A stretch of 64,000 nt of DNA from Candidatus Poribacteria bacterium (GTDB taxonomy: Bacteria; Poribacteria; WGA-4E; WGA-3G), in assembly GCA_958295945.1 (NCBI GenBank), contig OY282386.1, forward strand, positions 4,892,204 to 4,956,203, read 5' to 3'. Positions 1 through 64,000 of the stretch are shown piece by piece. Within the stretch, counting starts at the first letter, position 1. The number at the start of each line of letters is the position of its first letter. The notes under the pieces are model-generated. The model ran no database searches and was not told the origin of the DNA. It saw only the letters and a program-made list of their open reading frames with translations. The position numbers were made by a program, and so were the translations under genes.

Positions 1-625
1 TAATCTCCCATTCAGTTACGCGTGGTTCATCTTCTTGGATTTTGAGTAAAATCGTTTCTATTTGATCGGTTTCAACACCAGCTCGAGTAACACGGATTAA
101 TTGTCCGAATTTCTCAAGTTTTAATGAGGTGTGTCGTCCATCAAGAAAAGGATTTGCAAAGATTGCACTCAATACATCTGATACACGCAAATCAACACCG
201 AAGATTTCTCTTAATATACCATCGTTTAATTCACCGATGTAAGTTTTCTGTTCATCAAGGAGTGTTAAAAGGAATTTTTCTTTATTTGCGATTGCTAATC
301 CCTTCGTATCGTTGAATGCGCCTAATACGTTGATGCGAAGTTGTTCTCCTCCATCTGCAGTTTTTCTATACCATAACAGTTCTCGGAGTTCTTCAGGACT
401 ATTGTCAGCTTCCTGAATAGTAACCATCATCTTAGTGGATTTCAGTGTTTCAGTTAGGTCATATCGTGCTTGTAGTGTTGCTAAATGTGGTTCAAAGTCT
501 GACATCTCCATTGGTGACCATCTGACGTTTGAATTCTTTATACTACAACCAAGATTGAATGTACATATACATAAGAACGAGATACCGAACAAAATTAGAA
601 TTCCATTATTTTGATGGTTTCTCAT
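1..625 (-). CDS. LolB/DUF4292-like outer-membrane lipoprotein (3' end cut by window)
   Basis: The frame opens with ATG at 623-625, directly after the argD stop codon (no gap), and stays open to the left edge, giving about 208 visible residues. Residues 1-26 form a signal peptide ending in the lipobox LNLGC, so it should be a lipoprotein. The rest has the alternating beta-strand pattern of the LolA/LolB/DUF4292 fold (for example ELLWYRKTADGG, LRINVLGAF, KTYIGELNDGIL). That family carries or organises lipoproteins or lipids in the envelope. The fold is inferred from pattern only; the exact family is uncertain. It is probably co-transcribed with argD. Confidence 0.6.
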   Translation of the reverse strand, partial: MRNHQNNGILILFGISFLCICTFNLGCSIKNSNVRWSPMEMSDFEPHLATLQARYDLTETLKSTKMMVTIQEADNSPEELRELLWYRKTADGGEQLRINVLGAFNDTKGLAIANKEKFLLTLLDEQKTYIGELNDGILREIFGVDLRVSDVLSAIFANPFLDGRHTSLKLEKFGQLIRVTRAGVETDQIETILLKIQEDEPRVTEWEI

Positions 626-1816
626 TTAGTATACCTCAGACATGGATTTTTCAACCAGATTCACTGCTTCTTCAACATGTGAATTATTTATATTGAGAGG
701 TGGTAGGAAACGGAGTACATAGTCGTTTGTACATATTGTTACTAATCCGTTTTCAATACATTTCGCTGCGAGTGGTTTTGCATCTTCTTCCATTACAAGA
801 CCGCGTAGTAATCCTTTCCCACGCACCTCTTTAATTGGAAACTTATCTTTGAGTTCCATGAGACCACCTGCGAGATAGTTCCCCATTTTTACAGCATTTA
901 CAGCAAGGTTCTCTTCCAAAATTGTTTTGATTGTAGCAACCGCTGCGGCAGAGGATAAGAAATTACCACCGAAAGTGGCTGCGTGTGTACCAGGAACGAA
1001 ACTCTCAGCGACATCACGTTTGGCTAACATTGCACCGATAGGAACTCCGCTTCCGAGTGCTTTTGCCATGGTAATCACATCAGGTACTACTCCATAACTT
1101 TGATAACCGAAAAATGTTCCTAATCTTCCCATCGCAGTTTGGACTTCGTCAAATATCAGTAACAGGTTATTTTTATCACAGAGTTCACGTAATCCTTGTA
1201 GATATCCATCACTTGGGATATTAACCCCACCCTCTGACTGGATCGGTTCTACTAAAATAGCACAGGTTTTGTCGTTAATTGCTGATTCCGTTGCTGCCAA
1301 ATCATCAAAAGGAACATAGGTGAAACCTTCAAGCATCGGTTCAAATCCGACGTGATATTTCGTCTGTGCAGTGGCGGTAATAGTAGCCATTGTTCGTCCA
1401 TGGAATGAATTGTCCATTGTAATGATTTCATAGGCATCAGTTCTACCCTTGTCTTTGGTATATTTCCGTGCCAATTTGATAGCTGCTTCATTCGCCTCAG
1501 CACCACTATTACAGAAGAAACATTGATCCATATCAGAATTATCAATGAGTAGTTTTGCTAATTCTGCTTGAGGTTGTATGTAATATAGATTTGATGTATG
1601 GAGGATGTTTCCTGCTTGCTCGCGTATTGCTGCGACAACCTTTGGATGTGCATGCCCTAATCCGTTGACAGCTAAACCACCCAGAAAATCCAGGTATTTT
1701 TTACCTTCTGCATCCCATAGATAGGGACCTTCACCTTTGACGAAGGCAAGGCTTCTGTCCCCATAAGTGTTAATAATATATTCCGTTGCCATTGATTTAA
1801 TATCTGTTGTTGTCAT
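626..1816 (-). CDS. argD: Acetylornithine/succinyldiaminopimelate aminotransferase, class III PLP
   Basis: The protein has 396 residues, normal for ArgD. It transfers an amino group from glutamate to N-acetylglutamate semialdehyde in arginine synthesis, and ArgD enzymes often also serve lysine synthesis. Visible class III signatures are SGAEANE at 104-110, FHGRT at 138-142, the DEVQTAMGR stretch at 223-231 and the PLP-binding lysine at about 252 in ITMAKALGSG. AAGGAG lies just before the ATG. No other arginine genes are nearby; the following gene is the lipoprotein, with no spacer. Related class III enzymes such as ornithine aminotransferase share these motifs, but length and motif spacing favour ArgD. 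Confidence 0.9.
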   Translation of the reverse strand: MTTTDIKSMATEYIINTYGDRSLAFVKGEGPYLWDAEGKKYLDFLGGLAVNGLGHAHPKVVAAIREQAGNILHTSNLYYIQPQAELAKLLIDNSDMDQCFFCNSGAEANEAAIKLARKYTKDKGRTDAYEIITMDNSFHGRTMATITATAQTKYHVGFEPMLEGFTYVPFDDLAATESAINDKTCAILVEPIQSEGGVNIPSDGYLQGLRELCDKNNLLLIFDEVQTAMGRLGTFFGYQSYGVVPDVITMAKALGSGVPIGAMLAKRDVAESFVPGTHAATFGGNFLSSAAAVATIKTILEENLAVNAVKMGNYLAGGLMELKDKFPIKEVRGKGLLRGLVMEEDAKPLAAKCIENGLVTICTNDYVLRFLPPLNINNSHVEEAVNLVEKSMSEVY

Positions 1817-1899
1817 AGTCTTACTCCTTGTATTCTTTTTGTAGTGATTTGAAACTGCACCATGGGTTCGCTTGTATACATCCTATCCACAAAAATGCA

Positions 1900-2574
1900 T
1901 TAACCTATGATCACCTTTCTAAATGTAAGTGATATCCGCCGCTGACGTGGATATTTTACACCATCCCACACATCAGATTTTCTGGCGGGAATACCGTGTA
2001 ACCATTCAGATCTTGCTTCACCATTTAGCACAATAAGACTTCTTGGAACAAGCAAGACTGGTATCTTTTTTGTCTTATCATCTCTTTTTGTGAAATTCAT
2101 AATACAACTTGACTCTAAACTTAAAGAAACAATTGCATCATCAAAACAAGGCACACAATCAATATGTGCTGAGATTCCTTGACCGCTTAGATATTCATTA
2201 ACAATCACTTGATCCGCAATTTTTCGCATGTAACCTTTTTTATTTAACTTTTCGCTAAGAACTTTCAACCATTCTGGCAGCTCCCCAACACACATACTCA
2301 TATCCACTTTTCGTGCTTTGTAGTTATACTTAAAACCGTAATGCTGAACGCGACGCCTTAAATCTTTGAGCCAAAGTCCTTTGTTCACATGTGCTAATAA
2401 TTCCTCTTGTTCATCCTCAGTGATATAATTTTCTATATACTGTAGTCCTGGGATTCCATCAATCAACGCCTCTTTTTTCTGATTGAATGGTTGAACAATC
2501 TGCCACTTTAATAATTCTCGGAGATTGTCACTGGGTCTGTAGTAATTATCATTGTCGCAGTGTATATAGGACAT
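1900..2574 (-). CDS. AlkB-like Fe(II)/2-oxoglutarate dioxygenase
   Basis: This 224-residue protein fits the AlkB superfamily, which removes methyl groups from nucleic acids or hydroxylates related substrates. The sequence NEYLSGQGISAHID at 126-139 gives the iron ligands H137 and D139. The distal ligand is H193 in WLHGIPAR. The C-terminal RISLTFR (R213, R219) matches the 2-oxoglutarate-binding arginines of AlkB. A good AAGGGAG site precedes the ATG. It stands alone between argD and a DNA methyltransferase. Repair of alkylated DNA is the likely role, but RNA or protein substrates cannot be excluded. Confidence 0.8.
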   Translation of the reverse strand: MSYIHCDNDNYYRPSDNLRELLKWQIVQPFNQKKEALIDGIPGLQYIENYITEDEQEELLAHVNKGLWLKDLRRRVQHYGFKYNYKARKVDMSMCVGELPEWLKVLSEKLNKKGYMRKIADQVIVNEYLSGQGISAHIDCVPCFDDAIVSLSLESSCIMNFTKRDDKTKKIPVLLVPRSLIVLNGEARSEWLHGIPARKSDVWDGVKYPRQRRISLTFRKVIIG

Positions 2575-2762
2575 GTCTTAACTCCCTTTCAGTATATTAG
2601 ACCGACTACTATTCGGCAAATAGTGCAGGAACATTTCTTGTCTGTTTAAGATTTGTTTATGGATATGGAATTTAACAAACTCAACCCATAAGTGAATATG
2701 AAAAGAAAATGTATGGATATTTTAATTTTACTGTATCTTGTCGTCTAATTCAAGTAAGAATT
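2575..2762. other. Intergenic stretch with no gene seen
   Basis: AT-rich spacer upstream of the AlkB-like gene. It ends with TAAGAATT at 2755-2762, which is repeated at 3385-3392 on the far side of the inverted-repeat element and is read here as its target duplication. I see no coding frame. Confidence 0.5.
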
Positions 2763-3384
2763 TCAGGGTTATTTAGTTTTAGGTATTTTGGTCATTTTTT
2801 ATCACAATCGTTAACATTTATGTAGTGTTGTCCGTCGGGTAGAGCGTTAGCGAAACTCGACATATACTAGTGTTGTGTCCACTCTTATTTGATAGGTAAA
2901 TATCGCGATTCGGAGATCGCTCCTACAGAAATCTTGTGTATGGTAGGAGGGAACTCCGATTCTCGATTTCTTTGGGATTCATAATTTTAGGGTAGACGCT
3001 CCACTAGATGTGTCGGGTTTCAATATCGCTCTACACGATATGTGTAAACTTAAGGAATATATGAAATATAGAAACCTTCTCCAGGCCCGTAGGGACGATA
3101 TGTTTATAGCAGTCCGTTGAGCACGAGTTCTTTACTTTAATCCCGTAGGGACGATATGTTAAAAATTATCGCATTGACACTCACATATCGTCCCTACGGG
3201 ACTAAAGATGCTGTGTTTATGCGCGATCTATAAACATATCGTCCCTACGGGACTGAAGAGGGTTTCCACACTTGAAAGTTCCTTAAGTGGACACATATTG
3301 GGTTTCAATATCGCTCTACACGACCTACGATATAACTATTAGTAACATACATCAATTGAAAATTTTTAAAACTAAATAACCCTA
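2763..3384. mobile_element. 622-bp non-coding terminal-inverted-repeat element with 8-bp target duplication
   Basis: A perfect 17-base inverted repeat, AGGGTTATTTAGTTTTA at 2765-2781 and its complement at 3367-3383, bounds the region. TAAGAATT flanks it on both sides (2755-2762 and 3385-3392). No open frame of note lies inside. Internally there are four copies of a CCCGTAGGGACGATATGT-type unit, two in each orientation (about 3087, 3143, 3183 and 3235), and three copies of a unit reading roughly TTTCAATATCGCTCTACACG, partly inverted. The right end supplies the last codons and stop of the neighbouring methyltransferase. It looks like a MITE or a decayed transposon with nested repeats. Confidence 0.75.
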
Positions 3385-4355
3385 TAAGAATTGTTTGTTA
3401 TCAAATCTAACGGCATTTGGACAACCCGTTCTTTCCCTGACGGCTCGTGAATAGGTTTACCGATCGGTCGTAGGGGCAATTCTCCATCGGCAAACTTCTG
3501 TATCCGTTCACGCGTAATCTCAATATAGTTTGAATCAAGTTCTGCGGCAATTGCTTTTCTGTCATGTTGTAGGGCAGCAATAATCGTTGATCCAACACCA
3601 CAATACGGATCAAAAACCACACCATCAGGCTGAGTAAGTGCTAACACACATCGCTGAACTAATTCTACAGGAAACTGACATGGATGTTCGGTTTTCTCCG
3701 GATGGTTCGCTTTCACGTTGGGAATATCCCATACACCTTCTTCCCAATCATGAGTCACCACATCCCAAACATCAGAAGGGTTTTTTCCGAGCGGGTTGCC
3801 AGAAAGTTGACCGCGTTTTGGTCCTTTGAAATGGCGTTTGCCCGGATATTTGGCAGGAACCCTGACAGGATCAAGATTAAAAATATACTCGTCGGTTTTG
3901 GAAAACCATAAGATAACCTCGTACCGACCCGAGAACCGATTTTTGCAGTGCAAACCGTGATTAAATCGCCAAATGATCCTATTCCGCAATTTTAATCCGA
4001 ACCGTTTAAAAATTTCATAGAAGTAAATATCAAGCGGGAAGACCTCACCCTTTTCAATATAATTCCCTACCTGCCAGCACAGATTACCAGTACTGGCAAG
4101 AACACGGACAAGTTCTACAATTACAGGTTCATGGTTTTTTAAATATGCCTGTAAAGACATTTTTTTCTCATATTTTTTACCCAGATTGTATGGTGGAGAT
4201 GTAATCACCAATTCTATTGAATCTGATGGTATATCCTTTAAGAGTTTATTGCAATTCCCATCAAAGAGAACAACGTCAGAATTGGGGGAGTATGTGTCTG
4301 ATATTGATATTTGACGTTTTACAAAATCATAAGTTTCTTTTAATATGCTCATCAT
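3372..4355 (-). CDS. Site-specific DNA methyltransferase, N4-cytosine/N6-adenine, beta-class order
   Basis: The protein has 327 residues. The catalytic motif TSPPYNLGK lies at 52-60 (SPPY 53-56) and the S-adenosylmethionine motif FDPYCGVGST at 248-257, so motif IV precedes motif I, the beta-class order. SPPY is common in N4-cytosine and some N6-adenine enzymes. No restriction endonuclease is adjacent, so it may be an orphan regulatory or protective methylase. The final residues (RVI and stop) come from the end of the inverted-repeat element. Removing the element with one target copy would give an ending of NNSYLN and a stop, so the insertion barely altered the protein. The start is supported by AAGGAAATGC before the ATG. 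Confidence 0.85.
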   Translation of the reverse strand: MMSILKETYDFVKRQISISDTYSPNSDVVLFDGNCNKLLKDIPSDSIELVITSPPYNLGKKYEKKMSLQAYLKNHEPVIVELVRVLASTGNLCWQVGNYIEKGEVFPLDIYFYEIFKRFGLKLRNRIIWRFNHGLHCKNRFSGRYEVILWFSKTDEYIFNLDPVRVPAKYPGKRHFKGPKRGQLSGNPLGKNPSDVWDVVTHDWEEGVWDIPNVKANHPEKTEHPCQFPVELVQRCVLALTQPDGVVFDPYCGVGSTIIAALQHDRKAIAAELDSNYIEITRERIQKFADGELPLRPIGKPIHEPSGKERVVQMPLDLITNNSYRVI

Positions 4356-4415
4356 GCATTTCCTTAGTTTGACGTGTATGAATTTTCTTCATCAAACATA
4401 ATCAAAGATATAATA

Positions 4416-5549
4416 TTACCAATTTGTATAAGAACCATCTTCTCTTTGATAGCCGTGTGGAGGACTGAAATCTAATGTTGCTACATTAGTTAGTGCGTCC
4501 TCGTTGAATTCAATACCGAGTCCGGGGGATTTTGGTGGTAATAGGTAACCAGATTCAAAAGGCACTTGAACGGGAAAGACATCGGTAAGAGAAGACATTG
4601 GCGCGCGAGGAAGTTCCTGCACTCCAACAAGTGATGATGATAAACAAAGATGTAGACAGGCTGCGGTAGAAACAGGTCCAAGCGGATTATGTGGTGCTAA
4701 ATGGATATAATGCGTTTCACACCATCCTGCAATTTTCCGTGCTTCTGTCAATCCACCAGCAATACATAGGTCAACACGACAATAATCTAATAGGTCTTCT
4801 TCAATGACTTCTCTGAATTTCCATTTACTATCATATTGTTCTCCAACCGCAATGGGTACCGATGTTTGTTGTCGTAACCTTCTGAGACTGGCAGGATTTT
4901 CACTTCGTAAAGGATCTTCAATAAAGAAAGGATTGTACTGTTCAACTTTTGAACAAAAGTCAAGGCTATCTGCGGGGTCCAGTCGTGTATGTACATCTAC
5001 GAGGATGTTTACTTCCTCTCCCAATGCTTTGCGAACAGTTTGGACCTCTTCCAACCCGAATTGCACAGCGCGTCGGGGTTCAAAAGTGCCTGAACCTGTT
5101 CTATCAGCCAAACCCCATCGGACGAATTTCCATCCTGCATCATAGGTTTGCCTACAACTTTCAACAAGTGCATCTAAATTTCCACCACCATTATGTGGAT
5201 AACAGACGACTTTGTCTCTTGTTCGACCGCCTAAGAGTTCATAGACTGGGACATTAAGTGCTTTTCCTTTGATGTCCCACAGTGCGATGTCAACTGCACT
5301 GACAGCAGCAGCTTGAACAACACCACCTGGGAAAAATCCACCCCTGAACATCACTTGCCATAGGTGTTCAATCTGAAAAGGATCCGACCCGATGAGGATC
5401 GGATCAAAAGAACGCACAACTTCAGCTAATGCGATTGCACGTCGTCTAATTCCGCCTTCACCGACACCGTATATTCCTGCATCGGTTTCGACTTTGACGA
5501 AAAAATGCCCTGATGAGGAAACAAACGTTTTGACATTGGTAATTTTCAT
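4416..5549 (-). CDS. Mandelate racemase/muconate lactonizing family enzyme, galactonate-dehydratase-like
   Basis: This 377-residue member of the enolase superfamily should dehydrate a sugar acid after metal-assisted proton abstraction. The magnesium ligands are D185 (LVDVHTRLDP), E211 (FFIEDPL) and E237 (AVGEQYD). The acid/base histidines are H187 and H287 (LAPHNPLGP). These positions lie two residues from those known for Escherichia coli D-galactonate dehydratase, which supports that subgroup. The real substrate could be another aldonic acid. It precedes a PhyH and a Gfo/Idh/MocA gene, a catabolic grouping typical of Poribacteria-like genomes. Confidence 0.85.
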   Translation of the reverse strand: MKITNVKTFVSSSGHFFVKVETDAGIYGVGEGGIRRRAIALAEVVRSFDPILIGSDPFQIEHLWQVMFRGGFFPGGVVQAAAVSAVDIALWDIKGKALNVPVYELLGGRTRDKVVCYPHNGGGNLDALVESCRQTYDAGWKFVRWGLADRTGSGTFEPRRAVQFGLEEVQTVRKALGEEVNILVDVHTRLDPADSLDFCSKVEQYNPFFIEDPLRSENPASLRRLRQQTSVPIAVGEQYDSKWKFREVIEEDLLDYCRVDLCIAGGLTEARKIAGWCETHYIHLAPHNPLGPVSTAACLHLCLSSSLVGVQELPRAPMSSLTDVFPVQVPFESGYLLPPKSPGLGIEFNEDALTNVATLDFSPPHGYQREDGSYTNW

Positions 5550-5566
5550 AGAGAACTCTTTATTTT

Positions 5567-5709
5567 AACCTAAGTTGCTACCTACTGAATATTAATCATC
5601 ATAGGACTTTATCAAACGAAAAAACATAGGAATTTTGCATATTTCGGTGCCACTTCTTATAAATCGGGGTTAGAAACCCCTCCAACAATGACAAGTGGCA
5701 ACTTAGGTT
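5567..5709. mobile_element. 143-bp MITE related to the insertion sequence at 8658
   Basis: The terminal inverted repeats are AACCTAAGTTGCTACCT (5567-5583) and the near complement ending AACTTAGGTT (to 5709). Flanks ATTTT and GTTTT may be a mutated 5-bp target duplication. The first roughly 40 bases match, with two differences, the end of the broken insertion sequence starting at 8658. An internal GGGGTT/AACCCC hairpin lies near 5667-5680. No coding capacity. Confidence 0.7.
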
Positions 5710-5737
5710 GTTTTAGTTTTAAAGATTATTAACTATC

Positions 5738-6544
5738 TCAAACAGCATCTAACGTTGGTGTATTGTTTTGACAATATACCGGACGGAATAGTGTTTTCCG
5801 TTTGAAAGACATCTCCTCAAGGTGCATTGGATGTGGTTCCCAACTGTGCCATTTGTTACCAACCGTATTATAACAGTTGAAAATAGCGATGCGGTCTAAT
5901 TCTTCGTCAGTCCATTTTGCCCCAGTGTGTGTAATTGCTTCAGTGAAAATCAGAACTGAACCTGCTGGACAGGTATAGTCCTCCCAAAGCGGTGAATTTC
6001 GGTCTGCTGTGGACTTTGGTGCTGGAAATGCCCCTTTATGGCTGCCTGTCAAGAACATCGTTCCACCACCACCTTCCTTTACAGGATTCAATTCCCATAC
6101 AACGCGGGTCAAACCACTATGTGCTTTATCATGGTGTAGATGATAGGTGTGTGAATTTCCGGGAAAGTTTAGCATTCCTCTTCCACCGTGAGGTTGGAAG
6201 TTATCGTGTCCATTCCCCCGTATAGTCAGGAATGTACCCTCAAATCGGAATCCATAACAATTATCATTGGCATAGCCAGATGTCAAGAATTCGTTCATAA
6301 AACCGAGAACTACTGGATGATCAGTCAACGTCTCTAATGGACCCCCAATTGATGAGCGATGGTGTGCTGATATAGATTCTGGATCTTGTTTGAGTTGATA
6401 GCAGAATTCCCGCATCTCTTTGGCTTCCGTTTCATTTAACACACCTGGAAATAGCAGCCAACCTCTTGTATCAAAAAGAAATCGTTGCTCTTCTGTGAGT
6501 GGTACTGGTGGTAAATTGTCTGCATTCGTAGTAGGATTTGGCAT
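5738..6544 (-). CDS. Phytanoyl-CoA dioxygenase (PhyH) family Fe(II)/2-oxoglutarate enzyme
   Basis: The protein has 268 residues. The facial-triad candidates are H137 and D139 (HLHHDKAHSGL), distal H206 (ITHTGAKW), and R218 for 2-oxoglutarate. The strands LTRVVWELNPV and GGTMFLTGSHK are typical of the family, which hydroxylates small molecules. The substrate cannot be read from the sequence. It shares a layout with the homologue at 59423-60166, but keeps the iron-binding aspartate that the other lacks. It sits between a sugar-acid dehydratase and a Gfo/Idh/MocA gene. Confidence 0.85.
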   Translation of the reverse strand: MPNPTTNADNLPPVPLTEEQRFLFDTRGWLLFPGVLNETEAKEMREFCYQLKQDPESISAHHRSSIGGPLETLTDHPVVLGFMNEFLTSGYANDNCYGFRFEGTFLTIRGNGHDNFQPHGGRGMLNFPGNSHTYHLHHDKAHSGLTRVVWELNPVKEGGGGTMFLTGSHKGAFPAPKSTADRNSPLWEDYTCPAGSVLIFTEAITHTGAKWTDEELDRIAIFNCYNTVGNKWHSWEPHPMHLEEMSFKRKTLFRPVYCQNNTPTLDAV

Positions 6545-6719
6545 AAGATATTCTCGCTAAAAAATTAAACTATGGTAAATGATTGAATTAATTCTATACA
6601 TTGCTGAGGCGATGTTAGTAGACCTCGCCTAACGTTGATAGAAAGTGTAGACATAATTATATGCTTCACCATAAAATATGTAAGTGTTCAACGCGCTTAC
6701 GAAGCGCGGCTACAAAGTA

Positions 6720-6833
6720 ATACCATTTCTATAAATGTTTATCCCATTAGCATTTGTTAAGAATGTCTTGAAGGACTGCACAAACTGGCAGTTTGTGGTA
6801 CAAAAATGCGGCGTTTTCTATTAGAAATGGTAT
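6720..6833. mobile_element. 114-bp MITE-like element with ATACCATTTCTA inverted repeats
   Basis: ATACCATTTCTAT at 6720-6732 is matched by its near complement TAGAAATGGTAT at 6822-6833. TA on both edges fits a TA target site. Inside is the hairpin ACAAACTG/CAGTTTGT. It lies between the PhyH and Gfo/Idh/MocA genes and codes for nothing. Confidence 0.6.
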
Positions 6834-6848
6834 AAGGGTTAATATGTA

Positions 6849-8015
6849 TCACTTATTTTTTCCATATAAACGTTCGTCTTCCATTGATAACCATGAACTG
6901 TAATCACGCGGCATTTCTTTAAGTGGTCCGAGACTGTTTTCTTCGCGCCATCGGATTAAGGGGTGTTCACGATTCTTCTGAGGCAATTCAACACGCGTTC
7001 CATAAACTGCAGACTCAAAAACTCCCATTAAAATCTCCATAACATGACGACCTTCTTCACCGCTGCATTCATGTTCACGATTTTCGTCCAAAGCTTCAAC
7101 ATATTCATCTACCATGCAATAATCGTCAGCATCTGCACCATTGTCTTTATCAAAATGATCAGGATAGATCGGCGTGAGTCTCTCCCATTGATCAAGTGTA
7201 CCATCAGGAACAAAGTGTGGGTTCGGTAACCACCACGCCCCTTTCAATTCAGACCAGAACAATCTTCCTTCACTTCCATAGAGTTCTAAAACGTAGGCAT
7301 CACTACTGACTATAGGAAACCGTTGTTGAATGAGAGTACCAGTTACATTACCTTTGAATTGTAGTGTTGAGGTCGTGTATTCTCCAGTGACTGTTCCCAT
7401 ACCTGCGGGTGATGTTAGTACATCTTCAGGTATCAGTTCGCGTCCACCTGCAGTCGCTTGGGTAACAACACTCTTGCAATGACCACCAAAACGTAGCATA
7501 TTGTTAACGACATGTGTTCCGATATTCATCAATCCGTAGCCAGCATAATAACCCTTTCCACATGCATAAATATATCGTAGTTCCCCAATTTTACCTTCGT
7601 CAAGGGTCTTGGCAACAGCTTGTATTGTAGGACTTACCCTTCTTTGATGATGGACGACAACACGTGCATTTTTCTGCTTTGCTTTTGCTATAACTGCATC
7701 GGCTTGAACTAAGTCTGCACATAAGGGTTTTTCCACTTCAATGTTAATTCCATATTCAAGCACACGCATACAAAGCGGATAGTGCATTTCAGTTGCAGTT
7801 GGAATAGCAACGATGTCCGGTTTTGTCTGTGTAATCATCTCATCCAAATCTGTGAAATGAGTAGATACATTCACGATTTTACCGAGTGCATCTAACCTAT
7901 CTTGTACAAGGTCACACAGAGCTACAATCTCTGTGCGGGGATGCGCATGATATGCCTTTGCTGCGGATGTGCCACGACTCCGACAGCCGAGTATTGCTAC
8001 GCGATAGTTTTTCAT
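6849..8015 (-). CDS. Gfo/Idh/MocA family NAD(P)-dependent oxidoreductase
   Basis: The 388-residue protein has an N-terminal Rossmann fold (VAILGCRSRG at 6-15, then CDL at 34-36) and the EKP motif at 95-97 that positions cofactor and substrate. The C-terminal beta-sheet domain follows the usual pattern. Such enzymes oxidise or reduce sugars, inositols or their derivatives; this substrate is unknown. Its promoter at 8022-8050 places the expected transcription start almost on the ATG, and no Shine-Dalgarno sequence is visible. It may therefore be translated from a leaderless message. Confidence 0.88.
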   Translation of the reverse strand: MKNYRVAILGCRSRGTSAAKAYHAHPRTEIVALCDLVQDRLDALGKIVNVSTHFTDLDEMITQTKPDIVAIPTATEMHYPLCMRVLEYGINIEVEKPLCADLVQADAVIAKAKQKNARVVVHHQRRVSPTIQAVAKTLDEGKIGELRYIYACGKGYYAGYGLMNIGTHVVNNMLRFGGHCKSVVTQATAGGRELIPEDVLTSPAGMGTVTGEYTTSTLQFKGNVTGTLIQQRFPIVSSDAYVLELYGSEGRLFWSELKGAWWLPNPHFVPDGTLDQWERLTPIYPDHFDKDNGADADDYCMVDEYVEALDENREHECSGEEGRHVMEILMGVFESAVYGTRVELPQKNREHPLIRWREENSLGPLKEMPRDYSSWLSMEDERLYGKNK

Positions 8016-8021
8016 TTAAGT

Positions 8022-8050
8022 ATTATACGATATTGTCAGCGGTATGTCAA
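8022..8050 (-). promoter_or_regulatory. Consensus sigma-70 promoter for a leaderless transcript
   Basis: On the minus strand TTGACA (8045-8050) and TATAAT (8022-8027) are both perfect consensus with a 17-base spacer. The oxidoreductase ATG starts six bases after the -10 box, about where transcription should begin. Confidence 0.75.
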
Positions 8051-8657
8051 AGGATGTGTAAATTTTAATGGTTAAGATTTCATTGAGCGATTTGATAGAC
8101 AACAGTTGCAGTGTTCATGAATTCTGCGTGCCAGTTGACAATGCATTTTCTAAGATTTCCTTCTAATTTTGTGGAATTTTTCCTTATCAAAACTGTACAG
8201 AAATTGGACATTATTTCGTACATCTGTACAGTTTTTTTTAGTGCTTTCAGAGCAGTATCCATAAGGGTTCGCATAGGATTGATAAAAAAGTAAAAAAAAA
8301 TATTTTGTACACTTTCACTTTTCGTCTTTTGTCGTGTGAAATCGGTAGCCTGAGGATTACACTTGTCCAGCATTGGACGAATGCAGAGTAGAATGTATCT
8401 AATTGTCAAAAGTGGCGCGATGCATAAGGGAATGGCGTTTATGCGAATGAGATTCATATTGAATATGTATGAATTCTCTCTTTTCCGTAATGTGTTTCTA
8501 TTTAATGAAAAGATTGCTTGTAGGATAATCATTATCCATTGATATTTTGTTTTCATAATGTACTGCTTCAAAATTAAAAGTTAGTGACATGTATTATAAC
8601 CAAACAAATAACGAGAGTCAAGTTATTTTTTACAATTTTTAATATTTCTTTTATTAA
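8051..8657. other. About 600 bp without a convincing gene
   Basis: A 163-codon minus-strand frame (8080-8571) exists. Its composition is odd, it has no recognisable domain and no clear ribosome site, so I do not call it a gene. The stretch is AT-rich and lies between a promoter and a broken insertion sequence, and may be decayed mobile DNA. Confidence 0.4.
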
Positions 8658-9223
8658 AACCTAAGTTGATACCTACTGAATATGAATCATCATTTGAAGT
8701 TGCTTCAAAGTGCCGGTAATCACGACATCGGCTTTATTGCGGTTCGGACTTCCTTTTGGCCGCCCACGCGGGCGTTTCAAGGGTGTCTGTGGGGTATCGT
8801 GTTGTTTGGATGCTGAAGTCGTTGATACCGATGGTGTCCCGTCTCGGACGATTTGTTCTATAGCCATTGGATAAGAACGCCGTTCTTTGACACTCACTAT
8901 GGACAAGGCTAAGAATGACAAACTTGAGATCGTTTTACCATGTATTGAAGAAAAGAAACGAGATAAACCATAGGTATGCTTGCCAGCTTTTGATTTGATT
9001 GTTTCGTCGGCGACGATGATATAGACACCTTCAGGATCAAAGAGATGTGTATGAAAAAACACCCGGAGGAGGGTTGTCCAAGGCAGCACCGTGTTAAAAA
9101 AGCGTTGTCCCGTCCGGTAGCTACCACCTTGTTATGAACGACTGAAAGATAATAATGGAGTTTGGCGCACTTTTCGTAGGTGGTTTGTCGGATATGATGA
9201 GATCCGATTATTTTTTGATACAC
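8658..9223 (-). pseudogene. Broken DDE transposase with one insertion-sequence end
   Basis: Two minus-strand frames, 8909-9223 and 8673-9089, overlap and look like one transposase with a frameshift and a missing 5' part. The visible region VYIIVADETIKSKAGKHTYG, then a serine-rich RFFSSIHGK segment and RRSYPM, resembles an IS4/IS701-type DDE core, with the aspartate in VADET as a candidate catalytic residue. The C-terminal part has a GRPKGSPNRNK basic segment. The stop lies in the terminal repeat AACCTAAGTTGATACCT at 8658-8674, shared with the MITEs at 5567 and 61925. The other end is gone, so it cannot move by itself. Confidence 0.7.
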
Positions 9224-9262
9224 ACTAGTAATTAGTACGGATATTGCTAGTTAAATTTAAAT

Positions 9263-9410
9263 CTAATAGGTGTATATTATAGTGGAATGGACAATTAATA
9301 GGACACGCCTCGGAGGGCGAGGAAACCTCGCCCCTACGGGACTTGTGGTACTTGCAAGTGCATTGAAATGTCTTCTTAATTCTAAACTTTACTATAAATA
9401 CACCTATTAG
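9263..9410. mobile_element. 148-bp MITE-like element with GGCGAGG core hairpin
   Basis: CTAATAGGTGTATATTATAG at 9263-9282 pairs with the near complement ending CACCTATTAG at 9410. In the middle is the perfect hairpin GGGCGAGG-AAA-CCTCGCCC at 9315-9333, followed by CCTACGGGAC, a core shared with elements near 20625 and 56506. Immediately downstream the plus strand has AAGGA and an 18-codon frame (9429-9485) of unknown meaning. Confidence 0.6.
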
Positions 9411-9462
9411 CTAATTAAGGAAAATATTATGAAATATATAATAAGCGTTGTTACAGGTGGTA

Positions 9463-10029
9463 CTATTGCATGCATTTTATTTTAGACATTATAGCAGGTT
9501 CAGGCATACCGGGACCGTTGGCTTTCATTTTTATCGCACCTTTCTTCTCAGTTACATCCCATTCTTCATTTTCAACAACTGTATCAGGCAGTAAGAGAAA
9601 ATCGTTTTGTGCTTCAGTTATAATGTCAATGTCAACAGATCCTCCTTGAGGGGCATCTTTCATTATAACTTCAAGATAAGAATCTGCCTCGTATTTTAAT
9701 CGTGCTTTTAATGCCTTTTCTATTTCATCACCAACAACCAGCACTATCCCATCATCATTGACTTTGTATAAAGACGCACGTAAAAAACAGCTATAGTCCT
9801 GCCAATTCTCTAATTCAGGTTCAGAACTGAAAGCAGATAGGACTTCATCACCAATTTCTTCTCCTTCAATTACACGCCGTGTAAACTCGTTACCATCCTG
9901 ATCTTCGTAAATCCAATAACTGTCTAACGAGTCGGGGAAATACTTGGTAGACGATTCGTCACCTAACAAGATCACACTAAAAGATAAAACAAAAAGCAAA
10001 ATCGTTGCTGTACAAACTCTCTTGATCAT
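9463..10029 (-). CDS. Secreted protein, C-terminally shortened paralogue (copy 1 of 3)
   Basis: The protein has 188 residues with a signal peptide (about 1-23). It aligns clearly with the first half of the next gene: YFPDSLDSYWIYEDQDGNEF and the LLLPDTVVENEEWD segment match equivalents there. It ends after MSKIKCMQ, where the longer paralogue continues with the GTETVDVTAGTFEDC half. It is therefore truncated compared with copy 2, probably by the rearrangement that left the MITE downstream. The family resembles envelope proteins whose repeats start with YFPL-x-x-G-x-x-W-x-Y, but no function is known. Confidence 0.6.
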   Translation of the reverse strand: MIKRVCTATILLFVLSFSVILLGDESSTKYFPDSLDSYWIYEDQDGNEFTRRVIEGEEIGDEVLSAFSSEPELENWQDYSCFLRASLYKVNDDGIVLVVGDEIEKALKARLKYEADSYLEVIMKDAPQGGSVDIDIITEAQNDFLLLPDTVVENEEWDVTEKKGAIKMKANGPGMPEPAIMSKIKCMQ

Positions 10030-10140
10030 GGGTTACTCCATTTTGATAGTTGTTGATGAAAGGGAACCGAGTGAATTTGGTATTAGATCGGGTAGAACGA
10101 CAACACCCAATCAACATGATATGTCTTATGTTAAGCCTTT

Positions 10141-11106
10141 CTATTCTTTCTCACTTTCATCTTCAACTTCTTCAGGAACAATTTCATAGCTCTGTAATTC
10201 ATAAGATATGACATTAGGTGCAAGAAGTGCATCAATTTCCGGTTGCGCTAATGAGGCTTCAGAAAAATCAGACTCCGACATAGTATTCAAAATAATATTT
10301 TCTGTTTCTTGGTAGAACTTTACAATACCAACATTTGGTGCTAACCATAATGTAGTAACAGATTCACCCGGTTGTTCCTGATCTGGATTAGGTTCAGATG
10401 CAGTCAGTTCAGTTTCCGTTTGGAATTGAATTTTCAGACAATCTTCAAATGTGCCAGCAGTAACATCAACAGTTTCAGTACCGAGAATTATACCTGTTTC
10501 TTGAATGTCTATATCAAAGGTAATCGTTGGAATGTCAGGAACACCTTGCACGGCAGGCAATCCCTGTATGTCCATAGTAAATGAAACAGTTGCATTGACA
10601 TTTAGAGAATCCCATTCCTCATTAGGTGACACGTCCAATGGAAGCAAAAAGAGATTTTCCTCAGATTTTGCTTCCACATCATGGATGAGACTAATTGTAA
10701 TATTCAATTCAGGCGGTGCACTATTTGCAAATACATTTTGTGTAAGTTGCAAAAGAGTATCCATCTCTTTTCCGAGACGGGCTTTCACAGCTTCTTCCAC
10801 CTCTTCACTGACAAGACATGAGACCCACTCATCACCAACATAAAATAGGTATGGAGCAAAATGTCTGTCAAAATCAATCCAATCTTCCAATTCAGGATCA
10901 TAACTGAATCCTTTATATGTTACACCAGATATCTCTTCACCATCCACGACTTGCCGAGTTAATTCATTTCCGTTCTGATCTTCATATACCCAATAACTTC
11001 CAAGTGTGCTTGGAAAATATAATTTTGCAGTTTCATTACCCCTTAGTGTAGCACTTAGAAGTAAGACAAGTAGAATTGAAAAAATAAAACTAAATCGCTT
11101 TAACAT
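10141..11106 (-). CDS. Secreted beta-rich protein, complete member of the tandem family (copy 2)
   Basis: The protein has 321 residues with a signal peptide at about 1-23. Its N-terminal half contains YFPSTLGSYWVYEDQNGNEL and LFLLPLDVSPNEEWD. The C-terminal half has GTETVDVTAGTFEDCLKI and TLWLAPNVGIVKF, an arrangement seen in secreted bacterial proteins that start from a Y-F-P-L-x-x-G-x-x-W repeat. The tail is acidic. It is the only complete copy here; copy 1 lacks the second half and copy 3 lacks the first. It lies downstream of an ECF sigma factor and may be a target. Function unknown. Confidence 0.65.
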   Translation of the reverse strand: MLKRFSFIFSILLVLLLSATLRGNETAKLYFPSTLGSYWVYEDQNGNELTRQVVDGEEISGVTYKGFSYDPELEDWIDFDRHFAPYLFYVGDEWVSCLVSEEVEEAVKARLGKEMDTLLQLTQNVFANSAPPELNITISLIHDVEAKSEENLFLLPLDVSPNEEWDSLNVNATVSFTMDIQGLPAVQGVPDIPTITFDIDIQETGIILGTETVDVTAGTFEDCLKIQFQTETELTASEPNPDQEQPGESVTTLWLAPNVGIVKFYQETENIILNTMSESDFSEASLAQPEIDALLAPNVISYELQSYEIVPEEVEDESEKE

Positions 11107-11139
11107 GTGAATTCTCCTTTATCATCTGTGCGAAAACTA

Positions 11140-11327
11140 TTAATTCTTGTTATCTTTTTCTTTATCAACAGTTTTGATTTCATATTCTTTTAATTCAAGT
11201 GTTTCTTCTTCAAATGAGTTAAACATTTCAATATCTGCTTCTGTGATAACTTTTTCATTTTCTGAACTCTTGGATAATGCCTTCAGCATTATATTTTCAC
11301 TCTGCTTCTTGAACTTAACAATAGACA
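11140..11327 (-). pseudogene. 3' remnant of a third paralogue (copy 3)
   Basis: The last roughly 60 codons (SIVKFKKQSENIML to the lysine-rich end) match the end of copy 2 (GIVKFYQETENIIL onward). Upstream of about 11328 the similarity stops and plus-strand transposase sequence begins. The apparent 111-residue frame (11140-11475) is thus a chimera of antisense transposase and paralogue tail, not a natural start. Confidence 0.65.
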
Positions 11328-11330
11328 TTG

Positions 11331-11548
11331 AACTGACAGCAGCTGAAAAAGCAAGAAACCGGGAAATATCGTCTATCCGTATCCGTGTAGAACATGTGAT
11401 TAGTGGTGTCAAAAGATACCGCATAGTCAAAGACAAGTTGCGCAATTGGAAACAAGGTTTCAGCGATTTAGTCATGAAAATCTGTTGTGGATTACATAAC
11501 TTTCGTCTAAACTTCAGACCTTGGTGTTATGACAAACATTTCGATTAA
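11331..11548 (+). pseudogene. Transposase C-terminal remnant (same family as 60572-61770)
   Basis: The plus-strand reading ISSIRIRVEHVISGVKRYRI and then KLRNWKQGF, CCGLHNFRLNFRPWCY is nearly identical to the end of the transposase at 60572. It keeps the catalytic-glutamate region (RVEH) but has no N-terminal part. It lies antisense to copy 3 and marks the site where that gene was broken. Confidence 0.8.
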
Positions 11549-11564
11549 ACTTATATAATGTCTT

Positions 11565-11778
11565 TTATACATTTTTGCATGTCTTTCTTACCAATAAAAA
11601 AGTAGTCACAATTAACGATAAGCCTAATATAGAACAGACATCTAAAACCATAAGAGATACAACAGGCAATATGATTGCTAAAAGTAATACGACTTTAGAT
11701 AAAGCAACCATATATAGCTATACCGTTGCCAAGAAAGCATAAAGCGACTAATAGGACAGCAAGGGTAAATCGTTTCAT
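11565..11778 (-). CDS. Small membrane peptide gene(s), possibly frameshifted
   Basis: A strong GGAGGAAATACACA site precedes ATG at 11778, opening a 27-codon signal-peptide-like frame (MKRFTLAVLLVALCFLG...) that stops at 11695. A second frame starts at ATG 11711 and runs 48 codons to 11565, with two hydrophobic segments (VVLLLAIILPVVSLMVL and ILGLSLIVTTFLLV). Joining them by one frameshift gives about 70 residues with three hydrophobic stretches. They lie downstream of the ECF sigma gene, the usual place for an anti-sigma or target gene. Either a decayed gene or two coupled tiny genes. Confidence 0.35.
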
Positions 11779-11910
11779 TGTGTATTTCCTCCTGGATTTT
11801 GATTGTTCTGTTGTATAGGATTATTTGACTTAATTGTATCTGACTCTTGGTGATTTTCCGAATTGGAAGTCTTTACATGTTCTGCCGTGTGATGTTGTTT
11901 GTGTCATCGG

Positions 11911-12444
11911 TTATGTCTCCATGAGGCCGCTCAATATCTCACGTAATCTTTTACGAGCACGAAATACGGTTGATTTCACACTGTTTTCAGGTTGTTTCAC
12001 TATCACTGCGATCTCTTTGTAACCCATCTCCTCTAATTCACGCATTATGACTATGGACCTCATAGAAGTCGGCAGTTCTCCAATTGCGCGATGTACTAAC
12101 TGCTTGGTTTCATGCATAATCGTAATCTCCTCCGGGGATGGACTTGACTTGTTTTCTTGTGTCTTTAGTAACATGCCAAACGTATCACCGTCATCATCTT
12201 CTTCTGATAAATGGACCTGAAACTTTCTGCGTTTTATTAGGTTAAAACAGAGATTTCGTGCGCATTTCAGCAACCATGCGTGAACAGTTTTTTGTCTTAA
12301 TTTTTTCCGATGTTGCCATGCTTTGATAAAGGTTTCTTGTGTCATATCTTTTGCGTCTTCAGTGTTTTTGAGTAGATAGAGTGCATGCCGATAGATTCCA
12401 TCTTGATGTTTGCGGACCAGTTCAAGGAATTCGTCTTCAGTCAT
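11911..12444 (-). CDS. ECF-type RNA polymerase sigma factor
   Basis: A sigma-70 family factor of about 177 residues counted from the ATG at 12444, chosen because GGAAG lies just before it (an upstream in-frame ATG at 12492 has none). Region 2 includes DAKDMTQETFIKAW and the WLLKCARNLCFNLIKRRK segment. Region 4 includes LPTSMRSIVIMRELEEMGYK and the helix-turn-helix NSVKSTVFRARKRLRE. Region 3 is absent, as in ECF factors. No intact anti-sigma gene follows, only small membrane frames and the secreted-protein family. Its ligand or stress signal is unknown. Confidence 0.88.
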   Translation of the reverse strand: MTEDEFLELVRKHQDGIYRHALYLLKNTEDAKDMTQETFIKAWQHRKKLRQKTVHAWLLKCARNLCFNLIKRRKFQVHLSEEDDDGDTFGMLLKTQENKSSPSPEEITIMHETKQLVHRAIGELPTSMRSIVIMRELEEMGYKEIAVIVKQPENSVKSTVFRARKRLREILSGLMET

Positions 12445-12481
12445 GTCATCACTTCCACGCTTGAGATTAATGGTACTACAA

Positions 12482-12512
12482 ACGAGATGCAAATCGGTTG
12501 CACCTTTCTCGT
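12482..12512 (-). promoter_or_regulatory. Leader hairpin upstream of the sigma gene
   Basis: ACGAGA and TCTCGT enclose a second stem TGCAA/TTGCA, a bulged hairpin about 40 bases before the sigma start. GCAACC at 12496-12501 (minus strand) could be part of an autoregulated ECF promoter, but the spacing to a -10 is not clear. Confidence 0.35.
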
Positions 12513-12540
12513 CTTTTTTGGTAATAACCCCAAAAAAATA

Positions 12541-12589
12541 CCTCAGTATCAGATTAATGGGATTATATCACATTAATCTGATACTGAGG
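12541..12589 (-). terminator. Terminator at the end of the nuo operon
   Basis: A perfect 19-base inverted repeat (CCTCAGTATCAGATTAATG and complement) with an 11-base loop. On the minus strand it follows nuoN and is succeeded by TATTTTTTTGG, the layout of a factor-independent terminator. It separates the nuo locus from the sigma gene. Confidence 0.8.
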
Positions 12590-12612
12590 TCATTGTATAA
12601 TATTACTACGAT

Positions 12613-14064
12613 TTACGCGAGAGTGGGTAGAAGTGACGGCAGGATACCGATGAGGATAATTCCAACTGCCGCGAGTGTCAGTCCGATAACTAAGGTTGAT
12701 GGGTATGGGTTGAATTCCAATTCTTCTTCCGGTTCACGCATATACATGGTTACGACAACTCGGAGATAATAGAATGCTGAAATCGCAGTGTTGAGAGCAC
12801 CGACTATGACGAGTAAGTAGAGTTTTGCACTGATAGCAGATTTGAAGAGATACAATTTCCCGATAAATCCAGCAGTTGGTGGGAAACCAGCAAGTGATAA
12901 AAGCATCGTCGTCATGAATATGGCAAGTAACGGTTTACGGAATCCGAGGCCTGCGTAATCAGAAATCATGAGGTTCTCACCATCAGCAGTTCTTGCCAAG
13001 ATAACCGCACCAAATGCCCCGATATTCATTACGCAGTAGACGAGGAGATAAAACATCGCGCCAGATTCACCTTCTGCGTTTGCAGCTGCTAAACCTACCA
13101 TCACATAACCTGCGTGTGCAATGCTTGAATATGCAAGCATCCGTTTGATGTTCGTTTGAGCAATAGCAATTATGTTTCCAACTGACATTGTTAACATTGC
13201 TAAAAGCACGATAACATCCGTTGCTTGATCAGGCAGCGTTGGCAGTGCGTCTATGAAAATCGTGAGAAATGCAGCGAAGCCAGCTGCTTTTGGACCAGCA
13301 GAAATAAAGGCAGCAATTGTAGTTGGTGCTCCTTCATATACATCGGGTGCCCATTGATGGAAAGGAACAATCGCAACCTTAAATCCAAACCCAACTATAA
13401 GCAAGAACATTCCTGCTAACAATAACGGGGATGTTGAGAGTGGAGAGGGTTGATCGTTTACTGAAAGTTTTGATATGATCTCTGGTATATTCGTTGTACC
13501 TGCTGCACCATAGAGCAAAGCGATTCCGTATAGGAAGAATGCACTTGCAAACGCACCGAGTAGGAGATATTTCATGCCTGCTTCACTGGAGGCGGGACTT
13601 TCTCGGAAATATCCGGCTAACACATACAATGATAATGACATCAGTTCCAAACCGAGGAAAACGATAATCAGTTCATTCCCTGCAGCCATTAGCATCATAC
13701 CGAGTGTTGAAAGTAAAATTAGCAGGTAGTATGGTCCCTGTTTTTTGTCATCTTTTCCTAAATAACTTATTGAGATTAGAGCGACTAATATCGTTGAAAC
13801 GAGGAAGATGACATTGAAAAAGAGGGAATAACCATTTATCCTCAACATTTCGTTGAATTGGGTTTGCTCTGTTCCTGCTTGCCACAGATTAATGGATGAC
13901 CACAAGGCGATCCCCGACCCGACGATTGTCATCCATCCCAATGTCTTTTTTGAAATTGAATCAATCATGTCAAAGACAAGGACGATTAACAACGTTGCAA
14001 CGATGATAAGTTGTGGCATTAAAAGAGACCAATTAATATCAGGTATATTAAGCTCAGATGGCAT
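12613..14064 (-). CDS. nuoN: NADH-quinone oxidoreductase subunit N
   Basis: A 483-residue, many-helix membrane subunit of complex I, homologous to Mrp-type antiporters, forming a proton channel. Recognisable family features are the conserved core FHQWAPDVYEGAPT, the charged KRMLAYSSIAHAGY helix region and the GFPPTAGFIGK motif near the C-terminus. CGGAGG precedes the ATG. It is the last gene of the locus, separated from nuoM by an NhaD-type antiporter, and ends just before the terminator. Confidence 0.95.
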   Translation of the reverse strand: MPSELNIPDINWSLLMPQLIIVATLLIVLVFDMIDSISKKTLGWMTIVGSGIALWSSINLWQAGTEQTQFNEMLRINGYSLFFNVIFLVSTILVALISISYLGKDDKKQGPYYLLILLSTLGMMLMAAGNELIIVFLGLELMSLSLYVLAGYFRESPASSEAGMKYLLLGAFASAFFLYGIALLYGAAGTTNIPEIISKLSVNDQPSPLSTSPLLLAGMFLLIVGFGFKVAIVPFHQWAPDVYEGAPTTIAAFISAGPKAAGFAAFLTIFIDALPTLPDQATDVIVLLAMLTMSVGNIIAIAQTNIKRMLAYSSIAHAGYVMVGLAAANAEGESGAMFYLLVYCVMNIGAFGAVILARTADGENLMISDYAGLGFRKPLLAIFMTTMLLSLAGFPPTAGFIGKLYLFKSAISAKLYLLVIVGALNTAISAFYYLRVVVTMYMREPEEELEFNPYPSTLVIGLTLAAVGIILIGILPSLLPTLA

Positions 14065-14134
14065 TAAAGACCTCCGTTATAAAACTCCGAAATCTCAATA
14101 AATTTAGCATAATAATAGATAGAACTTCTTTCTC

Positions 14135-15625
14135 TTATCGTAAGAACACAAATGTAACGACTACAAAAAGTGGGAATAAAATCACTATTGACCATAGCAT
14201 ATAACCAAAGAAACTCGGCATACGAATACCGCTCTGTTCTGCGATTGCTTTGACCATAAAATTCGGTGCATTGCCAATATAGGTGTTCGCACCCATGAAC
14301 ACCGCCCCGATAGAAATAGCAGTTAGTAATCTAACAAACTGCAGATGTTCTGGATCAGCCAATTCACCAGATACAATCGCTGGGATAACAGATTCGGTCA
14401 GCTGCAGTTGTCCCAGAGCAGTATTGAAGAACGTTAAATATGTCGGTGCGTTGTCTAAGAAACTGGATAGAACACCAGTTACCCAAAAGTAGTGTATCGG
14501 TTCTTTTATTGAGGCGATTAACCAACTTAGTGCTCCCTCTTCACCAACACCGAGGATTGTTAAGGCGGGAATAATCGTAATAAAGATGCCCGCGAAGACT
14601 TTTGCTACCTCTTCAATTGGTTCCCAAGAAAATTCGTTGTCTTGACGTAGTTTTCCGCTGAAAGGTGTGAACATAAGTGACAACAGTCCCATCAATACAA
14701 TCAACACATCACGAGTAAGGTTTTGCCATTTCACATGCACGTCAAAGATGCTAATTTCTCCCAATTTGAGAGTACCACTCATCAAAACAGCTGCGATGAT
14801 ACCGAAGAGGAAAACGAGATTAAAGAGTCCATCAACCCGAATTGGTTCGTTGGTGCCATCATCTGGAACTACTCCCCCTTCACGTTTAAACATAAATGTG
14901 TCAATGATGAAGAAAAGCACAATTAAGATGGCACTAATAAATAGCATGTGCGGCAATAGTGCTGTTGTTGTCCAGAAGAATGGGACATTGTGCAGAAAAC
15001 CTAGAAAGAGTGGTGGGTCACCCAAAGGTGTCAGGGAACCTCCGATGTTACTTACCAGAAAGATAAAGAAGACAACCAAGTGAACTTTGCTCTTTCGATG
15101 CTCGTTCGCGCGAATCAGTGGACGAATGAGGAGCATTGACGCGCCTGTAGTCCCTATCCAAGATGCAATCAGTGTGCCGATTAAGAGCAAAAACGTGTTG
15201 ACGAGTGGCGTGCCGCGAAGTGTTCCCCGTACGAGAATACCACCAGCGACTGTGAACAACCCCCACAGTAGAACAATGAATGGGATGTAATCAATCAAAT
15301 AGATGTATAAGATGTCGTGAAAAGCGTCTCCGCCGTATGCAATAAGGTATGGAATACCGAAGATTAATGCCCATGCCAACGACATTTTCCCACCGTGATG
15401 AACAAGAAAATGGGAATCTAATAGAAGTGGTAAAAGTGCAATTGATAATAGAATACCAACAAAGGGAATTATGCTCCAAAGCGGTAGGTTTTTACCATCA
15501 ACTTTGTAGTGTCCATGTTCTTCACCATTATGCGTCTCATCAGCAGCGTAGGTATCCATTGAAACGGATAATGTCAGTGCTAAAATCAAACATAAAATTA
15601 TAGTAAACGCGATTTTTGATTTCAC
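14135..15625 (-). CDS. nhaD: NhaD-type sodium/proton antiporter (ion transporter superfamily)
   Basis: The 496-residue protein starts at GTG (15623-15625), overlapping the nuoM stop by one base in the string TAGTG, so the two are translationally coupled. It has an N-terminal signal-like segment, a short histidine-rich periplasmic piece (HNGEEHGHYK) and about 11-12 hydrophobic helices. SNIGGSLTPLGDPPLFLG and SSFLDNAPTYLTFFNTALG are typical of NhaD/CitMHS/ArsB transporters. An nhaD homologue among complex I genes was described for Rhodothermus marinus, so the placement has precedent. It probably adjusts sodium or pH while complex I pumps. Confidence 0.82.
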   Translation of the reverse strand: MKSKIAFTIILCLILALTLSVSMDTYAADETHNGEEHGHYKVDGKNLPLWSIIPFVGILLSIALLPLLLDSHFLVHHGGKMSLAWALIFGIPYLIAYGGDAFHDILYIYLIDYIPFIVLLWGLFTVAGGILVRGTLRGTPLVNTFLLLIGTLIASWIGTTGASMLLIRPLIRANEHRKSKVHLVVFFIFLVSNIGGSLTPLGDPPLFLGFLHNVPFFWTTTALLPHMLFISAILIVLFFIIDTFMFKREGGVVPDDGTNEPIRVDGLFNLVFLFGIIAAVLMSGTLKLGEISIFDVHVKWQNLTRDVLIVLMGLLSLMFTPFSGKLRQDNEFSWEPIEEVAKVFAGIFITIIPALTILGVGEEGALSWLIASIKEPIHYFWVTGVLSSFLDNAPTYLTFFNTALGQLQLTESVIPAIVSGELADPEHLQFVRLLTAISIGAVFMGANTYIGNAPNFMVKAIAEQSGIRMPSFFGYMLWSIVILFPLFVVVTFVFLR

Positions 15626-17217
15626 TACTTCGTCAGTGCCTCCTCATCAATCTTCTCTAACTTTGCCGTTTCAATCTTCAGAACAACATTGTCTTGTGTT
15701 TCTTCGTGGTATTTGAGTTGTCCAACTTCAGGTGTATCATCCTTCACTTTGACTTTTGCGGCGACCGCGTCTACAGAGGGTTTCATCGGAGCTAAGAACG
15801 TATTAGGATACACACCTATCCATACGATGAACAGCAATATCGGTAGGAGTACAGCGAGTTCACGCGGATTTAGGTCAGACAAAGAGTCATTGGTACTATC
15901 CGGTGTGCCGAACATGACACGTTGGTACATCCATAGCATATAAACCGCAGCCAAAATTACCCCTGATGTTGCGAAGACTACATACCATCTTGAGAATGCA
16001 TTTTCAACAAAACTACCGAGTAGGATCTTGAATTCTCCGACAAATCCATTGAGTCCGGGTAATCCGATAGAGGACAGCGTTACAATCAGAAAGATCGTAG
16101 CAAAGATAGGCATTCTCTTTGCCAATCCACCAAAATCAACAATCATACGGCTATGTCTGCGTTCATATATCATACCTACTAATAGGAACAACGCTCCTGT
16201 ACTTAACCCGTGATTTATCATTTGCAGAACACTTCCTTGGATGCCAGTACCACTCTGTGAAAAAAGACCTAGGACCACAAAACCGAGGTGACTCACACTT
16301 GAGTATGCGACAAGCTTTTTCAAGTCCGGTTGCACCATTGCTACCAATGCACCATAGATTATACCGATAACGGCAAGTGGGACTACCCACGATGTTGCAT
16401 CTGCTGCTGCTTGTGGGAAAAGTGGTAAGCAGAAGCGCACAATTCCATACGTTCCCATTTTGAGCAAGACACCCGCAAGGATGACACTTCCTACTGTTGG
16501 TGCTTCAACGTGCGCATCTGGTAACCATGTATGGAATGGGAAGAGAGGGACTTTAATTGCGAATGCGATGAAAAATGCAAGGAATAATAGATTTGCATGA
16601 TCAAATGGTCCTTCCGCTGCTAAGAGTTGGACAAGATTAAAACTATCTCCGTTTTGGAAGTAGAGTGCTAAAATGCCAACTAACATCAATGCACTGCCAG
16701 CCATTGTATACAGGACAAACTTTATCGTAGCATAAATCCTGCGTTCACCACCCCATATTCCAATGAGGAAATACATCGGGATCAACATTGCCTCCCAGAA
16801 CACAAAGAACAGGAGTAGGTCTAATGCACAGAACACCCCTAACATACCTGTTTCCAGTGCCAGAAGCGACATCATGAACCCACTGAGACCTTTCTCAACT
16901 GAATTCCATGCGGCAAGAATACATAGTGGCGTTAGGAAAGTTGTAAGTATAACTAACCACAGGGAAATACCGTCAATGCCGATGTGGTAACTTGCCCCTA
17001 TACTCTTAATCCACGACAGTTCTTCATAGAGTTGTGAGTTAGTTTGAAAACCTTCTATTCCACTATCAAAATAAGTATAGAGTACTATTGAGATACCGAA
17101 TGTTAGCAGACTTATGAGAAGTGCGATCCATTTTATAGTAGATGCACCTAATCCTCTGAGCAATGCTATCGCTATTACACCAAGCAGTGGTAAAAAAATA
17201 ACTATTGAAAGTAGCAA
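15625..17217 (-). CDS. nuoM: NADH-quinone oxidoreductase subunit M
   Basis: A 530-residue antiporter-like complex I subunit. Conserved elements are FFVFWEAMLIPMYFLIG, the PLFPFHTWLPDAHVEAPT stretch and KKLVAYSSVSHLGFV. The start is TTG at 17217, six bases after AAAGGAG. It has a longer charged C-terminal tail than usual (about 45 residues after the last helix). The upstream neighbour is not nuoL but a methyltransferase cassette and a DUF5069 gene, so nuoM may need its own promoter. Confidence 0.95.
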   Translation of the reverse strand: MLLSIVIFLPLLGVIAIALLRGLGASTIKWIALLISLLTFGISIVLYTYFDSGIEGFQTNSQLYEELSWIKSIGASYHIGIDGISLWLVILTTFLTPLCILAAWNSVEKGLSGFMMSLLALETGMLGVFCALDLLLFFVFWEAMLIPMYFLIGIWGGERRIYATIKFVLYTMAGSALMLVGILALYFQNGDSFNLVQLLAAEGPFDHANLLFLAFFIAFAIKVPLFPFHTWLPDAHVEAPTVGSVILAGVLLKMGTYGIVRFCLPLFPQAAADATSWVVPLAVIGIIYGALVAMVQPDLKKLVAYSSVSHLGFVVLGLFSQSGTGIQGSVLQMINHGLSTGALFLLVGMIYERRHSRMIVDFGGLAKRMPIFATIFLIVTLSSIGLPGLNGFVGEFKILLGSFVENAFSRWYVVFATSGVILAAVYMLWMYQRVMFGTPDSTNDSLSDLNPRELAVLLPILLFIVWIGVYPNTFLAPMKPSVDAVAAKVKVKDDTPEVGQLKYHEETQDNVVLKIETAKLEKIDEEALTK

Positions 17218-17357
17218 AAATATCTCCTTTAAAAGAGTAACTATAAAATAATGAAATTTTGTCCTATTGTCTGCGCGAGATAAAAACCCACCTATTTGTT
17301 AATTACCAAAATTGAATTATTGCCATTCATTTGTAAGTATCGCATACAAACCACATA

Positions 17358-17780
17358 TTATCTTCTTCTAAAGACTTTTGATGTGAACCACCCAGTAGCC
17401 AATCCAAAATGAAAAAAATGGTTCTTTAATTCGCGGCGGCGTTTTGAAAAACCATTTTGAGGCATTTTGTGTTGCCACGAATATTTCAACTTACGATTGA
17501 ACTTTGAGATTTCCTCAGATGATTTTTCATAGTTGTCTAAAATCCATGTCCCTAGTTTGACATCGTTCGTGAGTCTGACTGCTGCATCTTGGAATACCTC
17601 TCCTGAGATTCCGAGGAATGCTAAGATTTCTCTATCTTGTTCAGAATTTGCACCATATTTATAACTTCCGATCTCACCAGAATGAGCAGCGCGGGCTTTA
17701 TCTGTCAATCTTGCGACTCCACAGATACCTGCAACTTCTTTATTGGTCATATCTCGCGGTTTAAAATTATTCTTCTTCAT
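17358..17780 (-). CDS. DUF5069 family protein
   Basis: A 140-residue protein with the DUF5069 pattern: LTDKARAAHSGEIGSYKYG near the start, a middle ILAFLGISGEVFQDAAVR segment and TNDVKLGTWILDN. The family is soluble and uncharacterised. The C-terminal part is basic and tryptophan-rich (WQHKMPQNGFSKRRRE). It lies between the methyltransferase cassette and nuoM, outside the normal nuo set. GGAAG before the ATG supports the start. Confidence 0.65.
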   Translation of the reverse strand: MKKNNFKPRDMTNKEVAGICGVARLTDKARAAHSGEIGSYKYGANSEQDREILAFLGISGEVFQDAAVRLTNDVKLGTWILDNYEKSSEEISKFNRKLKYSWQHKMPQNGFSKRRRELKNHFFHFGLATGWFTSKVFRRR

Positions 17781-17825
17781 TTTTCTTCCGTTAGCAATTC
17801 TCTAAAAAAGAAGGATTTCGTATCA

Positions 17826-18971
17826 TTAGAACACAGTATTACAATTATGATATCTCCCTAATAGCAATCTAAAATACTTATCAAGTTCAATATCTGTCTT
17901 TTCCTTCTCCATCGGTTCAATTTGGAAATGATTTTCTAAATAAGGATGATGTCTAATAGCATCACTTATGAAACAATGTTTATATTGCTTGAACAACTTA
18001 TCATCTATCGGAACATCACAGTTTCCGAAGTAAAACGGTAGTCTATAAATGTTTCTTTTGAACACATCTACATAGGCGTAATAATCCAGTTTAGTTTTAT
18101 CTATTACAATCGTGTTGCTGCTATGGTTTTGAATAAAAGTGCGATTCCTTTTTAATGCGTTAATATCCCGCATTGTCCAGAAAAACAGCGAATCATCAAG
18201 TATCTGTTGCTTTTTACTGGGATATTTGCTGATATAACTTGTAATATAATCAAAATCACTCAGACAGAAACACTTCTTTTCAACTGTTCTAAATTGGAAT
18301 GAACGGATATAATCGTAATCCATTCCTTTTATATCCCGCTGATAAAATGCAATGATAATCGGAAACGGTGTGTGTTTAGCCGATTCGGGGAATTCCCCGC
18401 TGCTAATCAATATGCCATCTATCAGTTTATAATTTGCAGTAAACTCCTTTAAGTGTCTGAAATTAGTCTGTTTTATCAAATAAGACAATGGATGCAACAC
18501 ACAGATAAAATCTGCTTCAAGTTTGTTATAGGAACGCAGAAATGAAATTCCTAAGTCCCGACTTGCTATATCTTCATCTACCTCAAAGTCAATTTGTTTA
18601 ATCTTGTGACGTATCAGTGATGTTCTATCGTTATACGGTGGATTTCCTACGACAATCAATTTTGTGTGCTGATGTGGAATCCCGAATTTTTTCCTTGAAA
18701 CGTTGTGTAAAGCGTTTGTCCGAAAGAATTGGACTTTGTTTGTGTTCTTTTTTGCTACATCTATTGCATCTTCGTCTATATCACATCCGATTGTGTAAGA
18801 CTGACCATAGTTCTTTAAAAAGTCTCCGTACCCACAGGCAGTGTCAATTATGGTGGTCTGTGAATCTATGTAGGGTTCAATTAACTCCCAAGCCAGTTGG
18901 ACAAATTTAAGTGGGGTGTAGTAACTTCCTAAGTTAACCCTGTCTTCATAATCTAAATGTGCCTGACTCAT
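17826..18971 (-). CDS. Type II N6-adenine DNA methyltransferase (gamma-class order)
   Basis: The 381-residue protein has the motif X-like LGSYYTP at 14-20, the cofactor motif IIDTACGYGDFL at 41-52 and the catalytic NPPY at 110-113. This order and the GSYYTP start are typical of gamma-class N6-adenine enzymes of type II systems. The rest is a target-recognition region of unknown specificity. The ATG overlaps the previous frame's stop in ATGA (18968-18971), so it is translationally coupled to the split gene. Probably one of two modification enzymes of the cassette. Confidence 0.82.
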   Translation of the reverse strand: MSQAHLDYEDRVNLGSYYTPLKFVQLAWELIEPYIDSQTTIIDTACGYGDFLKNYGQSYTIGCDIDEDAIDVAKKNTNKVQFFRTNALHNVSRKKFGIPHQHTKLIVVGNPPYNDRTSLIRHKIKQIDFEVDEDIASRDLGISFLRSYNKLEADFICVLHPLSYLIKQTNFRHLKEFTANYKLIDGILISSGEFPESAKHTPFPIIIAFYQRDIKGMDYDYIRSFQFRTVEKKCFCLSDFDYITSYISKYPSKKQQILDDSLFFWTMRDINALKRNRTFIQNHSSNTIVIDKTKLDYYAYVDVFKRNIYRLPFYFGNCDVPIDDKLFKQYKHCFISDAIRHHPYLENHFQIEPMEKEKTDIELDKYFRLLLGRYHNCNTVF

Positions 18972-19449
18972 TTTTCAACTTTAGAATCGGTGAAATGTTC
19001 TTCACCGTACTTAGAAAAGTAATATAAGATTGAACGTTTTGCAATATCTTTCATAATATCATACATTTCTTCAACTGTCCATTCCTCAGCACGAAAATAG
19101 AAACTACCCCTATTGAATCGTCCATCTTCATCGTTATAAAGATATGTTTTGTTGAGTTTACCAAACATAACCATGGTTGATACTCTATCTAAAATCGGTG
19201 AATCATCCTCAAAATCACAACCGTACCCAAAGCATACAAATGGAAAGATACATTCACTAAGCAAAGCAGTTCCCATTGTTTCTCATGAATTAAGGTGATT
19301 TTATTGGAAAATGTATCCACCAAATGTTCTACGACCTGATTAAGAACTTTGATTAGAGAAGTTTCTTGTTTTTTGGCAGTTGCATTTATGATTGTATTCT
19401 TTCGCTGTTCTCGTAACTGTTCTTTATTTGCCATTGCATTTCCTTTCAA
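18968..19449 (-). CDS. Split small gene between two methyltransferases, possible restriction partner
   Basis: Two overlapping frames occupy this place: 19189-19449 (86 codons, from KGNAMANKEQLREQ) and 18968-19276 (102 codons, from MGTALLSECIF). In the first, sequence up to about LIHEKQ is charged and helical; in the second, sequence after MGTALL contains FEDDSPILDRV and RAEEWTVEEMYDIMKDIAKR. Crossing between frames near 19276-19290 gives about 155 residues. The first frame overlaps the end of the upstream methyltransferase and the second ends in ATGA with the downstream one. No nuclease motif is certain. It may be a restriction endonuclease shortened or frameshifted, or two tiny proteins. Confidence 0.4.
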
Positions 19450-20539
19450 CTAAGAAAAGTTGTTCAGTTACGTGAATGTTTCGATTCCTTAAATTTCTTG
19501 ATCCGCGAAATGTATTGTACTTTATCTCAAATTCATCAACATGACCGATTTTTCGTAACATAGTACGCATTTCGTCTGGACAAATAAAACCTTCATTATT
19601 AAAAGAAATAAGGAAAAAATGTGTGTCAAGAGTATGCAACAATTCATTAAATAATTCTTTTGATTTTGTACGGACATTATAACCCGAACGTTTCCAATCC
19701 TTAGGGATTCCTGATACTCTACTAATATTTGTTGGTTCTTTGTAATGTACAAGCAAGTTTAACATAAAGTAGTTTGAACCGTAAGGATGTTGATTGTATG
19801 GAGGATCAATATAAGTCAGATCAAGATCCTTTATTTTGCGTGCAACTATATTAGTGTCGTCCTGGAATACATCATACTCACATTCAAATTGACTTAGTAC
19901 TGGTGGTTCCAATTCTATTTTACCTTTAATACGACTAAGTGCATTAGAGTTTGTTCCACCATACTGTCCAACCTCCGTATTCCTATTTTTGTAGAATCCT
20001 TTAAATACTCCTGATGTATTTGAATGGATTGATGCTTTGCTGAGCAGTGGACCGAGTAATGAGTCACGGGACATTACAGGATAATCTTCAAGCAATCTAC
20101 GATAATTATCTAGTCTACGGGCATTATCACGGGTGTAAAATACTCGGTCATTAGGTGTTATTTTTGATTCATCTGTAGGCGCGTAAAGTTTCTCAATAAA
20201 TCCTTTAGTAAACGGTTCTTCAACGCGATTATTGAGTTCCTTAACAATTTTAGTAATTCCACGGAAATCAATAGAACTTTTGTTCTGAAGATAGCAGCGT
20301 GAAACTGTTGCTGCATAATCTTCAAAATCATTGCTTGCTATATACGAGGCATGAGCTTTCAGAAAGCGAGAAACAATACCTGAACCACTGAAAGCATCAA
20401 AAACACGTAAATGTGATTTACCTGTGCGTTTTTTGACTTTAACAACTGCTTTGTTTATGTGGCTCAGAAGAGAACGTTTATTTCCAATGTATGTGATCAG
20501 TTGATCTGTAAGATAGCGAATATCTTCTATTTCAATCAT
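19424..20539 (-). CDS. D12-class (alpha) N6-adenine DNA methyltransferase
   Basis: The protein has 371 residues. YIGNKRSLL at 17-25 and FDAFSGSGIV at 47-56 form the cofactor site, and DPPYNQHPYGSNYFML at 245-260 is the catalytic motif IV. The motif order is alpha-class, as in Dam, DpnM and many type II modification enzymes. It leads the three-frame cassette, overlapping the next frame. The pairing with a gamma-class methylase suggests a system in which two enzymes modify the two strands or two forms of an asymmetric site. Specificity unknown. Confidence 0.85.
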   Translation of the reverse strand: MIEIEDIRYLTDQLITYIGNKRSLLSHINKAVVKVKKRTGKSHLRVFDAFSGSGIVSRFLKAHASYIASNDFEDYAATVSRCYLQNKSSIDFRGITKIVKELNNRVEEPFTKGFIEKLYAPTDESKITPNDRVFYTRDNARRLDNYRRLLEDYPVMSRDSLLGPLLSKASIHSNTSGVFKGFYKNRNTEVGQYGGTNSNALSRIKGKIELEPPVLSQFECEYDVFQDDTNIVARKIKDLDLTYIDPPYNQHPYGSNYFMLNLLVHYKEPTNISRVSGIPKDWKRSGYNVRTKSKELFNELLHTLDTHFFLISFNNEGFICPDEMRTMLRKIGHVDEFEIKYNTFRGSRNLRNRNIHVTEQLFLVERKCNGK

Positions 20540-20580
20540 TGAGATGTCCTCTTTGAATTCTTAAACTCTGATTTTCAAAT

Positions 20581-20690
20581 TGAATATAGTAGATTTTGAA
20601 AGGACTTGAACACCCGGCATCGGCGAGGTTAGGAAACCTCGCCTACCGTGGGACGAAAGTGTCAACTTATATTCATAATTCACTATATCA
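20581..20690. mobile_element. MITE-like element at the edge of the methyltransferase cassette
   Basis: ATATAGTAGATTTTGA near 20585-20600 is approximately complementary to TCATAATTCACTATAT near 20674-20689. The centre contains the hairpin GGCGAGGTT/AACCTCGCC (20622-20643) and CTACCG, the shared core. It lies between the cassette promoter side and nuoL. Confidence 0.55.
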
Positions 20691-20800
20691 TCTAATCTAT
20701 ACTATACGATTAGCAGTATAAACATCGTTGTTTATAACTTGTAGTGATCTGTATATCCTACTAATATATTTCAATTCCTATAACCATTTTTTAAGCAAGC

Positions 20801-22732
20801 TTAAGTAAAGAACAGATAAAATGCGAGGAAGATTACGATACCTACAACCATTGACACAATATAGGCTTGAACGAGTCCGGTTTGTAGTCTACGTAACAAT
20901 CCACCTATTGCTCTGATGAGTACGGCAACACCGTTGACAATTCCATCAATAATACCACTATCAAACAGTTTCCACAACAAGAAATGAGAAGCGTTTTTGA
21001 TTGGTTGCACAATGAATGTATTGTATATCTCATCAACATAGAACTTGTTAGCAACAAGTTTCTGTAATGCATTTGTAGGTTCTGCTGAAGGCACACGATT
21101 TTTGTAACGTGTCCAAGCATAAGCGATTCCGAGTATACCGACAATTGACGAAATAATCATAAACGGAATGGCACTACCTAATGCTTCACCGTGTTCAACT
21201 TTAAAACCTGATACTTTCTCCGTAAAGTGATGGAACCAACTATCATGTCCACCCACGCCTAATAGTAAGCCGATAATTGCTGATGGGATTGCGAGAATAG
21301 CAAGTGGAACCCACATTACTGCGGGTGATTCATGGAGGTGTGATTCTACTTCAGGATCTACACGAGATTCTCCGTAAAATGTCACAAAGATTAAACGGAA
21401 CATGTAAAATGCTGTCAGGAATGCCGTTGCTATTCCGATGATGTATATTATTTTTGAACTTCCCCATGCACTGTGGAGTATTTCGTCCTTACTCCAGAAT
21501 CCACTTAGAAATGGCGCGCCAGCAATTGCCAAAGCACCAACCAAAAATGTGATATGTGTAATCGGCAGTTTTTTTCGCAACCCACCCATTTTCCGTATGT
21601 CTAATTCATTTGCCATCGCGTGCATCACACTGCCAGCAGTTAGGAACATGAGTCCTTTGAAGAATGCGTGTGTCACCAAATGGAAAATGCCAGATGCATA
21701 CGCACCAACACCAACACCGACAAACATATATCCGAGTTGACTTACAGTAGAATAGGCAAGAATCCGTTTTATATCGTTCTGTTTGATGGCAATTATTGCG
21801 GCAAACAAAGCGGTTAACACACCAATCCACGCGACAACGACTCCTGTTCCTGCGATGTTGTAAAGCACAGCGGAACGCGCTATCATATAAACACCCGCGG
21901 TAACCATAGTCGCGGCGTGTATTAATGCGCTAACGGGAGTTGGACCTTCCATAGCATCTGGTAGCCATACATAGAGAGGGATCTGTGCGGATTTGCCGAT
22001 TGCACCAACGAATAGTAAGAGTGTTGCAATTACAAGAGTGCTTGCTCCGAATATTTGTTTGAAACTGTCTGTTTCAACCAAACCCATCCCCTCTGCTGCA
22101 GGTTGTAATTCTTTAGCAGTTTCAAAGATACCACCAAAATCAAGGGTGCCAAATGCTGCGAACAATGTGAACATTCCCAATAGGAAACCGAAATCGCCTA
22201 TCCTGTTGACAATAAACGCCTTTTTACCTGCGTCAGTAGCGGATTGTTTCTCATACCAGAATCCGATTAGTAAATAAGAACACAATCCAACACCTTCCCA
22301 TCCGACAAACATCATCAGGTAGTTGTTGCCAAGAACGAGGATTAGCATTGCGAAAACAAACAGATTGAGGTAGGCAAAATAACGGGTATATCCTTCGTCT
22401 CCGTGCATGTAGCCGATGGAGTATACGTGGATGAGAAATCCTACACCAGTGATCACTAAAAGCATTACGGTTGTTAAGGCATCAACGTGGAAACCGATAC
22501 TAATATAATCTGAAATCCATGAATATAAGATTCCCGCTTCTCCCTCAAGCGTATTCCCACGATCTACTGAGACGAATGCTATAATGGAACAAATTAAGGA
22601 AACAAGCACAGCAAGCGCACCAATGCCTCCACTCAGTTTCTCATTCCCTTTTAACCATTTGCCAAATAATCCGTTAATCAGAAAGCCGACAAGTGGCGAA
22701 ATTAATAGGACAATTATTAGATCTCTTGGCAT
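20801..22732 (-). CDS. nuoL: NADH-quinone oxidoreductase subunit L
   Basis: The 643-residue subunit is the largest membrane antiporter-like protein of complex I. Conserved stretches are FVGWEGVGLCSYLLIG, the PLYVWLPDAMEGPTPVSAL region and KRILAYSTVSQLGYM. The C-terminal part carries the long helix and extra transmembrane segment that links the proton channels. AAAGGATAAAGT before the ATG overlaps the nuoK stop, so coupling to nuoK is likely. Downstream the operon is broken by the methyltransferase cassette. Confidence 0.95.
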   Translation of the reverse strand: MPRDLIIVLLISPLVGFLINGLFGKWLKGNEKLSGGIGALAVLVSLICSIIAFVSVDRGNTLEGEAGILYSWISDYISIGFHVDALTTVMLLVITGVGFLIHVYSIGYMHGDEGYTRYFAYLNLFVFAMLILVLGNNYLMMFVGWEGVGLCSYLLIGFWYEKQSATDAGKKAFIVNRIGDFGFLLGMFTLFAAFGTLDFGGIFETAKELQPAAEGMGLVETDSFKQIFGASTLVIATLLLFVGAIGKSAQIPLYVWLPDAMEGPTPVSALIHAATMVTAGVYMIARSAVLYNIAGTGVVVAWIGVLTALFAAIIAIKQNDIKRILAYSTVSQLGYMFVGVGVGAYASGIFHLVTHAFFKGLMFLTAGSVMHAMANELDIRKMGGLRKKLPITHITFLVGALAIAGAPFLSGFWSKDEILHSAWGSSKIIYIIGIATAFLTAFYMFRLIFVTFYGESRVDPEVESHLHESPAVMWVPLAILAIPSAIIGLLLGVGGHDSWFHHFTEKVSGFKVEHGEALGSAIPFMIISSIVGILGIAYAWTRYKNRVPSAEPTNALQKLVANKFYVDEIYNTFIVQPIKNASHFLLWKLFDSGIIDGIVNGVAVLIRAIGGLLRRLQTGLVQAYIVSMVVGIVIFLAFYLFFT

Positions 22733-22735
22733 ACT

Positions 22736-23035
22736 TTATCCTTTTAGCGAATTTACTTCATCCACATTAATTGTTTCACGATGCTTGAAAACACTCACAA
22801 TAATTGCTAATCCGATGGCGACTTCAGCAGCAGCAACAGCCATCACGAAAAAGACGAACAACTGTCCATCTGCATCACCAAGACTACGACTGATTGCAAC
22901 AAAGGCGAGGTTCGCTGCATTCAACATTAGTTCAATACACATAAAGATGATAATAGCGTTTCTTCGGATGAGAACGCCAATAACACCTATTGTAAACAGA
23001 AGTGCACTTAAGATAAGATAATATTCTAAAGACAT
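22736..23035 (-). CDS. nuoK: NADH-quinone oxidoreductase subunit K
   Basis: The 99-residue, three-helix membrane subunit has its usual length. The glutamates in transmembrane helices, in [13 protein letters not shown] and in [11 protein letters not shown], are the conserved residues needed for proton transfer. It is followed by nuoL after 3 bases and preceded by a 120-bp spacer filled with a repeated GTTGTCAGTTATCAG motif. Confidence 0.95.
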
Positions 23036-23040
23036 AAAAT

Positions 23041-23130
23041 AGTTGTCAGTTGTCAGTTATCAGTTGTCAAAGAAGGGGTGTCAGAAAAGCAATTGATAGC
23101 CGATAACTGCTGACTAATGACTCCTTAGTA
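23041..23130. repeat. GTTGTCAGTTATCAGTTGTC-type repeat with inverted partner
   Basis: Short direct repeats of AGTTGTC/AGTTATC at 23041-23070 are followed by GATAGCCGATAACTGCTGAC and ATGACTCC, roughly complementary to the first part. A fragment of the same kind occurs near 29820-29855 beside nuoE. It lies inside the operon between nuoK and nuoJ and could form a hairpin in the message. Confidence 0.5.
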
Positions 23131-23157
23131 GTTGTAGCACTATACCCAAAACCGTAG

Positions 23158-23700
23158 TTAACTTTCTGTTTGATTATCACGTTTTACCAAGACAATAACA
23201 CCTATCAACGCTGCCAACAAAATAAGCGAGGTGACTTCGAACGGCAATAGGTATTCAGTGAACAGAAGTTCACCAATATCAGAAGTTTCAATCGGATTAG
23301 TTACGCGGGCAGTTGCTCTTTCCATTGCATCCGCAGATCCGACCTCAGTATCAGTGAAGGCATTAACAGCAATGAAGATGCCTTGTGCTGCTAACAGTAT
23401 CCCTAAGACTACAGCAACGCCTTTCAGTTTCCCTGTGAGTGCTCCCTGTGCAGAGAGTGTGCCAAGGTTCAGCAGCATAATCACAAAGAGGAACAACACC
23501 ATGATTGCTCCAGCGTAAACTATCACTTGAACAGCAGCCACGAAGTGCGCACCTAAAAGCACGAACAGTCCTGCTTGTGAGAAAAACGTTACAATCAGCG
23601 AAAGCGCGCTATAGATGGGGTGTCGAAAGGAGATGACAGAAATCGCACCGATTAGTGATACTGCACCAAATATGAAAAATAGAATCATTTCTGCGGTCAT
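23158..23700 (-). CDS. nuoJ: NADH-quinone oxidoreductase subunit J
   Basis: A five-helix membrane subunit of about 180 residues with the conserved third-helix sequence AVQVIVYAGAIMVLFLFVIMLLN split over two recognisable blocks. Two ATGs lie close together (23706 and 23700); the second is better spaced from AGGAGAA. It follows nuoH after a few bases. The usual nuoI, which would stand between H and J, is not there. Confidence 0.94.
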   Translation of the reverse strand: MTAEMILFFIFGAVSLIGAISVISFRHPIYSALSLIVTFFSQAGLFVLLGAHFVAAVQVIVYAGAIMVLFLFVIMLLNLGTLSAQGALTGKLKGVAVVLGILLAAQGIFIAVNAFTDTEVGSADAMERATARVTNPIETSDIGELLFTEYLLPFEVTSLILLAALIGVIVLVKRDNQTES

Positions 23701-23711
23701 TGGCATTTCTC

Positions 23712-24914
23712 CTATTCTACTGCGTCTAACCCGCGAAGCGGTGCTGCATCAAGTATTGCCTGTGTTGAAGATTTACTGTTATTGTCCAAGGCAAGCATGC
23801 CTGCTACGACAGCAACGACGATGAACGCTGCGACGACGTTTCCTATACCTATCCAAAGACGATTCCCGTTAGTCACAACCCACAAAGTTCCGGTTACTAC
23901 GATTGATGTCAACGCAACAGGCAACAAGAATTTCCATCCGAAATTCATCAGTTGGTCATAACGGAAACGTGGCAGTGTCCAACGAACCCAAATAAATATA
24001 AACAGGAAGATACCCGTTTTGATGAAGAAGATAGCAAATGAGATTATGCCTGAAAGTATGGATCCTTCTCCACCTATGTTTTCCAATCCGAAGAAGTGCC
24101 ATCCACCTAAGAACAGCGTTACAACCACCGCAGATCCGACAATCATATTCATATATTCTGCCATAAAGAAGATGGCAAATTTCATACTGCTATATTCAGT
24201 ATGATAACCCGCGACAAGTTCCTGTTCCGCTTCAGCGAGGTCAAACGGCAGTCGATTTGTTTCAGCAAACATTGCTGTTGTAAACGCAAGGAAAGCAGGG
24301 AAGTGTATCAGAAAGTTCCACTCCCACATGTTCGATCCCTGTTCTTCAGCAATTGTGCGTAGACTGAGAGACTCGGAAAGCATCAGCACACCGATAATTG
24401 CTAAGCCGAGTGTCAATTCGTAGCTTATCATTTGTGCAGATGAACGTAGACCACCTAAAAGCGAATATTTGTTATTTGATGCCCACGCACCGATAACAAC
24501 ACCGTAAACACCAAGAGAGGCTATCGCTAAGATATACAGAATGCCGACGTTAATGTCTGCAATTTGGAGAGATATAGGATCATCAAGTCCAGTTATCGTG
24601 ATATCGCCTCCGAAAGGCACAACAGCAATGGTGATCATCGCAGGGACTAATAGCATAGCGGGGGCAAGTACGTAGAGTGGTTTATCAACGTGATTTGGGA
24701 TGAGGTCTTCTTTAAATAGGAACTTAATCCCATCTGCGATAGGTTGGAGCAGTCCTTGCGGTCCGACACGGTTCGGTCCAAGGCGATCCTGTATCCATCC
24801 ACTTACTCTGCGTTCCGACCAAATCATCGCCATAACACCGATTATCAACAGATGTGCAATGAAGAGTATTTTTATGATTGGAATAGTTATCTGTTCTAAT
24901 ATATTTATTTCCAT
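23712..24914 (-). CDS. nuoH: NADH-quinone oxidoreductase subunit H
   Basis: A 400-residue membrane subunit that forms the quinone chamber. Typical motifs are SERRVSGWIQDRLGPNRVGP, the AETNRLPFDLAEAEQELVAG stretch and the C-terminal WVRWTLPRFRYDQLM. It is longer than usual because of an extra hydrophobic segment and a tail of about 60 residues after the core. AAGGAG precedes the ATG. The next gene is nuoJ, with nuoI skipped. Confidence 0.95.
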   Translation of the reverse strand: MEINILEQITIPIIKILFIAHLLIIGVMAMIWSERRVSGWIQDRLGPNRVGPQGLLQPIADGIKFLFKEDLIPNHVDKPLYVLAPAMLLVPAMITIAVVPFGGDITITGLDDPISLQIADINVGILYILAIASLGVYGVVIGAWASNNKYSLLGGLRSSAQMISYELTLGLAIIGVLMLSESLSLRTIAEEQGSNMWEWNFLIHFPAFLAFTTAMFAETNRLPFDLAEAEQELVAGYHTEYSSMKFAIFFMAEYMNMIVGSAVVVTLFLGGWHFFGLENIGGEGSILSGIISFAIFFIKTGIFLFIFIWVRWTLPRFRYDQLMNFGWKFLLPVALTSIVVTGTLWVVTNGNRLWIGIGNVVAAFIVVAVVAGMLALDNNSKSSTQAILDAAPLRGLDAVE

Positions 24915-24948
24915 GAATTCTCCTTCTTGATGACGCGCCTTATTGAAG

Positions 24949-26607
24949 TTATGCTAACTTAATCCCCGTATTTCCAATATTTTGATGTGTTGCGTCACCG
25001 TATCCCTCTACATTTTCTGCAATGGCATTCGCAATCTCGCCTGCAAAGTGATAGTCAATTTCTCCATCTAACTGTTTGGCAAGCTGCTGTGTGATTTCCC
25101 AATCAACTTGTGCTTCACCGGGTGGGTCAATTGCTTTGCGAATCCGTTGTACCCATCCCGTTGAATTCGTGAATGTGCCATCTTTTTCAGCGAAAGTTGT
25201 GCCTGGAAGCACAACATCGGCTAATTCCGTAACCTCTGATGGTAGCACATCTTGAACGATTAGAAATTCAACCTTTTCTAACGCTTCTCTTTCAGTATCC
25301 TCAAGTGCGCGGTCAGGCACACCGCTAACGAGATAGACAACTTTCGCGCCTGCGACTTTTTCCCAGAGTGTGTCACCTTCTAAAACGACGTTGCCGTTTG
25401 CAGAACCGAGTATAGTTCGTGCACCTGCTGTGTTTGGGTTCTTGTCCGCTTCAATGGTGAATTGCGGGAATTTGTGTTCTTCACCAGGTTGCTGACCAAA
25501 GAGTCCTAATTGGGTGGTCTTTAGCACATCGTGTGCGAATTGTTGTAGGACATAATTATCTTCGTTTGTGCCTTGTGCAGAACCGATAACCACAATGTCG
25601 TCTGCTTCAACTTCCGATAACTTTTCAGTAATCAGCGTTAGTGCATCTGACCACTGTGTCGTGGTCTGTTCACCACCAATCTTTTTTAGCGGTAGTTGGA
25701 GCCTATCATCGCTATTGACATAATGATATCCAAGTCGACCATCATCACACATCCAATGTTGGTTTATATCTGCATGGAAGCGGGGTTTAATACGATAAAG
25801 TCCATCTGTTTTATACTCAACCGTGACATTACATCCGACACTACATCCTGAACAGATGCTATTTGCCTTTTCCATAAACCACGGACGAGATTTGAACAAG
25901 AAATCTTTGCTAATCAGAGCACCGACTGGACAGATATCAACGACATTGCCTGCAAGTTTATTATCAAGCAGCTGAATGGGGGTTCCCTCATGGCTTCGTG
26001 GAATATCAATCTCATCGTGTGAACCACGATTGATTAAACCGAGTTCTCCGCTACCGGAAACTTCATCACAGAATCGGATACACCGTGTGCAGACGATACA
26101 ACGCGTTGAATAGAGCAGAACATCTGGACCTAAGTCTTTCTTTGGTGGAACGTTTTTGACTTCTATGTAACGACTCTTATCGTGTCCATGTCGATAACTA
26201 AAGTCTTGCAAATCGCATTCACCTGCTTGATCACATACAGGACAATCCAGCGGATGATGTACGAGTAGAAATTCAAGGATATCCTCTCGCGCCTTAATGA
26301 CACGAGGACTATCAGTTTGTACAATTGCGTCATACTTTTCGTCTAGTTTTCTTTCTGGCGGAGCAGATCGGACAGACGTTGTGCATCCTGTTGCTAACTG
26401 TCGTCCGGGAACAGCGGGTGTGCCTGGTGGTGCCCCTGGAGGTGGTGCGTAGGTCTCAATGAGACACATGCGGCAGTTCGCTGGACGACTCAACCCAGGG
26501 TGATAGCAGTAGTGCGGCACCTCAATGCCGTGTTGTTTCGCCGCTTCAACTATATTCGTTCCATCTTCGACCTCTATTTCAAGGTCATTCAGTTTGATAA
26601 ATGCCAT
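24949..26607 (-). CDS. nuoG: NADH-quinone oxidoreductase subunit G
   Basis: The 552-residue iron-sulfur subunit starts with a [2Fe-2S] ferredoxin domain (C34, C45, C48, C75) containing an unusual proline-rich insert at about 53-70. The H-Cys3 cluster ligands are H118, C122, C125 and C131. A [4Fe-4S] site follows at C170, C173, C176 and C226. A further CSGCSVGC block at 252-259 with a later cysteine (HWMCDD) fits the extra N7 cluster. The C-terminal molybdopterin-like domain is much shorter than in Escherichia coli (908 residues in total). Confidence 0.93.
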   Translation of the reverse strand: MAFIKLNDLEIEVEDGTNIVEAAKQHGIEVPHYCYHPGLSRPANCRMCLIETYAPPPGAPPGTPAVPGRQLATGCTTSVRSAPPERKLDEKYDAIVQTDSPRVIKAREDILEFLLVHHPLDCPVCDQAGECDLQDFSYRHGHDKSRYIEVKNVPPKKDLGPDVLLYSTRCIVCTRCIRFCDEVSGSGELGLINRGSHDEIDIPRSHEGTPIQLLDNKLAGNVVDICPVGALISKDFLFKSRPWFMEKANSICSGCSVGCNVTVEYKTDGLYRIKPRFHADINQHWMCDDGRLGYHYVNSDDRLQLPLKKIGGEQTTTQWSDALTLITEKLSEVEADDIVVIGSAQGTNEDNYVLQQFAHDVLKTTQLGLFGQQPGEEHKFPQFTIEADKNPNTAGARTILGSANGNVVLEGDTLWEKVAGAKVVYLVSGVPDRALEDTEREALEKVEFLIVQDVLPSEVTELADVVLPGTTFAEKDGTFTNSTGWVQRIRKAIDPPGEAQVDWEITQQLAKQLDGEIDYHFAGEIANAIAENVEGYGDATHQNIGNTGIKLA

Positions 26608-26633
26608 AAATATTACTCCAATGGCTTTCGGTT

Positions 26634-28127
26634 TCAGTCTTCAGTCGTTTCTTGTAATTCAGAGAACTCTTTCGGGATAAACCGTTGCTGGTAAGCGTAA
26701 TTTTCCTCTGGTGGCACTGTCGCTTCAGCAACAGGCAGTGTAACGAGTTTGCTTTCTCGGATAGCTGCTTCAAATTCAGGTCTGAACTTCCGCATATAAC
26801 TTACTGCGGGCCACGATACAGCGATACCAAAGACGCAGATAGTGTTCCATGTCATCGTATCTACATTTGCAATGTTGTTCGCAACGCTTTCCAGCAAGTC
26901 AAGGTCTTCGTAAATTTCCTCTGTTTCACCGGTATTTCCCCACCTACCGCTTTCGGTGACACCAAATTTTGGTCGTGTTATGGTTGTTTGCCTACCATCT
27001 CCATCGGCAATCCGTTGAACAATATCTCGTACCCACGGTGTTCCCCATCGGCACGGTGTGCATTGTCCACACGATTCATGCGCGTAGAATTTCATGATAT
27101 TAAGCAGACAATCAACGATATTTCGCGTTTCATTCATCACAATGATGCCACCCGAACCGAGCATTGATTTTGCAAGCGTGAGGGATGTAAAATCGAGGCG
27201 AGTGTCCAATTCGTAATGTGTCAAGATTGGTGCAGAACTTCCGCCAGGAATAACCGCTTTTACCTCTTCACCACGTAAACCTCCTGCCACTTCAATGAGT
27301 TCAGTGCATGTCAAACCGAGTTCCAATTCATAAACACCCGGTTCGTTGACATCACCACTGATACAGTAAAGTTTTGTGCCTGTATTCGGATCGGGTTTTG
27401 GTGGGTCAAATCGACCGTCACCATACGTCGGTCCCATCTGTGTGTACCATTCCACTCCATTACCAACAATGAAGGGCAGATTGCACAAGGTTTCTACATT
27501 CTGCACGACGGTAGGCTTCATAAACACGCCTTCAACTGCAGGAAAAGGCGGTTTGTTCCGGGGTTGTCCACGTTTTCCTTCCAGCGATTCAATTAATCCT
27601 GTCTCTTCACCACAGATGTATGCGCCAGCTCCCGGATGTGTGTAGATGTTAATATTTAATCCTGTGCCGTGGACATTCTCCCCAAGGTACCCTCGTTCGT
27701 AAGCTTCTTTGAGGGCGGCATCTAACATCTTTTTACCGAGTGTGAACTCACCACGAATGTAGACATAAGTGGTCTCAATACCCATCGCATAACAGCAAAT
27801 CAGGATGCCTTCAATGAGCAAATGTGGATTTTTCTCCAAGACATAACGATTACTGAAAGTCCCAGGTTCACTTTCGTCGGCGTTGCAACAGAGGTAACGC
27901 GGTTCAATATCTTTGGGGACAAAACTCCATTTTAACCCCGTAGAAAAACCTGCACCGCCTCTACCCTTCAATCCAGAATCCATCACCATTTTAGTGATGT
28001 CGTCTGGTTGATATTCGGCAATTGCCTTTTCAAAACGGGTGTAACCTTCATGTTGTCTATAGACATCAAAGGTATTTATATTCGGCACATCCAGATGCTC
28101 ATAGAGAATCCGTTTTTCTTGAACCAT
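26634..28127 (-). CDS. nuoF: NADH-quinone oxidoreductase subunit F, NADH- and FMN-binding
   Basis: The 497-residue subunit oxidises NADH. GRGGAGFSTG at 55-64 and NADESEPGTF at 82-91 bind NADH and FMN. The [4Fe-4S] cluster ligands are C353, C356 and C359 in ESCGQCTPCR, with C431 later. An insertion of about 25 residues (TRPKFGVTESGRWGNTG region, 385-401) follows the cluster and is not usual for the family. AGAGGG lies before the ATG. It is separated from nuoE by an orphan gene. Confidence 0.95.
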   Translation of the reverse strand: MVQEKRILYEHLDVPNINTFDVYRQHEGYTRFEKAIAEYQPDDITKMVMDSGLKGRGGAGFSTGLKWSFVPKDIEPRYLCCNADESEPGTFSNRYVLEKNPHLLIEGILICCYAMGIETTYVYIRGEFTLGKKMLDAALKEAYERGYLGENVHGTGLNINIYTHPGAGAYICGEETGLIESLEGKRGQPRNKPPFPAVEGVFMKPTVVQNVETLCNLPFIVGNGVEWYTQMGPTYGDGRFDPPKPDPNTGTKLYCISGDVNEPGVYELELGLTCTELIEVAGGLRGEEVKAVIPGGSSAPILTHYELDTRLDFTSLTLAKSMLGSGGIIVMNETRNIVDCLLNIMKFYAHESCGQCTPCRWGTPWVRDIVQRIADGDGRQTTITRPKFGVTESGRWGNTGETEEIYEDLDLLESVANNIANVDTMTWNTICVFGIAVSWPAVSYMRKFRPEFEAAIRESKLVTLPVAEATVPPEENYAYQQRFIPKEFSELQETTED

Positions 28128-28487
28128 ATTTTCCCTCTACATATTGTCTCGTAATCACAAATAAGCAGTTTTAAACTTCATATTCAGCATTTCCTGACGC
28201 GAATTTTGTAACTTGAATTGAACATAGTGAAATCCGTAAGTGTTAATTTAAGAAATGAACCCGTTTTTTATGGAAGTTAGGCAGTTTAATCCTTGTTTGA
28301 ATCCTGAATTTACGCCAAATATGCTTTTGGCATTGTCGATTTTTTGCAAACTCAGCCCCGAACTACAAGACTCATTCTAGGATTTGATACCTCCATGGTT
28401 TTTTAGAACTGGTCGACAGAATCAATATATTCATAGTAGCGTTTTCAAGAACGATAGTCCTTACTTTTCTTTACAACATCAGGGCAC
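28128..28487. other. 360-bp spacer with a repeat shared with 29228-29252
   Basis: I see no gene. The segment 28211-28235 (centred on TTGAATTGAACATAGTG) matches 29228-29252 at about 20 of 25 positions in the same orientation. The two copies flank the orphan gene between nuoF and nuoE. A similar TTGAATATAGTAG occurs at the MITE near 20580. Confidence 0.45.
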
Positions 28488-29105
28488 CTAAATATGTTTA
28501 GTGTCCAATAAGGGACCTTCTTTTGCTATTCCCTTAAAGATTCCATCAAAGTAAATTGAAACTTTCATGAATTCAAAATAATCCCTAATTTTCCAAATCT
28601 GCGTATGATTATCAGTGAGATCGAGATCACTAAAGGTTTGTATCTCAAATACTCTTCGAAGAACAAGTCCAAGAATACCTCCTAATTTATTTTCTCCCCA
28701 AATTATGTTTATATCACTTATACTTGCCTGTATATCATCACCAATTGGCTTCAATACTGATTTATATAAATTATCGTATTCTTCTAATGACATGTCTTTA
28801 GGACACTCTTTGGAAAACTCTATGAATATATCATGAACAATAGATGAATAAGTAGATTGTGCTTCTGCTTTGTCATCAATACTTTGAATTACTTCCGAGC
28901 GAGAAAGCACATAAATACAATAACCAGTAATAAAAGCCGTGGTGAGACCTATACAAACTTGTTGATTATATTTTTTCGGTAGTTTAAGTTTTTTGAGTTT
29001 TTGTTGCGCTTTACGCTCATATACTAAAGATTTAGCTAAATAGACAACTTCTTTTGCTATAGTCAATTTATCGCTAAATATATCTGATACAGCAAGTTTC
29101 TTCAT
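28488..29105 (-). CDS. Uncharacterised membrane-anchored protein between nuoE and nuoF
   Basis: I do not recognise it. From the ATG at 29105 (GAGG eight bases before it) it has about 205 residues; an upstream ATG at 29171 lacks a ribosome site. One hydrophobic segment (VCIGLTTAFITGYCIYVL) follows a lysine-rich stretch (KAQQKLKKLKLPKKY). The rest is acidic and helical, with no catalytic motif evident. It is bracketed by direct repeats, has an AT-rich composition, and is not a complex I subunit, so it was probably inserted into the operon. Confidence 0.5.
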   Translation of the reverse strand: MKKLAVSDIFSDKLTIAKEVVYLAKSLVYERKAQQKLKKLKLPKKYNQQVCIGLTTAFITGYCIYVLSRSEVIQSIDDKAEAQSTYSSIVHDIFIEFSKECPKDMSLEEYDNLYKSVLKPIGDDIQASISDINIIWGENKLGGILGLVLRRVFEIQTFSDLDLTDNHTQIWKIRDYFEFMKVSIYFDGIFKGIAKEGPLLDTKHI

Positions 29106-29227
29106 CGTTGATACCTCATCATTCGTTGCAGTATACGCCTTTACATTGGTAGGTTCACATATCAGTTCCATAATTCATTTTTTTCTTTGCTATTGACAGC
29201 ATTCTGTTTAACGATCATTCACTTTTA

Positions 29228-29252
29228 GGTTGAATTGAACACAGTAAAACCC
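29228..29252. repeat. Second copy of the TTGAATTGAACAYAGTR repeat
   Basis: Same orientation as 28211-28235, 20 of 25 positions shared; the pair brackets the orphan gene. Confidence 0.45.
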
Positions 29253-29279
29253 AACAAATTCCAATTTGTGACATGTCCT

Positions 29280-29804
29280 CTAATTGGGAAGTTGCTCCAA
29301 AATTTTATCAACTTTTTCGGGTGTCAAATTCTTATATAAATCGTCATTTACCATAATAACGGGGGCGACATCACAAGAAGCAAGACATTCTACCTTCATT
29401 AAAGTGAACTTACCATCATCAGTTGTGCCTTTTGCCAGATCTGTTTCCGATGCAACGTCTGTCCCGAGTTTTGTTTTGAGATGATCCAAAACTACCTTAC
29501 AGTCGCGGAGGGCACAAGGTAACGTTTGACAGATACGTATTACGTATTCACCTACAGGTTCCTCAAAGAACATCGGATAGAAGGTCACCACATCCTTTAC
29601 CTTCATGACAGTGACCTCCAACAGTTCTGCCACATACCGCATCACAGCAGGGGTGATATAACCCTCTTGCCGTTGTGCGAGGTGGAGTGTTGGCAGCATT
29701 GCTGCTTCTTTTACAGGGTATCGACCAATCAGTTCGTCAAATACCTGTTTGTTTTCTTCGTTAAACTGAAATGGTGTTTCAATTTGGACTATTTCATCTG
29801 ACAT
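29280..29804 (-). CDS. nuoE: NADH-quinone oxidoreductase subunit E
   Basis: A 174-residue thioredoxin-like [2Fe-2S] subunit. The cluster ligands are C92 and C97 (ICQTLPCALRDC) and C140 and C144 (VECLASCDVAPV), with the family's usual spacing. AAGGAAAATATAG precedes the ATG. It lies between the cargo block that follows nuoD and the orphan gene before nuoF. Confidence 0.94.
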   Translation of the reverse strand: MSDEIVQIETPFQFNEENKQVFDELIGRYPVKEAAMLPTLHLAQRQEGYITPAVMRYVAELLEVTVMKVKDVVTFYPMFFEEPVGEYVIRICQTLPCALRDCKVVLDHLKTKLGTDVASETDLAKGTTDDGKFTLMKVECLASCDVAPVIMVNDDLYKNLTPEKVDKILEQLPN

Positions 29805-29881
29805 CTATATTTTCCTTTTCTTGACTATCAGTCGTCAGCAATTGTCAATCTCTAAGATATTTGAAATCTATTGTGTAAGTC

Positions 29882-30079
29882 CTATTTTTTAGAATGAAGT
29901 TTCCAGATTAGGTATGCAAAACCGCCTATCAGGAGTATAGTGTTTAAGATCAGAAGTTGAATAATAATAAAGTCCGCTATAGATTTGGAAACATCGACAC
30001 ATCCATTAAAAGAGATGCCCATACAAATCATAACGAAAAAATTCAGTGCTATTCGGCATAAACGTAATTTACTTCTCAT
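29882..30079 (-). CDS. Small membrane protein, function unknown
   Basis: From the ATG at 30079 it has about 65 residues with two hydrophobic segments (IALNFFVMICMGISFNGCV and IIIQLLILNTILLIGGFAYLI blocks). An upstream ATG at 30127 would overlap the preceding gene. Not recognised. It lies between hicA and nuoE with the next small gene. Confidence 0.4.
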   Translation of the reverse strand: MRSKLRLCRIALNFFVMICMGISFNGCVDVSKSIADFIIIQLLILNTILLIGGFAYLIWKLHSKK

Positions 30080-30101
30080 CAAAACAACTTTTAGCAAATC
30101 T

Positions 30102-30383
30102 TCAAATGTTGGCAGAAAAAATCGCACGCTTTGGACCAGTAATTATAAACAGTAGTTCACCATTTCGAAAATCTTTAGACACTTCATTTTTAACGAGTTT
30201 TCCAGAGAAATCGAAGACTTTGAAGTTCCCCTTTTTGGCATAGATGAGAAACGTTTTTGCTGCATGAACCGAAGGAAAATCATCTGATTCTAATAGTCCT
30301 TGAGCATGTGTATAGGTAAATACTGTTGAAATTGAAAAAATCACTATTACCGTCAATATTCTAAACCAAACACTTTTAATCAT
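30102..30383 (-). CDS. Small secreted protein, function unknown
   Basis: From the ATG at 30383, nine bases after AAGG, it has 93 residues with a clear signal peptide (MIKSVWFRILTVIVIFSIS and then THAQ). The mature part contains GNFKVFDFSGKLVKNEV. Not recognised. Some T9SS-type or sheath proteins end with FDFSGKLVK-like strands, so it might be a remnant of a secretion-sorting tail; this is speculative. Confidence 0.4.
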   Translation of the reverse strand: MIKSVWFRILTVIVIFSISTVFTYTHAQGLLESDDFPSVHAAKTFLIYAKKGNFKVFDFSGKLVKNEVSKDFRNGELLFIITGPKRAIFSANI

Positions 30384-30430
30384 GAGCATCATCCTTATTC
30401 TATCCGAACTCATCATTTAATTCAAAACTG

Positions 30431-30637
30431 CTACAATTCACTTTCTTCAATTTCACTGATTTTCATAATATGTCTCTGCAACCCACGCTTAAGCGTTTTA
30501 TTCCTGTGCACAGGCACGGAAATCCGGACCGGAACGCCATCTTTACCATAAATGTGGTGGCTGCCTTTAATTCGCTTTAACTGCCAATTGTGCTTTTCTA
30601 ATAAACGGCAAAACGCTTTACCGGTTAACACTTTCAA
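30431..30637 (-). CDS. hicA: HicA-type mRNA interferase toxin
   Basis: The 68-residue protein has the HicA double-stranded RNA-binding-like fold signature. [14 protein letters not shown] holds the catalytic histidine (about H27). It begins with TTG at 30637, overlapping the hicB stop in TTGA, so production depends on hicB translation. Order is antitoxin first, then toxin. Toxin activity is inferred from family. Confidence 0.88.
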
Positions 30638-30837
30638 ACAGCTATCTCCATCACTCTACCATTTTCTGTTATTTTTACAGTGTTAACATCTACAGATAAA
30701 CACCCCTCAATTGCTTCATAAATGTTTTCAAGCAATTCTTCAAAGGTGTCACCTTGTGTGGCACAACCGGCGATTGATGGTACTTCTGCCCAATATCCAC
30801 CCTCTTCAGCTTCGTGAATAACAACCTTTAGTTTCAT
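30634..30837 (-). CDS. hicB: HicB-type antitoxin
   Basis: About 67 residues from the ATG at 30837, nine bases after [26 protein letters not shown] and the following [13 protein letters not shown] helix are the HicB partial RNase-H-like fold. There is no C-terminal DNA-binding domain, so control may be through HicA alone. It pairs with hicA. Confidence 0.88.
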
Positions 30838-30888
30838 ACTATTTAACTCCACTCATTCAAAGTTATTTTATCTGTAGTTGACAACGGG

Positions 30889-31638
30889 TTAACTGCTTGC
30901 TTTCAAACGTGCAATTTCTTCACGAAGCATTGCAACTTCTGCTTCTGCAGTTTCTGCGCGTGTAACTTCTTGCTCAACGAGTGCTTCAGCATTTACAGCA
31001 CGTGCAGCTTGTTCCTCTGCGCGTGCTTCTGCTAATTCTGCACGTGTCTGAACCCATTCGTCCGCAACAGGATCATAAATCCGTATCTCTCCATCCTGAA
31101 GACGGAAATCCAAACCCAAAACCGAAGAACGAATACCTTCATGTTCATCGGGTGGAATCGGCATATAAAGACCGTCTTCTAACGAAAAACCCATCAATGG
31201 AGTTGGTAAGGACAATCCCTCTGCATCATATAAGAAGTAATCTTGGACCTCCAGTGATGCGTAGATATCCATCTTTTCATTTAAGTCTTTTTCATAAGTA
31301 CTATCACTGGAGAACTCCATCACGAAATCGGGTGCTTTCCCTTCTTCCCATGTTTTATACGTTTTTCGCAGTTTTGGGTTTATACCAAAACAGACGAGTA
31401 CATCAGGAGATATACATTTCCGTGGATTTCCCTCTCTGTAATACATCATTATATCACCAGAGATATAAACATCAGGTTTATTTGTAAAGTGTGCTTCAAG
31501 AGCTTGCAGCGTCCATATTAGCAGTCTCAAATGATAATCGCTTGCAGCCATGGGTTTTCCATCTTCTTCAGGATAATGGATCGTCCTGTCTGTAGGGACA
31601 AAAGGGATAGAGGATTCTTCTGTATAGGCGCGTGCCAT
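30889..31638 (-). CDS. Uma2 family (PD-(D/E)xK-like) protein with coiled-coil tail
   Basis: About 249 residues from the ATG at 31638 (AAGGAG seven bases before). The Uma2 core is visible: SPDVLVCFG, APDFVMEFSSDSTYEKD and the LYDAEG strand, with D/E/K residues in the arrangement of a restriction-like nuclease. The last 50 residues are a charged coiled coil (AELAEARAEEQAARAV then LREEIARLKA). The family is abundant in cyanobacteria and Poribacteria-like genomes and has no settled function. It is part of the cargo block. Confidence 0.78.
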   Translation of the reverse strand: MARAYTEESSIPFVPTDRTIHYPEEDGKPMAASDYHLRLLIWTLQALEAHFTNKPDVYISGDIMMYYREGNPRKCISPDVLVCFGINPKLRKTYKTWEEGKAPDFVMEFSSDSTYEKDLNEKMDIYASLEVQDYFLYDAEGLSLPTPLMGFSLEDGLYMPIPPDEHEGIRSSVLGLDFRLQDGEIRIYDPVADEWVQTRAELAEARAEEQAARAVNAEALVEQEVTRAETAEAEVAMLREEIARLKASS

Positions 31639-31701
31639 TCTGTTTCTCCTTAACATAACTTTTAATACTATCGCTTCCTATTTCGCATCTTCATCCATAA
31701 G

Positions 31702-32043
31702 TTAGTATTTTCCCCAAAACTGCATTCGGTTTTTTTCCGGATCTCTTATGTCAAAACACGCAAGACCGTCCTCATTTTCCAAAGGTCTCAATCGCAACCC
31801 TTTTGATTTCAATTCTTGATGAACAACCCTCACACTTTCAACGTGAAGAACGACCTTCTGTCTACCTTCGTTCGGTTTGCTTGCACTGTGAAGACATAGT
31901 TTACATTCACCAGTGTTAAACCGAAAAAACCGATGTTCAGGAAATGGCTGGTCTTCGTCTGGTGTTAATCCAACAACATCTCTATAAAATGCGATAACAG
32001 ACTTCATGTCTTTCACAAAAAGGATGATGCCGCTAAGATACAT
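31702..32043 (-). CDS. VOC/glyoxalase-fold protein
   Basis: About 113 residues from the ATG at 32043. SGIILFVKDMKSVIAFYRDV is the typical first strand and helix, and CFDIRDPEKNRMQFWGK the last strand. It belongs to the vicinal oxygen chelate fold. The metal-binding residues are not all clear, so it may be an enzyme or a binding protein. It is the cargo gene next to nuoD. Confidence 0.72.
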   Translation of the reverse strand: MYLSGIILFVKDMKSVIAFYRDVVGLTPDEDQPFPEHRFFRFNTGECKLCLHSASKPNEGRQKVVLHVESVRVVHQELKSKGLRLRPLENEDGLACFDIRDPEKNRMQFWGKY

Positions 32044-32090
32044 GGTTATCTGTTCCCTTATTTTCATAGAAGGATGTTGTGCTAAAGAGG

Positions 32091-33287
32091 TTACCTATCC
32101 AACTCCCCGGCAATAACATTCAAGCTACCTAAAACAGCCACAGTATCCGATACCATACCACCCTCTAACATGTGTGGGAGTGCTTGGAAATGAAAGAAAC
32201 TCGGTGGACGAATCCGAATCCGATATCCTGTGCCGCTACCATCGCTTACAATATAGAAACCTAATTCTCCATTTGGTGATTCCGTCGCACAATAATGATC
32301 TCCCTGAGGTGGTTGCACACCGTGACCATCCATCACAATCTTAAAATGGTGGATCAATCCTTCTATATGTCCATAAGCATCCGATTTGTCAGGCATCATA
32401 ACTTTGTTGTCTTCAAGACTGAATGGACCTTCAGGTAGGTTATCAAGTGCTTGTCCAACAATACCGCAGCTTTGAATCATCTCTTCCATACGAACCAGAT
32501 ACCGATCATAGACATCACCGTTTGTACCGACTGGCACATCAAATTGGAATTTTTCGTAAGAAGAATACGGTTCAGCTTTACGGAGGTCGTGGGAAACACC
32601 TGTTGCACGCAAATTGGGACCGGTCAAGCCGTAATTAATCGCATCTTCTGGAGATATAACTCCGACTCCTTTAGTCCTATCCATCCAAATTCGGTTGCGT
32701 GTTAACAAAGTGTGCGTTTCTTTCAACGCCTTTGGAAAATTTGTGATGAAATCTCGTGCGTCATTTTCAAAACCATCATAAAGGTCACGGAACACGCCAC
32801 CTACACGCGTATAACTCGTTGTCAACCGCGCGCCAGTAGTTTTTTCAAAGATGCTGTAGAGTTTTTCGCGTTCTCTAAAACTATAAAGGAAGACTGAAAA
32901 GGCACCTAAATCCAACGCAGCAGTTCCGAGCCAAAGCAGATGGTCAGCCAGTCGAGAAAGTTCAGCCATCAAGACACGAATATATTGGCAACGTTCCGGC
33001 ACTTCAATTCCGAGCAACTGTTCCACTGCAAGCACATAACCAAAATTATTAGATAATGGTGATAGATAATTCATACGGTCAGTTACAACGATGAACTGGT
33101 TATAATCCAAATGTTCACCAAGTTTTTCAAAACCGGTATGTAAGTAGCCTGCATGAGGTGTCGCCTTCAAAATGGTTTCACCATCAAGTTCTAATACAAT
33201 TCGTAGGGTGCCGTGCGTCGCAGGATGTTGCGGTCCGAAACTGAGAACCATCTTCTCACCTGTTGTGCGTTCCATCCCACCTTGCAT
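32091..33287 (-). CDS. nuoD: NADH-quinone oxidoreductase subunit D
   Basis: The 398-residue subunit forms part of the quinone site. FGPQHPATHGTLR near the start holds the conserved histidines, and ATESPNGELGFYIVSDGSG and YRIRIRPPSF near the end are family hallmarks. AAAGGAG precedes the ATG. It is a separate gene from nuoC here, and is followed by the cargo block. Confidence 0.95.
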   Translation of the reverse strand: MQGGMERTTGEKMVLSFGPQHPATHGTLRIVLELDGETILKATPHAGYLHTGFEKLGEHLDYNQFIVVTDRMNYLSPLSNNFGYVLAVEQLLGIEVPERCQYIRVLMAELSRLADHLLWLGTAALDLGAFSVFLYSFREREKLYSIFEKTTGARLTTSYTRVGGVFRDLYDGFENDARDFITNFPKALKETHTLLTRNRIWMDRTKGVGVISPEDAINYGLTGPNLRATGVSHDLRKAEPYSSYEKFQFDVPVGTNGDVYDRYLVRMEEMIQSCGIVGQALDNLPEGPFSLEDNKVMMPDKSDAYGHIEGLIHHFKIVMDGHGVQPPQGDHYCATESPNGELGFYIVSDGSGTGYRIRIRPPSFFHFQALPHMLEGGMVSDTVAVLGSLNVIAGELDR

Positions 33288-33315
33288 AGTAAACTCCTTT
33301 TATTAAAAGTGACTT

Positions 33316-33406
33316 ATACCAAATTGACGTGATTATTATATTTTTTGATAAAGGCAGCATTACGAGGCACGGAGACCTCGCGGGACAAATCGGGTTAATT
33401 TGGTAT
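33316..33406. mobile_element. 91-bp MITE-like element between nuoD and a small gene
   Basis: ATACCAAATTGAC at 33316-33328 pairs with GTTAATTTGGTAT at 33394-33406. A CGAGG/CCTCG stem lies in the middle (33363-33380). TA edges fit a TA target. Its end forms the stop region of the next small frame. Confidence 0.5.
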
Positions 33407-33591
33407 TACACTTTTCCGTTTTGAATTGTTGATCTTTTTTGAGCCGTTGGTCGTTGATCTTTTTTGAGCCGTTGATATTTACTGTTTACTTGTTGAAATT
33501 TTTTCTGAACGAATCCTAAAACCCAACATAGAATACCTATCCAAACACAAGCGAAAAAAGTCAATAGAATTGATCCACCAAAAATACTCAT
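33406..33591 (-). CDS. Small single-helix membrane protein with tandem-repeat tail
   Basis: A 61-residue frame whose start is supported by GAGGGAAG four bases before the ATG. One transmembrane segment (LLTFFACVWIGILCWVLG) is followed by a lysine/glutamine-rich tail. The tail is encoded by two copies of a 25-base unit containing TTGATCTTTTTTGAGCC (33428-33474). Not recognised; between nuoC and nuoD. Confidence 0.4.
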   Translation of the reverse strand: MSIFGGSILLTFFACVWIGILCWVLGFVQKKFQQVNSKYQRLKKDQRPTAQKRSTIQNGKV

Positions 33592-33634
33592 AATCTTCCC
33601 TCAATGTTTTAAACACCATTTCCCGCATATCACA

Positions 33635-33772
33635 CTATTGCGGAGGTGAATTAAAGTATTGATACATCCACCGCATAAGATCCGAGCAGAGGAAAACGAA
33701 CCGCCAAAAGACATAGACTGTCCCGATAACTAAGCACGACATTTTGCAGGTTCTCAAGATTCTGTTTTTCAT
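33635..33772 (-). CDS. Possible 45-residue membrane peptide
   Basis: ATG at 33772 to TAG at 33635 on the minus strand, with one hydrophobic stretch (LVIGTVYVFWRFVFLC). No good ribosome site. It lies in the nuoC-nuoD gap. Weak call. Confidence 0.25.
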   Translation of the reverse strand: MKNRILRTCKMSCLVIGTVYVFWRFVFLCSDLMRWMYQYFNSPPQ

Positions 33773-33821
33773 TTATCTGATAACACTTAGTAGTTCGCAC
33801 TTACCTGTTGCATTAAGCATT

Positions 33822-34361
33822 CTATTTATCAAAATTGAAACTTTCTCGCTCACCACGTCCACGTAGCGGATAATCCTTTCGGAGCGGGTGTCCCTCAAAA
33901 TCGTCTGGCATTAGAATGCGGCGCAGGTCGGGGTGTCCTTCAAAGTCAATTCCAAACATATCATAAGTTTCGCGTTCTAACCAGTTTGCAGCTTTCCATA
34001 ACTCCGTCACCGATTGGATTTTTAAATCTTTTTCAGACACAGGCACTTTGACACGTATTCGTGAAGTTTCACCTTCAAAAGTATATAACTGATAAACGAC
34101 CATGAATCTGGCATAGTCATACTGCATCAATTCTGATTCTAATTGCGAATTGTCAACTGCAGTGACATCAACAAGGAATGAATATGCAAGGTCTGTCTTT
34201 AAATATTCTAACAGTGTATAACTACTTTCTTTGCTGACAACAACGAATACATCGTCACTTGTTTCCGAATCTGCCAAGAGTGCATCTGAAAACTTCTCGC
34301 GCAGTTTCTCAAGCACAAGAGGCTGCGTCTCTTCAATAATTTCTTCTTTTTCTTCATTCAT
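33822..34361 (-). CDS. nuoC: NADH-quinone oxidoreductase subunit C
   Basis: About 179 residues from the ATG at 34361, which overlaps the nuoB stop by eight bases; an upstream in-frame ATG at 34394 lies inside nuo[21 protein letters not shown] and [19 protein letters not shown] are the family signature. It is a peripheral-arm subunit near the quinone site. Confidence 0.94.
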
Positions 34362-34881
34362 TATAAGCGACCTCAGAACCTTTAGGCAATTCACCTTTAT
34401 GGATTTGCCGTTGCACTTGCATCACAGCATCAATCAAATCTTCGGGACGAGGCGGACATCCGGGAATATAAACATCAACCGGCAGAAATTGGTCAACACC
34501 TTGAATTAAGGTATAGGTGTCAAAAACACCTCCACAGGAAGCACATGCCCCCATTGAGATGACCCATTTCGGTTCTGGCATTTGATCGTATATTCTTTTC
34601 AGCACAGGCATCATTTTGATAGAAATCCGTCCTGATACAATGAGCAGATCGGATTGTCGTGGAGAGAAGCGAATCGCCTCAGAACCGAAGCGAGAAAGGT
34701 CATATTTGGAAGCCAACGTAGCCATCATTTCTATAGCACAACATGCGGTACCGAACGGCATTGGCCACAATGAATTTTTACGTCCCCAGTTGACAACTTT
34801 GTCAATAGTCGTTGTGATGATATTACCATCAGTTCGCTCGGTGCTTGAACCATTTTCTATATTGGTATTGGCTAATCCCAT
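34354..34881 (-). CDS. nuoB: NADH-quinone oxidoreductase subunit B
   Basis: About 175 residues from ATG 34881, six bases after AAGGAGG and overlapping the nuoA end. The terminal N2 [4Fe-4S] cluster ligands are the adjacent cysteines in [10 protein letters not shown] (C47, C48), GACASCGG (C113) and IPGCPPRPE (C142). It passes electrons to quinone. Coupled to nuoA and nuoC by overlaps. Confidence 0.95.
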
Positions 34882-35240
34882 GTTAAGCCTCCTTTTTTCC
34901 AAGCGTAAACGTAACCCAGCAAGAGAATACCGATAAAGACCAGCATCTCAACTAAAATAAATGTTCCATTTTCTACAGACATCTTCTTAAAGACCACTGC
35001 CCATGGATAGAGAAAGACTACTTCAATATCAAAAATAATGAAGAGCATCGCGATAAGGTCAAACCGGATGGAGAATCTTTGTCTTGCATCACCGACCGGT
35101 TGCACACCAGATTCGTAGACAGAAAGTTTGACACGGTTGGGTTTTTTGGGACCAAGAAGGTGGGTAAGCGAAAGATTCACAGCTGCAAACAAGACTGCAA
35201 ATATCACTAAAAACACTATTGGAAGATAATCTATTAACAT
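34872..35240 (-). CDS. nuoA: NADH-quinone oxidoreductase subunit A
   Basis: A 122-residue, three-helix subunit, first gene of the locus. [19 protein letters not shown] is the conserved loop, and [16 protein letters not shown] the second helix with its acidic residues. It follows a likely promoter at 35377-35404 with about 130 bases of leader. Confidence 0.95.
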
Positions 35241-35376
35241 TTGATTAAATCTATTAAGCCTCCAGCAACAGAAGAACTATAACCCTTAATTTACATTGGT
35301 AGCGGTTGTAATTCTGACGTTGCGAATTCTATGATTTTCGTACAAATTACAAGTAAATTTGTAATACGTGCTTATA

Positions 35377-35404
35377 ATTTTACATATTCAAATAAAAGTG
35401 TCAA
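35377..35404 (-). promoter_or_regulatory. Likely sigma-70 promoter of the nuo locus
   Basis: TTGACA (35399-35404) and TAAAAT (35377-35382) with a 16-base spacer on the minus strand. Just downstream, 35341-35363 is a near-palindrome (TACAAATTACAAGTAAATTTGTA-like) that could be an operator. Confidence 0.6.
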
Positions 35405-35470
35405 GTATTTTTCAATAAATAATACGATTTTTTTGAAATATAGTTGAAAAAACTTAAAACAATTCACACA

Positions 35471-36112
35471 TCACGGAGATAATCTATCTATTTCCCAGTT
35501 GCCGTTTTCTTTCAAAGCGTAACGGATTCGATCGTGCAAACGACTTGGACATCCTTGCCAGAATTCAAACATACTTGGAACAAGTCTATATCCACCCCAA
35601 TGCGGTGGACGTGGAATATCTTTATCAGCATAAACTAATTTCGCATGTTCAAAGTTATCCTCCAGATGTTCCCGACCAGAAATAACGATGCTTTGACGTT
35701 CAGACCACACAGCAAGTTTACTATCAATTGGTCGACTTGCAAAATAATCGTCCGATTCAGCGGATGTCATCTTTTCAACTGTGCCGTTGCATCTCACTTG
35801 CCGATCCAGTTCTCGCCAATAGAAAACAAGTGCGGCATGTGGATTCTTCGCCAATTCTAAACCTTTTTGGCTATCATAGTCTGTATAGAAACAGAATCCG
35901 TTTGCGTCAAATCCTCTAAGAACAACCATGCGCGCAGCAGGGATACCGTCAGTCGTTGCGGTAGCAAGTGTCATCGCATCTGGCAGGTCAATCTCTGATT
36001 CTATAGCGTCATTAAACCATCTTTCAAACTGCTCAAACGGGTTTTTTGCAACGCTATTTTCAGACAATTCACCATGTGAATGATATTCTCTACGGAGTTT
36101 ATCAGTTTTCAT
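35471..36112 (-). CDS. pdxH: Pyridoxamine/pyridoxine 5'-phosphate oxidase
   Basis: The 213-residue flavoprotein makes pyridoxal 5'-phosphate with FMN and oxygen. AARMVVLRGFDANGFCFYT and DYDSQKGLELAKNP hold the FMN- and phosphate-binding region, and RPPHWGGYRLVP and the RLHDR ending are typical of the C-terminus. The ATG lies one base after the trkH stop (TAATATG), so the two genes are probably co-transcribed. Confidence 0.93.
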   Translation of the reverse strand: MKTDKLRREYHSHGELSENSVAKNPFEQFERWFNDAIESEIDLPDAMTLATATTDGIPAARMVVLRGFDANGFCFYTDYDSQKGLELAKNPHAALVFYWRELDRQVRCNGTVEKMTSAESDDYFASRPIDSKLAVWSERQSIVISGREHLEDNFEHAKLVYADKDIPRPPHWGGYRLVPSMFEFWQGCPSRLHDRIRYALKENGNWEIDRLSP

Positions 36113-36113
36113 A

Positions 36114-37622
36114 TTATGTTTTCCAGTAACTTGGTGAGAAAAGAATAAGTACGGTATAAATTTCTAATCGTCCCAGTAACATGCAGAAAGTCAAAATAAA
36201 TTTTCCTGCAGTCGGAATATGTGCATAGTTATCAATAGGACCGACATCTCCGAGACCAGGACCGATATTCCCCATCGTAGCAATTGTACATCCCGCAGCA
36301 GTAATCAGATCTAATCCCAAAGTCGCCATAATACATGTTACAATAGCAAAAATGCCGATAAAGAAAAAGAAAAATCCGAGCACATGTGTAAGTACTTCAG
36401 GAGGAACAACCCTGTCATTGACACGAACAGGCAGCACTGCATGTGGAAAGATTAACCGTTTTATTTCTGCCCCACTTTGTCGGATCAGGAGTAAGAACCG
36501 CATCTGCTTCATTCCACCACCTGTTGACCCAGCACACCCTCCATAAAACATTAGTGTAATTAGGATAAACTGTGATAACGCAGGCCACATCTCAAAATCT
36601 GATGTACCGTAACCTGTCGTTGAGGTAATAGACATAACTTGGAATGCAGCGTGTCGGATTGCATCTCCAACAGAATTGAAGGGGACTTCACCATCAACGT
36701 TTGCAAATGTGACAATGTTCCAAGATACAAGAGTAATGGTGACAAGAATCACGACACAATAGAATCGGAATTCAGTATCTTTGAAGTAACTTTTGACATC
36801 ACCGCGTAGGGCTCGATAGTGTAAAGCAAAATTAGTCCCCGCAAGGAACATAAATACTATGATGACGATTTCAATATAGACACTATCGTAATGCGCAATA
36901 CTCCTATTCTTAGTTGAAAAACCACCCGTCGCCATCGTACCAAACGTATGACAAAGTGCATCAAAAAGGGACATGTCACCAAGCCAGAGCAATAACGTTT
37001 CAAGAACTGACAGCAGGATATACACACCCCACAGCAATTTTGCGGTCTGTGCAATACGTGGTGTAAGTCTGTCTGTTTGAGGTCCTGGTGCTTCTGCCCG
37101 AAATAGCTGCATCCCACCAACACCAAGCATTGGAAGTATTGCTACGGCAAGAACGACGATTCCCATGCCTCCAAGCCAATGACTGAAGCTGCGCCAAAAT
37201 AGCATTGCTTTAGATAGGTGTTCAATTTCTGTCAGGGCTGTTGCACCGGTCGTTGTAAATCCGGACATAGATTCAAAATAGCAGAAAGTAAATTCTGTCA
37301 AAGGAGGACGATCATCAGCTGAAAAAACATCTGCGAAAAGGTAGGGTAATGAACCGAAAAGAGCGACGACCACCCACCCTAACGTTACTATGGCAAAACC
37401 TTCACGTATACCGAGCTCCGGTTCAGCGGGTTTTATTGAGAAGCGGAGAATCAAACCGACAGTTAATGTTATTACGGTAGCGTAAACGAAGGCAGAAAGA
37501 TTGGATTCACCCGCGTCTGGATTGAAATAATAGTATGCAGCAATGCCTAATGGCAACAGCATTGTGCCTGAAAGACAGATCAATAGATTGCCAAGTGTAT
37601 GGAAAATGAGTTTTCGACTCAT
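36114..37622 (-). CDS. trkH: TrkH/TrkG-type potassium uptake membrane subunit
   Basis: A 502-residue protein of the Trk/Ktr/HKT family with about ten helices and four selectivity P-loops. Visible loop regions are FTTTGATALTE, TMATGGFSTKN, SITSTTGYGTSDF and TMGNIGPGLGDVGP. It imports potassium using the membrane potential and requires TrkA for nucleotide gating. trkA lies directly upstream. Confidence 0.93.
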   Translation of the reverse strand: MSRKLIFHTLGNLLICLSGTMLLPLGIAAYYYFNPDAGESNLSAFVYATVITLTVGLILRFSIKPAEPELGIREGFAIVTLGWVVVALFGSLPYLFADVFSADDRPPLTEFTFCYFESMSGFTTTGATALTEIEHLSKAMLFWRSFSHWLGGMGIVVLAVAILPMLGVGGMQLFRAEAPGPQTDRLTPRIAQTAKLLWGVYILLSVLETLLLWLGDMSLFDALCHTFGTMATGGFSTKNRSIAHYDSVYIEIVIIVFMFLAGTNFALHYRALRGDVKSYFKDTEFRFYCVVILVTITLVSWNIVTFANVDGEVPFNSVGDAIRHAAFQVMSITSTTGYGTSDFEMWPALSQFILITLMFYGGCAGSTGGGMKQMRFLLLIRQSGAEIKRLIFPHAVLPVRVNDRVVPPEVLTHVLGFFFFFIGIFAIVTCIMATLGLDLITAAGCTIATMGNIGPGLGDVGPIDNYAHIPTAGKFILTFCMLLGRLEIYTVLILFSPSYWKT

Positions 37623-37672
37623 AATAGGTGGTACACGCTAACTGTTGTAGGATTTGAGAGATGTAAAAGACA

Positions 37673-39046
37673 TTATGCTCTTCGCGCTGCAAACATATCT
37701 TCAACATCTGGTATTGCTTCGGGCATGCTGAAAACAATGACGCGGTCAGCAGGTTGAATGACGGTTTCACCGTGTGGAATGATAAGGTTTTCGCGGCGGA
37801 GTATTGCTCCAATAAACGCGTTTTCAGGAAATTTAATTTTCATTGACCCAATTTCCTTATGTGCAATTTTCGCGTTTACTCCAGTGATGATTTCAATGAC
37901 TTCCGCATCAATCTCGTGTAGCACTGCAACAGATACGATATTGCCACGACGGATTAGACGGAGGAGATTACTGACAACAGTCAAGTGACGACTGACAACA
38001 CCATCCAAACGGGGAATTCGCGCCAGCAATGGAAGATAGCGTGGTTGTTGAATTAAGGCAAGTGCCCGTTGTGCACCGTGTTCCTTAGCTGTCATGCATG
38101 CCATAATATCGTTCTCATCATCACCAGTTACCGAGACAAATCCATTAACGTCTTCAACACCGGCTTCCTCCAACAATTTCAGTTGCAGAAAATCGCCACC
38201 AAGAACAGTTGTACGTTTCAAGGATTGGGATGCCAGTTCAGCAAGGTTTTCATCAGATTCAATAAGTTTCACGTCAGTACCATTTCTTTCAAGCACACGA
38301 GCCAGTTCAATGCCGATAGCACTTGCACCAACAATGATGACACGGTCAAGATGTGCGTTAATAATGATACCAAATAACCGAAATAATTGCTCCATAGCAA
38401 ACCCACTTCCGATAACAAAAACATCATCACCCTGCATGAGAACATCGTTGCCATTAGGAATTATTATGTTGGGTGCAGTACGTCTCTTGATCGCCGCAAA
38501 TCGAATATCAGAGATAACACCCTTCTTATCCAATTCTGCAAGAGATTTTCCGATAAATGGATTCCGTTGTTTGATACGGAAGGCAGCGAGTTGTATTCTG
38601 CCATCTTCAAATTCAACAATTTCACGTGCTTCGGGTGTCTTTAAAAGGCGTATAAATTCCTCAACACACAGGTGTTCGGGGTTTACGAGAAGATTTATAC
38701 CGAAATCTTGTGGCGTGAGACCGCTCTCTTCAGAAAAGTAGTGTGGATTTGAAACGCGTGCGATTTTGGTTTCAACACCGTACCGGTCAGCAATTTGACA
38801 GGCAAGCATATTAATCTCGTCGCTATTGGTCACGGCGATGATAAGTTCAGCATCATTGATTCCTGCATCTTTGAGCAGAACGGGTGATGCTCCTGGTCCG
38901 CAAAGCGTTTGTAAATCTAACTGTTCATTGACGCGTTGACAAGCCTCTTCGGATTCATCAATTAACACGACATCGTTGTCATCTACGGTAAGTAATTTGG
39001 CAGTATGAAATCCAACTTCTCCTGCACCTATGATGATTGCTTTCAT
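37673..39046 (-). CDS. trkA: Trk system regulatory subunit TrkA
   Basis: The 457-residue cytoplasmic regulator contains two RCK modules. The first NAD-binding fold starts with MKAIIIGAGEVGFHTAK, the second with RVIIVGASAIGIELARVLE; each is followed by a TrkA-C ligand domain. It gates TrkH in response to NAD or ATP. No clear ribosome site precedes the ATG. Confidence 0.93.
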   Translation of the reverse strand: MKAIIIGAGEVGFHTAKLLTVDDNDVVLIDESEEACQRVNEQLDLQTLCGPGASPVLLKDAGINDAELIIAVTNSDEINMLACQIADRYGVETKIARVSNPHYFSEESGLTPQDFGINLLVNPEHLCVEEFIRLLKTPEAREIVEFEDGRIQLAAFRIKQRNPFIGKSLAELDKKGVISDIRFAAIKRRTAPNIIIPNGNDVLMQGDDVFVIGSGFAMEQLFRLFGIIINAHLDRVIIVGASAIGIELARVLERNGTDVKLIESDENLAELASQSLKRTTVLGGDFLQLKLLEEAGVEDVNGFVSVTGDDENDIMACMTAKEHGAQRALALIQQPRYLPLLARIPRLDGVVSRHLTVVSNLLRLIRRGNIVSVAVLHEIDAEVIEIITGVNAKIAHKEIGSMKIKFPENAFIGAILRRENLIIPHGETVIQPADRVIVFSMPEAIPDVEDMFAARRA

Positions 39047-39088
39047 TTGTTTATTGTATATGTTAAGTCTATTTTGAAAGAATTAGGG

Positions 39089-41971
39089 TCATTCATTTTG
39101 GTATTCTGTTAATGGAGGACAACTACACATAAGGTTTCTATCCCCGTGAACTTCGTTTATTCGTGCGACTGCAGGCCAAAATTTAGTTTGGCGTACCCAA
39201 GGTTGTGGGAAAACGGCTTTTTCTCGCGTATATGGATGGTTCCAGTCAGTTTGTGTAACGGATTGGACAGTATGCGGTGCGTTTTTCAGGACATTGTCTT
39301 CTTTATCTGATGTGCCATTTTCTATTTCCACTATCTCCTCGCGAATAGATATGAGTGCAGAACAGAAACGATCTAATTCTGCTTTCGATTCGCTTTCTGT
39401 CGGTTCAATCATCATCGTTCCCAGAACCGGCCAAGACACTGTAGGCGCGTGAAAACCGTAGTCCACAAGTCGTTTAGCGACATCTGTCACATCTATTCCG
39501 GCAGTTTTCTTAAAGTCACGCAAGTCAATAATACACTCATGCGCGACTAATCCGCTCTTACCCGTATATAGAACAGGATAGTGAGATTCCAGTTGTTTGG
39601 CAATATAATTGGCGTTAAGGATTGCAGCTTCTGTAGCAGATTTTAGTCCATCTGAATCCATCATAGCGATATAAGTCCAAGAAATAGGCAAGATACCCGG
39701 ACTTCCCCACGGTGCAGCGGATACAGGACCAATGCTGTTATCACCGCCAACTGAAACAATCGGGTGATTCGGTAAGAAATCGGTGAGGTGTGCTGATACG
39801 CCTATTGGACCCATTCCAGGACCACCACCACCGTGTGGTATACAAAATGTCTTGTGTAAATTAAGATGACACACATCCGCGCCAAGATCGGCAGGACGAC
39901 TTAATCCGACAAGTGCGTTGAGATTCGCACCGTCCATATAAACCTGTCCTCCGTATTCATGAACGATATTGCATATCTCACGAATTTGTTCCTCAAATAC
40001 ACCGTGTGTTGATGGGTATGTCACCATAGCCGCTGCAAGTGTTTCACGATGTTCCTCTGCTTTCTCTTTTAAATCATCAAGGTCAATGTTTCCTTCAGTA
40101 TCACATGCAACGACAACGACTTTCATACCTGCCATCACAGCACTGGCAGGATTAGTGCCGTGTGCAGATGTCGGGATTAAACAGACATTCCGATGTGAAT
40201 CGTTTCGACTTTGGTGGTATTTCCGTATGACCAACAGACCTGCATATTCCCCTTGTGAGCCGGCATTCGGTTGCAATGAGATAGCACTATATCCCGTTAT
40301 CTCTCCCAACCACGTCTCCAACTGCTCAAATAAGATATGGTAACCTTGTGCTTGATCACTCGGCGCAAAGGGATGCAACCCGCCAAATTCTTGCCATGTG
40401 ACAGGCACCATCTCAGTGGTCGCATTGAGTTTCATTGTGCAGGAACCCAGAGGTATCATTGCATTAACAAGTGAGAGGTCTTTGCTTTGAAGTCTGTGGA
40501 TATATCTGAGCATCTCCGTTTCAGAGTGATAACTATTAAATATTGGATGCGTGAGACATGAGGATGTTCGGCACAATTCAGAGGGTATTTCATAAGATTT
40601 ATTTTCCCCATTGCCAGTTGCATGTTCTTTGAATACTTGTATCAAGTCTTCAATATCAGTCTGTGTTGTCGTTTCGTCTAATGATATACCCGCGTGCGCA
40701 GAATCAATTTTGCGGAGATTTATCTGCCTTTTACGAGCAGAAGTAAGTAATTGCTCAGAACCTTTTGTACCAACGTCAACACAAAGCGTATCAAAACAGG
40801 GAAAATCACCTGTATTATAGCCAAGAAATTCTAGTTCAGACCGTAATGTGCAAGTTTGCGTATGGATGTTTTCAGCGATTTCTCTTAATCCTTCGGGGCC
40901 ATGATAAACAGCATACATCCCTGCCATAACAGCCAGCAGAACTTGTGCAGTACATATATTACTTGTGGCTTTTTCACGGCGGATGTGCTGTTCACGTGTT
41001 TGGAGGGCTAATCGTATCGCAGGTTCACCGTTGGTATCATGAGACACACCTGCAATGCGTCCAGGAATGCTGCGTTTGAGTTCATCATGTGTGGAGAGAA
41101 ATGCAGCATGGGGACCGCCATATCCGAGTGGAACGCCAAACCTTTGCGAGTTTCCGATGACGATATCTGCACCGAATTCACCGGGAGGCTTCAAAAGCAT
41201 GAGTGCTAATAGGTCAGTTGCGGCAACAAACAAGCCACCCGCGGCATGCACCTGCTCCGCAAATTGATGATAGTCGTAAATCGCACCGTCTGTGGCAGGA
41301 TATTGCACGATTGCACCTAAGATAGGTGTATCAAAATCCACAGTCCTATGGTCTCCCATTAGCAGTTCAATGCCGAGAGGTTCAGCACGTGTTTGTAAAA
41401 CAGCAATGGTTTGTGGATGGCAGGTTTCTGAAACAAAAAACTTACGACTGATCTCCTGTGGGACATTTGCATAACACATTGTCATCGCTTCAGCAGCTGC
41501 AGTCGCCTCATCCAGCAAGGATGCGTTTGCAATGGGAAGTCCGGTTAAATCAATAACCATAGTTTGGAAGTTAAGTAACGCTTCCAATCGTCCCTGTGAA
41601 ATTTCGGCTTGATATGGGGTGTATTGTGTATACCAACCAGGATTTTCAAGGATGTTCCTTTGTATAACTGGTGGAACGTGGCAGTTATAATACCCCATGC
41701 CTATATAGGAACGGAAGACCTTGTTTTGAGAAGCAAGATGTTTTAGCGCATCAAGTGCTTCGTATTCTGAAAGACCTTGCGAATTTGTGTTCTTTCCACA
41801 AATATCTAAACGCAACGGTGATGACATACGAATGTCTGCTGGCACAACGTCTTCAATGAAATCGTCCATTGAAGCATAGCCGAGTGTGTCCAGCATCTGA
41901 TCTATATCTTCAGAACGAGGGCCGATGTGTCGATTTGAAAAGGATAAGGAAAGGTTTTCTTTATCAAGCAT
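39089..41971 (-). CDS. gcvP: Glycine dehydrogenase (decarboxylating), P-protein
   Basis: About 960 residues from the ATG at 41971, which overlaps the gcvH stop by eight bases; a farther ATG at 42022 would lie deep inside gcvH. It is the full-length fused P-protein, with both PLP-enzyme halves. The PLP lysine is in [19 protein letters not shown], around residue 710-725. It decarboxylates glycine and transfers aminomethyl to lipoyl-GcvH. Confidence 0.95.
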
Positions 41972-42350
41972 GCTCCGCCTCAATATATGCTTGATATTGA
42001 TCGGCATCAAAGAGCGCGTCAAGTTCGCTGGGATCAGTCATCTTGATTTTGAGAAACCAACCATCATCATAAGGTGAATCATTCACTTGTTCGGGAGCAT
42101 CAAGGAGGGATTCGTTTACCTCAATCACTTCGCCACTCACAGGGGAATAGAGGTCAAATGCAGCTTTGACAGATTCTATCACACCCAATTCATTTTTTTG
42201 TGTTAGTTCAGTGCCAACATCTGGCAATTCAACGAAGACAATATCTTGTATTTCGGATTGGGCATAGTCTGTGATGCCGATAGTGGCGATGTCATCCTCT
42301 TGCCTAACCCACTCATGGCTTTCCATATATCTTAACTTTTCTGGAATCAT
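41964..42350 (-). CDS. gcvH: Glycine cleavage system H protein
   Basis: About 128 residues from the ATG at 42350, which is well spaced from AAGGAAA; an upstream GTG at 42365 is the alternative. The lipoylated lysine lies in [20 protein letters not shown] (about K62). It shuttles intermediates among P, T and L proteins. Coupled to gcvP by overlap. Upstream is the MITE-disrupted protease gene. Confidence 0.94.
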
Positions 42351-42461
42351 CAAATTTTCCTTCACGTTTTTTAATAATCATTGAAAATATTACCTTCAAA
42401 TTGCTCAAAAGGCTACGGTTTATATTAGACTTTATTCTGATTCTCACCAATTACGATTATA

Positions 42462-42637
42462 TCATTCTCCAATCTGCACAGCACGTTTGATTTCCAAATC
42501 ATCAAAAGCTTGTCCATTTTTATCTGTAATCCGCAGATAAAATCCCCATCCTTCTTTCTCCTCACACACCTTAACGAGGATACTGTTCTTACCTTTCGTA
42601 AGTGTTACGGGAAAGATATATCTGTCCATTATTGCTT
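42462..42637 (-). pseudogene. Cut-off 3' end of the protease-TPR gene
   Basis: The minus-strand reading AIMDRYIFPVTLTKGKNSIL, then VKVCEEKEGWGFYLRITDKNG and a stop at 42462-42464, is the natural continuation of the C-terminal domain interrupted at 42776. It is separated from the main frame by the MITE. Removing the MITE and one target copy (138 bases) joins the two in frame. Confidence 0.85.
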
Positions 42638-42642
42638 TATGT

Positions 42643-42775
42643 CAGGACTTACGCAGTTTCTCTTAAAGTCCCCTTGATAAGGGGGATTTAGGGGGTTAAA
42701 AAGACCAAAAACACTGAAATATTGCACTATTTAACCCCCCTACCCCCCTTATCAAGGGGGAATGCGTAAGTCCTG
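42643..42775. mobile_element. 133-bp MITE with TATGT target duplication inside a protease gene
   Basis: Ends are CAGGACTTACGCA and its complement TGCGTAAGTCCTG. Further in, CCCCTTGATAAGGGGGATTT and AAATCCCCCTTATC-like segments give a long foldback over nearly the whole element. TATGT lies on both sides (42638-42642, 42776-42780). No coding capacity; it supplies the premature stop of the upstream frame. Confidence 0.9.
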
Positions 42776-44279
42776 TATGTGTTTCTGTATGTGCATAAAC
42801 TTCTACCCCGTTTAGCCAGACTTTTCCTTGATCGTCGCTATCAAAGCGGAATTGTACTTCCCTTTCATCAGGTGAAGTAACGGTTGTCGATGCATAGGCA
42901 ACACGCCAATCAACATCTTTCCCAAACCTGATATTGCCATCCAATTTATCATCTGAACATTTTTGCCAACTCACCTCACCATCTATGCTGTCATATCTTA
43001 CGGTAGTGTCAACATGTGTTGCTTCTTCAGGAATATATGCAGTCTCAAAACCGATTTTATCCATATTATCAAATGGACCGAGGACTATCCATGAGTCTTC
43101 CGTAATTAAACCCGTTTTTTGAATATGTTCGCCTGCTTTGTCAAGCATACCTTTATCACGGTAATACTTGGCGATACTAAGGTTAGTATCTAAATCCAGT
43201 GGTTCAAGTCTAATTGCTTCAGTGAAATCTTCAAATGCTGCTTGATGTTTTTCTAGTTTCAGATTAATATTACCGCGTGCTTTGTATGCTTCACCGTTGT
43301 TGCGGTCAAGACTGATGCTTTTAGAATAATCGTCTTTTGCACCTTTATAGTCTCCAATGTGGTTCTTTGTGCTGCCACGAGCATTGTATGCATGAATATT
43401 CTCTGGATCGAGGTTTATTGCTTGATTATAGTCTTCAATTGCGCCTTTATGGTTACCTACTACATCCTTGGCAACCCCACGATTCAAGAAAAAGCGGTCG
43501 GCGACTGGATTTAACTGAATTGCCCTATCTAAATGTAATATTGCTTCGTTATATTCTTTGGAATCGAATTTAATTCCTGCCAGATTATAGTAATGGTCAG
43601 CACGAATTACGTTTCGCTGGTGCCACTGCTGCAAAGCTTCCGTTTTGGTTTCTGTTAGTAAAGCCTTAAGGGTGTTAGAAGAAATTGCATAACTGTAAGC
43701 CATATAATTCGCGGTTGCCACGCCAACGACATTACCTATGCTGTTTAGAATAGGACCACCACTATTTCCATGAGAAACATCAACTGTCATTCGTAACCAT
43801 TTATTATTCTTCTGAACACTATTTATAACCCCCTCGGTTACTCTGTAATTAGCCGCTGGAAATCCTACTGCATAAATAGACTCGCCGATTTGGACTCTAT
43901 CGCTATTCCCAAGAGGAAGTGGTGTGCCTTCACCTGAAATTTTTAGGATAACAAGGTCATTCTTAATATCAAACGCGGTTACACCTACAATTTTCCAAAC
44001 TTCTTCATTGTCAATTAGTTTAGCGAAATAGAGACCTGGTTGTGATACAACGTGAATGTTGGTAACGATCGTATCTTTGCCTACAAAAAAACCTGTCCCA
44101 ACGCCAAGACCCGAAAAGTTCCCGCCAACTATACGCACCGTAGATGCTTTTGCCTTTTCGGATATTGAGTCAGTTTCCGTTAACTCCTCAGATTTTTCAA
44201 AAGGTTCCTGTGCATATGAGAATGAGAGAAATACCGCCAGAACCAACAAGCAGAATAAAATTTTTGTGTAATGTCTCAT
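42696..44279 (-). CDS. Exported trypsin-like serine protease with TPR repeats, C-terminus disrupted
   Basis: As read, 527 residues: signal peptide (1-23, ending SYAQ), then a trypsin-like fold with the triad H76 (TNIHVV), D108 (NDLVIL) and S173 (GNSGGPIL). About five tetratricopeptide repeats follow (RADHYYNLAGIKFDSKEYN, NLDPENIHAYNARGS and others). A C-terminal jelly-roll-like domain begins with DSWIVLGPFDN and includes VWLNGVEVYAHTET. After that the frame enters the MITE and stops. The ancestral product would have 559 residues. It lies 2 bases after its paralogue, inside the gcv region. Confidence 0.85.
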   Translation of the reverse strand: MRHYTKILFCLLVLAVFLSFSYAQEPFEKSEELTETDSISEKAKASTVRIVGGNFSGLGVGTGFFVGKDTIVTNIHVVSQPGLYFAKLIDNEEVWKIVGVTAFDIKNDLVILKISGEGTPLPLGNSDRVQIGESIYAVGFPAANYRVTEGVINSVQKNNKWLRMTVDVSHGNSGGPILNSIGNVVGVATANYMAYSYAISSNTLKALLTETKTEALQQWHQRNVIRADHYYNLAGIKFDSKEYNEAILHLDRAIQLNPVADRFFLNRGVAKDVVGNHKGAIEDYNQAINLDPENIHAYNARGSTKNHIGDYKGAKDDYSKSISLDRNNGEAYKARGNINLKLEKHQAAFEDFTEAIRLEPLDLDTNLSIAKYYRDKGMLDKAGEHIQKTGLITEDSWIVLGPFDNMDKIGFETAYIPEEATHVDTTVRYDSIDGEVSWQKCSDDKLDGNIRFGKDVDWRVAYASTTVTSPDEREVQFRFDSDDQGKVWLNGVEVYAHTETHTGLTHSPLIRGVGGLNSAIFQCFWSF

Positions 44280-44281
44280 TT

Positions 44282-46234
44282 TTATTTTTTTGCCTCCGGG
44301 TTTAGTTCTTTCGCCTTTTCAAAATCAATTTTCGCTGCTTCATGTTGTCCAAGTGCTTCCTTTGCTTTCCCACGATTGTGATAGGCTTCAGCATATTTTG
44401 GGTTAAGTTCAATGGCTTTATCGTAGTCAGCGATCGCACCGTCATAATCCTTTAGATCAGCCTTTGCAAGGCCGCGGCCTATGTATGCGTTAGTATGTTC
44501 AGGTTTTAGCTTAATTGCATGATTGTAATCTGCAATTGCACCATCAAAATCTTTGGACATGCGTTTCGCATTACCACGATCTATATAAGCAAAGTAAGCG
44601 TAAGAAATGTCTTCAAGATTCAGTTCAATTGCTTGTGTATAATCCTCTATAGCACCAGTATAGTCCTCAAGTTCTACTTTTACATGCCCGCGAAGCCTGT
44701 AGGAATAAGGTTCTTTGGGTTTTAGTTTTATTGCTTGAGTATAGTCTTCAATCGCGGCAGCATACTCTCTAAGTTTACGTTTTGCTGAACCACGATTGTT
44801 GTATCCGTAAGTATCATTAGGTTGAAGCTTAATTGCTTCGGTAAAATCTTCAATCGCTCCAGTGCTATTACCACTTTCCAACTTTGCACGTCCACGACTA
44901 TTTAAAATGAAGTAAGAGTCATCAGGCTTCAGTTTTAGTGCCTGATTATAGTCTTCAATTGCCCCGATGAAATCTTTGAGTTTAAGTCTTGCCTGCGCGC
45001 GTTGAATATAGATGGTTCCATCTTGAGGATTGTGCTTAATGGCTTGTGTATAGTCTTCAATTGCGCCAGTATAGTCTCCGCTCTGAGTCTTCGTCCAAGC
45101 GCGTGCATTATAGGCATTAGCATCATCAGGTTTTAGTTTGAGGACTTGTGTAAAATCTTCTATTGCTCCCGCATAATCCCCTTTCGCTGACTTTTCATGA
45201 CCGCGTTCTCTGTAATTGCTAACATCTTCAGAAGATCGTTCTGATTCAATAAATGTTCGTGTTATCGTTGTAACGACTGTACCATCCTTACGTGACTGCA
45301 CCTCAAGTGTCTTTCCCTCAAGTATCTTTTTAGTCTCATCAAGTTTTTTTTGAATTTCAAGATCGGTCGGGTTTAGTTTCAATAGATGACTATAGTCATC
45401 TATTGCCCCTTTATAATCTCCAAGTGTACTTTTTGCGTCTCCACGTATCTTATAGATTTTCAGATCATCAGGATTCAGTTCAATTGCTTGATTGAAATCT
45501 TTTATTGCTTTTTCAACGTTCCCATCATAATATTTCTGCCATCCTCGCATGTGATAGAAATAAGAACGTACATTTTTTCGCTTCCGCCACTTTCCCAGAG
45601 GTTCCGTAGAAATAGAATCCTCTATCAATGCCTTGATGACACTGGAAGGTCTCGCGTCGTAACCGTGTCCAACATGAATACCAATGATTTCACCTTTGCT
45701 GTTTAACATTGGACTACCACTGTTTCCCGGATACGCTTCAACTGTCGTCTTCAACCATTTATCACTCTTGCGTATATCTTTGACAACTCCGTCTACAACC
45801 TTGAATTCTCCTAATTTAGGGTAGCCTGCCAGGAAGACGGTCTCTCCGATCTGAAGTGTATCAATGTCAGCCAATGGTAGTGGGACACCTTCACCTTTTA
45901 TCTTCAGGATAGCAATGTCACTCTTGATATCAAATGCCATAACACCTTCTACTAACCAGATTGTTTCTTTGTGATTTAATTTAGCAGTAATAGGTCCGAT
46001 TGTACATCCTGCTGCAACGTGAAAATTTGTTGCTATCATATCCGGCGCCACAAAGAATCCCGAACCACCACCGGGTAACCCGACTATGCGTACAGTAGAT
46101 TCTATTGCCATTTCCGATATTTTGTCAGTTTCTGTTGACTTTTCTGTATTTTCGGCAGTTTCCTGTGCATAAGAAAGTGACAGAAATAACCCCAGAACCA
46201 AGAAGCACAATAAAATATTTGTGTAACGTTTCAT
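44282..46234 (-). CDS. Exported trypsin-like serine protease with a long TPR array
   Basis: The 650-residue protein starts with a signal peptide (1-23) nearly identical to that of the next gene. The protease triad is H72 (TNFHVA), D106 (SDIAIL) and S172 (GNSGSPML). From about residue 225 on there are roughly ten TPR units, each containing DYTGAIEDYTQAI-like segments spaced 34-36 residues apart. The region resembles HtrA-like proteases whose TPRs bind partners, without a PDZ domain. Substrate unknown. It lies between gcvT and gcvH, with no known link to glycine cleavage. Confidence 0.87.
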   Translation of the reverse strand: MKRYTNILLCFLVLGLFLSLSYAQETAENTEKSTETDKISEMAIESTVRIVGLPGGGSGFFVAPDMIATNFHVAAGCTIGPITAKLNHKETIWLVEGVMAFDIKSDIAILKIKGEGVPLPLADIDTLQIGETVFLAGYPKLGEFKVVDGVVKDIRKSDKWLKTTVEAYPGNSGSPMLNSKGEIIGIHVGHGYDARPSSVIKALIEDSISTEPLGKWRKRKNVRSYFYHMRGWQKYYDGNVEKAIKDFNQAIELNPDDLKIYKIRGDAKSTLGDYKGAIDDYSHLLKLNPTDLEIQKKLDETKKILEGKTLEVQSRKDGTVVTTITRTFIESERSSEDVSNYRERGHEKSAKGDYAGAIEDFTQVLKLKPDDANAYNARAWTKTQSGDYTGAIEDYTQAIKHNPQDGTIYIQRAQARLKLKDFIGAIEDYNQALKLKPDDSYFILNSRGRAKLESGNSTGAIEDFTEAIKLQPNDTYGYNNRGSAKRKLREYAAAIEDYTQAIKLKPKEPYSYRLRGHVKVELEDYTGAIEDYTQAIELNLEDISYAYFAYIDRGNAKRMSKDFDGAIADYNHAIKLKPEHTNAYIGRGLAKADLKDYDGAIADYDKAIELNPKYAEAYHNRGKAKEALGQHEAAKIDFEKAKELNPEAKK

Positions 46235-46263
46235 TTTATTCTCTCCAAGTAGTTGTGTAAATT

Positions 46264-47334
46264 CTAAATAAAAGGCACCTTCACGATTTTCGCGGTGTGC
46301 AATTTACCTCGGATGTCGATTTCAATCGTTTTCTTTGTTTTTATAGATATAGACGCAAAACCGATATTACATTTCAAACTTGGCGACGGTGCTCCACTCG
46401 TCACCTTACCAATAGAACGACCATTCTTATAGACTTCATACCCACAGCGTGCAACAGCGCGGTCCAGTCCCTGAAATCCTACTAATTTCTTACTCTGCTC
46501 ACCATTTTCCTTTTGTGCCTGAAGAACGTCCTTACCAATAAAATCTCCTTTGTCTAACTTAACAAAACGTCCAAGTCCTGCCTCAAAAGGTGTTGTGTCG
46601 TCGTCCATATCCATGCCGTAGAGACGGAGTCCTGCTTCAAGTCTTAAGGTGTCGCGCGCACCAAGTCCAACTGGCAATCCTCCCGCTTCTATCACAGCAG
46701 GATAAAGAGCATTCCATAAATCTTCCGCACTGTTGGCATTAACATATAACTCAATCCCTATCTCCCCTGTATATCCAGTACGTGAAATCGCAGTGCGAAT
46801 ACCTGCAACCTCACCAACGACAAACCGAAAAAACGATATTTCAGAAACATCATGATCAGGAACAAAAGGATTTAATATTTCAATTGACTTTGGACCTTGA
46901 AGTGCGATAAGAGTTGTGTTTTCGCTGTCGTCAGTGATTTTTGAGTCTGTGTTGTTTTGTGCTTTAACCCATGCAAGATCTTTTTTAATATTAGCAGCAT
47001 TGACAACAAGTGTGTAGTCATTTTCAGCATGTCGGTAGACAAGGATGTCATCAACTATACCCCCACTCTCATTGCAAAGTAGTGTATATAGCACCTGTCC
47101 ATCAACTAACCGACTTACATCGTTTGTGCAAAGTTTTTGAACTAAGTCGTCTGCCCCTCCGCCTTTAACATCCAATTCTCCCATGTGTGCCAGATCAAAC
47201 AAACCGGCAGTAGAACGAACAGCGAGATGTTCCTTGACAATGCTGCTATATTGTAGCGGCATCTCCCACCCACCAAATTCGGTGAATTTAGCGTGCAGTG
47301 ATTTATGAATTTCGTATAGGGGTGTTCTTTTCAT
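46264..47334 (-). CDS. gcvT: Glycine cleavage system T protein (aminomethyltransferase)
   Basis: The 356-residue protein moves the methylene group from lipoyl-GcvH to tetrahydrofolate and releases ammonia. Typical features are EFGGWEMPLQYSSIVKEHLA at the start, DLAHMGELDVKG, SRTGYTGEIGIELYV and ARDTLRLEAGLRLYG. GGAGAG precedes the ATG. Upstream is the PIN gene and downstream the protease pair, so the gcv genes are not contiguous. Confidence 0.95.
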   Translation of the reverse strand: MKRTPLYEIHKSLHAKFTEFGGWEMPLQYSSIVKEHLAVRSTAGLFDLAHMGELDVKGGGADDLVQKLCTNDVSRLVDGQVLYTLLCNESGGIVDDILVYRHAENDYTLVVNAANIKKDLAWVKAQNNTDSKITDDSENTTLIALQGPKSIEILNPFVPDHDVSEISFFRFVVGEVAGIRTAISRTGYTGEIGIELYVNANSAEDLWNALYPAVIEAGGLPVGLGARDTLRLEAGLRLYGMDMDDDTTPFEAGLGRFVKLDKGDFIGKDVLQAQKENGEQSKKLVGFQGLDRAVARCGYEVYKNGRSIGKVTSGAPSPSLKCNIGFASISIKTKKTIEIDIRGKLHTAKIVKVPFI

Positions 47335-47345
47335 CTCTCCAACTT

Positions 47346-47810
47346 TTAACGGTTTTGATTTTCAATGTGTTCCCTCTCTATCCTCAAAATGTGTATAAAT
47401 TCCTCTGGAGGTACAATTTGTATGTTTTCATAACTTCCTAAATCCAGCAGGTCCCGGTCTCGACTTACGATATAATTTGCCGATACAGTAACAGCACAAG
47501 CAATGATTATGTCATCTTTAGGGTCACGTTCTATTGCACGAACTTCTGGCAGTTTGGCAACAATAATGCTAATATCCTTTAGGTAATTGAGAAAGATTTC
47601 CACTTCCTCTATGGTATAGGTATAACGATTCCGTATGTGTGGTTTTTCTAATAGGACATTGCGAATTTCATTTAAAATCTCTTCTGCACTATAAAGAGTA
47701 ACGCAATCTTGACACCCAGACACCAATTCTGCTGTCAAGCCATCGGTAAGAAAAGCACTCACGGCAACAACACTATCAAGAACAACCCGCAGCTCTTTTT
47801 TCTCTGTCAT
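47346..47810 (-). CDS. PIN-domain toxin (putative RNase)
   Basis: About 154 residues from the ATG at 47810, downstream of CAGGAAAAA and overlapping the AbrB gene by 35 bases; a longer frame starts at 47897 inside that gene. The acidic PIN residues are in VVLDSVVAVSAFL, AEEILNEIRNVLL, ERDPKDDIIIACAV and YIVSRDRDLLDL. It resembles the PIN_3 toxins of type II toxin-antitoxin pairs, which cut RNA. Confidence 0.8.
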   Translation of the reverse strand: MTEKKELRVVLDSVVAVSAFLTDGLTAELVSGCQDCVTLYSAEEILNEIRNVLLEKPHIRNRYTYTIEEVEIFLNYLKDISIIVAKLPEVRAIERDPKDDIIIACAVTVSANYIVSRDRDLLDLGSYENIQIVPPEEFIHILRIEREHIENQNR

Positions 47811-48078
47811 TTTTTTCCTGTCGAAGCTCTGCAACAGCCCGTTCAACATCTTGATAAACTTCTTCTTCGCTGATTCCTCTATTTTGCTCGTGAACACTTT
47901 TCATTACTTGCAATAGTTTCATCCAATTTTCAGGTGTTGTAGATTTCTTCGGAATGATCACTACACAATCACCCTCAATCCGTGCATCCACGATATCGCC
48001 CTTCTTGAGTCCTAAACTTTCTCTAATCTGTTTAGGAATAGTTATCTGTCCACGTTCTCGAATCTTAGCAACTGCCAT
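47776..48078 (-). CDS. AbrB/SpoVT-type antitoxin
   Basis: About 100 residues from ATG 48078 (AAGGAG before it; an earlier frame start at 48114 overlaps the amidohydrolase stop). The swapped-hairpin DNA-binding domain is RERGQITIPKQIRESLGLKK followed by GDIVDARIEGDCVVIIPKK. The C-terminal helix region should bind and block the PIN toxin. Typical type II arrangement, with antitoxin first. Confidence 0.82.
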   Translation of the reverse strand: MAVAKIRERGQITIPKQIRESLGLKKGDIVDARIEGDCVVIIPKKSTTPENWMKLLQVMKSVHEQNRGISEEEVYQDVERAVAELRQEKNDREKRAAGCS

Positions 48079-48110
48079 CTTTTTGCTCCTTTTTGCAAAT
48101 GGTGGCCAAC

Positions 48111-48866
48111 TCAATTCAATCCATAGATCCGCGCAAGATTATCACCAAAAATCAACGCTTCAGCATCATCACCCAATTCCAAACGTTTTAAAGCATTGAT
48201 GACCTGAATCGGTCTATATTCAGGTAAATTAGAACCAAAGACTATTTGTTCAGGTCCGAGTACATCAACTGCAGACTTTACCTCTGTCGGAACAACTGTA
48301 TCCGGGTTATTACCCCACCGACGATGGAAACGTAAAATAGTTGTGCCGAGATAGACATTTTTATTCGTCTTTGCAACGGAGATCGCATCCTCTAAATCAT
48401 CTGGAAATCCCATGTGATCCATAATCACGGGTGTTTCAGGTACCCAACTTGCAACGTTGCCAATCCGATTTGGATGACAATTGTTCGGTACTGAATGAAT
48501 TGAAATAATCAATCCAAAGTCACGCGCAGCTTCTACAATAGGTCGCACGATTGGATCGTCCACATTATAATTGTGTATCGCTGGCATTAACTTAATACCT
48601 GGCATACCCCATTCCTCAGCCGCATATTTGACCTGTAAAATTGGGTCCGGTTCTGTCGGATGCACAAGAGCACACCCAAGCGCGCGCTGGTTACCGCGTA
48701 TCACATCTGCCAGTTCAGCGTTTTGAGGATTCGGTTGTGGAGTCGGCATGACGACTGCCACATCCATTGATGCTTCGTCTTCTAATTCAAGCAAGGCATT
48801 CAGATCTAAATTCCCAGATTCATCACGAAATTCATCATTGAGATATGCTTCAAAATCACCACGCAT
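48111..48866 (-). CDS. Amidohydrolase_2 family protein without the N-terminal HxH ligand
   Basis: The 251-residue TIM-barrel metal-hydrolase-like protein has IISIHSVPNN, VIMDHMGFP and IVFGSNLPEYRP as later metal or structural sites. The usual opening D-x-H-x-H is missing: the protein starts MRGDFEAYLNDEFRDES. The start is supported by AAGGAGGG, so this is not a mis-called start. It may have lost activity or use fewer metal ligands. Confidence 0.7.
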   Translation of the reverse strand: MRGDFEAYLNDEFRDESGNLDLNALLELEDEASMDVAVVMPTPQPNPQNAELADVIRGNQRALGCALVHPTEPDPILQVKYAAEEWGMPGIKLMPAIHNYNVDDPIVRPIVEAARDFGLIISIHSVPNNCHPNRIGNVASWVPETPVIMDHMGFPDDLEDAISVAKTNKNVYLGTTILRFHRRWGNNPDTVVPTEVKSAVDVLGPEQIVFGSNLPEYRPIQVINALKRLELGDDAEALIFGDNLARIYGLN

Positions 48867-48896
48867 AAGAACCCTCCTTAGCTTGTTGTTTATGTA

Positions 48897-49949
48897 TTAC
48901 TCTCTAATGAGAATCGCACCATTCTCCATGTCAGTTTCAAAAGACACATTTTCTGATATCAGATCATTACGATACTGTGTAAAAACCGATTCTGCTGTAT
49001 CAACATTGGGAAAACGGATGACGAAGACATGATATGGGGCAGCGGCATTCTTAGACGCTTTGGTGTTGTATTGTGCCATAACCCCAATCGCGTCTTCATC
49101 TAATTGCGGAAACGGTTCAGGTAAAGTTTTATTGATTTGATGCAATGCCCAATCTGTCGTAAATAGCTTTTCACTACCACGTATATATTGAGTGGGTAAT
49201 AGTTCCAATAGCTGAATTCTTTGTGGTGGGTCTTTTATGCGTTTTGCAATAACTTGGGCGAGTTCTATCATTGCCTTGCGAATGCCGGTCGCTATGGCAT
49301 ATCCTTCTATTTGTATGAAGTACTTTCCTTTCCAAAACCAGAGATTTCTACCAGAAATAATTGCTTTACAACCAACCCATTCATATTTTGGGTGTGGATA
49401 ACTATTTACACTAAATATCCCGAAGGCATTTTCAGGGGTACGCATATCAAAAATCTCAAGCAGGATATAGGGTTCTGACCCGAATTTAGGACTTTGGTAT
49501 TCTACTTCTGCTTGTGCTTGAAATCCGTAATGGTGATAAATTTCTGGGTATATTTCAGAATGGACGTATCTGTCATCATAGAGTGTTTCAGTGTTATATG
49601 TTGTCGGCTTGTTAGCACGAACCCACTCCTTGATTTCCATATATTTAGGCAAAAGAGTTTCAGGTTTGGCTGTTGTAAGATATGGAAGTTTGTAATTAGA
49701 TGCAGCACCATTGCTATCTTGTCTTGTGCCGTTTTGTTGTTGTGGTTTCTTCTTTAGACTATAAGACTGAATGTTTTCTGAAACGTCAACTAAGACTTCT
49801 TGAACATTTTTGGTTGTGGGTGCTTTCCATACACCAAAAACATAACTATCCACTTGATTAACAGATGTCAAATTACCTTGTTCCGACCCACATGAAATAA
49901 GGATCGAAATACTGAGAAAGTATATACAGAATACATTGCGGAATTTCAT
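48897..49949 (-). CDS. DUF6599-type lipoprotein
   Basis: About 350 residues from the ATG at 49949. The signal peptide ends in SILISC, a lipobox. The middle has the DUF6599 pattern YNTETLYDDRYVHSEIYPEI and ILLEIFDMRTPENAFGIFSV. It should be an outer-membrane or periplasmic lipoprotein; function unknown. It begins right after the lptE-like gene stop, so the two are probably coupled. Confidence 0.7.
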   Translation of the reverse strand: MKFRNVFCIYFLSISILISCGSEQGNLTSVNQVDSYVFGVWKAPTTKNVQEVLVDVSENIQSYSLKKKPQQQNGTRQDSNGAASNYKLPYLTTAKPETLLPKYMEIKEWVRANKPTTYNTETLYDDRYVHSEIYPEIYHHYGFQAQAEVEYQSPKFGSEPYILLEIFDMRTPENAFGIFSVNSYPHPKYEWVGCKAIISGRNLWFWKGKYFIQIEGYAIATGIRKAMIELAQVIAKRIKDPPQRIQLLELLPTQYIRGSEKLFTTDWALHQINKTLPEPFPQLDEDAIGVMAQYNTKASKNAAAPYHVFVIRFPNVDTAESVFTQYRNDLISENVSFETDMENGAILIRE

Positions 49950-49951
49950 CT

Positions 49952-50575
49952 TTACCACTGTTCTGCAAGTTGATTGTAAAGGTCCTCAATGAGTTCCTCA
50001 ATTATCAAATTTTTTGCTTGATCGACTGTTTCTAGTGGTTCTCCACGATTCTCCACTACATAAAAGTCGTGAATCTGCACATGGTTATCTCTTCTTTCTA
50101 TCATATTGTTTCTAACTCTATCAATAAATTGGTATTCCACTTGCAGACTCATCCGGACCAATTCTACATTTCCACTCGGTCCAAACCCATGTTCTTTTAT
50201 ATCATAATGTTGTATCTTTATAGTGAGTTCTGAATCGTTTCCATCATTCCATTTTCGATTAAAACGTTCAGTTAATTTTTCATGAATGACTTCATCAAAT
50301 GGACGTTGTGAAACGTTATCATAAGCGATATCGGGGTCATTAACTTCTACAGGTGGAACGTTGATTGACTTAATATGCTCCAGATAAGAAGAGGTTGAAA
50401 CATATCCACATCCAGTAGTTGCACCAAAGAATACTAATAAACATAAGCACAACACAACTGAAACTGCCATGTTACTATAATGATGATGATGTCCTTTTCG
50501 TTGCTGCAATGTTTTCACAGATAAAGAGATTAATTGGAATAATCGTTTGTTATAAAGTGTCCATTTGATACCCAT
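49952..50575 (-). CDS. LptE-like LPS-assembly lipoprotein
   Basis: About 207 residues from the ATG at 50575 (AAGGGA six bases before). A long N-terminal part with four histidines (KGHHHHYSN) precedes the hydrophobic core and the lipobox TTGC. The mature start GYVSTSSYLEHIKSINVPPV, ending VQIHDF and NLIIEELIEDLYNQLAEQW, follows the LptE pattern. LptE plugs LptD in the outer membrane, so this supports a Gram-negative envelope. Confidence 0.62.
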   Translation of the reverse strand: MGIKWTLYNKRLFQLISLSVKTLQQRKGHHHHYSNMAVSVVLCLCLLVFFGATTGCGYVSTSSYLEHIKSINVPPVEVNDPDIAYDNVSQRPFDEVIHEKLTERFNRKWNDGNDSELTIKIQHYDIKEHGFGPSGNVELVRMSLQVEYQFIDRVRNNMIERRDNHVQIHDFYVVENRGEPLETVDQAKNLIIEELIEDLYNQLAEQW

Positions 50576-50840
50576 AGATATTCCCTTTAAATTTGAAGAT
50601 AAACTGGAGTGGATTGATAGGTTTAACCTGGGGACGTTGAGGTTGCTGTTCTCTCCCAAAACGCAAGACTCGGAAAAAATCAATGATATATTTTTTTACA
50701 GATGGAATAGATAGAACTACAAAGAGGATGATAAGTATGATTAGGATGAATGCCAAAAGATTTGTCATCCATTTCTGAGCAAGCAAATCCCCTTTTTCTT
50801 TTTGGATTTGTCGCCTAACACGAGGGTTACGAGTTCTCAT
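50550..50840 (-). CDS. Small single-pass membrane protein
   Basis: About 96 residues from the ATG at 50840, six bases after AGGTG. Basic N-terminus (RTRNPRVRRQIQKEKG), one transmembrane segment (LLAFILIILIILFVVLSI) and a proline-rich tail. Overlaps the start of the lptE-like gene by 26 bases. Not recognised. Confidence 0.5.
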   Translation of the reverse strand: MRTRNPRVRRQIQKEKGDLLAQKWMTNLLAFILIILIILFVVLSIPSVKKYIIDFFRVLRFGREQQPQRPQVKPINPLQFIFKFKGNIYGYQMDTL

Positions 50841-51003
50841 TAGACACACCTATTGGTAATATGGAATATATAAGATTTAAATTATGTTGAGAGGAACGAG
50901 ATATAACTATTCATACGGCGAACGCAATAAATACATCCGCCGTTGATTTAGTTGATATGAAATCAGATTTCTTCAGTTTTTTCGCAGACTGTGGATCGTC
51001 TGA

Positions 51004-53331
51004 TTAAAATCTGCCTTTCGGTATACGAGGTGATCTACGATTTCTGTTATCACGCGAGTTATCTCGTTGTTCATATCGGTTGTTACGTCTATCCCGATTG
51101 TCTCGATTGTCTCGATTATCCCGATTGTCTCGTGAATCACGGTAAGGACGATTCTCTCGATAATTTGACCTGCCTTGTTCGCGCGGTTCTTGATCCCAAT
51201 CTGAATCAGGTGATGATGATGATGATGAGGTATCAAGTTCTTCTATTGGAACACCTTTAGCTGCAATAAGAGACAAGTCAACTCTTCCCTGTTCATCAAT
51301 CGTCAAGATGCGTACAGTCACCTCGTCTCCTACCTCCATAACATCTTCTGCTCTGCGAACATAACCGTCACCCATCTGTGATATGTGAACAAGTCCATCT
51401 TTTCCAGGTAGAATCTCCACAAATGCCCCGAAGGATGCTGTCCGAACAACCTTGCCTGTGTATTCTTTTCCGATTTCAGGCATTGCCGTAACTTCGCGTA
51501 CCTTTTCCTCAGCAATCTTGACACCTTCTGCACTCGTTGAAGCGATTTCAACAGTACCGTCATCATCAATATTGATCGTCGTACTCGTCTCTTCTTGAAT
51601 ACTTTGGACGGTTTTGCCACGAGGTCCGATGAGGTCTTTAATCTTCTCTGGCGCAATCTGGAGGGTGTAGATACGCGGCGCATAAGGTGACAATTCGGCA
51701 CGAGGTGTACTGATGACAGCGTTCATCTGATCAATCACAGCAATGCGCGCCTCACGTGCTTGGTGGATAGCCTTCCGCATCAACTCAGGGGTAACACCAT
51801 CGATTTTAATATCCATCTGCACAGCTGTTACACCTTCTGTTGTTCCTGCTACCTTAAAATCCATATCACCAAGGAAATCTTCAGTTCCAAGCATATCTGT
51901 CAGAATAACTTCTTGTTCACCTTCTTTGATAAGTCCAACACCAATACCCGCAACCGGTCTTTTTAATGGAACGCCAGCATCAAGTAATGCTAAGGTCGCT
52001 CCACACACAGTTGCCATTGATGAAGATGCATTGGATTCCAATATCTCAGATACTAGACGGATGGTATAGTTAAAGTCCTCTTTGTTCGGAATAACTGGTT
52101 CAAGTGCCTTTTCGGCAAGCGCACCGTGTCCAATTTCTCTACGACCTGGACCCATCATCCGCTTGACTTCACCAGTGCTAAACGGCGGGAAGTTATAATG
52201 TAAGAAGAAACCGCGGCGGATTTCTCCATCCAACCCACGCTTAACATCTTCATCACCAGAAGTGCCAAGAGTTGTAACACAAAGTGCCTGCGTCTGTCCA
52301 CGGGTAAAGAGGGCTGAACCGTGCGTACGTGGGAGTAGGGCGACTTCACCCGATATCGAACGTATATCTGTGACACCACGGCCATCAACACGTTTGCCTT
52401 CAACAAGTATGGCTTGGCGCATCTGTTCTTTTTCTATTTCACTCAAGATAGAACGCGCATCTTTTTCTGCACTTGGGTCAATTTCTTCAGGGACATCCTC
52501 TTGAATCTCGGTGAGGATATCCGATTGAATCTGTTCAAGGTAATCTTCACGAAGTTGCTTGTCTGCCATTCCAATTGATTCACGTATCCGAGCGGTGGCA
52601 AGGTCTCTAATACGGGTGTTTAAGGAATCTTCTACTGTTTCCGATTGATACTCACGTTTCTCCTGACTACAGACAGCAACGATGCCTTCTTGAAGTTTGA
52701 TAATTTCTTTTATCTGTTCGTGTGCTGCAATGATTGTGTCTATTACTTCGTCTTCTGGAGTTTCGTGTCCTCCGCCTTCAACAGACATCACAGCGTTTGA
52801 TGTGCCGCTTACAAATAGTTCCATCTCTGAGGAATGTAATTCCTCGTAGGTAGGATTGATTATTAATTTACCATCTTTTTTACCAACGGTCACCGCTGCG
52901 ACAGGACCGCTAAACGGAATATTGGACACAGATAACGCAGCAGATGTTCCTATGAGGGCAGGCACATCCGCAGGATGCACTCCATCTGATGAATATACAG
53001 TACATAATACTTGTACTTCTGCTTTAAATTCCTTCGGAAAAAGTGGACGTATACAGTGGTCAATCAAACGAGCGACCAACTGTTCTGAGGATCCAGGTCT
53101 CGGTTCACGTCTACCATACACCGTTGGAATACGTCCGTTAGCGTAGGACCTCTCTCTATAATCTACTGTCAATGGAAAAAAATCTAAATCATTCTCCCTA
53201 TCATCTGCTACTACAGTCACTAAGACAACTGTTCCACCGTATTGTACCCACACGGCACCATCTGCCTGTTTAGCAACTTTCCCCATTTCTATCGATAAGT
53301 TTTCACTTCCGAGTTGCATTTCAACTTTCAC
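51004..53331 (-). CDS. pnp: Polyribonucleotide nucleotidyltransferase
   Basis: The 775-residue 3'-5' exoribonuclease uses phosphate to degrade RNA. It has two RNase PH domains, with DMLGTEDFLGDMDFKVAG in the second, then KH (IKDLIGPRGKTVQSIQEET) and S1 (GKVVRTASFGAFVEILPGK) domains. An extra low-complexity tail (about 702-775) with six serines and repeated DNRDNR units is not in most homologues and may bind RNA or partners. It starts with GTG after AGGAGG. rpsO lies upstream, the classic pair. Confidence 0.95.
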   Translation of the reverse strand: MKVEMQLGSENLSIEMGKVAKQADGAVWVQYGGTVVLVTVVADDRENDLDFFPLTVDYRERSYANGRIPTVYGRREPRPGSSEQLVARLIDHCIRPLFPKEFKAEVQVLCTVYSSDGVHPADVPALIGTSAALSVSNIPFSGPVAAVTVGKKDGKLIINPTYEELHSSEMELFVSGTSNAVMSVEGGGHETPEDEVIDTIIAAHEQIKEIIKLQEGIVAVCSQEKREYQSETVEDSLNTRIRDLATARIRESIGMADKQLREDYLEQIQSDILTEIQEDVPEEIDPSAEKDARSILSEIEKEQMRQAILVEGKRVDGRGVTDIRSISGEVALLPRTHGSALFTRGQTQALCVTTLGTSGDEDVKRGLDGEIRRGFFLHYNFPPFSTGEVKRMMGPGRREIGHGALAEKALEPVIPNKEDFNYTIRLVSEILESNASSSMATVCGATLALLDAGVPLKRPVAGIGVGLIKEGEQEVILTDMLGTEDFLGDMDFKVAGTTEGVTAVQMDIKIDGVTPELMRKAIHQAREARIAVIDQMNAVISTPRAELSPYAPRIYTLQIAPEKIKDLIGPRGKTVQSIQEETSTTINIDDDGTVEIASTSAEGVKIAEEKVREVTAMPEIGKEYTGKVVRTASFGAFVEILPGKDGLVHISQMGDGYVRRAEDVMEVGDEVTVRILTIDEQGRVDLSLIAAKGVPIEELDTSSSSSSPDSDWDQEPREQGRSNYRENRPYRDSRDNRDNRDNRDNRDRRNNRYEQRDNSRDNRNRRSPRIPKGRF

Positions 53332-53382
53332 TCAATTTCCTCCTAACTAATACTCTTACACAAAATGCCTGCGGTGGAATAT

Positions 53383-53673
53383 TTAACTTCTTTGAGACCC
53401 GATTGTGTCGCGAATTCCAAGTTCATTTATTAAACGATAATATCGTGGGACATCTTTCTTATATAGATACCTTAACAAACGACGTTGTTTTCCTACCAAA
53501 CGAAATAGTCCGTATCTTGAATGGTGATCTTTTTTATGCGTCTGAAAATGCTGCGTTAATTCCTCAATACGAGCATTTAATACCGCGACTTGCGCCTCCG
53601 GTGAACCGGTGTCTCGATCATGTATTTGGTGTTTTTGGATCAATTCCTGCTTCTTTGCTGCATCAATTGCCAA
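53383..53673 (-). CDS. rpsO: 30S ribosomal protein S15
   Basis: The 96-residue protein starts with TTG after [29 protein letters not shown] and [20 protein letters not shown] are the signature. It binds 16S rRNA. It has a few additional C-terminal residues compared with the usual 89. It precedes pnp as in most bacteria. Confidence 0.95.
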
Positions 53674-53729
53674 ACTTTCTCACCTCCCCTTTTTTACAAT
53701 TTATATACAAAAATATCATATAAAATAAA

Positions 53730-53755
53730 GCACGACGGAAACGATTTTGCCGTGC
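53730..53755 (-). promoter_or_regulatory. Hairpin in the rpsO leader
   Basis: On the minus strand GCACGGC and GTCGTGC form a stem with a G-T pair, followed by TTTATTTTAT. It lies 57 bases before the TTG start, so it could be an attenuator or the S15 autoregulatory site. Confidence 0.4.
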
Positions 53756-54278
53756 ATGAAATTTCCTGTTTGAGATTGATATAAAATCTTAGATGGTTAA
53801 TTATATCATAAATTGGGTGGGATTTCAAGAATTTTTACGGTTGTCATTCTAATGGTGTTTAAACTACACCAGAAAGTAAACCTTCATATTGTAAATATCA
53901 GTATATAGTTATATAGTTGTGGACTTTTGCAAGTTTAAATTAAACCATCATGATTTCCAATAGATTCCATAATTCCTCAAATTTTATAGTAATTATTCAC
54001 CATAATTTACCAATTCTATAATTATTTCAATTTTAAGCTTGCTTTTTTTTGGCATTTTTGTATAATCATGGAAATGATAAACAAGCCGAATACTACAATT
54101 GTGTTTTTCCGGTTTGTCTAACTTGTGTTTTCTATCCATTCAACAGACATGTCATAAACATGGTGTGAAATTAGTGATGTTGTTTTAAAATTCGATCACT
54201 TTTTCTAACTAATCCTAAGTTTCTACTTGCTAGCATGAATCTTGCAAGTAACAACTTGGATAAAGTAAGGAGACTAAC
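53756..54278 (+). promoter_or_regulatory. Divergent intergenic region with a possible plus-strand promoter and a small palindrome
   Basis: TATAAT at 54061-54066, with TTGCTT at 54039-54044 and a 16-base spacer, is a plausible promoter for the plus-strand genes. A short inverted repeat (CCTAAGTTTCTACTTGC and GCAAGTAACAACTTGG, 54214-54259) resembles the ends of the AACCTAAGTTGCTACCT elements. No gene seen. Confidence 0.4.
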
Positions 54279-54803
54279 ATGCGAAACATAAAAGTTAAAA
54301 ACCACTTCGTCATAGCATTGGTATTGGGATTATTTTTACTCGGTGGCATCATAACCATAAACACTATTAGCGCAGATCCTGAGAGAAGGCTCTTTGAAAA
54401 ATATGATACAAATAAACCCAAGAACATTACTGATAGTTATCTTGACTTAGACTTTGAAAACGTGAATTTCTCGCTCTATCTTTTAGGATATCTTTTAGAT
54501 GATGATAAAAATTCACTTGGGTTTGTAAATATTACTGGTGGTTTCTGGCTTGAACCAGATGGGCGTTACTATGTTTATGGTTCCGCTTTTGCAGAAACTG
54601 CCAGCGATGTTGATGGAGAGGCATCGGCATCGGGGGAGTTGTTTGGCCGTGGAGAAGTAGTTGATGGTCCCAATTGGAACGAATATGCATCGGCATGGGA
54701 TGCTTTCCATACTAACAACTTCCCTGCTGGTTTTGGAAAAGCAAAAGCAGAACTCACTGTTGACGGTGTTACAATATGGATCGAGATTAAAGGTGCTATC
54801 TGA
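54279..54803 (+). CDS. Secreted or anchored protein, function unknown
   Basis: A 174-residue frame after AAGGAG. A hydrophobic N-terminal signal or anchor (VIALVLGLFLLGGIITI) is followed by a glycine- and alanine-rich beta region (FLEPDGRYYVYGSAFAETA-like, DVDGEASASGELFGRGEV). Not recognised. It is coupled to the next lipoprotein through TGATG. Confidence 0.55.
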   Translation: MRNIKVKNHFVIALVLGLFLLGGIITINTISADPERRLFEKYDTNKPKNITDSYLDLDFENVNFSLYLLGYLLDDDKNSLGFVNITGGFWLEPDGRYYVYGSAFAETASDVDGEASASGELFGRGEVVDGPNWNEYASAWDAFHTNNFPAGFGKAKAELTVDGVTIWIEIKGAI

Positions 54804-55267
54804 TGCATTATATCCGGATTATCAGTTTTTTCATAATTATCCTGATCTTCTTGTTGCAATTAGGGTGTAAACAAGATGGGGGCACTTCGTCCCCATCCAC
54901 ACCCGCTCTGTCTCCTCCACACAAAAAAACTGAAAACAGAACTAAGGAAGTGACGATAGGTGGTAAGGTTTGGAAAATTGATCCTGATTTTTCCTATCAA
55001 GCCACAGGTATATGGAAAAACCCAAACCCACGCCCCCTAACAGATGCAGAAACCGCACGGTTACAAAAGATCCCAGAAAAGGTAAAAAAACTCAGGGCAC
55101 AGCTTAATGAACTCAATAAAGAACTAAGTTACCTACAGCGAATTGAAAAACCACAGATAAAAATGCGTTTTAGTTTTGGCAAACCTCCACATTTATCACC
55201 TGGAGGGTTTGACAAAATTATTGACTTAGGCGAGTTCCCGATGGATATAGAAGTCCCGCAGAAATGA
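54803..55267 (+). CDS. Lipoprotein, function unknown
   Basis: The 154-residue protein has a signal peptide ending in the lipobox LQLGC. A serine/proline/threonine linker follows, then a short helical segment (KVKKLRAQLNELNKELSYLQ) that can form a coiled coil. Its start overlaps the previous stop by one base. No family recognised. Confidence 0.55.
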   Translation: MHYIRIISFFIIILIFLLQLGCKQDGGTSSPSTPALSPPHKKTENRTKEVTIGGKVWKIDPDFSYQATGIWKNPNPRPLTDAETARLQKIPEKVKKLRAQLNELNKELSYLQRIEKPQIKMRFSFGKPPHLSPGGFDKIIDLGEFPMDIEVPQK

Positions 55268-55502
55268 CCGCGGGACTAATAATTTCTGGTGAAGTTTAAA
55301 AATAATTAGACGCTTTCGTCCTACGGTAGGTGCAGTTTCCTAACCGCATTGGTGCAGACTGTATAATTAAGTCAAAAATTTGCCATAGTAGGTTGAGTTA
55401 AGAGTTTGGTTTGCCCCATGTGTCAATTTTACGTTAATTTACGGTTGTTTTTCTTCTCTATAATTTCTATAATTTAAAAATAGCATGCAAGAGGTATGGA
55501 CC
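55268..55502 (+). promoter_or_regulatory. Spacer with a degenerate MITE core and a promoter
   Basis: A core related to the GGCGAGG family (GGTAGGTGCAGTTTCCTAAC at about 55326-55345) lies in the first half. TTGTTT (55445-55450), 17 bases and TATAAT (55468-55473) make a good promoter for the propeller gene. Confidence 0.45.
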
Positions 55503-56456
55503 ATGAAAATCGGACGAATAGGTTTCTACTTATGGATGCTTGTTTTGCTTCCCTTGACAACTTATGCAGAACTCGCTGGTTATGTTGTCTATAGACACCC
55601 GTACAATTATGACGAGATATGGATTACTGATATTAGAGATACACGTAATGCGCGATTACTGTATAAGCATACCAACGTTATTCGATCTCTATCTGTACAA
55701 AAAGATGGCCGCTACATTGCTATCGTGTCAACAAATGAAATTGAACCATTCAAAGAAGACATCTACCTTATTGATACGCTTCGGAGTCATGCTGTCCAAA
55801 TACAAACTAAAATTAAAGATATTGAGTCTATTGATATTTCACACGATGGAGATGTTGTTTTCACAAATCTACTGGGCAGGGGGATTCCAAAACAGGGAAT
55901 CTATCTCATTCAAAGGAGTGAAATAGGCAAACCGGATCCAAGGATCACATTGTTAAAGGAAGGAAGTATACCACGGGTTGACTGGGCACCTAATGGAAAA
56001 GAGATTGCTTACGACCGTATCAATGGTGTATTTCAAATTGATGTTGACACCAAACAGGAAACACGTATCAGCGGAATAGGCTACTTTCCAGCTTTTTCAC
56101 CAGATGGTAAAAAGCTTGCCTATTATTACGCTAATGTTGCCACAGGCAACCCTCAAATTGATATTATCTCGCTTGATACACGGCAACCTATTATGACCAT
56201 AGACTTGATTACGCCTCCCCAGGGCCTCAACTGGTCACCGGATGGAGAGTATCTGATTTACACAGTACGCGTCAGCCAGCTTCTCAAAAAACAGCTTACA
56301 TACCGCAATATTGCAATTCCCATTAACGGTGCCCCCCCTGGAAGAATATTGGATATAGGCAACAGAGGTGTGTCAATGTTTGATTGGATAAACCCAGCAT
56401 ATCCTGTTGAACCGGTAAATCGTTTGACCACGCTATGGGGTAAAATCAAGCAATAA
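55503..56456 (+). CDS. TolB-like/WD40-type beta-propeller protein, exported (copy 1)
   Basis: About 317 residues from ATG 55503 (AGAGG eight bases before; another ATG at 55485 is less well placed). A signal peptide (cleaved near TTYAEL) precedes repeated propeller blades. The blade signature S-P-D-G-K is clear in FSPDGKKLAYYY and WSPDGEYLIYTV. The end LTTLWGKIKQ is shared with copy 2. Such proteins often bind partners at the envelope. Copy 2 follows after a MITE. Confidence 0.72.
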   Translation: MKIGRIGFYLWMLVLLPLTTYAELAGYVVYRHPYNYDEIWITDIRDTRNARLLYKHTNVIRSLSVQKDGRYIAIVSTNEIEPFKEDIYLIDTLRSHAVQIQTKIKDIESIDISHDGDVVFTNLLGRGIPKQGIYLIQRSEIGKPDPRITLLKEGSIPRVDWAPNGKEIAYDRINGVFQIDVDTKQETRISGIGYFPAFSPDGKKLAYYYANVATGNPQIDIISLDTRQPIMTIDLITPPQGLNWSPDGEYLIYTVRVSQLLKKQLTYRNIAIPINGAPPGRILDIGNRGVSMFDWINPAYPVEPVNRLTTLWGKIKQ

Positions 56457-56458
56457 CG

Positions 56459-56569
56459 TTTTATGGTGATTTCTAAAATTTAATGTACACTTCCACCCCA
56501 CGGTAGGCGAGGTTTCCTAACCTCGCCAGAACAGCAGTGTATAAATATATCTAAAATCCACCATAAAAA
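56459..56569. mobile_element. MITE-like element between the two propeller genes
   Basis: TTTATGGTGATTTCTAAAAT at 56459 onward pairs with TAAAATCCACCATAAA near 56552-56567. The core GGCGAGGTTTCCTAACCTCG with CC following (56506-56527) forms a strong hairpin. Non-coding. Confidence 0.6.
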
Positions 56570-56612
56570 CGGACACAACATGCAAACCCACATACAATAG
56601 GAGCGATTATAA

Positions 56613-57695
56613 ATGAAACACTTGCTGAAATGCTTTTGTCTATTATTGGTTTTTGTGCTGCCACTGTCAACTTATGCACAACTCTCTGGTGAGGTTATTT
56701 TTCTACATCCAGACAATCCTAACGAATTATGGATTACCGACCTTGCAGACACAGACAACGCGCGCCTGCTTTATCAACAGACACACCCTATTCGCGATTT
56801 TTCTGTCCAAAAAAATGGGAACTACATCGCCACGCTTACCGAATACAGTGACCCGACTAAACCTTATGATATTTACCTGATTGATACAGATAATATCAAT
56901 GATCCAGAACGTATGATGACACATCAACGCTTCAATAAAATTCTTGATCTTGAACTATCACAAAACCCAGACCTTATCTTCATAAACTTTCTACCTGCCA
57001 TAACGGATAAAGTTAAACATGATCAATTTGGACGGACAACGAGCGGCATCTATCTGATTAGAAAAAAAAATATAGAAGACCCTACTGTACCGCCTCCACC
57101 ACCTATACCGCACCAGTTAGAAAACATTATTCCTCCAAGAGAAGTACTTTCGCCTCCTGTTTCTCTGATAAAAGGCATCGTAGCAGAGCATCTTGAACTA
57201 TCACCGGACAGTAAGTACCTCGCTTATGGGACACTTGAAGGCGTTTATCTCATCAGTTTAGAAACAGCACAAGTTTTACGTGTGAGTATAGACGGAAGTC
57301 TGCCCACTTTTTCACCGGACGGGACAAAACTTGCTGTTGTTTATTGGAATGCGGGTCTTTTGGGATTCTGGTATGATCTTGATATTTACGATGTTCCGAG
57401 TTTACGACACTTGAATACGATAGTAAACTTCAATAATCACATAGAATTCAAAGACATGAAATGGTCACCTGATGGGAAATATATCGTCTACACAACTTAT
57501 CGCGGAGCATTTTGGGAAAATAATACAACCTATTATCATTTTGCAATCCCCTATACCGGCGGGGAACCGATAAGGATTTTGGATGACATGTTTGAGAATG
57601 GTGTGCCAAAGTTTGATTGGACGCGGACAGAGGAGACATTTCCTGTTGAACCCCAAGACCGTCTGACGACGCTTTGGGGTAAACTGAAGCAATAA
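56613..57695 (+). CDS. TolB-like/WD40-type beta-propeller protein, exported (copy 2)
   Basis: The 360-residue paralogue of the preceding propeller starts after AGGAG. Signal peptide (ending TYAQL), a proline-rich insert (PTVPPPPPIPHQLE region) in the middle, and blades with FSPDGTKLAVVY and WSPDGKYIVYTT. The same ending LTTLWGKLKQ. It probably arose by tandem duplication. Function unknown. Confidence 0.72.
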   Translation: MKHLLKCFCLLLVFVLPLSTYAQLSGEVIFLHPDNPNELWITDLADTDNARLLYQQTHPIRDFSVQKNGNYIATLTEYSDPTKPYDIYLIDTDNINDPERMMTHQRFNKILDLELSQNPDLIFINFLPAITDKVKHDQFGRTTSGIYLIRKKNIEDPTVPPPPPIPHQLENIIPPREVLSPPVSLIKGIVAEHLELSPDSKYLAYGTLEGVYLISLETAQVLRVSIDGSLPTFSPDGTKLAVVYWNAGLLGFWYDLDIYDVPSLRHLNTIVNFNNHIEFKDMKWSPDGKYIVYTTYRGAFWENNTTYYHFAIPYTGGEPIRILDDMFENGVPKFDWTRTEETFPVEPQDRLTTLWGKLKQ

Positions 57696-57706
57696 AACCT
57701 AACCCT

Positions 57707-58729
57707 TTATTCATTCCAATCCAAAACAACACCTGTCCAAACATCAGGTTCATTCAGAAGACCATCATAAGCCTGTTTAATCTGCTCAGGTTTTAGGCGA
57801 TGCGAGATTAATGATTCAACATCCAACTCTCCGCGCGCAATCCAATCAAAAATAGTCTGCTGCTTGCTGAATTGTGATACGCGATTGCCAGTATCAGGAT
57901 ACATCGGAACACACCACTCCAACGCACCACGTATCGTAATCCATCGTAGATGAGTATCAGAGAGAAGTTCTGTCAAATCTCCAGTAACAGAAACACGCGG
58001 TGATCCCAGTATCACAAGTTGACCATGACTTGCAGTGGCACGCAGTGCTTGCATAACAACACTGCTATGACCAACCGCATCAACAGTGATGTTACCAAGT
58101 TCTCCCTTGGTTAATTCTTGAATCTGTGCTTGTACTTCCTCCGCATCTCCTCCGATAGTATGCTCAATACCACACCGTTCCGCTAATTTGCGCCGCTCCG
58201 CCACAGGATCAACACCAACAACTCGACAACCCCGAATTTGAAACATCTGCGCTGCAAGATTACCAACTAACCCTAATCCGAATACGATAACACGCGCATT
58301 AGTGTCAATTTCTGAGACAATAATAGAAGTCATCGCTACACCTGCCATCCGAGACGCTGCGACAACCCCTGAATCAATGGAATCACTAATAGGAACAATC
58401 AACCTGTCTTGTGTATACCGAATGATTGAGGCATGTCGTCCATAAGTAAAGACTCTATCACCATGTGCTGCGCGAGTGACATTTGCACCAACATCACGTA
58501 CAACGCCAACGTTAGCATATCCGGAACGCCACGGATATGCACACCATGCGCCTTTTTGAAATACTTTCGGTTCTCTACCTGTATAATTTGCCAGTTCAGT
58601 TCCGCTACTGATGAATGTGTATTCTGTGTCTATCAATATTTCGTTAGGTGATTGTATAGATGCATCAAATTCATTGGTCTGAAGTTCTACTTGGTTCTGT
58701 CCAGTTACAACCACCTCTCTAATTTTCAT
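57707..58729 (-). CDS. Medium-chain alcohol-dehydrogenase-like protein lacking the zinc cysteine
   Basis: The 340-residue MDR-family protein has the Rossmann motif VIVFGLGLVGNLAAQMF and the DAVGHSSVVMQAL region. The catalytic zinc ligand that is usually cysteine is replaced: residues 40-45 are ISSGTE, as in some sorbitol-dehydrogenase-like and BchC-like proteins. The N-terminus overlaps the DUF202 stop by 11 bases. A sugar or polyol substrate is likely in this setting, but unproven. Confidence 0.8.
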   Translation of the reverse strand: MKIREVVVTGQNQVELQTNEFDASIQSPNEILIDTEYTFISSGTELANYTGREPKVFQKGAWCAYPWRSGYANVGVVRDVGANVTRAAHGDRVFTYGRHASIIRYTQDRLIVPISDSIDSGVVAASRMAGVAMTSIIVSEIDTNARVIVFGLGLVGNLAAQMFQIRGCRVVGVDPVAERRKLAERCGIEHTIGGDAEEVQAQIQELTKGELGNITVDAVGHSSVVMQALRATASHGQLVILGSPRVSVTGDLTELLSDTHLRWITIRGALEWCVPMYPDTGNRVSQFSKQQTIFDWIARGELDVESLISHRLKPEQIKQAYDGLLNEPDVWTGVVLDWNE

Positions 58730-59045
58730 ATTCGTTTCCTTCTGCTAATTCTTTGAGCTTAATCTCACGAATGAGTGATTTCGTTTTATGATATCTATAA
58801 AGTCCAAGAAAAAAAGTCACCGCACCTATCAGCATCAATAATCCACCAATTGCACCATCAGCAATCGGTGAACTCATAATATGGAAATGTACAAAGGATA
58901 ATCCCGCAACAAATAGCGTCAAAGCCGTGCGGATGTATGCGAGGAAGGTTCGCTCATTGGCAAGTATAGTCCTGTCCGCAGCCAGATGATCCCGCAGAAT
59001 CAGCTGACCCTTGATACTTTCATAAGGTTTCTCATGTTCTACCAT
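58719..59045 (-). CDS. DUF202/YidH-type small membrane protein
   Basis: The 108-residue protein has the family motif RDHLAADRTILANERTFLAY with the following RTALTL, then two or three transmembrane helices. The family has no known function. It overlaps the dehydrogenase start. Confidence 0.8.
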   Translation of the reverse strand: MVEHEKPYESIKGQLILRDHLAADRTILANERTFLAYIRTALTLFVAGLSFVHFHIMSSPIADGAIGGLLMLIGAVTFFLGLYRYHKTKSLIREIKLKELAEGNEYEN

Positions 59046-59070
59046 TTAGTTCAATATGTTCCTTTCTAAA

Positions 59071-59403
59071 TCAGATAAAAAAGACTATACAGATTACACC
59101 GATGATCCAACCACAAAAGATACTCATTGATCGTACTATTTTCGCAGTTTTACGAAAGTGCAACGTATACAGAGCAGGATGTTGGGAGTAAATCTCCACC
59201 TGATCTGAAGTGGACAAATCAATTTTCGGTATTAAAATATACACGACAAGGACAGCAATCACAAGGGCAAGTACATTAATCTTAGGTAAAATACTCAGAC
59301 ATAATCCCAAAATTCCCCAACGCCATTTTGAAACACTACTTCGCGCATCCGACTTTGCAGCACTAATCAGCAGTACTGAAGATGTCTTGCCTGAGTGTTT
59401 CAT
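59071..59403 (-). CDS. Small two-helix membrane protein
   Basis: A 110-residue protein with hydrophobic segments LGLCLSILPKINVLALVIAV and IFCGWIIGVICIVFFI. AAAGGACAA lies before the ATG. Not recognised; perhaps DUF4190-like. Between the PhyH gene and the DUF202 gene. Confidence 0.45.
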   Translation of the reverse strand: MKHSGKTSSVLLISAAKSDARSSVSKWRWGILGLCLSILPKINVLALVIAVLVVYILIPKIDLSTSDQVEIYSQHPALYTLHFRKTAKIVRSMSIFCGWIIGVICIVFFI

Positions 59404-59422
59404 TTGTCCTTTCTGCTACCTG

Positions 59423-60166
59423 TCAACCATCATAACGGAGATTTTTGCCGTTGTCAGGTCCTCCCTGACCCCAAACCCAAACATTGCGGAAAAACGCCTG
59501 CTTTTCAGGTGGTAACCCATCAATAATATGTTTTGGCACCGTAGGTTTGTGGAATTGACACCCAACAAAATTATAACAATTAAACACTGCAATTCTTGGA
59601 TGGTCCGGATTCTTCCAAGTGTCACCAGAATGACATACGTTCTCTGTGAAGATAATTGCAGAACCAGGTGGACAACTATATGTTTCAAGGAGTGGAGAAT
59701 CAACATTACGATGCGTTTCTGGGATTTGGAAGTTCGATTTATGACTACCGGGTAGAAACAGTGTGCCACCTTCACCTGCTTTCACTTCGTTCAATTCAAA
59801 CACAACCCGTGTCAATGCTGAGTAAATTCTACCATTATGGCATTGATAACTAAAGTTAGGGTTTACATTTCGCACACCACCGTGGGGTGGCGGTCCTCCA
59901 TTCCCCTCAGACCTATAGGTGAACCAACTTGATTCCATACGAATTTCACCCAAAGTCTCTTTGAGAATATCAATTATGGCTGGATGGTCAATCAACATTG
60001 AAGATGCACCCCCGGGAAATTGTCGCTCATACGGAGGTAACGCCTCAGGATTTGTGCGAATTGTATCAACTTGGTCTTTAATTTCATCTATCTCTGAGGG
60101 TGTTAACACTTCTGGAATTAACAAGTACCCTTTCAGGTCAAATATAAATTTCTGTTCTTCAGTCAT
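59423..60166 (-). CDS. PhyH-family protein with HxG in place of HxD
   Basis: About 247 residues from ATG 60166 (GGAG nine bases before). The layout matches the PhyH protein at 5738: LTRVVFELNEV, GGTLFLPGSHK, distal H179 (VCHSGDTW) and R191 (HPRIAVFNCY). The aligned first iron motif reads H110-N111-G112 (SYQCHNGRIY), whereas the other protein has HHD. In Fe(II)/2-oxoglutarate halogenases such as SyrB2 and WelO5 the same Asp is replaced by Ala or Gly to admit halide. The protein could be a halogenase, an unusual hydroxylase or inactive. Confidence 0.8.
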   Translation of the reverse strand: MTEEQKFIFDLKGYLLIPEVLTPSEIDEIKDQVDTIRTNPEALPPYERQFPGGASSMLIDHPAIIDILKETLGEIRMESSWFTYRSEGNGGPPPHGGVRNVNPNFSYQCHNGRIYSALTRVVFELNEVKAGEGGTLFLPGSHKSNFQIPETHRNVDSPLLETYSCPPGSAIIFTENVCHSGDTWKNPDHPRIAVFNCYNFVGCQFHKPTVPKHIIDGLPPEKQAFFRNVWVWGQGGPDNGKNLRYDG

Positions 60167-60277
60167 AAGAATCATCTCCATAAACACTGTTTTGGATTTT
60201 GAAGATTGTAGCAGGATTCTACTTTAATTGGAAATGTTAAATGCACAAAGGGGTGTGTAAAGTTTTTGCACAAGAGA

Positions 60278-60480
60278 TTATGCGGCTTTTGCGTCTGGAT
60301 ACCAATATTTATTCCATCCACCATTTTTCAACAGGCACCGCATCTTGAGAACGGCATTGATACCCGGTTTCTTCCATCTCATTGCAGCTTGTGGACATCT
60401 TTGCCCAACAACATGTTTACAAGCACTCTCAATCACGCCACTACCAATCTGATAGCCTTTTTCTCTAAATGCTTTGGCTC
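60278..60480 (-). pseudogene. ISKra4-like transposase C-terminal remnant
   Basis: The minus-strand reading REKGYQIGSGVIESACKHVV, QRCPQAAMRWKKPGINAVL and NGGWNKYWY matches the end of ISKra4-family transposases. An in-frame stop precedes it and the rest is missing. Confidence 0.75.
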
Positions 60481-60571
60481 ATGTAAAGAATGAGTGCTAA
60501 TGAAAAGTTAAACCCGTGTGGCCACTGCGTTCATTGAAAACAACAGCACACACTTTAGACATTATAATGAA

Positions 60572-61770
60572 TTAAATAGTAGGAGTTTCATAACACCAGG
60601 GTCTGAAGTTTAGTCGAAAATTGTGTAAACCACAACAAGTTTCCATAACTAAGTCACAAAACCCTTTCTTCCAATTTCTGAGTTTATCTTTGACAATACG
60701 GTATCTTTTGACACCACTAATGGCATGTTCAACACGTATGCGTATAGACGCTATCTTTCTATTGATTTCTTTTTCTTTTTCTCTCAGTTCTCCACCTTTC
60801 GGTTTTTTCTTCGGTTGAACGATGTGGACATCAGGAAGAGTGAACCCCTGAAAACCGGTATCTTGGGACAAGGTGCTTCCCGGGGGCACACAATAGCCAA
60901 CCTGATCAGCTATGTATTTGTCATGGTGTCTTCCTTCAAAAGAGGGTGTCAATAGGACGACTTTGCAGCTTTCATTGATAATCAGATTATTTTTTACTGT
61001 ATGACATTTCTTTTTACCGCTATAATATGCCTTTTGAGTTTCTGGGTCTCTTGGACGTCGTATTCGCCGTTCTATACCATCATGAAAAAAAAATATTCTT
61101 TATCTTGACTTTGACTTGATACCTCACAAGTATCACACGTAGATGTGGGAACTGTTTCCCGAGATGGCAGCTCTCCAAGTTCTGCTAATGCGGTGTTCAA
61201 TATCGGTAAAAGCAAGTGAATCCATTTATTCGCAAGAGGTTGAGCCATACCAAAGAGCGTGCCGAATAGAACCTGTTTCGGAGCTTCATGAAGATAAATT
61301 AATATAAATAGCAACATATCTTCATGTGAAGCAAAACAACTATTTTTGTAGGGTTTATATCTCCGTTTTATGCGCGGTTTTCCATCAAGGGTCCGTGTTT
61401 CCATATAAGCTAAAAAACATTTAGAAAAATGAGGTAATAGTTTTGTAAACTCTTCTAAAGTATATCCAGTGAGAGATAGAAGCGTCCCAGCTTTGTCCTT
61501 AATATCTTCAAAAACGATCATGAGAAAACCTCCATTTATAAGATTGTAATTAGAATAACAGAGGTTAACTAAACTTGCAACTAAATCATTATAATGTCTT
61601 TTATACATGAGCGGACGAAAACCCTCAAAGACACGAGACTCTGCGTCTGACAATGATATACCCGGTTCAAAAAAAATATCTTGAGCCATTGCACTTATTG
61701 CCTCTACAAAACTTTCACACGCTTCTTGATTCTCTTTGATTTCACAACGATCTAATGTTATACTAATCAT
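60572..61770 (-). CDS. IS5-type (DDE_Tnp_4) transposase in two frames joined at a U-rich slippery site
   Basis: Frame 1 (61770-61072) has a helix-turn-helix DDE-superfamily N-terminus. Near 61080-61088 the coding strand runs TAT TTT TTT TTC, and frame 1 ends soon after. The -1 frame continues HDGIERRIRRPRD, YYSGKKKCHTVKNN, LSQDTGFQGF and RVEHAISGVKRYRI, so all three DDE residues lie after the shift. The U-UUU-UUC heptamer is in the correct phase for -1 frameshifting; transcript slippage would also work. The joined product has about 399 residues. A fragment of the same family is at 11331-11548. Confidence 0.75.
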
Positions 61771-61924
61771 CGGTATCCTCTCCTATTGGATTATAAGATT
61801 ATTTGGAAAGGATACCATTTTTCTATGTACATCACAACAAATACCTAAATTTAGACTTGTGCAAAAACTTTACACACCCCCAGATTAACTATACACTTGA
61901 CAAAAACGACAATACACCTATAAT

Positions 61925-62079
61925 AACCTAAGTTGCTACCTTTGTAGCATAATCTGCAAGATTGTGCCTGTAAGTGCACAAACTGACAGTGGACGCTAAG
62001 AAATTTTGCGAAAAATGAGTTATTCTCTATTGAAAACGGTGTTTGCATGGCCAAAAGTTTGTAGGTAGCAACTTGAGTT
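61925..62079. mobile_element. 155-bp MITE with ATAAT target duplication
   Basis: Ends are AACCTAAGTTGCTACCT (61925-61941) and its near complement AGGTAGCAACTTGAGTT (62063-62079). ATAAT flanks on both sides (61920-61924 and 62080-62084). Same terminal repeat as the elements at 5567 and 8658. It lies just before the Gfo/Idh/MocA gene and may affect its expression. Confidence 0.8.
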
Positions 62080-62118
62080 ATAATAAATAGTACATCAGAA
62101 TTTACTAAGGAGCATTAA

Positions 62119-63372
62119 ATGGCAAAAAGGATAAGAATAGGACTAATCGGTTGCGGCATGATATCCGGTTCACACGTCAACGGATATTTAGCACATCCAC
62201 AACAGGCAGAAATCGTCGCAGTATGCGATACGGTGGATGCAAACGCACAACGTAGAGCTGCAGAGGTACTATCTGGGGCAGAAAGCCGTGCGAACTCGGC
62301 AACAGAGGAAGCAAAAAAAGCAGATTCCGCAGAAGCCAAAGAACATTTGAAAGTGAACGCCGCACGTTGGGCAGAATATAAAGATAACAGTGTCAAAATA
62401 TACAGTGACTTCAATGAGATGATAAAGGAGTGTGATTTAGACGCAGTCAGTCTTGCCACTCCCCCATTCGTTCATGAAGCACCCACAGTGGCAGCAGCCA
62501 ACGCAGGTCTCCATGTCTTCTGTGAAAAACCGATGGCACGCACGGCAACAGAAGCAAGAAACATGCGCGATGCAACTGACAAAGCAGGTGTGAAACTCGC
62601 CTATCAGAGCGGTGGCACATGTCTCAACAAAACGAGTTATGCAATCCGTAAGTATGTCACTTCTGGAAAAATCGGTGATGTCCACTACGGTAGACTTACC
62701 AGTTACCGTCTCCGTGGCAGACCCAATGTTGACATGTTCGGTTTCGGCAAATGGTTCCTAAACTCAGCATACAGCGGTGGTGGAACTACCTATGACACAG
62801 GTGTCTACGACATCAACCGTTCCATCTATCTCCTCGGTTCACCACAACCTGCCACAATCAGCGGCATCGCATATCGCGGCATGCCTCCAGAATATACTGG
62901 CGAAGAGATTAACGATGTTGAGGAATTTGTATCTGTGTTTGTCCGATTTACAAACGGAATGTCCTTTACGTATGAACACGGTTGGTCATGTAATATGGCA
63001 CAACAACCCCAAGGCATCTTCATTTTCGGTTCTAAAGGGTCGTTCAGTGGAGATAAACTCTTCCTTGAAAAAGGAAAATGGGAAACTGATGATCAAGGGA
63101 ATCGTAGACGATACCAAGGTCACCTTGAAGAAACACCCTTAGAACTTCCTGATAGGAGCTTCCCCGACAAATTCCGTGACTTTCTTGATGCCTGCAACAG
63201 TGATGCACAACCCGTTAGCAATAGTGATGTCGGTCTGAAAACCACAGAGATTATGAGCGGCGCGCTCCTATCTGCAAAACTGAAACGTGAAATTAGTGTG
63301 GAAGAGTTGTATGAAATAGAAGCACTCCGTACCGAACCGACACCAGGGTGGCCTATCCCAGCGAATATGTGA
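62119..63372 (+). CDS. Gfo/Idh/MocA family oxidoreductase with a helical insert
   Basis: The 417-residue protein starts after AAGGAG. The Rossmann part shows GLIGCGMISG at 8-17 and EKP at 136-138. Between the second and third strands is an unusual alanine/glutamate/lysine-rich helical insert (about 48-88: SRANSATEEAKKADSAEAKE). The C-terminal domain has YDTGVYDINRSIYLLG, with the acid-base-like residues of the family. Substrate unknown. The following gene is a molybdopterin-enzyme FAD subunit. Confidence 0.88.
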   Translation: MAKRIRIGLIGCGMISGSHVNGYLAHPQQAEIVAVCDTVDANAQRRAAEVLSGAESRANSATEEAKKADSAEAKEHLKVNAARWAEYKDNSVKIYSDFNEMIKECDLDAVSLATPPFVHEAPTVAAANAGLHVFCEKPMARTATEARNMRDATDKAGVKLAYQSGGTCLNKTSYAIRKYVTSGKIGDVHYGRLTSYRLRGRPNVDMFGFGKWFLNSAYSGGGTTYDTGVYDINRSIYLLGSPQPATISGIAYRGMPPEYTGEEINDVEEFVSVFVRFTNGMSFTYEHGWSCNMAQQPQGIFIFGSKGSFSGDKLFLEKGKWETDDQGNRRRYQGHLEETPLELPDRSFPDKFRDFLDACNSDAQPVSNSDVGLKTTEIMSGALLSAKLKREISVEELYEIEALRTEPTPGWPIPANM

Positions 63373-63561
63373 TAGTTACAAGAGGATTCCACAAACCTAT
63401 TGTGCAATCAATATATCAAAGTAAAACGGAATCGGCAGTTCTCTTTTGTTGAATGCAGCACAGGATTTAGGTTGACAAATACGCTGTAATTGGGTATCCT
63501 TATAAGTAAGAAAACATTAGATCTATTGTCGTTAAATAATAAATGAAACGGAGGAACAGAT

Positions 63562-64000
63562 GTGAAAAGTTTTGAATATTTTGAACCGACCACCCTCGCG
63601 GAAGCATCTCGTCTTTTTGCAGAAGAACACGCACAACTCCTCGCTGGCGGGACAGACCTCGTTATCGGCATGAAGGCATATACCGAAACACCGCAATCCG
63701 TAATCAGTTTGCAGAAAATCCAAGGATTAGACACCATAACATCCGATTCTGATGGTAGTATAACTATCGGCGCGATGACAAAAGTGCGTGATGTTGAATT
63801 GTCCGATGATGTCCAAAAACACCACACAGCATTAGCAGAAGGCGCGTCGGAAATCGGATCCATTCAGATTCGCAATCTCGCAACTATCGGTGGAAACATC
63901 GCGCACGCATCCCCTGCAGCAGATACGGTTGCGGGTCTCCTCGTTGCTGATGCACGAGTTGACATCGCAAGTGCTGATGGAGGAAGATCAGTACCAATCA
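63562..64000 (+). CDS. FAD-binding subunit of a molybdopterin dehydrogenase (CoxM/XdhB-like), 3' cut by window
   Basis: GTG at 63562 follows GGAGGAACA; the overlapping ATG would stop at once. The visible 146 codons contain AQLLAGGTDLVIGMKA, which binds FAD pyrophosphate, and IRNLATIGGNIAHASPAADT, the second FAD signature. It should partner with an iron-sulfur and a molybdenum subunit to oxidise an aldehyde, CO or purine. Those subunits should follow outside the window. Confidence 0.88.
   Translation, partial: MKSFEYFEPTTLAEASRLFAEEHAQLLAGGTDLVIGMKAYTETPQSVISLQKIQGLDTITSDSDGSITIGAMTKVRDVELSDDVQKHHTALAEGASEIGSIQIRNLATIGGNIAHASPAADTVAGLLVADARVDIASADGGRSVPI

Follow-up and report, generated by a model that had tools for sequence, protein, structure and literature searches.

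The nuoL-nuoM interval

The window, a 64,000-nucleotide stretch from the genome of a sponge-associated Candidatus Poribacteria bacterium (coded G000 here; relatives are numbered from G001 onward), includes the complex I genes nuoL and nuoM, which are separated by a gap of 3.6 kb. The gap is occupied by two methyltransferase genes (MT1 and MT2), a broken small gene, a DUF5069 gene and a 103-bp repeat, and every gene of the locus lies on the minus strand. Profile searches agree with the genes and coordinates given between nuoL and nuoM by a first-pass annotation of this DNA. From nuoL to nuoM the features are as follows.

20801-22732, minus strand: nuoL, upstream boundary; complex I subunit (PF00361, E=1.2e-85), 83-93% identical to genus relatives
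20585-20687, no strand assigned: MITE-like repeat of 103 bp with imperfect terminal inverted repeats (TATAGT...ACTATA)
19424-20539, minus strand: MT1, intact D12/alpha-type N6-adenine methyltransferase (PF02086, E=1.6e-18; PADLOC MTase_II PDLC03257, E=4e-109)
18968-19434, minus strand: dead EcoRI-family endonuclease, delimited by DNA alignment to nine homologues
17826-18971, minus strand: MT2, intact gamma-type N6-adenine methyltransferase of the M.PabI kind (PADLOC MTase_II PDLC03275, E=7e-88)
17358-17780, minus strand: DUF5069 (PF16798, E=1.2e-14), ancestral member of the gap
15625-17217, minus strand: nuoM, downstream boundary; complex I subunit (PF00361, E=4.6e-81)

The stop codon of MT1 overlaps the start of the nuclease remnant, and the remnant stop and the MT2 start share the sequence ATGA. 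A consensus scan of the gap returned 14 promoter-like sites against 15.2 expected, and one terminator-like site against 1.7 expected, numbers that speak neither for nor against a new nuoM promoter. The gap holds the surviving halves of two unrelated restriction-modification (R-M) systems: both methyltransferases are intact, and both nucleases are dead or gone. There is no active restriction system at the locus, and the idea of a working R-M system has to be given up, as the EcoRI-type nuclease has no catalytic core and the R.PabI partner of MT2 is absent from the genome. Judging by the lost nuclease parts, restriction activity was not preserved by its placement here. Among the open-licence papers searched, no article on R-M insertion in the nuoL-nuoM gap was found, and none on DUF5069.

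MT1 and the EcoRI-family remnant

Classes of DNA methyltransferase such as alpha and gamma are defined by the order of their motifs and the position of the target-recognition region. MT1 has motif I (FSGSG) at residue 50 and DPPY at residue 245 with the target-recognition region between them, which is the alpha order, whereas MT2 has motif I at 45, NPPY at 110 and a C-terminal target-recognition region, which is the gamma order. The proposal of two N6-adenine methyltransferase classes thus holds. Sequence searches returned no solved-structure relative at E<=0.01 for either enzyme. MT1 is full length, its DPPY motif is intact, and it adjoins the nuclease remnant.

The small gene described as split is real, and is an EcoRI-family endonuclease that lacks 259 bp. 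Its two open reading frames (19189-19449 and 18968-19276) lie in different frames and keep the N-terminal ~55 codons and the C-terminal ~100 codons. Compared with nine homologues there is a 259-bp gap and a frameshift, and the gap spans PDGG...EVK, i.e. the PD...ExK catalytic core; the flanking parts still align to the EcoRI family. An intact homologue (locus L062) matches the EcoRI profile PF02963 (E=2.5e-14) and solved EcoRI structures (E=6e-12). Two reading frames in different phases are a common sign of sequencing error, but an assembly artefact is a very improbable cause of the break: 259 bp are missing in comparison with nine homologues, and the assembly is a single contig. Correcting a one-base error would still leave an in-frame loss of 86 residues with PD...ExK gone.

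Homologues of MT1 at 75-84% identity occur in eight family relatives, in none of which (0/8) do they lie in the nuoL-nuoM gap. An EcoRI-type gene follows MT1 in all eight and is full length in seven. These counts omit matches at ~27-33% identity (in G007, G038 and G042, and the second matches of G040 and G043), which are distant paralogues. Between G000 and the same-genus G004, dS is 2.6 for MT1 and 0.96 for nuoL, so that the two MT1 copies were not simply inherited vertically. Pairwise dN/dS of MT1 to seven family relatives is 0.042-0.079, and this low ratio mostly reflects the time before the nuclease died. As to its status as an orphan, MT1 is intact and has no cognate nuclease, but conservation in the orphan state is not seen. 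The hexamer CATATG was considered as its target; it is depleted with or without MT1, and was therefore not assigned to this enzyme.

MT2 and its missing partner

MT2 shows 47% identity over 91% to a Campylobacter coli methyltransferase that adjoins R.Pab1, and plasmid relatives of MT2 (47% identity) adjoin restriction glycosylases of the R.PabI family. A search of 59 genomes found R.PabI in four and not in G000. It directly follows MT2 in three: the copy in G002 is intact, that in G005 is truncated, with about 119 matching residues left, and that in G011 is frame-shifted near its end. MT2 itself is present in 25 of the 59 genomes, with R.PabI detectable in 3 of these carriers and not in the other 22 (G000 included), though most relatives are fragmented assemblies, so that a gene scored as absent can lie on a missing contig. 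MT2 is an orphan methyltransferase, conserved and in G000 without its cognate nuclease.

In the MT2 tree a single clade unites all nuo-site copies, and its sister is formed by those of G003 and G005; some nodes inside the nuo-site clade have low support (0.30, 0.34). G000 and G016 are sisters in the nuoL and nuoM trees and not in the MT2 tree, a mismatch that makes some horizontal exchange possible. In ten nuo-site comparisons dN/dS of MT2 is 0.081-0.113, which indicates purifying selection; the ratios are rough because dS is near or above 1 (0.80-1.10 for MT2, close to the 0.71-1.16 of nuoM). Sequences with less than 75% query coverage or less than 50% identity were excluded from the dN/dS set, as were the G043 nuoM and G004 DUF5069 sequences, both of which contain internal stops.

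From its family, the predicted target of MT2 is GTAC, with GT(m6)AC as product. The observed/expected ratio of GTAC is 0.57-0.64 in five MT2 carriers of the genus, compared with 0.61-0.63 in three non-carriers. GTAC avoidance as a mark of long-term R.PabI restriction was rejected: the tetramer is not rarer in carriers, so there is no sign of such restriction. Purifying selection on MT2, although 22 of 25 carriers have no detectable R.PabI, and its location inside nuo would both suit retention for gene regulation by GTAC methylation, perhaps of nuo itself, rather than as relic or protection. We regard this as possible but rather unlikely. G003, G005 and the genus g2 keep MT2 equally well at other loci, which makes the nuo position dispensable, and vaccination against R.PabI-bearing neighbours accounts equally well for its retention.

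The gap in related genomes

A nuoL match was found in 57 genomes, and 41 loci were taken (G000 and 40 relatives). Gap counts were made over 40 loci, leaving out G010, whose contig ends before nuoM. Of the 40 gaps, 25 contain DUF5069 (two of them a partial copy), and these span two genera of the family; the gene is therefore old and stands outside any restriction system. It had been read as part of a cassette, and is instead a member of the family's older nuoL-DUF5069-nuoM arrangement. Within the genus, MT2 is at the nuo site in 11 of 18 genomes, and the gap has the following contents.

Near-empty: G006, G008, G012, G015 (4 of 18)
DUF5069 only: G005, G011, G003 (two copies in G003)
MT2 and DUF5069: G009, G014, G017
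MT2, R.PabI and DUF5069: G002
PIN-like ORF, MT2 and DUF5069: G016
PDC-M56A/B, MT2 and DUF5069: G007, G013
Rpn-family gene, MT2 and DUF5069: G001, G004
MT2 up to the contig end: G010
MT1, dead nuclease, MT2 and DUF5069: G000 only

A second nuoM-bearing contig of G011 carries MT2 and R.PabI, and may reflect a strain mixture. The PIN-like ORF is under the Pfam cut-off and has no PADLOC match.

The tight gene overlaps and single orientation in G000 might suggest one functional cassette that arrived whole, with two methyltransferases and a nuclease in two parts. This is extremely unlikely. MT2 is found without MT1 at the nuo site in ten genomes of the genus, the MT1-nuclease pair is found elsewhere without MT2, the nuclease has no catalytic core, and the true partner of MT2 is an R.PabI-type enzyme; the single-cassette reading is rejected on the evidence of the sister genomes. 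The suggestion that an R-M system invaded the nuo operon stands, while the single cassette does not: sister species also have MT2 and DUF5069, and MT1 with the dead nuclease is confined to G000 among the 18. Comparison with sister genomes had been proposed as the way to tell an old gene order from an invasion, and it returns both, MT2 and DUF5069 being old and MT1 with the nuclease remnant a recent arrival.

The joints of the modules lie inside the spacer directly before the MT2 ATG. The same nuoL-MT2 joint hosts other modules in sister species (PIN-like, PDC-M56 and Rpn), so that four module types and R.PabI occur at one site among the 18 genomes. There is about an even chance that the gap is simply permissive, letting any gene inserted in the operon's direction persist, and that the run of defence-type genes in this genus reflects their abundance in sponge symbionts and not a property of the site. 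Unrelated genes fill it in other genera: what we take to be a secreted dockerin-like protein of 699 aa in G034, an aspartyl-protease-like ORF in G044 and G046, and, also in G046 but on the opposite strand, an IS5-like transposase. PDC-M56A also lies elsewhere in 24 of 26 carrier genomes, and the gaps showed neither an integrase nor a target duplication. On the other hand, all four modules beside MT2 in the genus are of defence or nuclease type and oriented with the operon, though they are too few to exclude chance.

The 103-bp repeat

The MITE-like element reported at one edge is real. It lies 113 bp past the nuoL stop and ~45 bp before MT1, and not at both ends. At least 43 copies are present in G000, from 208 first-look candidates of which 40 were scored; 30 copies were aligned, and the fold has an energy of -31.8 kcal/mol. 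The repeat fits a MITE, being short, multicopy and devoid of a transposase, with terminal inverted repeats. Most aligned copies end in TA/TA, which may be a TA duplication or the element's own sequence. Among the other nuo loci searched, a match was found only in G001 (76% over 63 bases). A REPIN/RAYT reading was rejected: the genome has one Y1 transposase gene, whose locus (L276) has no blastn match to the repeat, and the inverted ends suit a MITE better. The position of the element between nuoL and MT1 might suggest that it brought the MT1-nuclease module into the operon, but this is scarcely credible for a single copy, on one side only, that is as complete, at 103 bp, as the 29 other copies in the alignment.

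A probable stratified record of insertions

Very probably the gap records, layer upon layer, repeated insertions into a respiratory operon and not the arrival of one cassette. DUF5069, which the gap holds in two genera of the family, would form the first layer. As a second, an M.PabI-type pair (MT2 and an R.PabI glycosylase) may have entered once in the genus, between nuoL and DUF5069, after which most lineages probably lost the glycosylase and selection retained the methyltransferase as an orphan. In a third, the short nuoL-MT2 spacer would have taken different defence-type modules in different species; in G000, MT1 and its EcoRI-family nuclease presumably arrived, and the nuclease was killed by one 259-bp deletion. 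The MITE copy would be a fourth layer, inserted into the nuoL-MT1 spacer before or after the third. Both methyltransferases are probably translated from the nuo transcript and would methylate the chromosome, with no restriction from the locus. The orphan may be retained as protection from a matching restriction enzyme, or may have outlived that enzyme.

One operon thus shows the entry of R-M systems, their breakage and the orphan methyltransferases left behind, with sister species stopped at different steps (R.PabI intact, truncated or absent). The PabI restriction-glycosylase family is extended to sponge-associated Poribacteria, and specific methylomes are predicted for genomes with MT2 alone, with MT1 and MT2, and with neither. 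The location also raises the question of whether defence genes profit from the expression of an essential operon. Unlikely, taken as a whole, is a reading of the nuoL-nuoM spacer of this genus as a docking site for defence modules, marked by the resident orphan GTAC methyltransferase. Were it true, restriction, toxin or nuclease modules would enter just upstream of the MT2 start in the orientation of the operon, borrow the nuo promoter, shed their toxic half and leave methyltransferases, and the respiratory operon would gradually build a methylome and immunity to matching restriction systems.

Comparison with known systems

Defence hotspots between core genes are a known concept, and in sister species here, likewise, a pair of conserved genes encloses variable defence-type cargo. 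The nuo gap differs in that it lies in a co-directional complex I operon, has no integrase or attachment site that we could see, and has received four modules only.

The affinity of the broken gene with EcoRI-family Type II systems, to which its intact homologues belong by sequence family and solved structure, extends to a Paracoccus plasmid with the same pair of EcoRI-family nuclease (at 53%) and adenine methylase. Here, by contrast, the nuclease is dead, its PD...ExK segment deleted, and MT1 is of the D12/alpha type, presumably unlike M.EcoRI.

MT2 resembles the PabI family (R.PabI/M.PabI, HpyAXII, CcoLI) in being gamma-type and in having relatives that adjoin R.Pab1, and G002 keeps R.PabI after MT2. 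For this family, passages of PMC4615327 describe insertion between host genes, with R often disrupted relative to M; the word poribacterium is absent from its main text. The G000 locus differs in the loss of R.PabI, in its poribacterial host and in its site inside a complex I operon. In Halobacteria, PMC6471742 describes patchy R-M genes together with conserved orphan methyltransferases; in G000, by comparison, a single operon gap holds a stack of two unrelated orphans.

Structure of the insertion

In the window's genome (G000; 5.34 Mb in one contig, of which the window is bases 4,892,204-4,956,203), nuoL and nuoM are separated by what we read as layered insertions. Re-checking agreed with all the genes, coordinates and strands of the first-pass annotation:

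17358-17780, - strand: DUF5069 gene
17826-18971, - strand: MT2, gamma-type adenine methyltransferase of the M.PabI kind
18968-19434, - strand: split gene, EcoRI-family nuclease remnant
19424-20539, - strand: MT1, D12/alpha-type adenine methyltransferase
20585-20687: 103-bp MITE-like repeat

The G+C content of the insertion is 0.31-0.38, against about 0.39-0.46 over most flanking nuo genes. In the 103-bp repeat family an almost perfect palindrome, GGCGAGGTT-AACCTCGCC, occupies an inner position; two copies lie close together at G000:C1:2637146-2637615. Between nuoM and nuoN is a gene (14135-15625) that we take to encode an NhaD-type Na+/H+ antiporter-like protein; its matches follow nuoM in all 40 loci with a long enough contig, and are fragmented in more distant genomes.

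MT1 and its nuclease

The earlier description of a "split small gene" holds for the split but not for a small gene, since 259 bp that are uninterrupted in nine homologous loci are absent here. A full-length homologue (locus L062, 239 aa) is recognised as EcoRI by Pfam (E=2.5e-14) and also hits solved structures of that enzyme (E=6e-12); its PDGG...EVK aligns with PDGG...EAK of EcoRI. This segment lies in the deletion, whose length (259 = 3x86+1) also breaks the frame; the N-terminal and C-terminal portions remain recognisable. The split gene is a dead nuclease.

The closest named relatives of MT1 are Candidatus Poribacteria MAGs, and among the gaps compared only that of G000 between nuoL and nuoM was seen to hold it. 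Close copies (75-84%) occur in eight family relatives, all at other loci and all followed by an EcoRI-type gene, which is full length in seven and extends to residue 199 in G034. At order level, four more remote genomes carry MT1 at 73-74%; no EcoRI-type match was found in their fetched flanks. The C-terminal part of the split gene is matched just downstream of MT1 at 25 of 80 MT1 loci in named genomes. The same pair is found on a Paracoccus plasmid, annotated as EcoRI-family endonuclease and DNA adenine methylase.

MT2 and its PabI-family partner

MT2 has plasmid matches in 14 Campylobacter records (47% identity over 91%), and in both of the two inspected the gene that comes next is annotated as an R.Pab1 family restriction endonuclease. 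In the relative G002, an intact gene for R.PabI, the restriction glycosylase partner, begins at the end of MT2 within the nuoL-nuoM gap (PF09522, E=5.7e-39; solved R.PabI-family chain 7cfa, E=3.4e-46). GTAC is the site recognised by R.PabI and by two mesophilic relatives, R.CcoLI and R.HpyAXII, and GTm6AC is the product of M.PabI (PMC7806768, PMC10273834). Methylation of GTAC is therefore the predicted activity of MT2.

MT2 is carried by 25 of 59 genomes, including G000, and R.PabI by four (G002, G005, G011, G054); the search across these 59 did not find R.PabI in G000. MT2 directly precedes R.PabI in G002, G005 and G011. The R.PabI ORF of G005 is shortened, with a transposase-like ORF close by, and the final 23 residues in G011 sit in a different frame. 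G011 has a second nuoM-bearing contig (L219, C194; MT2-R.PabI-DUF5069-nuoM) besides its main locus (nuoL-DUF5069-nuoM), which may reflect strain mixture or duplication.

GTAC is equally frequent in MT2 carriers and non-carriers, and thus no trace of past restriction was found in this comparison. (Motif counts for G000 come from a 304 kb sample that includes the window.) CATATG is strongly depleted in many genomes compared (about 0.0-0.12 of expectation), though not in G008 (0.64), and CTAG is almost missing in the genus (0.01-0.11). A conserved bias, from restriction or repair, may explain these scarcities.

Relative ages of the layers

The gap was examined in G000 and 40 relatives, with both genes visible in 40 of 41. 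DUF5069, the older occupant, lies inside it at 25 of 40 loci: 13/17 in the genus, 12/15 (two partial) in g2, a second genus of the family, and 0/8 in more distant genomes. G003 has a tandem DUF5069 pair there (L147). MT2 occupies the nuo site in 11 of 18 genomes of the genus versus 0 of 15 in g2, 11 of which carry it at non-nuo loci. All nuo-site copies form a single clade; its sister group is made up of the MT2 genes that G003 and G005 carry outside the nuo operon. Among nuo-site copies, pairwise dN/dS is 0.081-0.113, and dS resembles that of nuoM. Trees of individual nuo genes conflict partly with one another and with MT2, so vertical descent of MT2 is not proven.

Turnover at the nuoL-MT2 joint

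In genomes without a module, 34-65 nt separate the nuoL stop from the MT2 start. In this spacer G000 has MT1 and its nuclease; G016 a PIN-like ORF (under Pfam's cut-off); G007 and G013 the PADLOC candidate defence genes PDC-M56A/B (E=5e-156 and 7e-47 in G013); and G001 and G004 an Rpn-family gene (in G001, exceeding the TIGR01784 cut-off). All are co-oriented with the operon. The common sequence starts a few bases 5' of the MT2 ATG; further upstream the genomes differ. G000 and G016 are sisters in the nuoL, nuoM and nuoN trees, yet their modules differ. PDC-M56A is at other loci in 24 of 26 carrier genomes, G000 among them; the modules are therefore not bound to this site. Because non-defence genes occupy the gap beyond the genus (G034, G044, G046), a permissive gap is favoured over a special docking site. 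The G034 gap (L166) holds, between DUF5069 and nuoM, a 699-aa protein, presumably secreted, with repeated CARDB/dockerin-like segments.

Possible function and comparison with known systems

In the G000 gap both methyltransferases are intact, the nuclease is dead and R.PabI is missing; the reading frames of the nuclease remnant and MT2 overlap at ATGA. MT1 and MT2 would be translated from the nuo transcript, MT2 acting on GTAC and MT1 on some adenine motif, and the gap genes would probably not restrict DNA. In the gap, a consensus scan gave promoter-like sites in about the number expected by chance (14 against 15.2). Orphan methyltransferases arise from restriction-modification systems once the nuclease is lost, which goes first because prior loss of the methyltransferase would kill the cell. 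In the PabI family, R is often disrupted relative to M, according to one study (PMC4615327). MT2 may be kept because it protects against relatives that carry R.PabI, G002 for example, or it may serve regulation.

The constituent parts of the insertion are of already known kinds. As far as the open-licence papers searched show, the PabI family is new in Poribacteria, as is the turnover of defence-type modules at a single joint within a complex I operon.

Follow-up and report, generated by a model that had tools for sequence, protein, structure and literature searches.

Bacterial MITEs are short, non-coding elements that carry inverted repeats, are flanked by target duplications, occur in near-identical copies and have an autonomous partner with matching ends; the interruption of a gene by a MITE whose partner can be identified is a well-known kind of event. 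All of these traits are shared by the 133-bp element described here. Its family, on the other hand, was found only in Candidatus Poribacteria among the matches listed from a search of a public genome collection with an end-plus-core pattern, and none of the papers searched described it, nor did a search for publications on poribacterial MITEs find any. In the IS701 family of insertion sequences (ISs), ISPlag1 of Planktothrix agardhii is described as an element that inactivates genes by insertion in Planktothrix (PMC9366434). The product of the interrupted gene has a Trypsin_2 domain (83 bits against a Pfam cut-off of 27.6) and TPRs in common with HtrA/DegP-type and trypsin-like proteases with TPRs, and its His, Asp and Ser motifs (TNIHVV, DIKNDL and GNSGGP) can be recognized by eye in the ORF. 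However, it differs from these proteases in having an unnamed, probably jelly-roll-like C-terminal domain, and all named HtrA-type NCBIfam models scored far below their cut-offs on this protein.

This C-terminal domain (~165 residues, lying at about residues 361-556 of the joined protein) was not matched above cut-off by any Pfam model. Weak matches of Glyco_hydro_2_N to 11 of 12 domain members (best E 3.9e-05), as well as a PDB profile match to beta-glucuronidase that is likewise weak (E 0.014), suggest a fold that is probably a jelly-roll, similar to the sugar-binding domain of GH2 enzymes. An earlier note on this DNA had called it a common C-terminal domain, and it does recur in many other proteins of the genus and the family, within open frames that reach ~3600 codons in length.

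The features of the locus are collected in the table; positions refer to the window, that is, the whole stretch of 64,000 nucleotides analysed, which belongs to a source genome (G000) of 5.34 Mb in a single contig. The earlier note had described the element as an inverted-repeat unit flanked by TATGT, and the duplication is indeed perfect on both sides. Its terminal repeats match at 13 of 13 positions, with CAGGACTTACGCA at both ends in inverted orientation; the whole unit folds into one long hairpin of -75.8 kcal/mol (z = -11.5, with 0 of 200 shuffles as good) and has no coding capacity, there being stops in all six frames. Being short, bounded by inverted repeats and a target duplication, present in many copies and accompanied by a partner with matching ends, this element is a MITE.

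Features of the interrupted protease/TPR gene and its surroundings (positions in the window)
Feature	Position	Strand	Remarks
MITE, 133 bp	42643..42775	.	13-bp perfect terminal inverted repeats CAGGACTTACGCA, internal hairpin
Target site duplication TATGT, first copy	42638..42642	+	
Target site duplication TATGT, second copy	42776..42780	+	
Interrupted trypsin-like protease/TPR gene	44279 to 42462	-	
5' part of interrupted gene	42776..44279	-	signal-peptide-like start, trypsin-like protease, TPRs, most of C-terminal domain
Present-day 527-aa ORF	42696..44279	-	stop TAA 42696-42698; MITE-encoded last residues GLTHSPLIRGVGGLNSAIFQCFWSF
Severed 3' end of gene	42462..42642	-	last ~55 codons, original stop TGA 42462-42464, frame open
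Paralogous trypsin-like/TPR gene, neighbour	44282..46234	-	
gcvT	46264..47334	-	upstream end of conserved neighbourhood
gcvH	41964..42365	-	directly downstream of interrupted gene
gcvP	39089..42022	-	

When the flanks are joined without the element and one copy of TATGT, they give the in-frame gene of 1680 nt (559 residues and a stop) that the earlier note had rebuilt, with VEVYAHTETH running directly into KAIMDRYIFPVTL. The arithmetic offered there (1818 - 138) is right in its figures but weak as evidence, the inserted length being a multiple of three. The element and the duplicated target add 133 + 5 = 138 bp, or 46 codons, so that no frameshift arises and the reading frame is unaltered; the gene is broken instead by in-frame stops that block read-through, of which there are three (TAA 42696-42698, TAA 42663-42665 and TGA 42642-42644). 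The present ORF retains the trypsin-like protease domain and the TPRs, while the ~55 C-terminal residues are missing and a short element-encoded tail stands in their place. The missing part includes a strongly conserved stretch of the C-terminal domain, LxxGxNSILVKVCEExxGWGFYLRITD, and we infer that the truncated protein has lost the function of this domain.

When the joined protein was searched against 60 related genomes, full-length orthologues without a stop were recovered in G001 (78% protein identity), G010 (77%), G015 (73%) and G006 (73%), and another orthologue, truncated by the end of its contig, in G012. The predicted empty site aligned without gaps to the DNA of four same-genus orthologues (423-426 nt, 88-92% identity), and the predicted junction ETHKAI is present. 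The earlier note had held that orthologues stopping inside the element, or sites lacking the junction, would speak against an insertion; all four orthologues read through. G001 retains the gene order gcvT, paralogue, protease/TPR gene, gcvH and gcvP, and G015 shows the same order except that the paralogue upstream is present twice. The paralogue of G006 comes after the protease/TPR gene, still within the gcvT ... gcvH-gcvP neighbourhood, and in G010 gcvT adjoins the protease/TPR gene on a short contig that ends soon after it. The 13-bp end is absent from the three longer neighbourhoods (G001, G006 and G015). Because the orthologues are empty and these neighbourhoods lack the end, comparison of the sequences indicates that the insertion is derived in the G000 lineage. 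A codon comparison (dN/dS) of the 55-codon tail involves too few codons to show relaxed selection.

It might be argued that the interruption is ancestral and that the element was precisely excised in the relatives, which would leave an identical empty site, so that alignment alone cannot separate the two readings. Yet four clearly diverged genomes are all empty and bear no footprint, several separate precise excisions would be needed, and the element, which does not differ from six other copies, is therefore young; such a history appears highly improbable. A derived insertion that is 'fairly recent', as the earlier note put it, agrees with this identity, with the perfect duplication and with the undamaged downstream frame. 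Nor do we give much credence to a repeat misplaced into the gene by the assembly, or to a minority variant of the population. The repeat is multi-copy and the genome appears to be a metagenome-type assembly of an uncultured organism, but misassembly does not make a perfect site-specific target duplication, and here both flanks match those of the orthologues, which makes this explanation extremely unlikely.

The wider search of the genome that the earlier note had proposed yielded seven copies of the whole 133-bp unit at 100% identity and further copies at 94-99%. The 13-mer end occurs 66 times in the 5.34 Mb of G000 (0 times for the reversed control), and in 17 MITE copies both exact ends lie no more than 200 bp apart. 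Target duplications are 5 bp long in 14 of the 16 full copies checked, the other two having 6 and 7 bp. Among the checked copies, the one in the protease/TPR gene is alone in disrupting an ORF longer than 300 residues; shorter ORFs (157-287 residues) are touched by four others, in most cases at the ORF edge. Congeners of G000 also carry the MITE in many copies, and most of the genomes in this genus contain the family; G009 and G010 gave neither MITE nor transposase matches, and no copy was found in the viral contigs searched. It could also be proposed that the element has been domesticated, either as a C-terminal tail or as a regulatory hairpin under selection, for which one could cite the short new tail and the highly stable hairpin that lies a little upstream of gcvH-gcvP. 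However, the element occupies the protease site in one genome only, its siblings lie mostly outside long ORFs and the tail is a mere translation of the MITE, and we consider domestication very unlikely.

G000 also harbours a 1090-bp IS. Its 20 complete copies share at least 99% identity, and 12 of these have the very same sequence; a 21st is cut by the end of the contig, and there are also remnants that are diverged or incomplete. The ends of the IS are CAGGACTTACGCA (13/13) and CAGAACTTACGCA (12/13), the target duplications are mostly 5 bp and sometimes 6 bp, and the 346-aa transposase belongs to the IS701 family (NF049921, 376 bits against a cut-off of 250). The MITE and this IS have the terminal 13 bp in common but not the internal sequence. 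In some MITE-rich relatives, the transposase is present as fragments only; multi-copy ISs are often lost from short-read MAGs. ISPlag1 has 13-bp ends identical to CAGGACTTACGCA and a transposase ~54% identical to the poribacterial one. It is, however, 1306 bp long, whereas the 1090-bp poribacterial IS comes from another phylum and has a right end with one mismatch, and the element inside the protease gene is a 133-bp non-autonomous unit rather than the IS itself. A 5-bp duplication, TTCAA, flanks one copy of ISPlag1, two other copies having no clear duplication, and an element from Nostoc combines identical 13-bp ends with the 5-bp duplication TGGGC.

On the basis of what is observed, namely the element with its duplication, the exact empty site, the sibling copies and an IS that matches in ends and duplication length, we are highly confident that the MITE transposed into the TATGT of the protease/TPR gene. 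The IS701-type transposase of the 1090-bp IS was probably the enzyme that, working in trans, acted upon the MITE ends; insertion at TATGT would have left the 5-bp target duplication.

The IS copies also bear on the structure of the chromosome and of its assembly. Two copies in opposite orientation, G000:C1:806318-807407 (L061) and G000:C1:1169036-1170125 (L059), have flanks ACCAT/CTCCT and CTCCT/ACCAT, respectively; such swapped flanks are as expected after recombination between both copies that inverted the ~0.36 Mb between them. The end of the contig (G000:C1 5336233-5337261) lies inside an IS copy and the contig start is not its continuation; the assembly is therefore a single contig that may not be closed.

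Identity of the 13-bp ends across phyla is a feature of the ISPlag1-like group. The core of the MITE hairpin (~42662-42698, AAGTCCCCTTGATAAGGGGGATTTAGGGGG) resembles sequences on five cyanobacterial plasmids (L217-L221; 89-94% identity over 30-37 nt), which are ruled out as MITE copies, the 13-bp ends being absent near the match. The identical ends and the core likeness suggest exchange between phyla, in which case the MITE and its IS701/ISPlag1-like mover would form a mobile system common to Poribacteria and cyanobacteria, with the core hairpin present in a second MITE family as well; we regard this broader proposal as rather doubtful. A second MITE-like family (L020-L028, for example G000:C1:1634418-1634583) has ends TAACGTGAGTTTGATAA, with 38 exact ends against 0 in controls. 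It encloses a degraded copy of the first MITE, with CAGGACGGACGCA / GACTTCCACATTG as the ends of that copy, and the two have apparently been dispersed together as a composite. Elsewhere in the window, two ORFs (11147-11548 and 60572-60952) with the common segment ISSIRIRVEH.ISGVKRYRIVKDKLRNWK look like remnants of another, putative DDE transposase.

For annotation, the 527-aa protein of G000 is to be read as truncated, with a tail that consists of element sequence. The event is ordinary gene damage by mobile DNA, yet it is clear and well documented: a clean, empty-site-proven case in which a MITE has disrupted a chromosomal gene of an uncultured phylum, with the likely transposase named. No excess of promoters or terminators was found near the insertion site. 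Translation now ends ~330 nt short of gcvH, and a hairpin of great stability is added to the transcript; for these reasons the insertion, which sits in the glycine-cleavage gene cluster, may have a polar effect, lowering the expression of gcvH-gcvP downstream.
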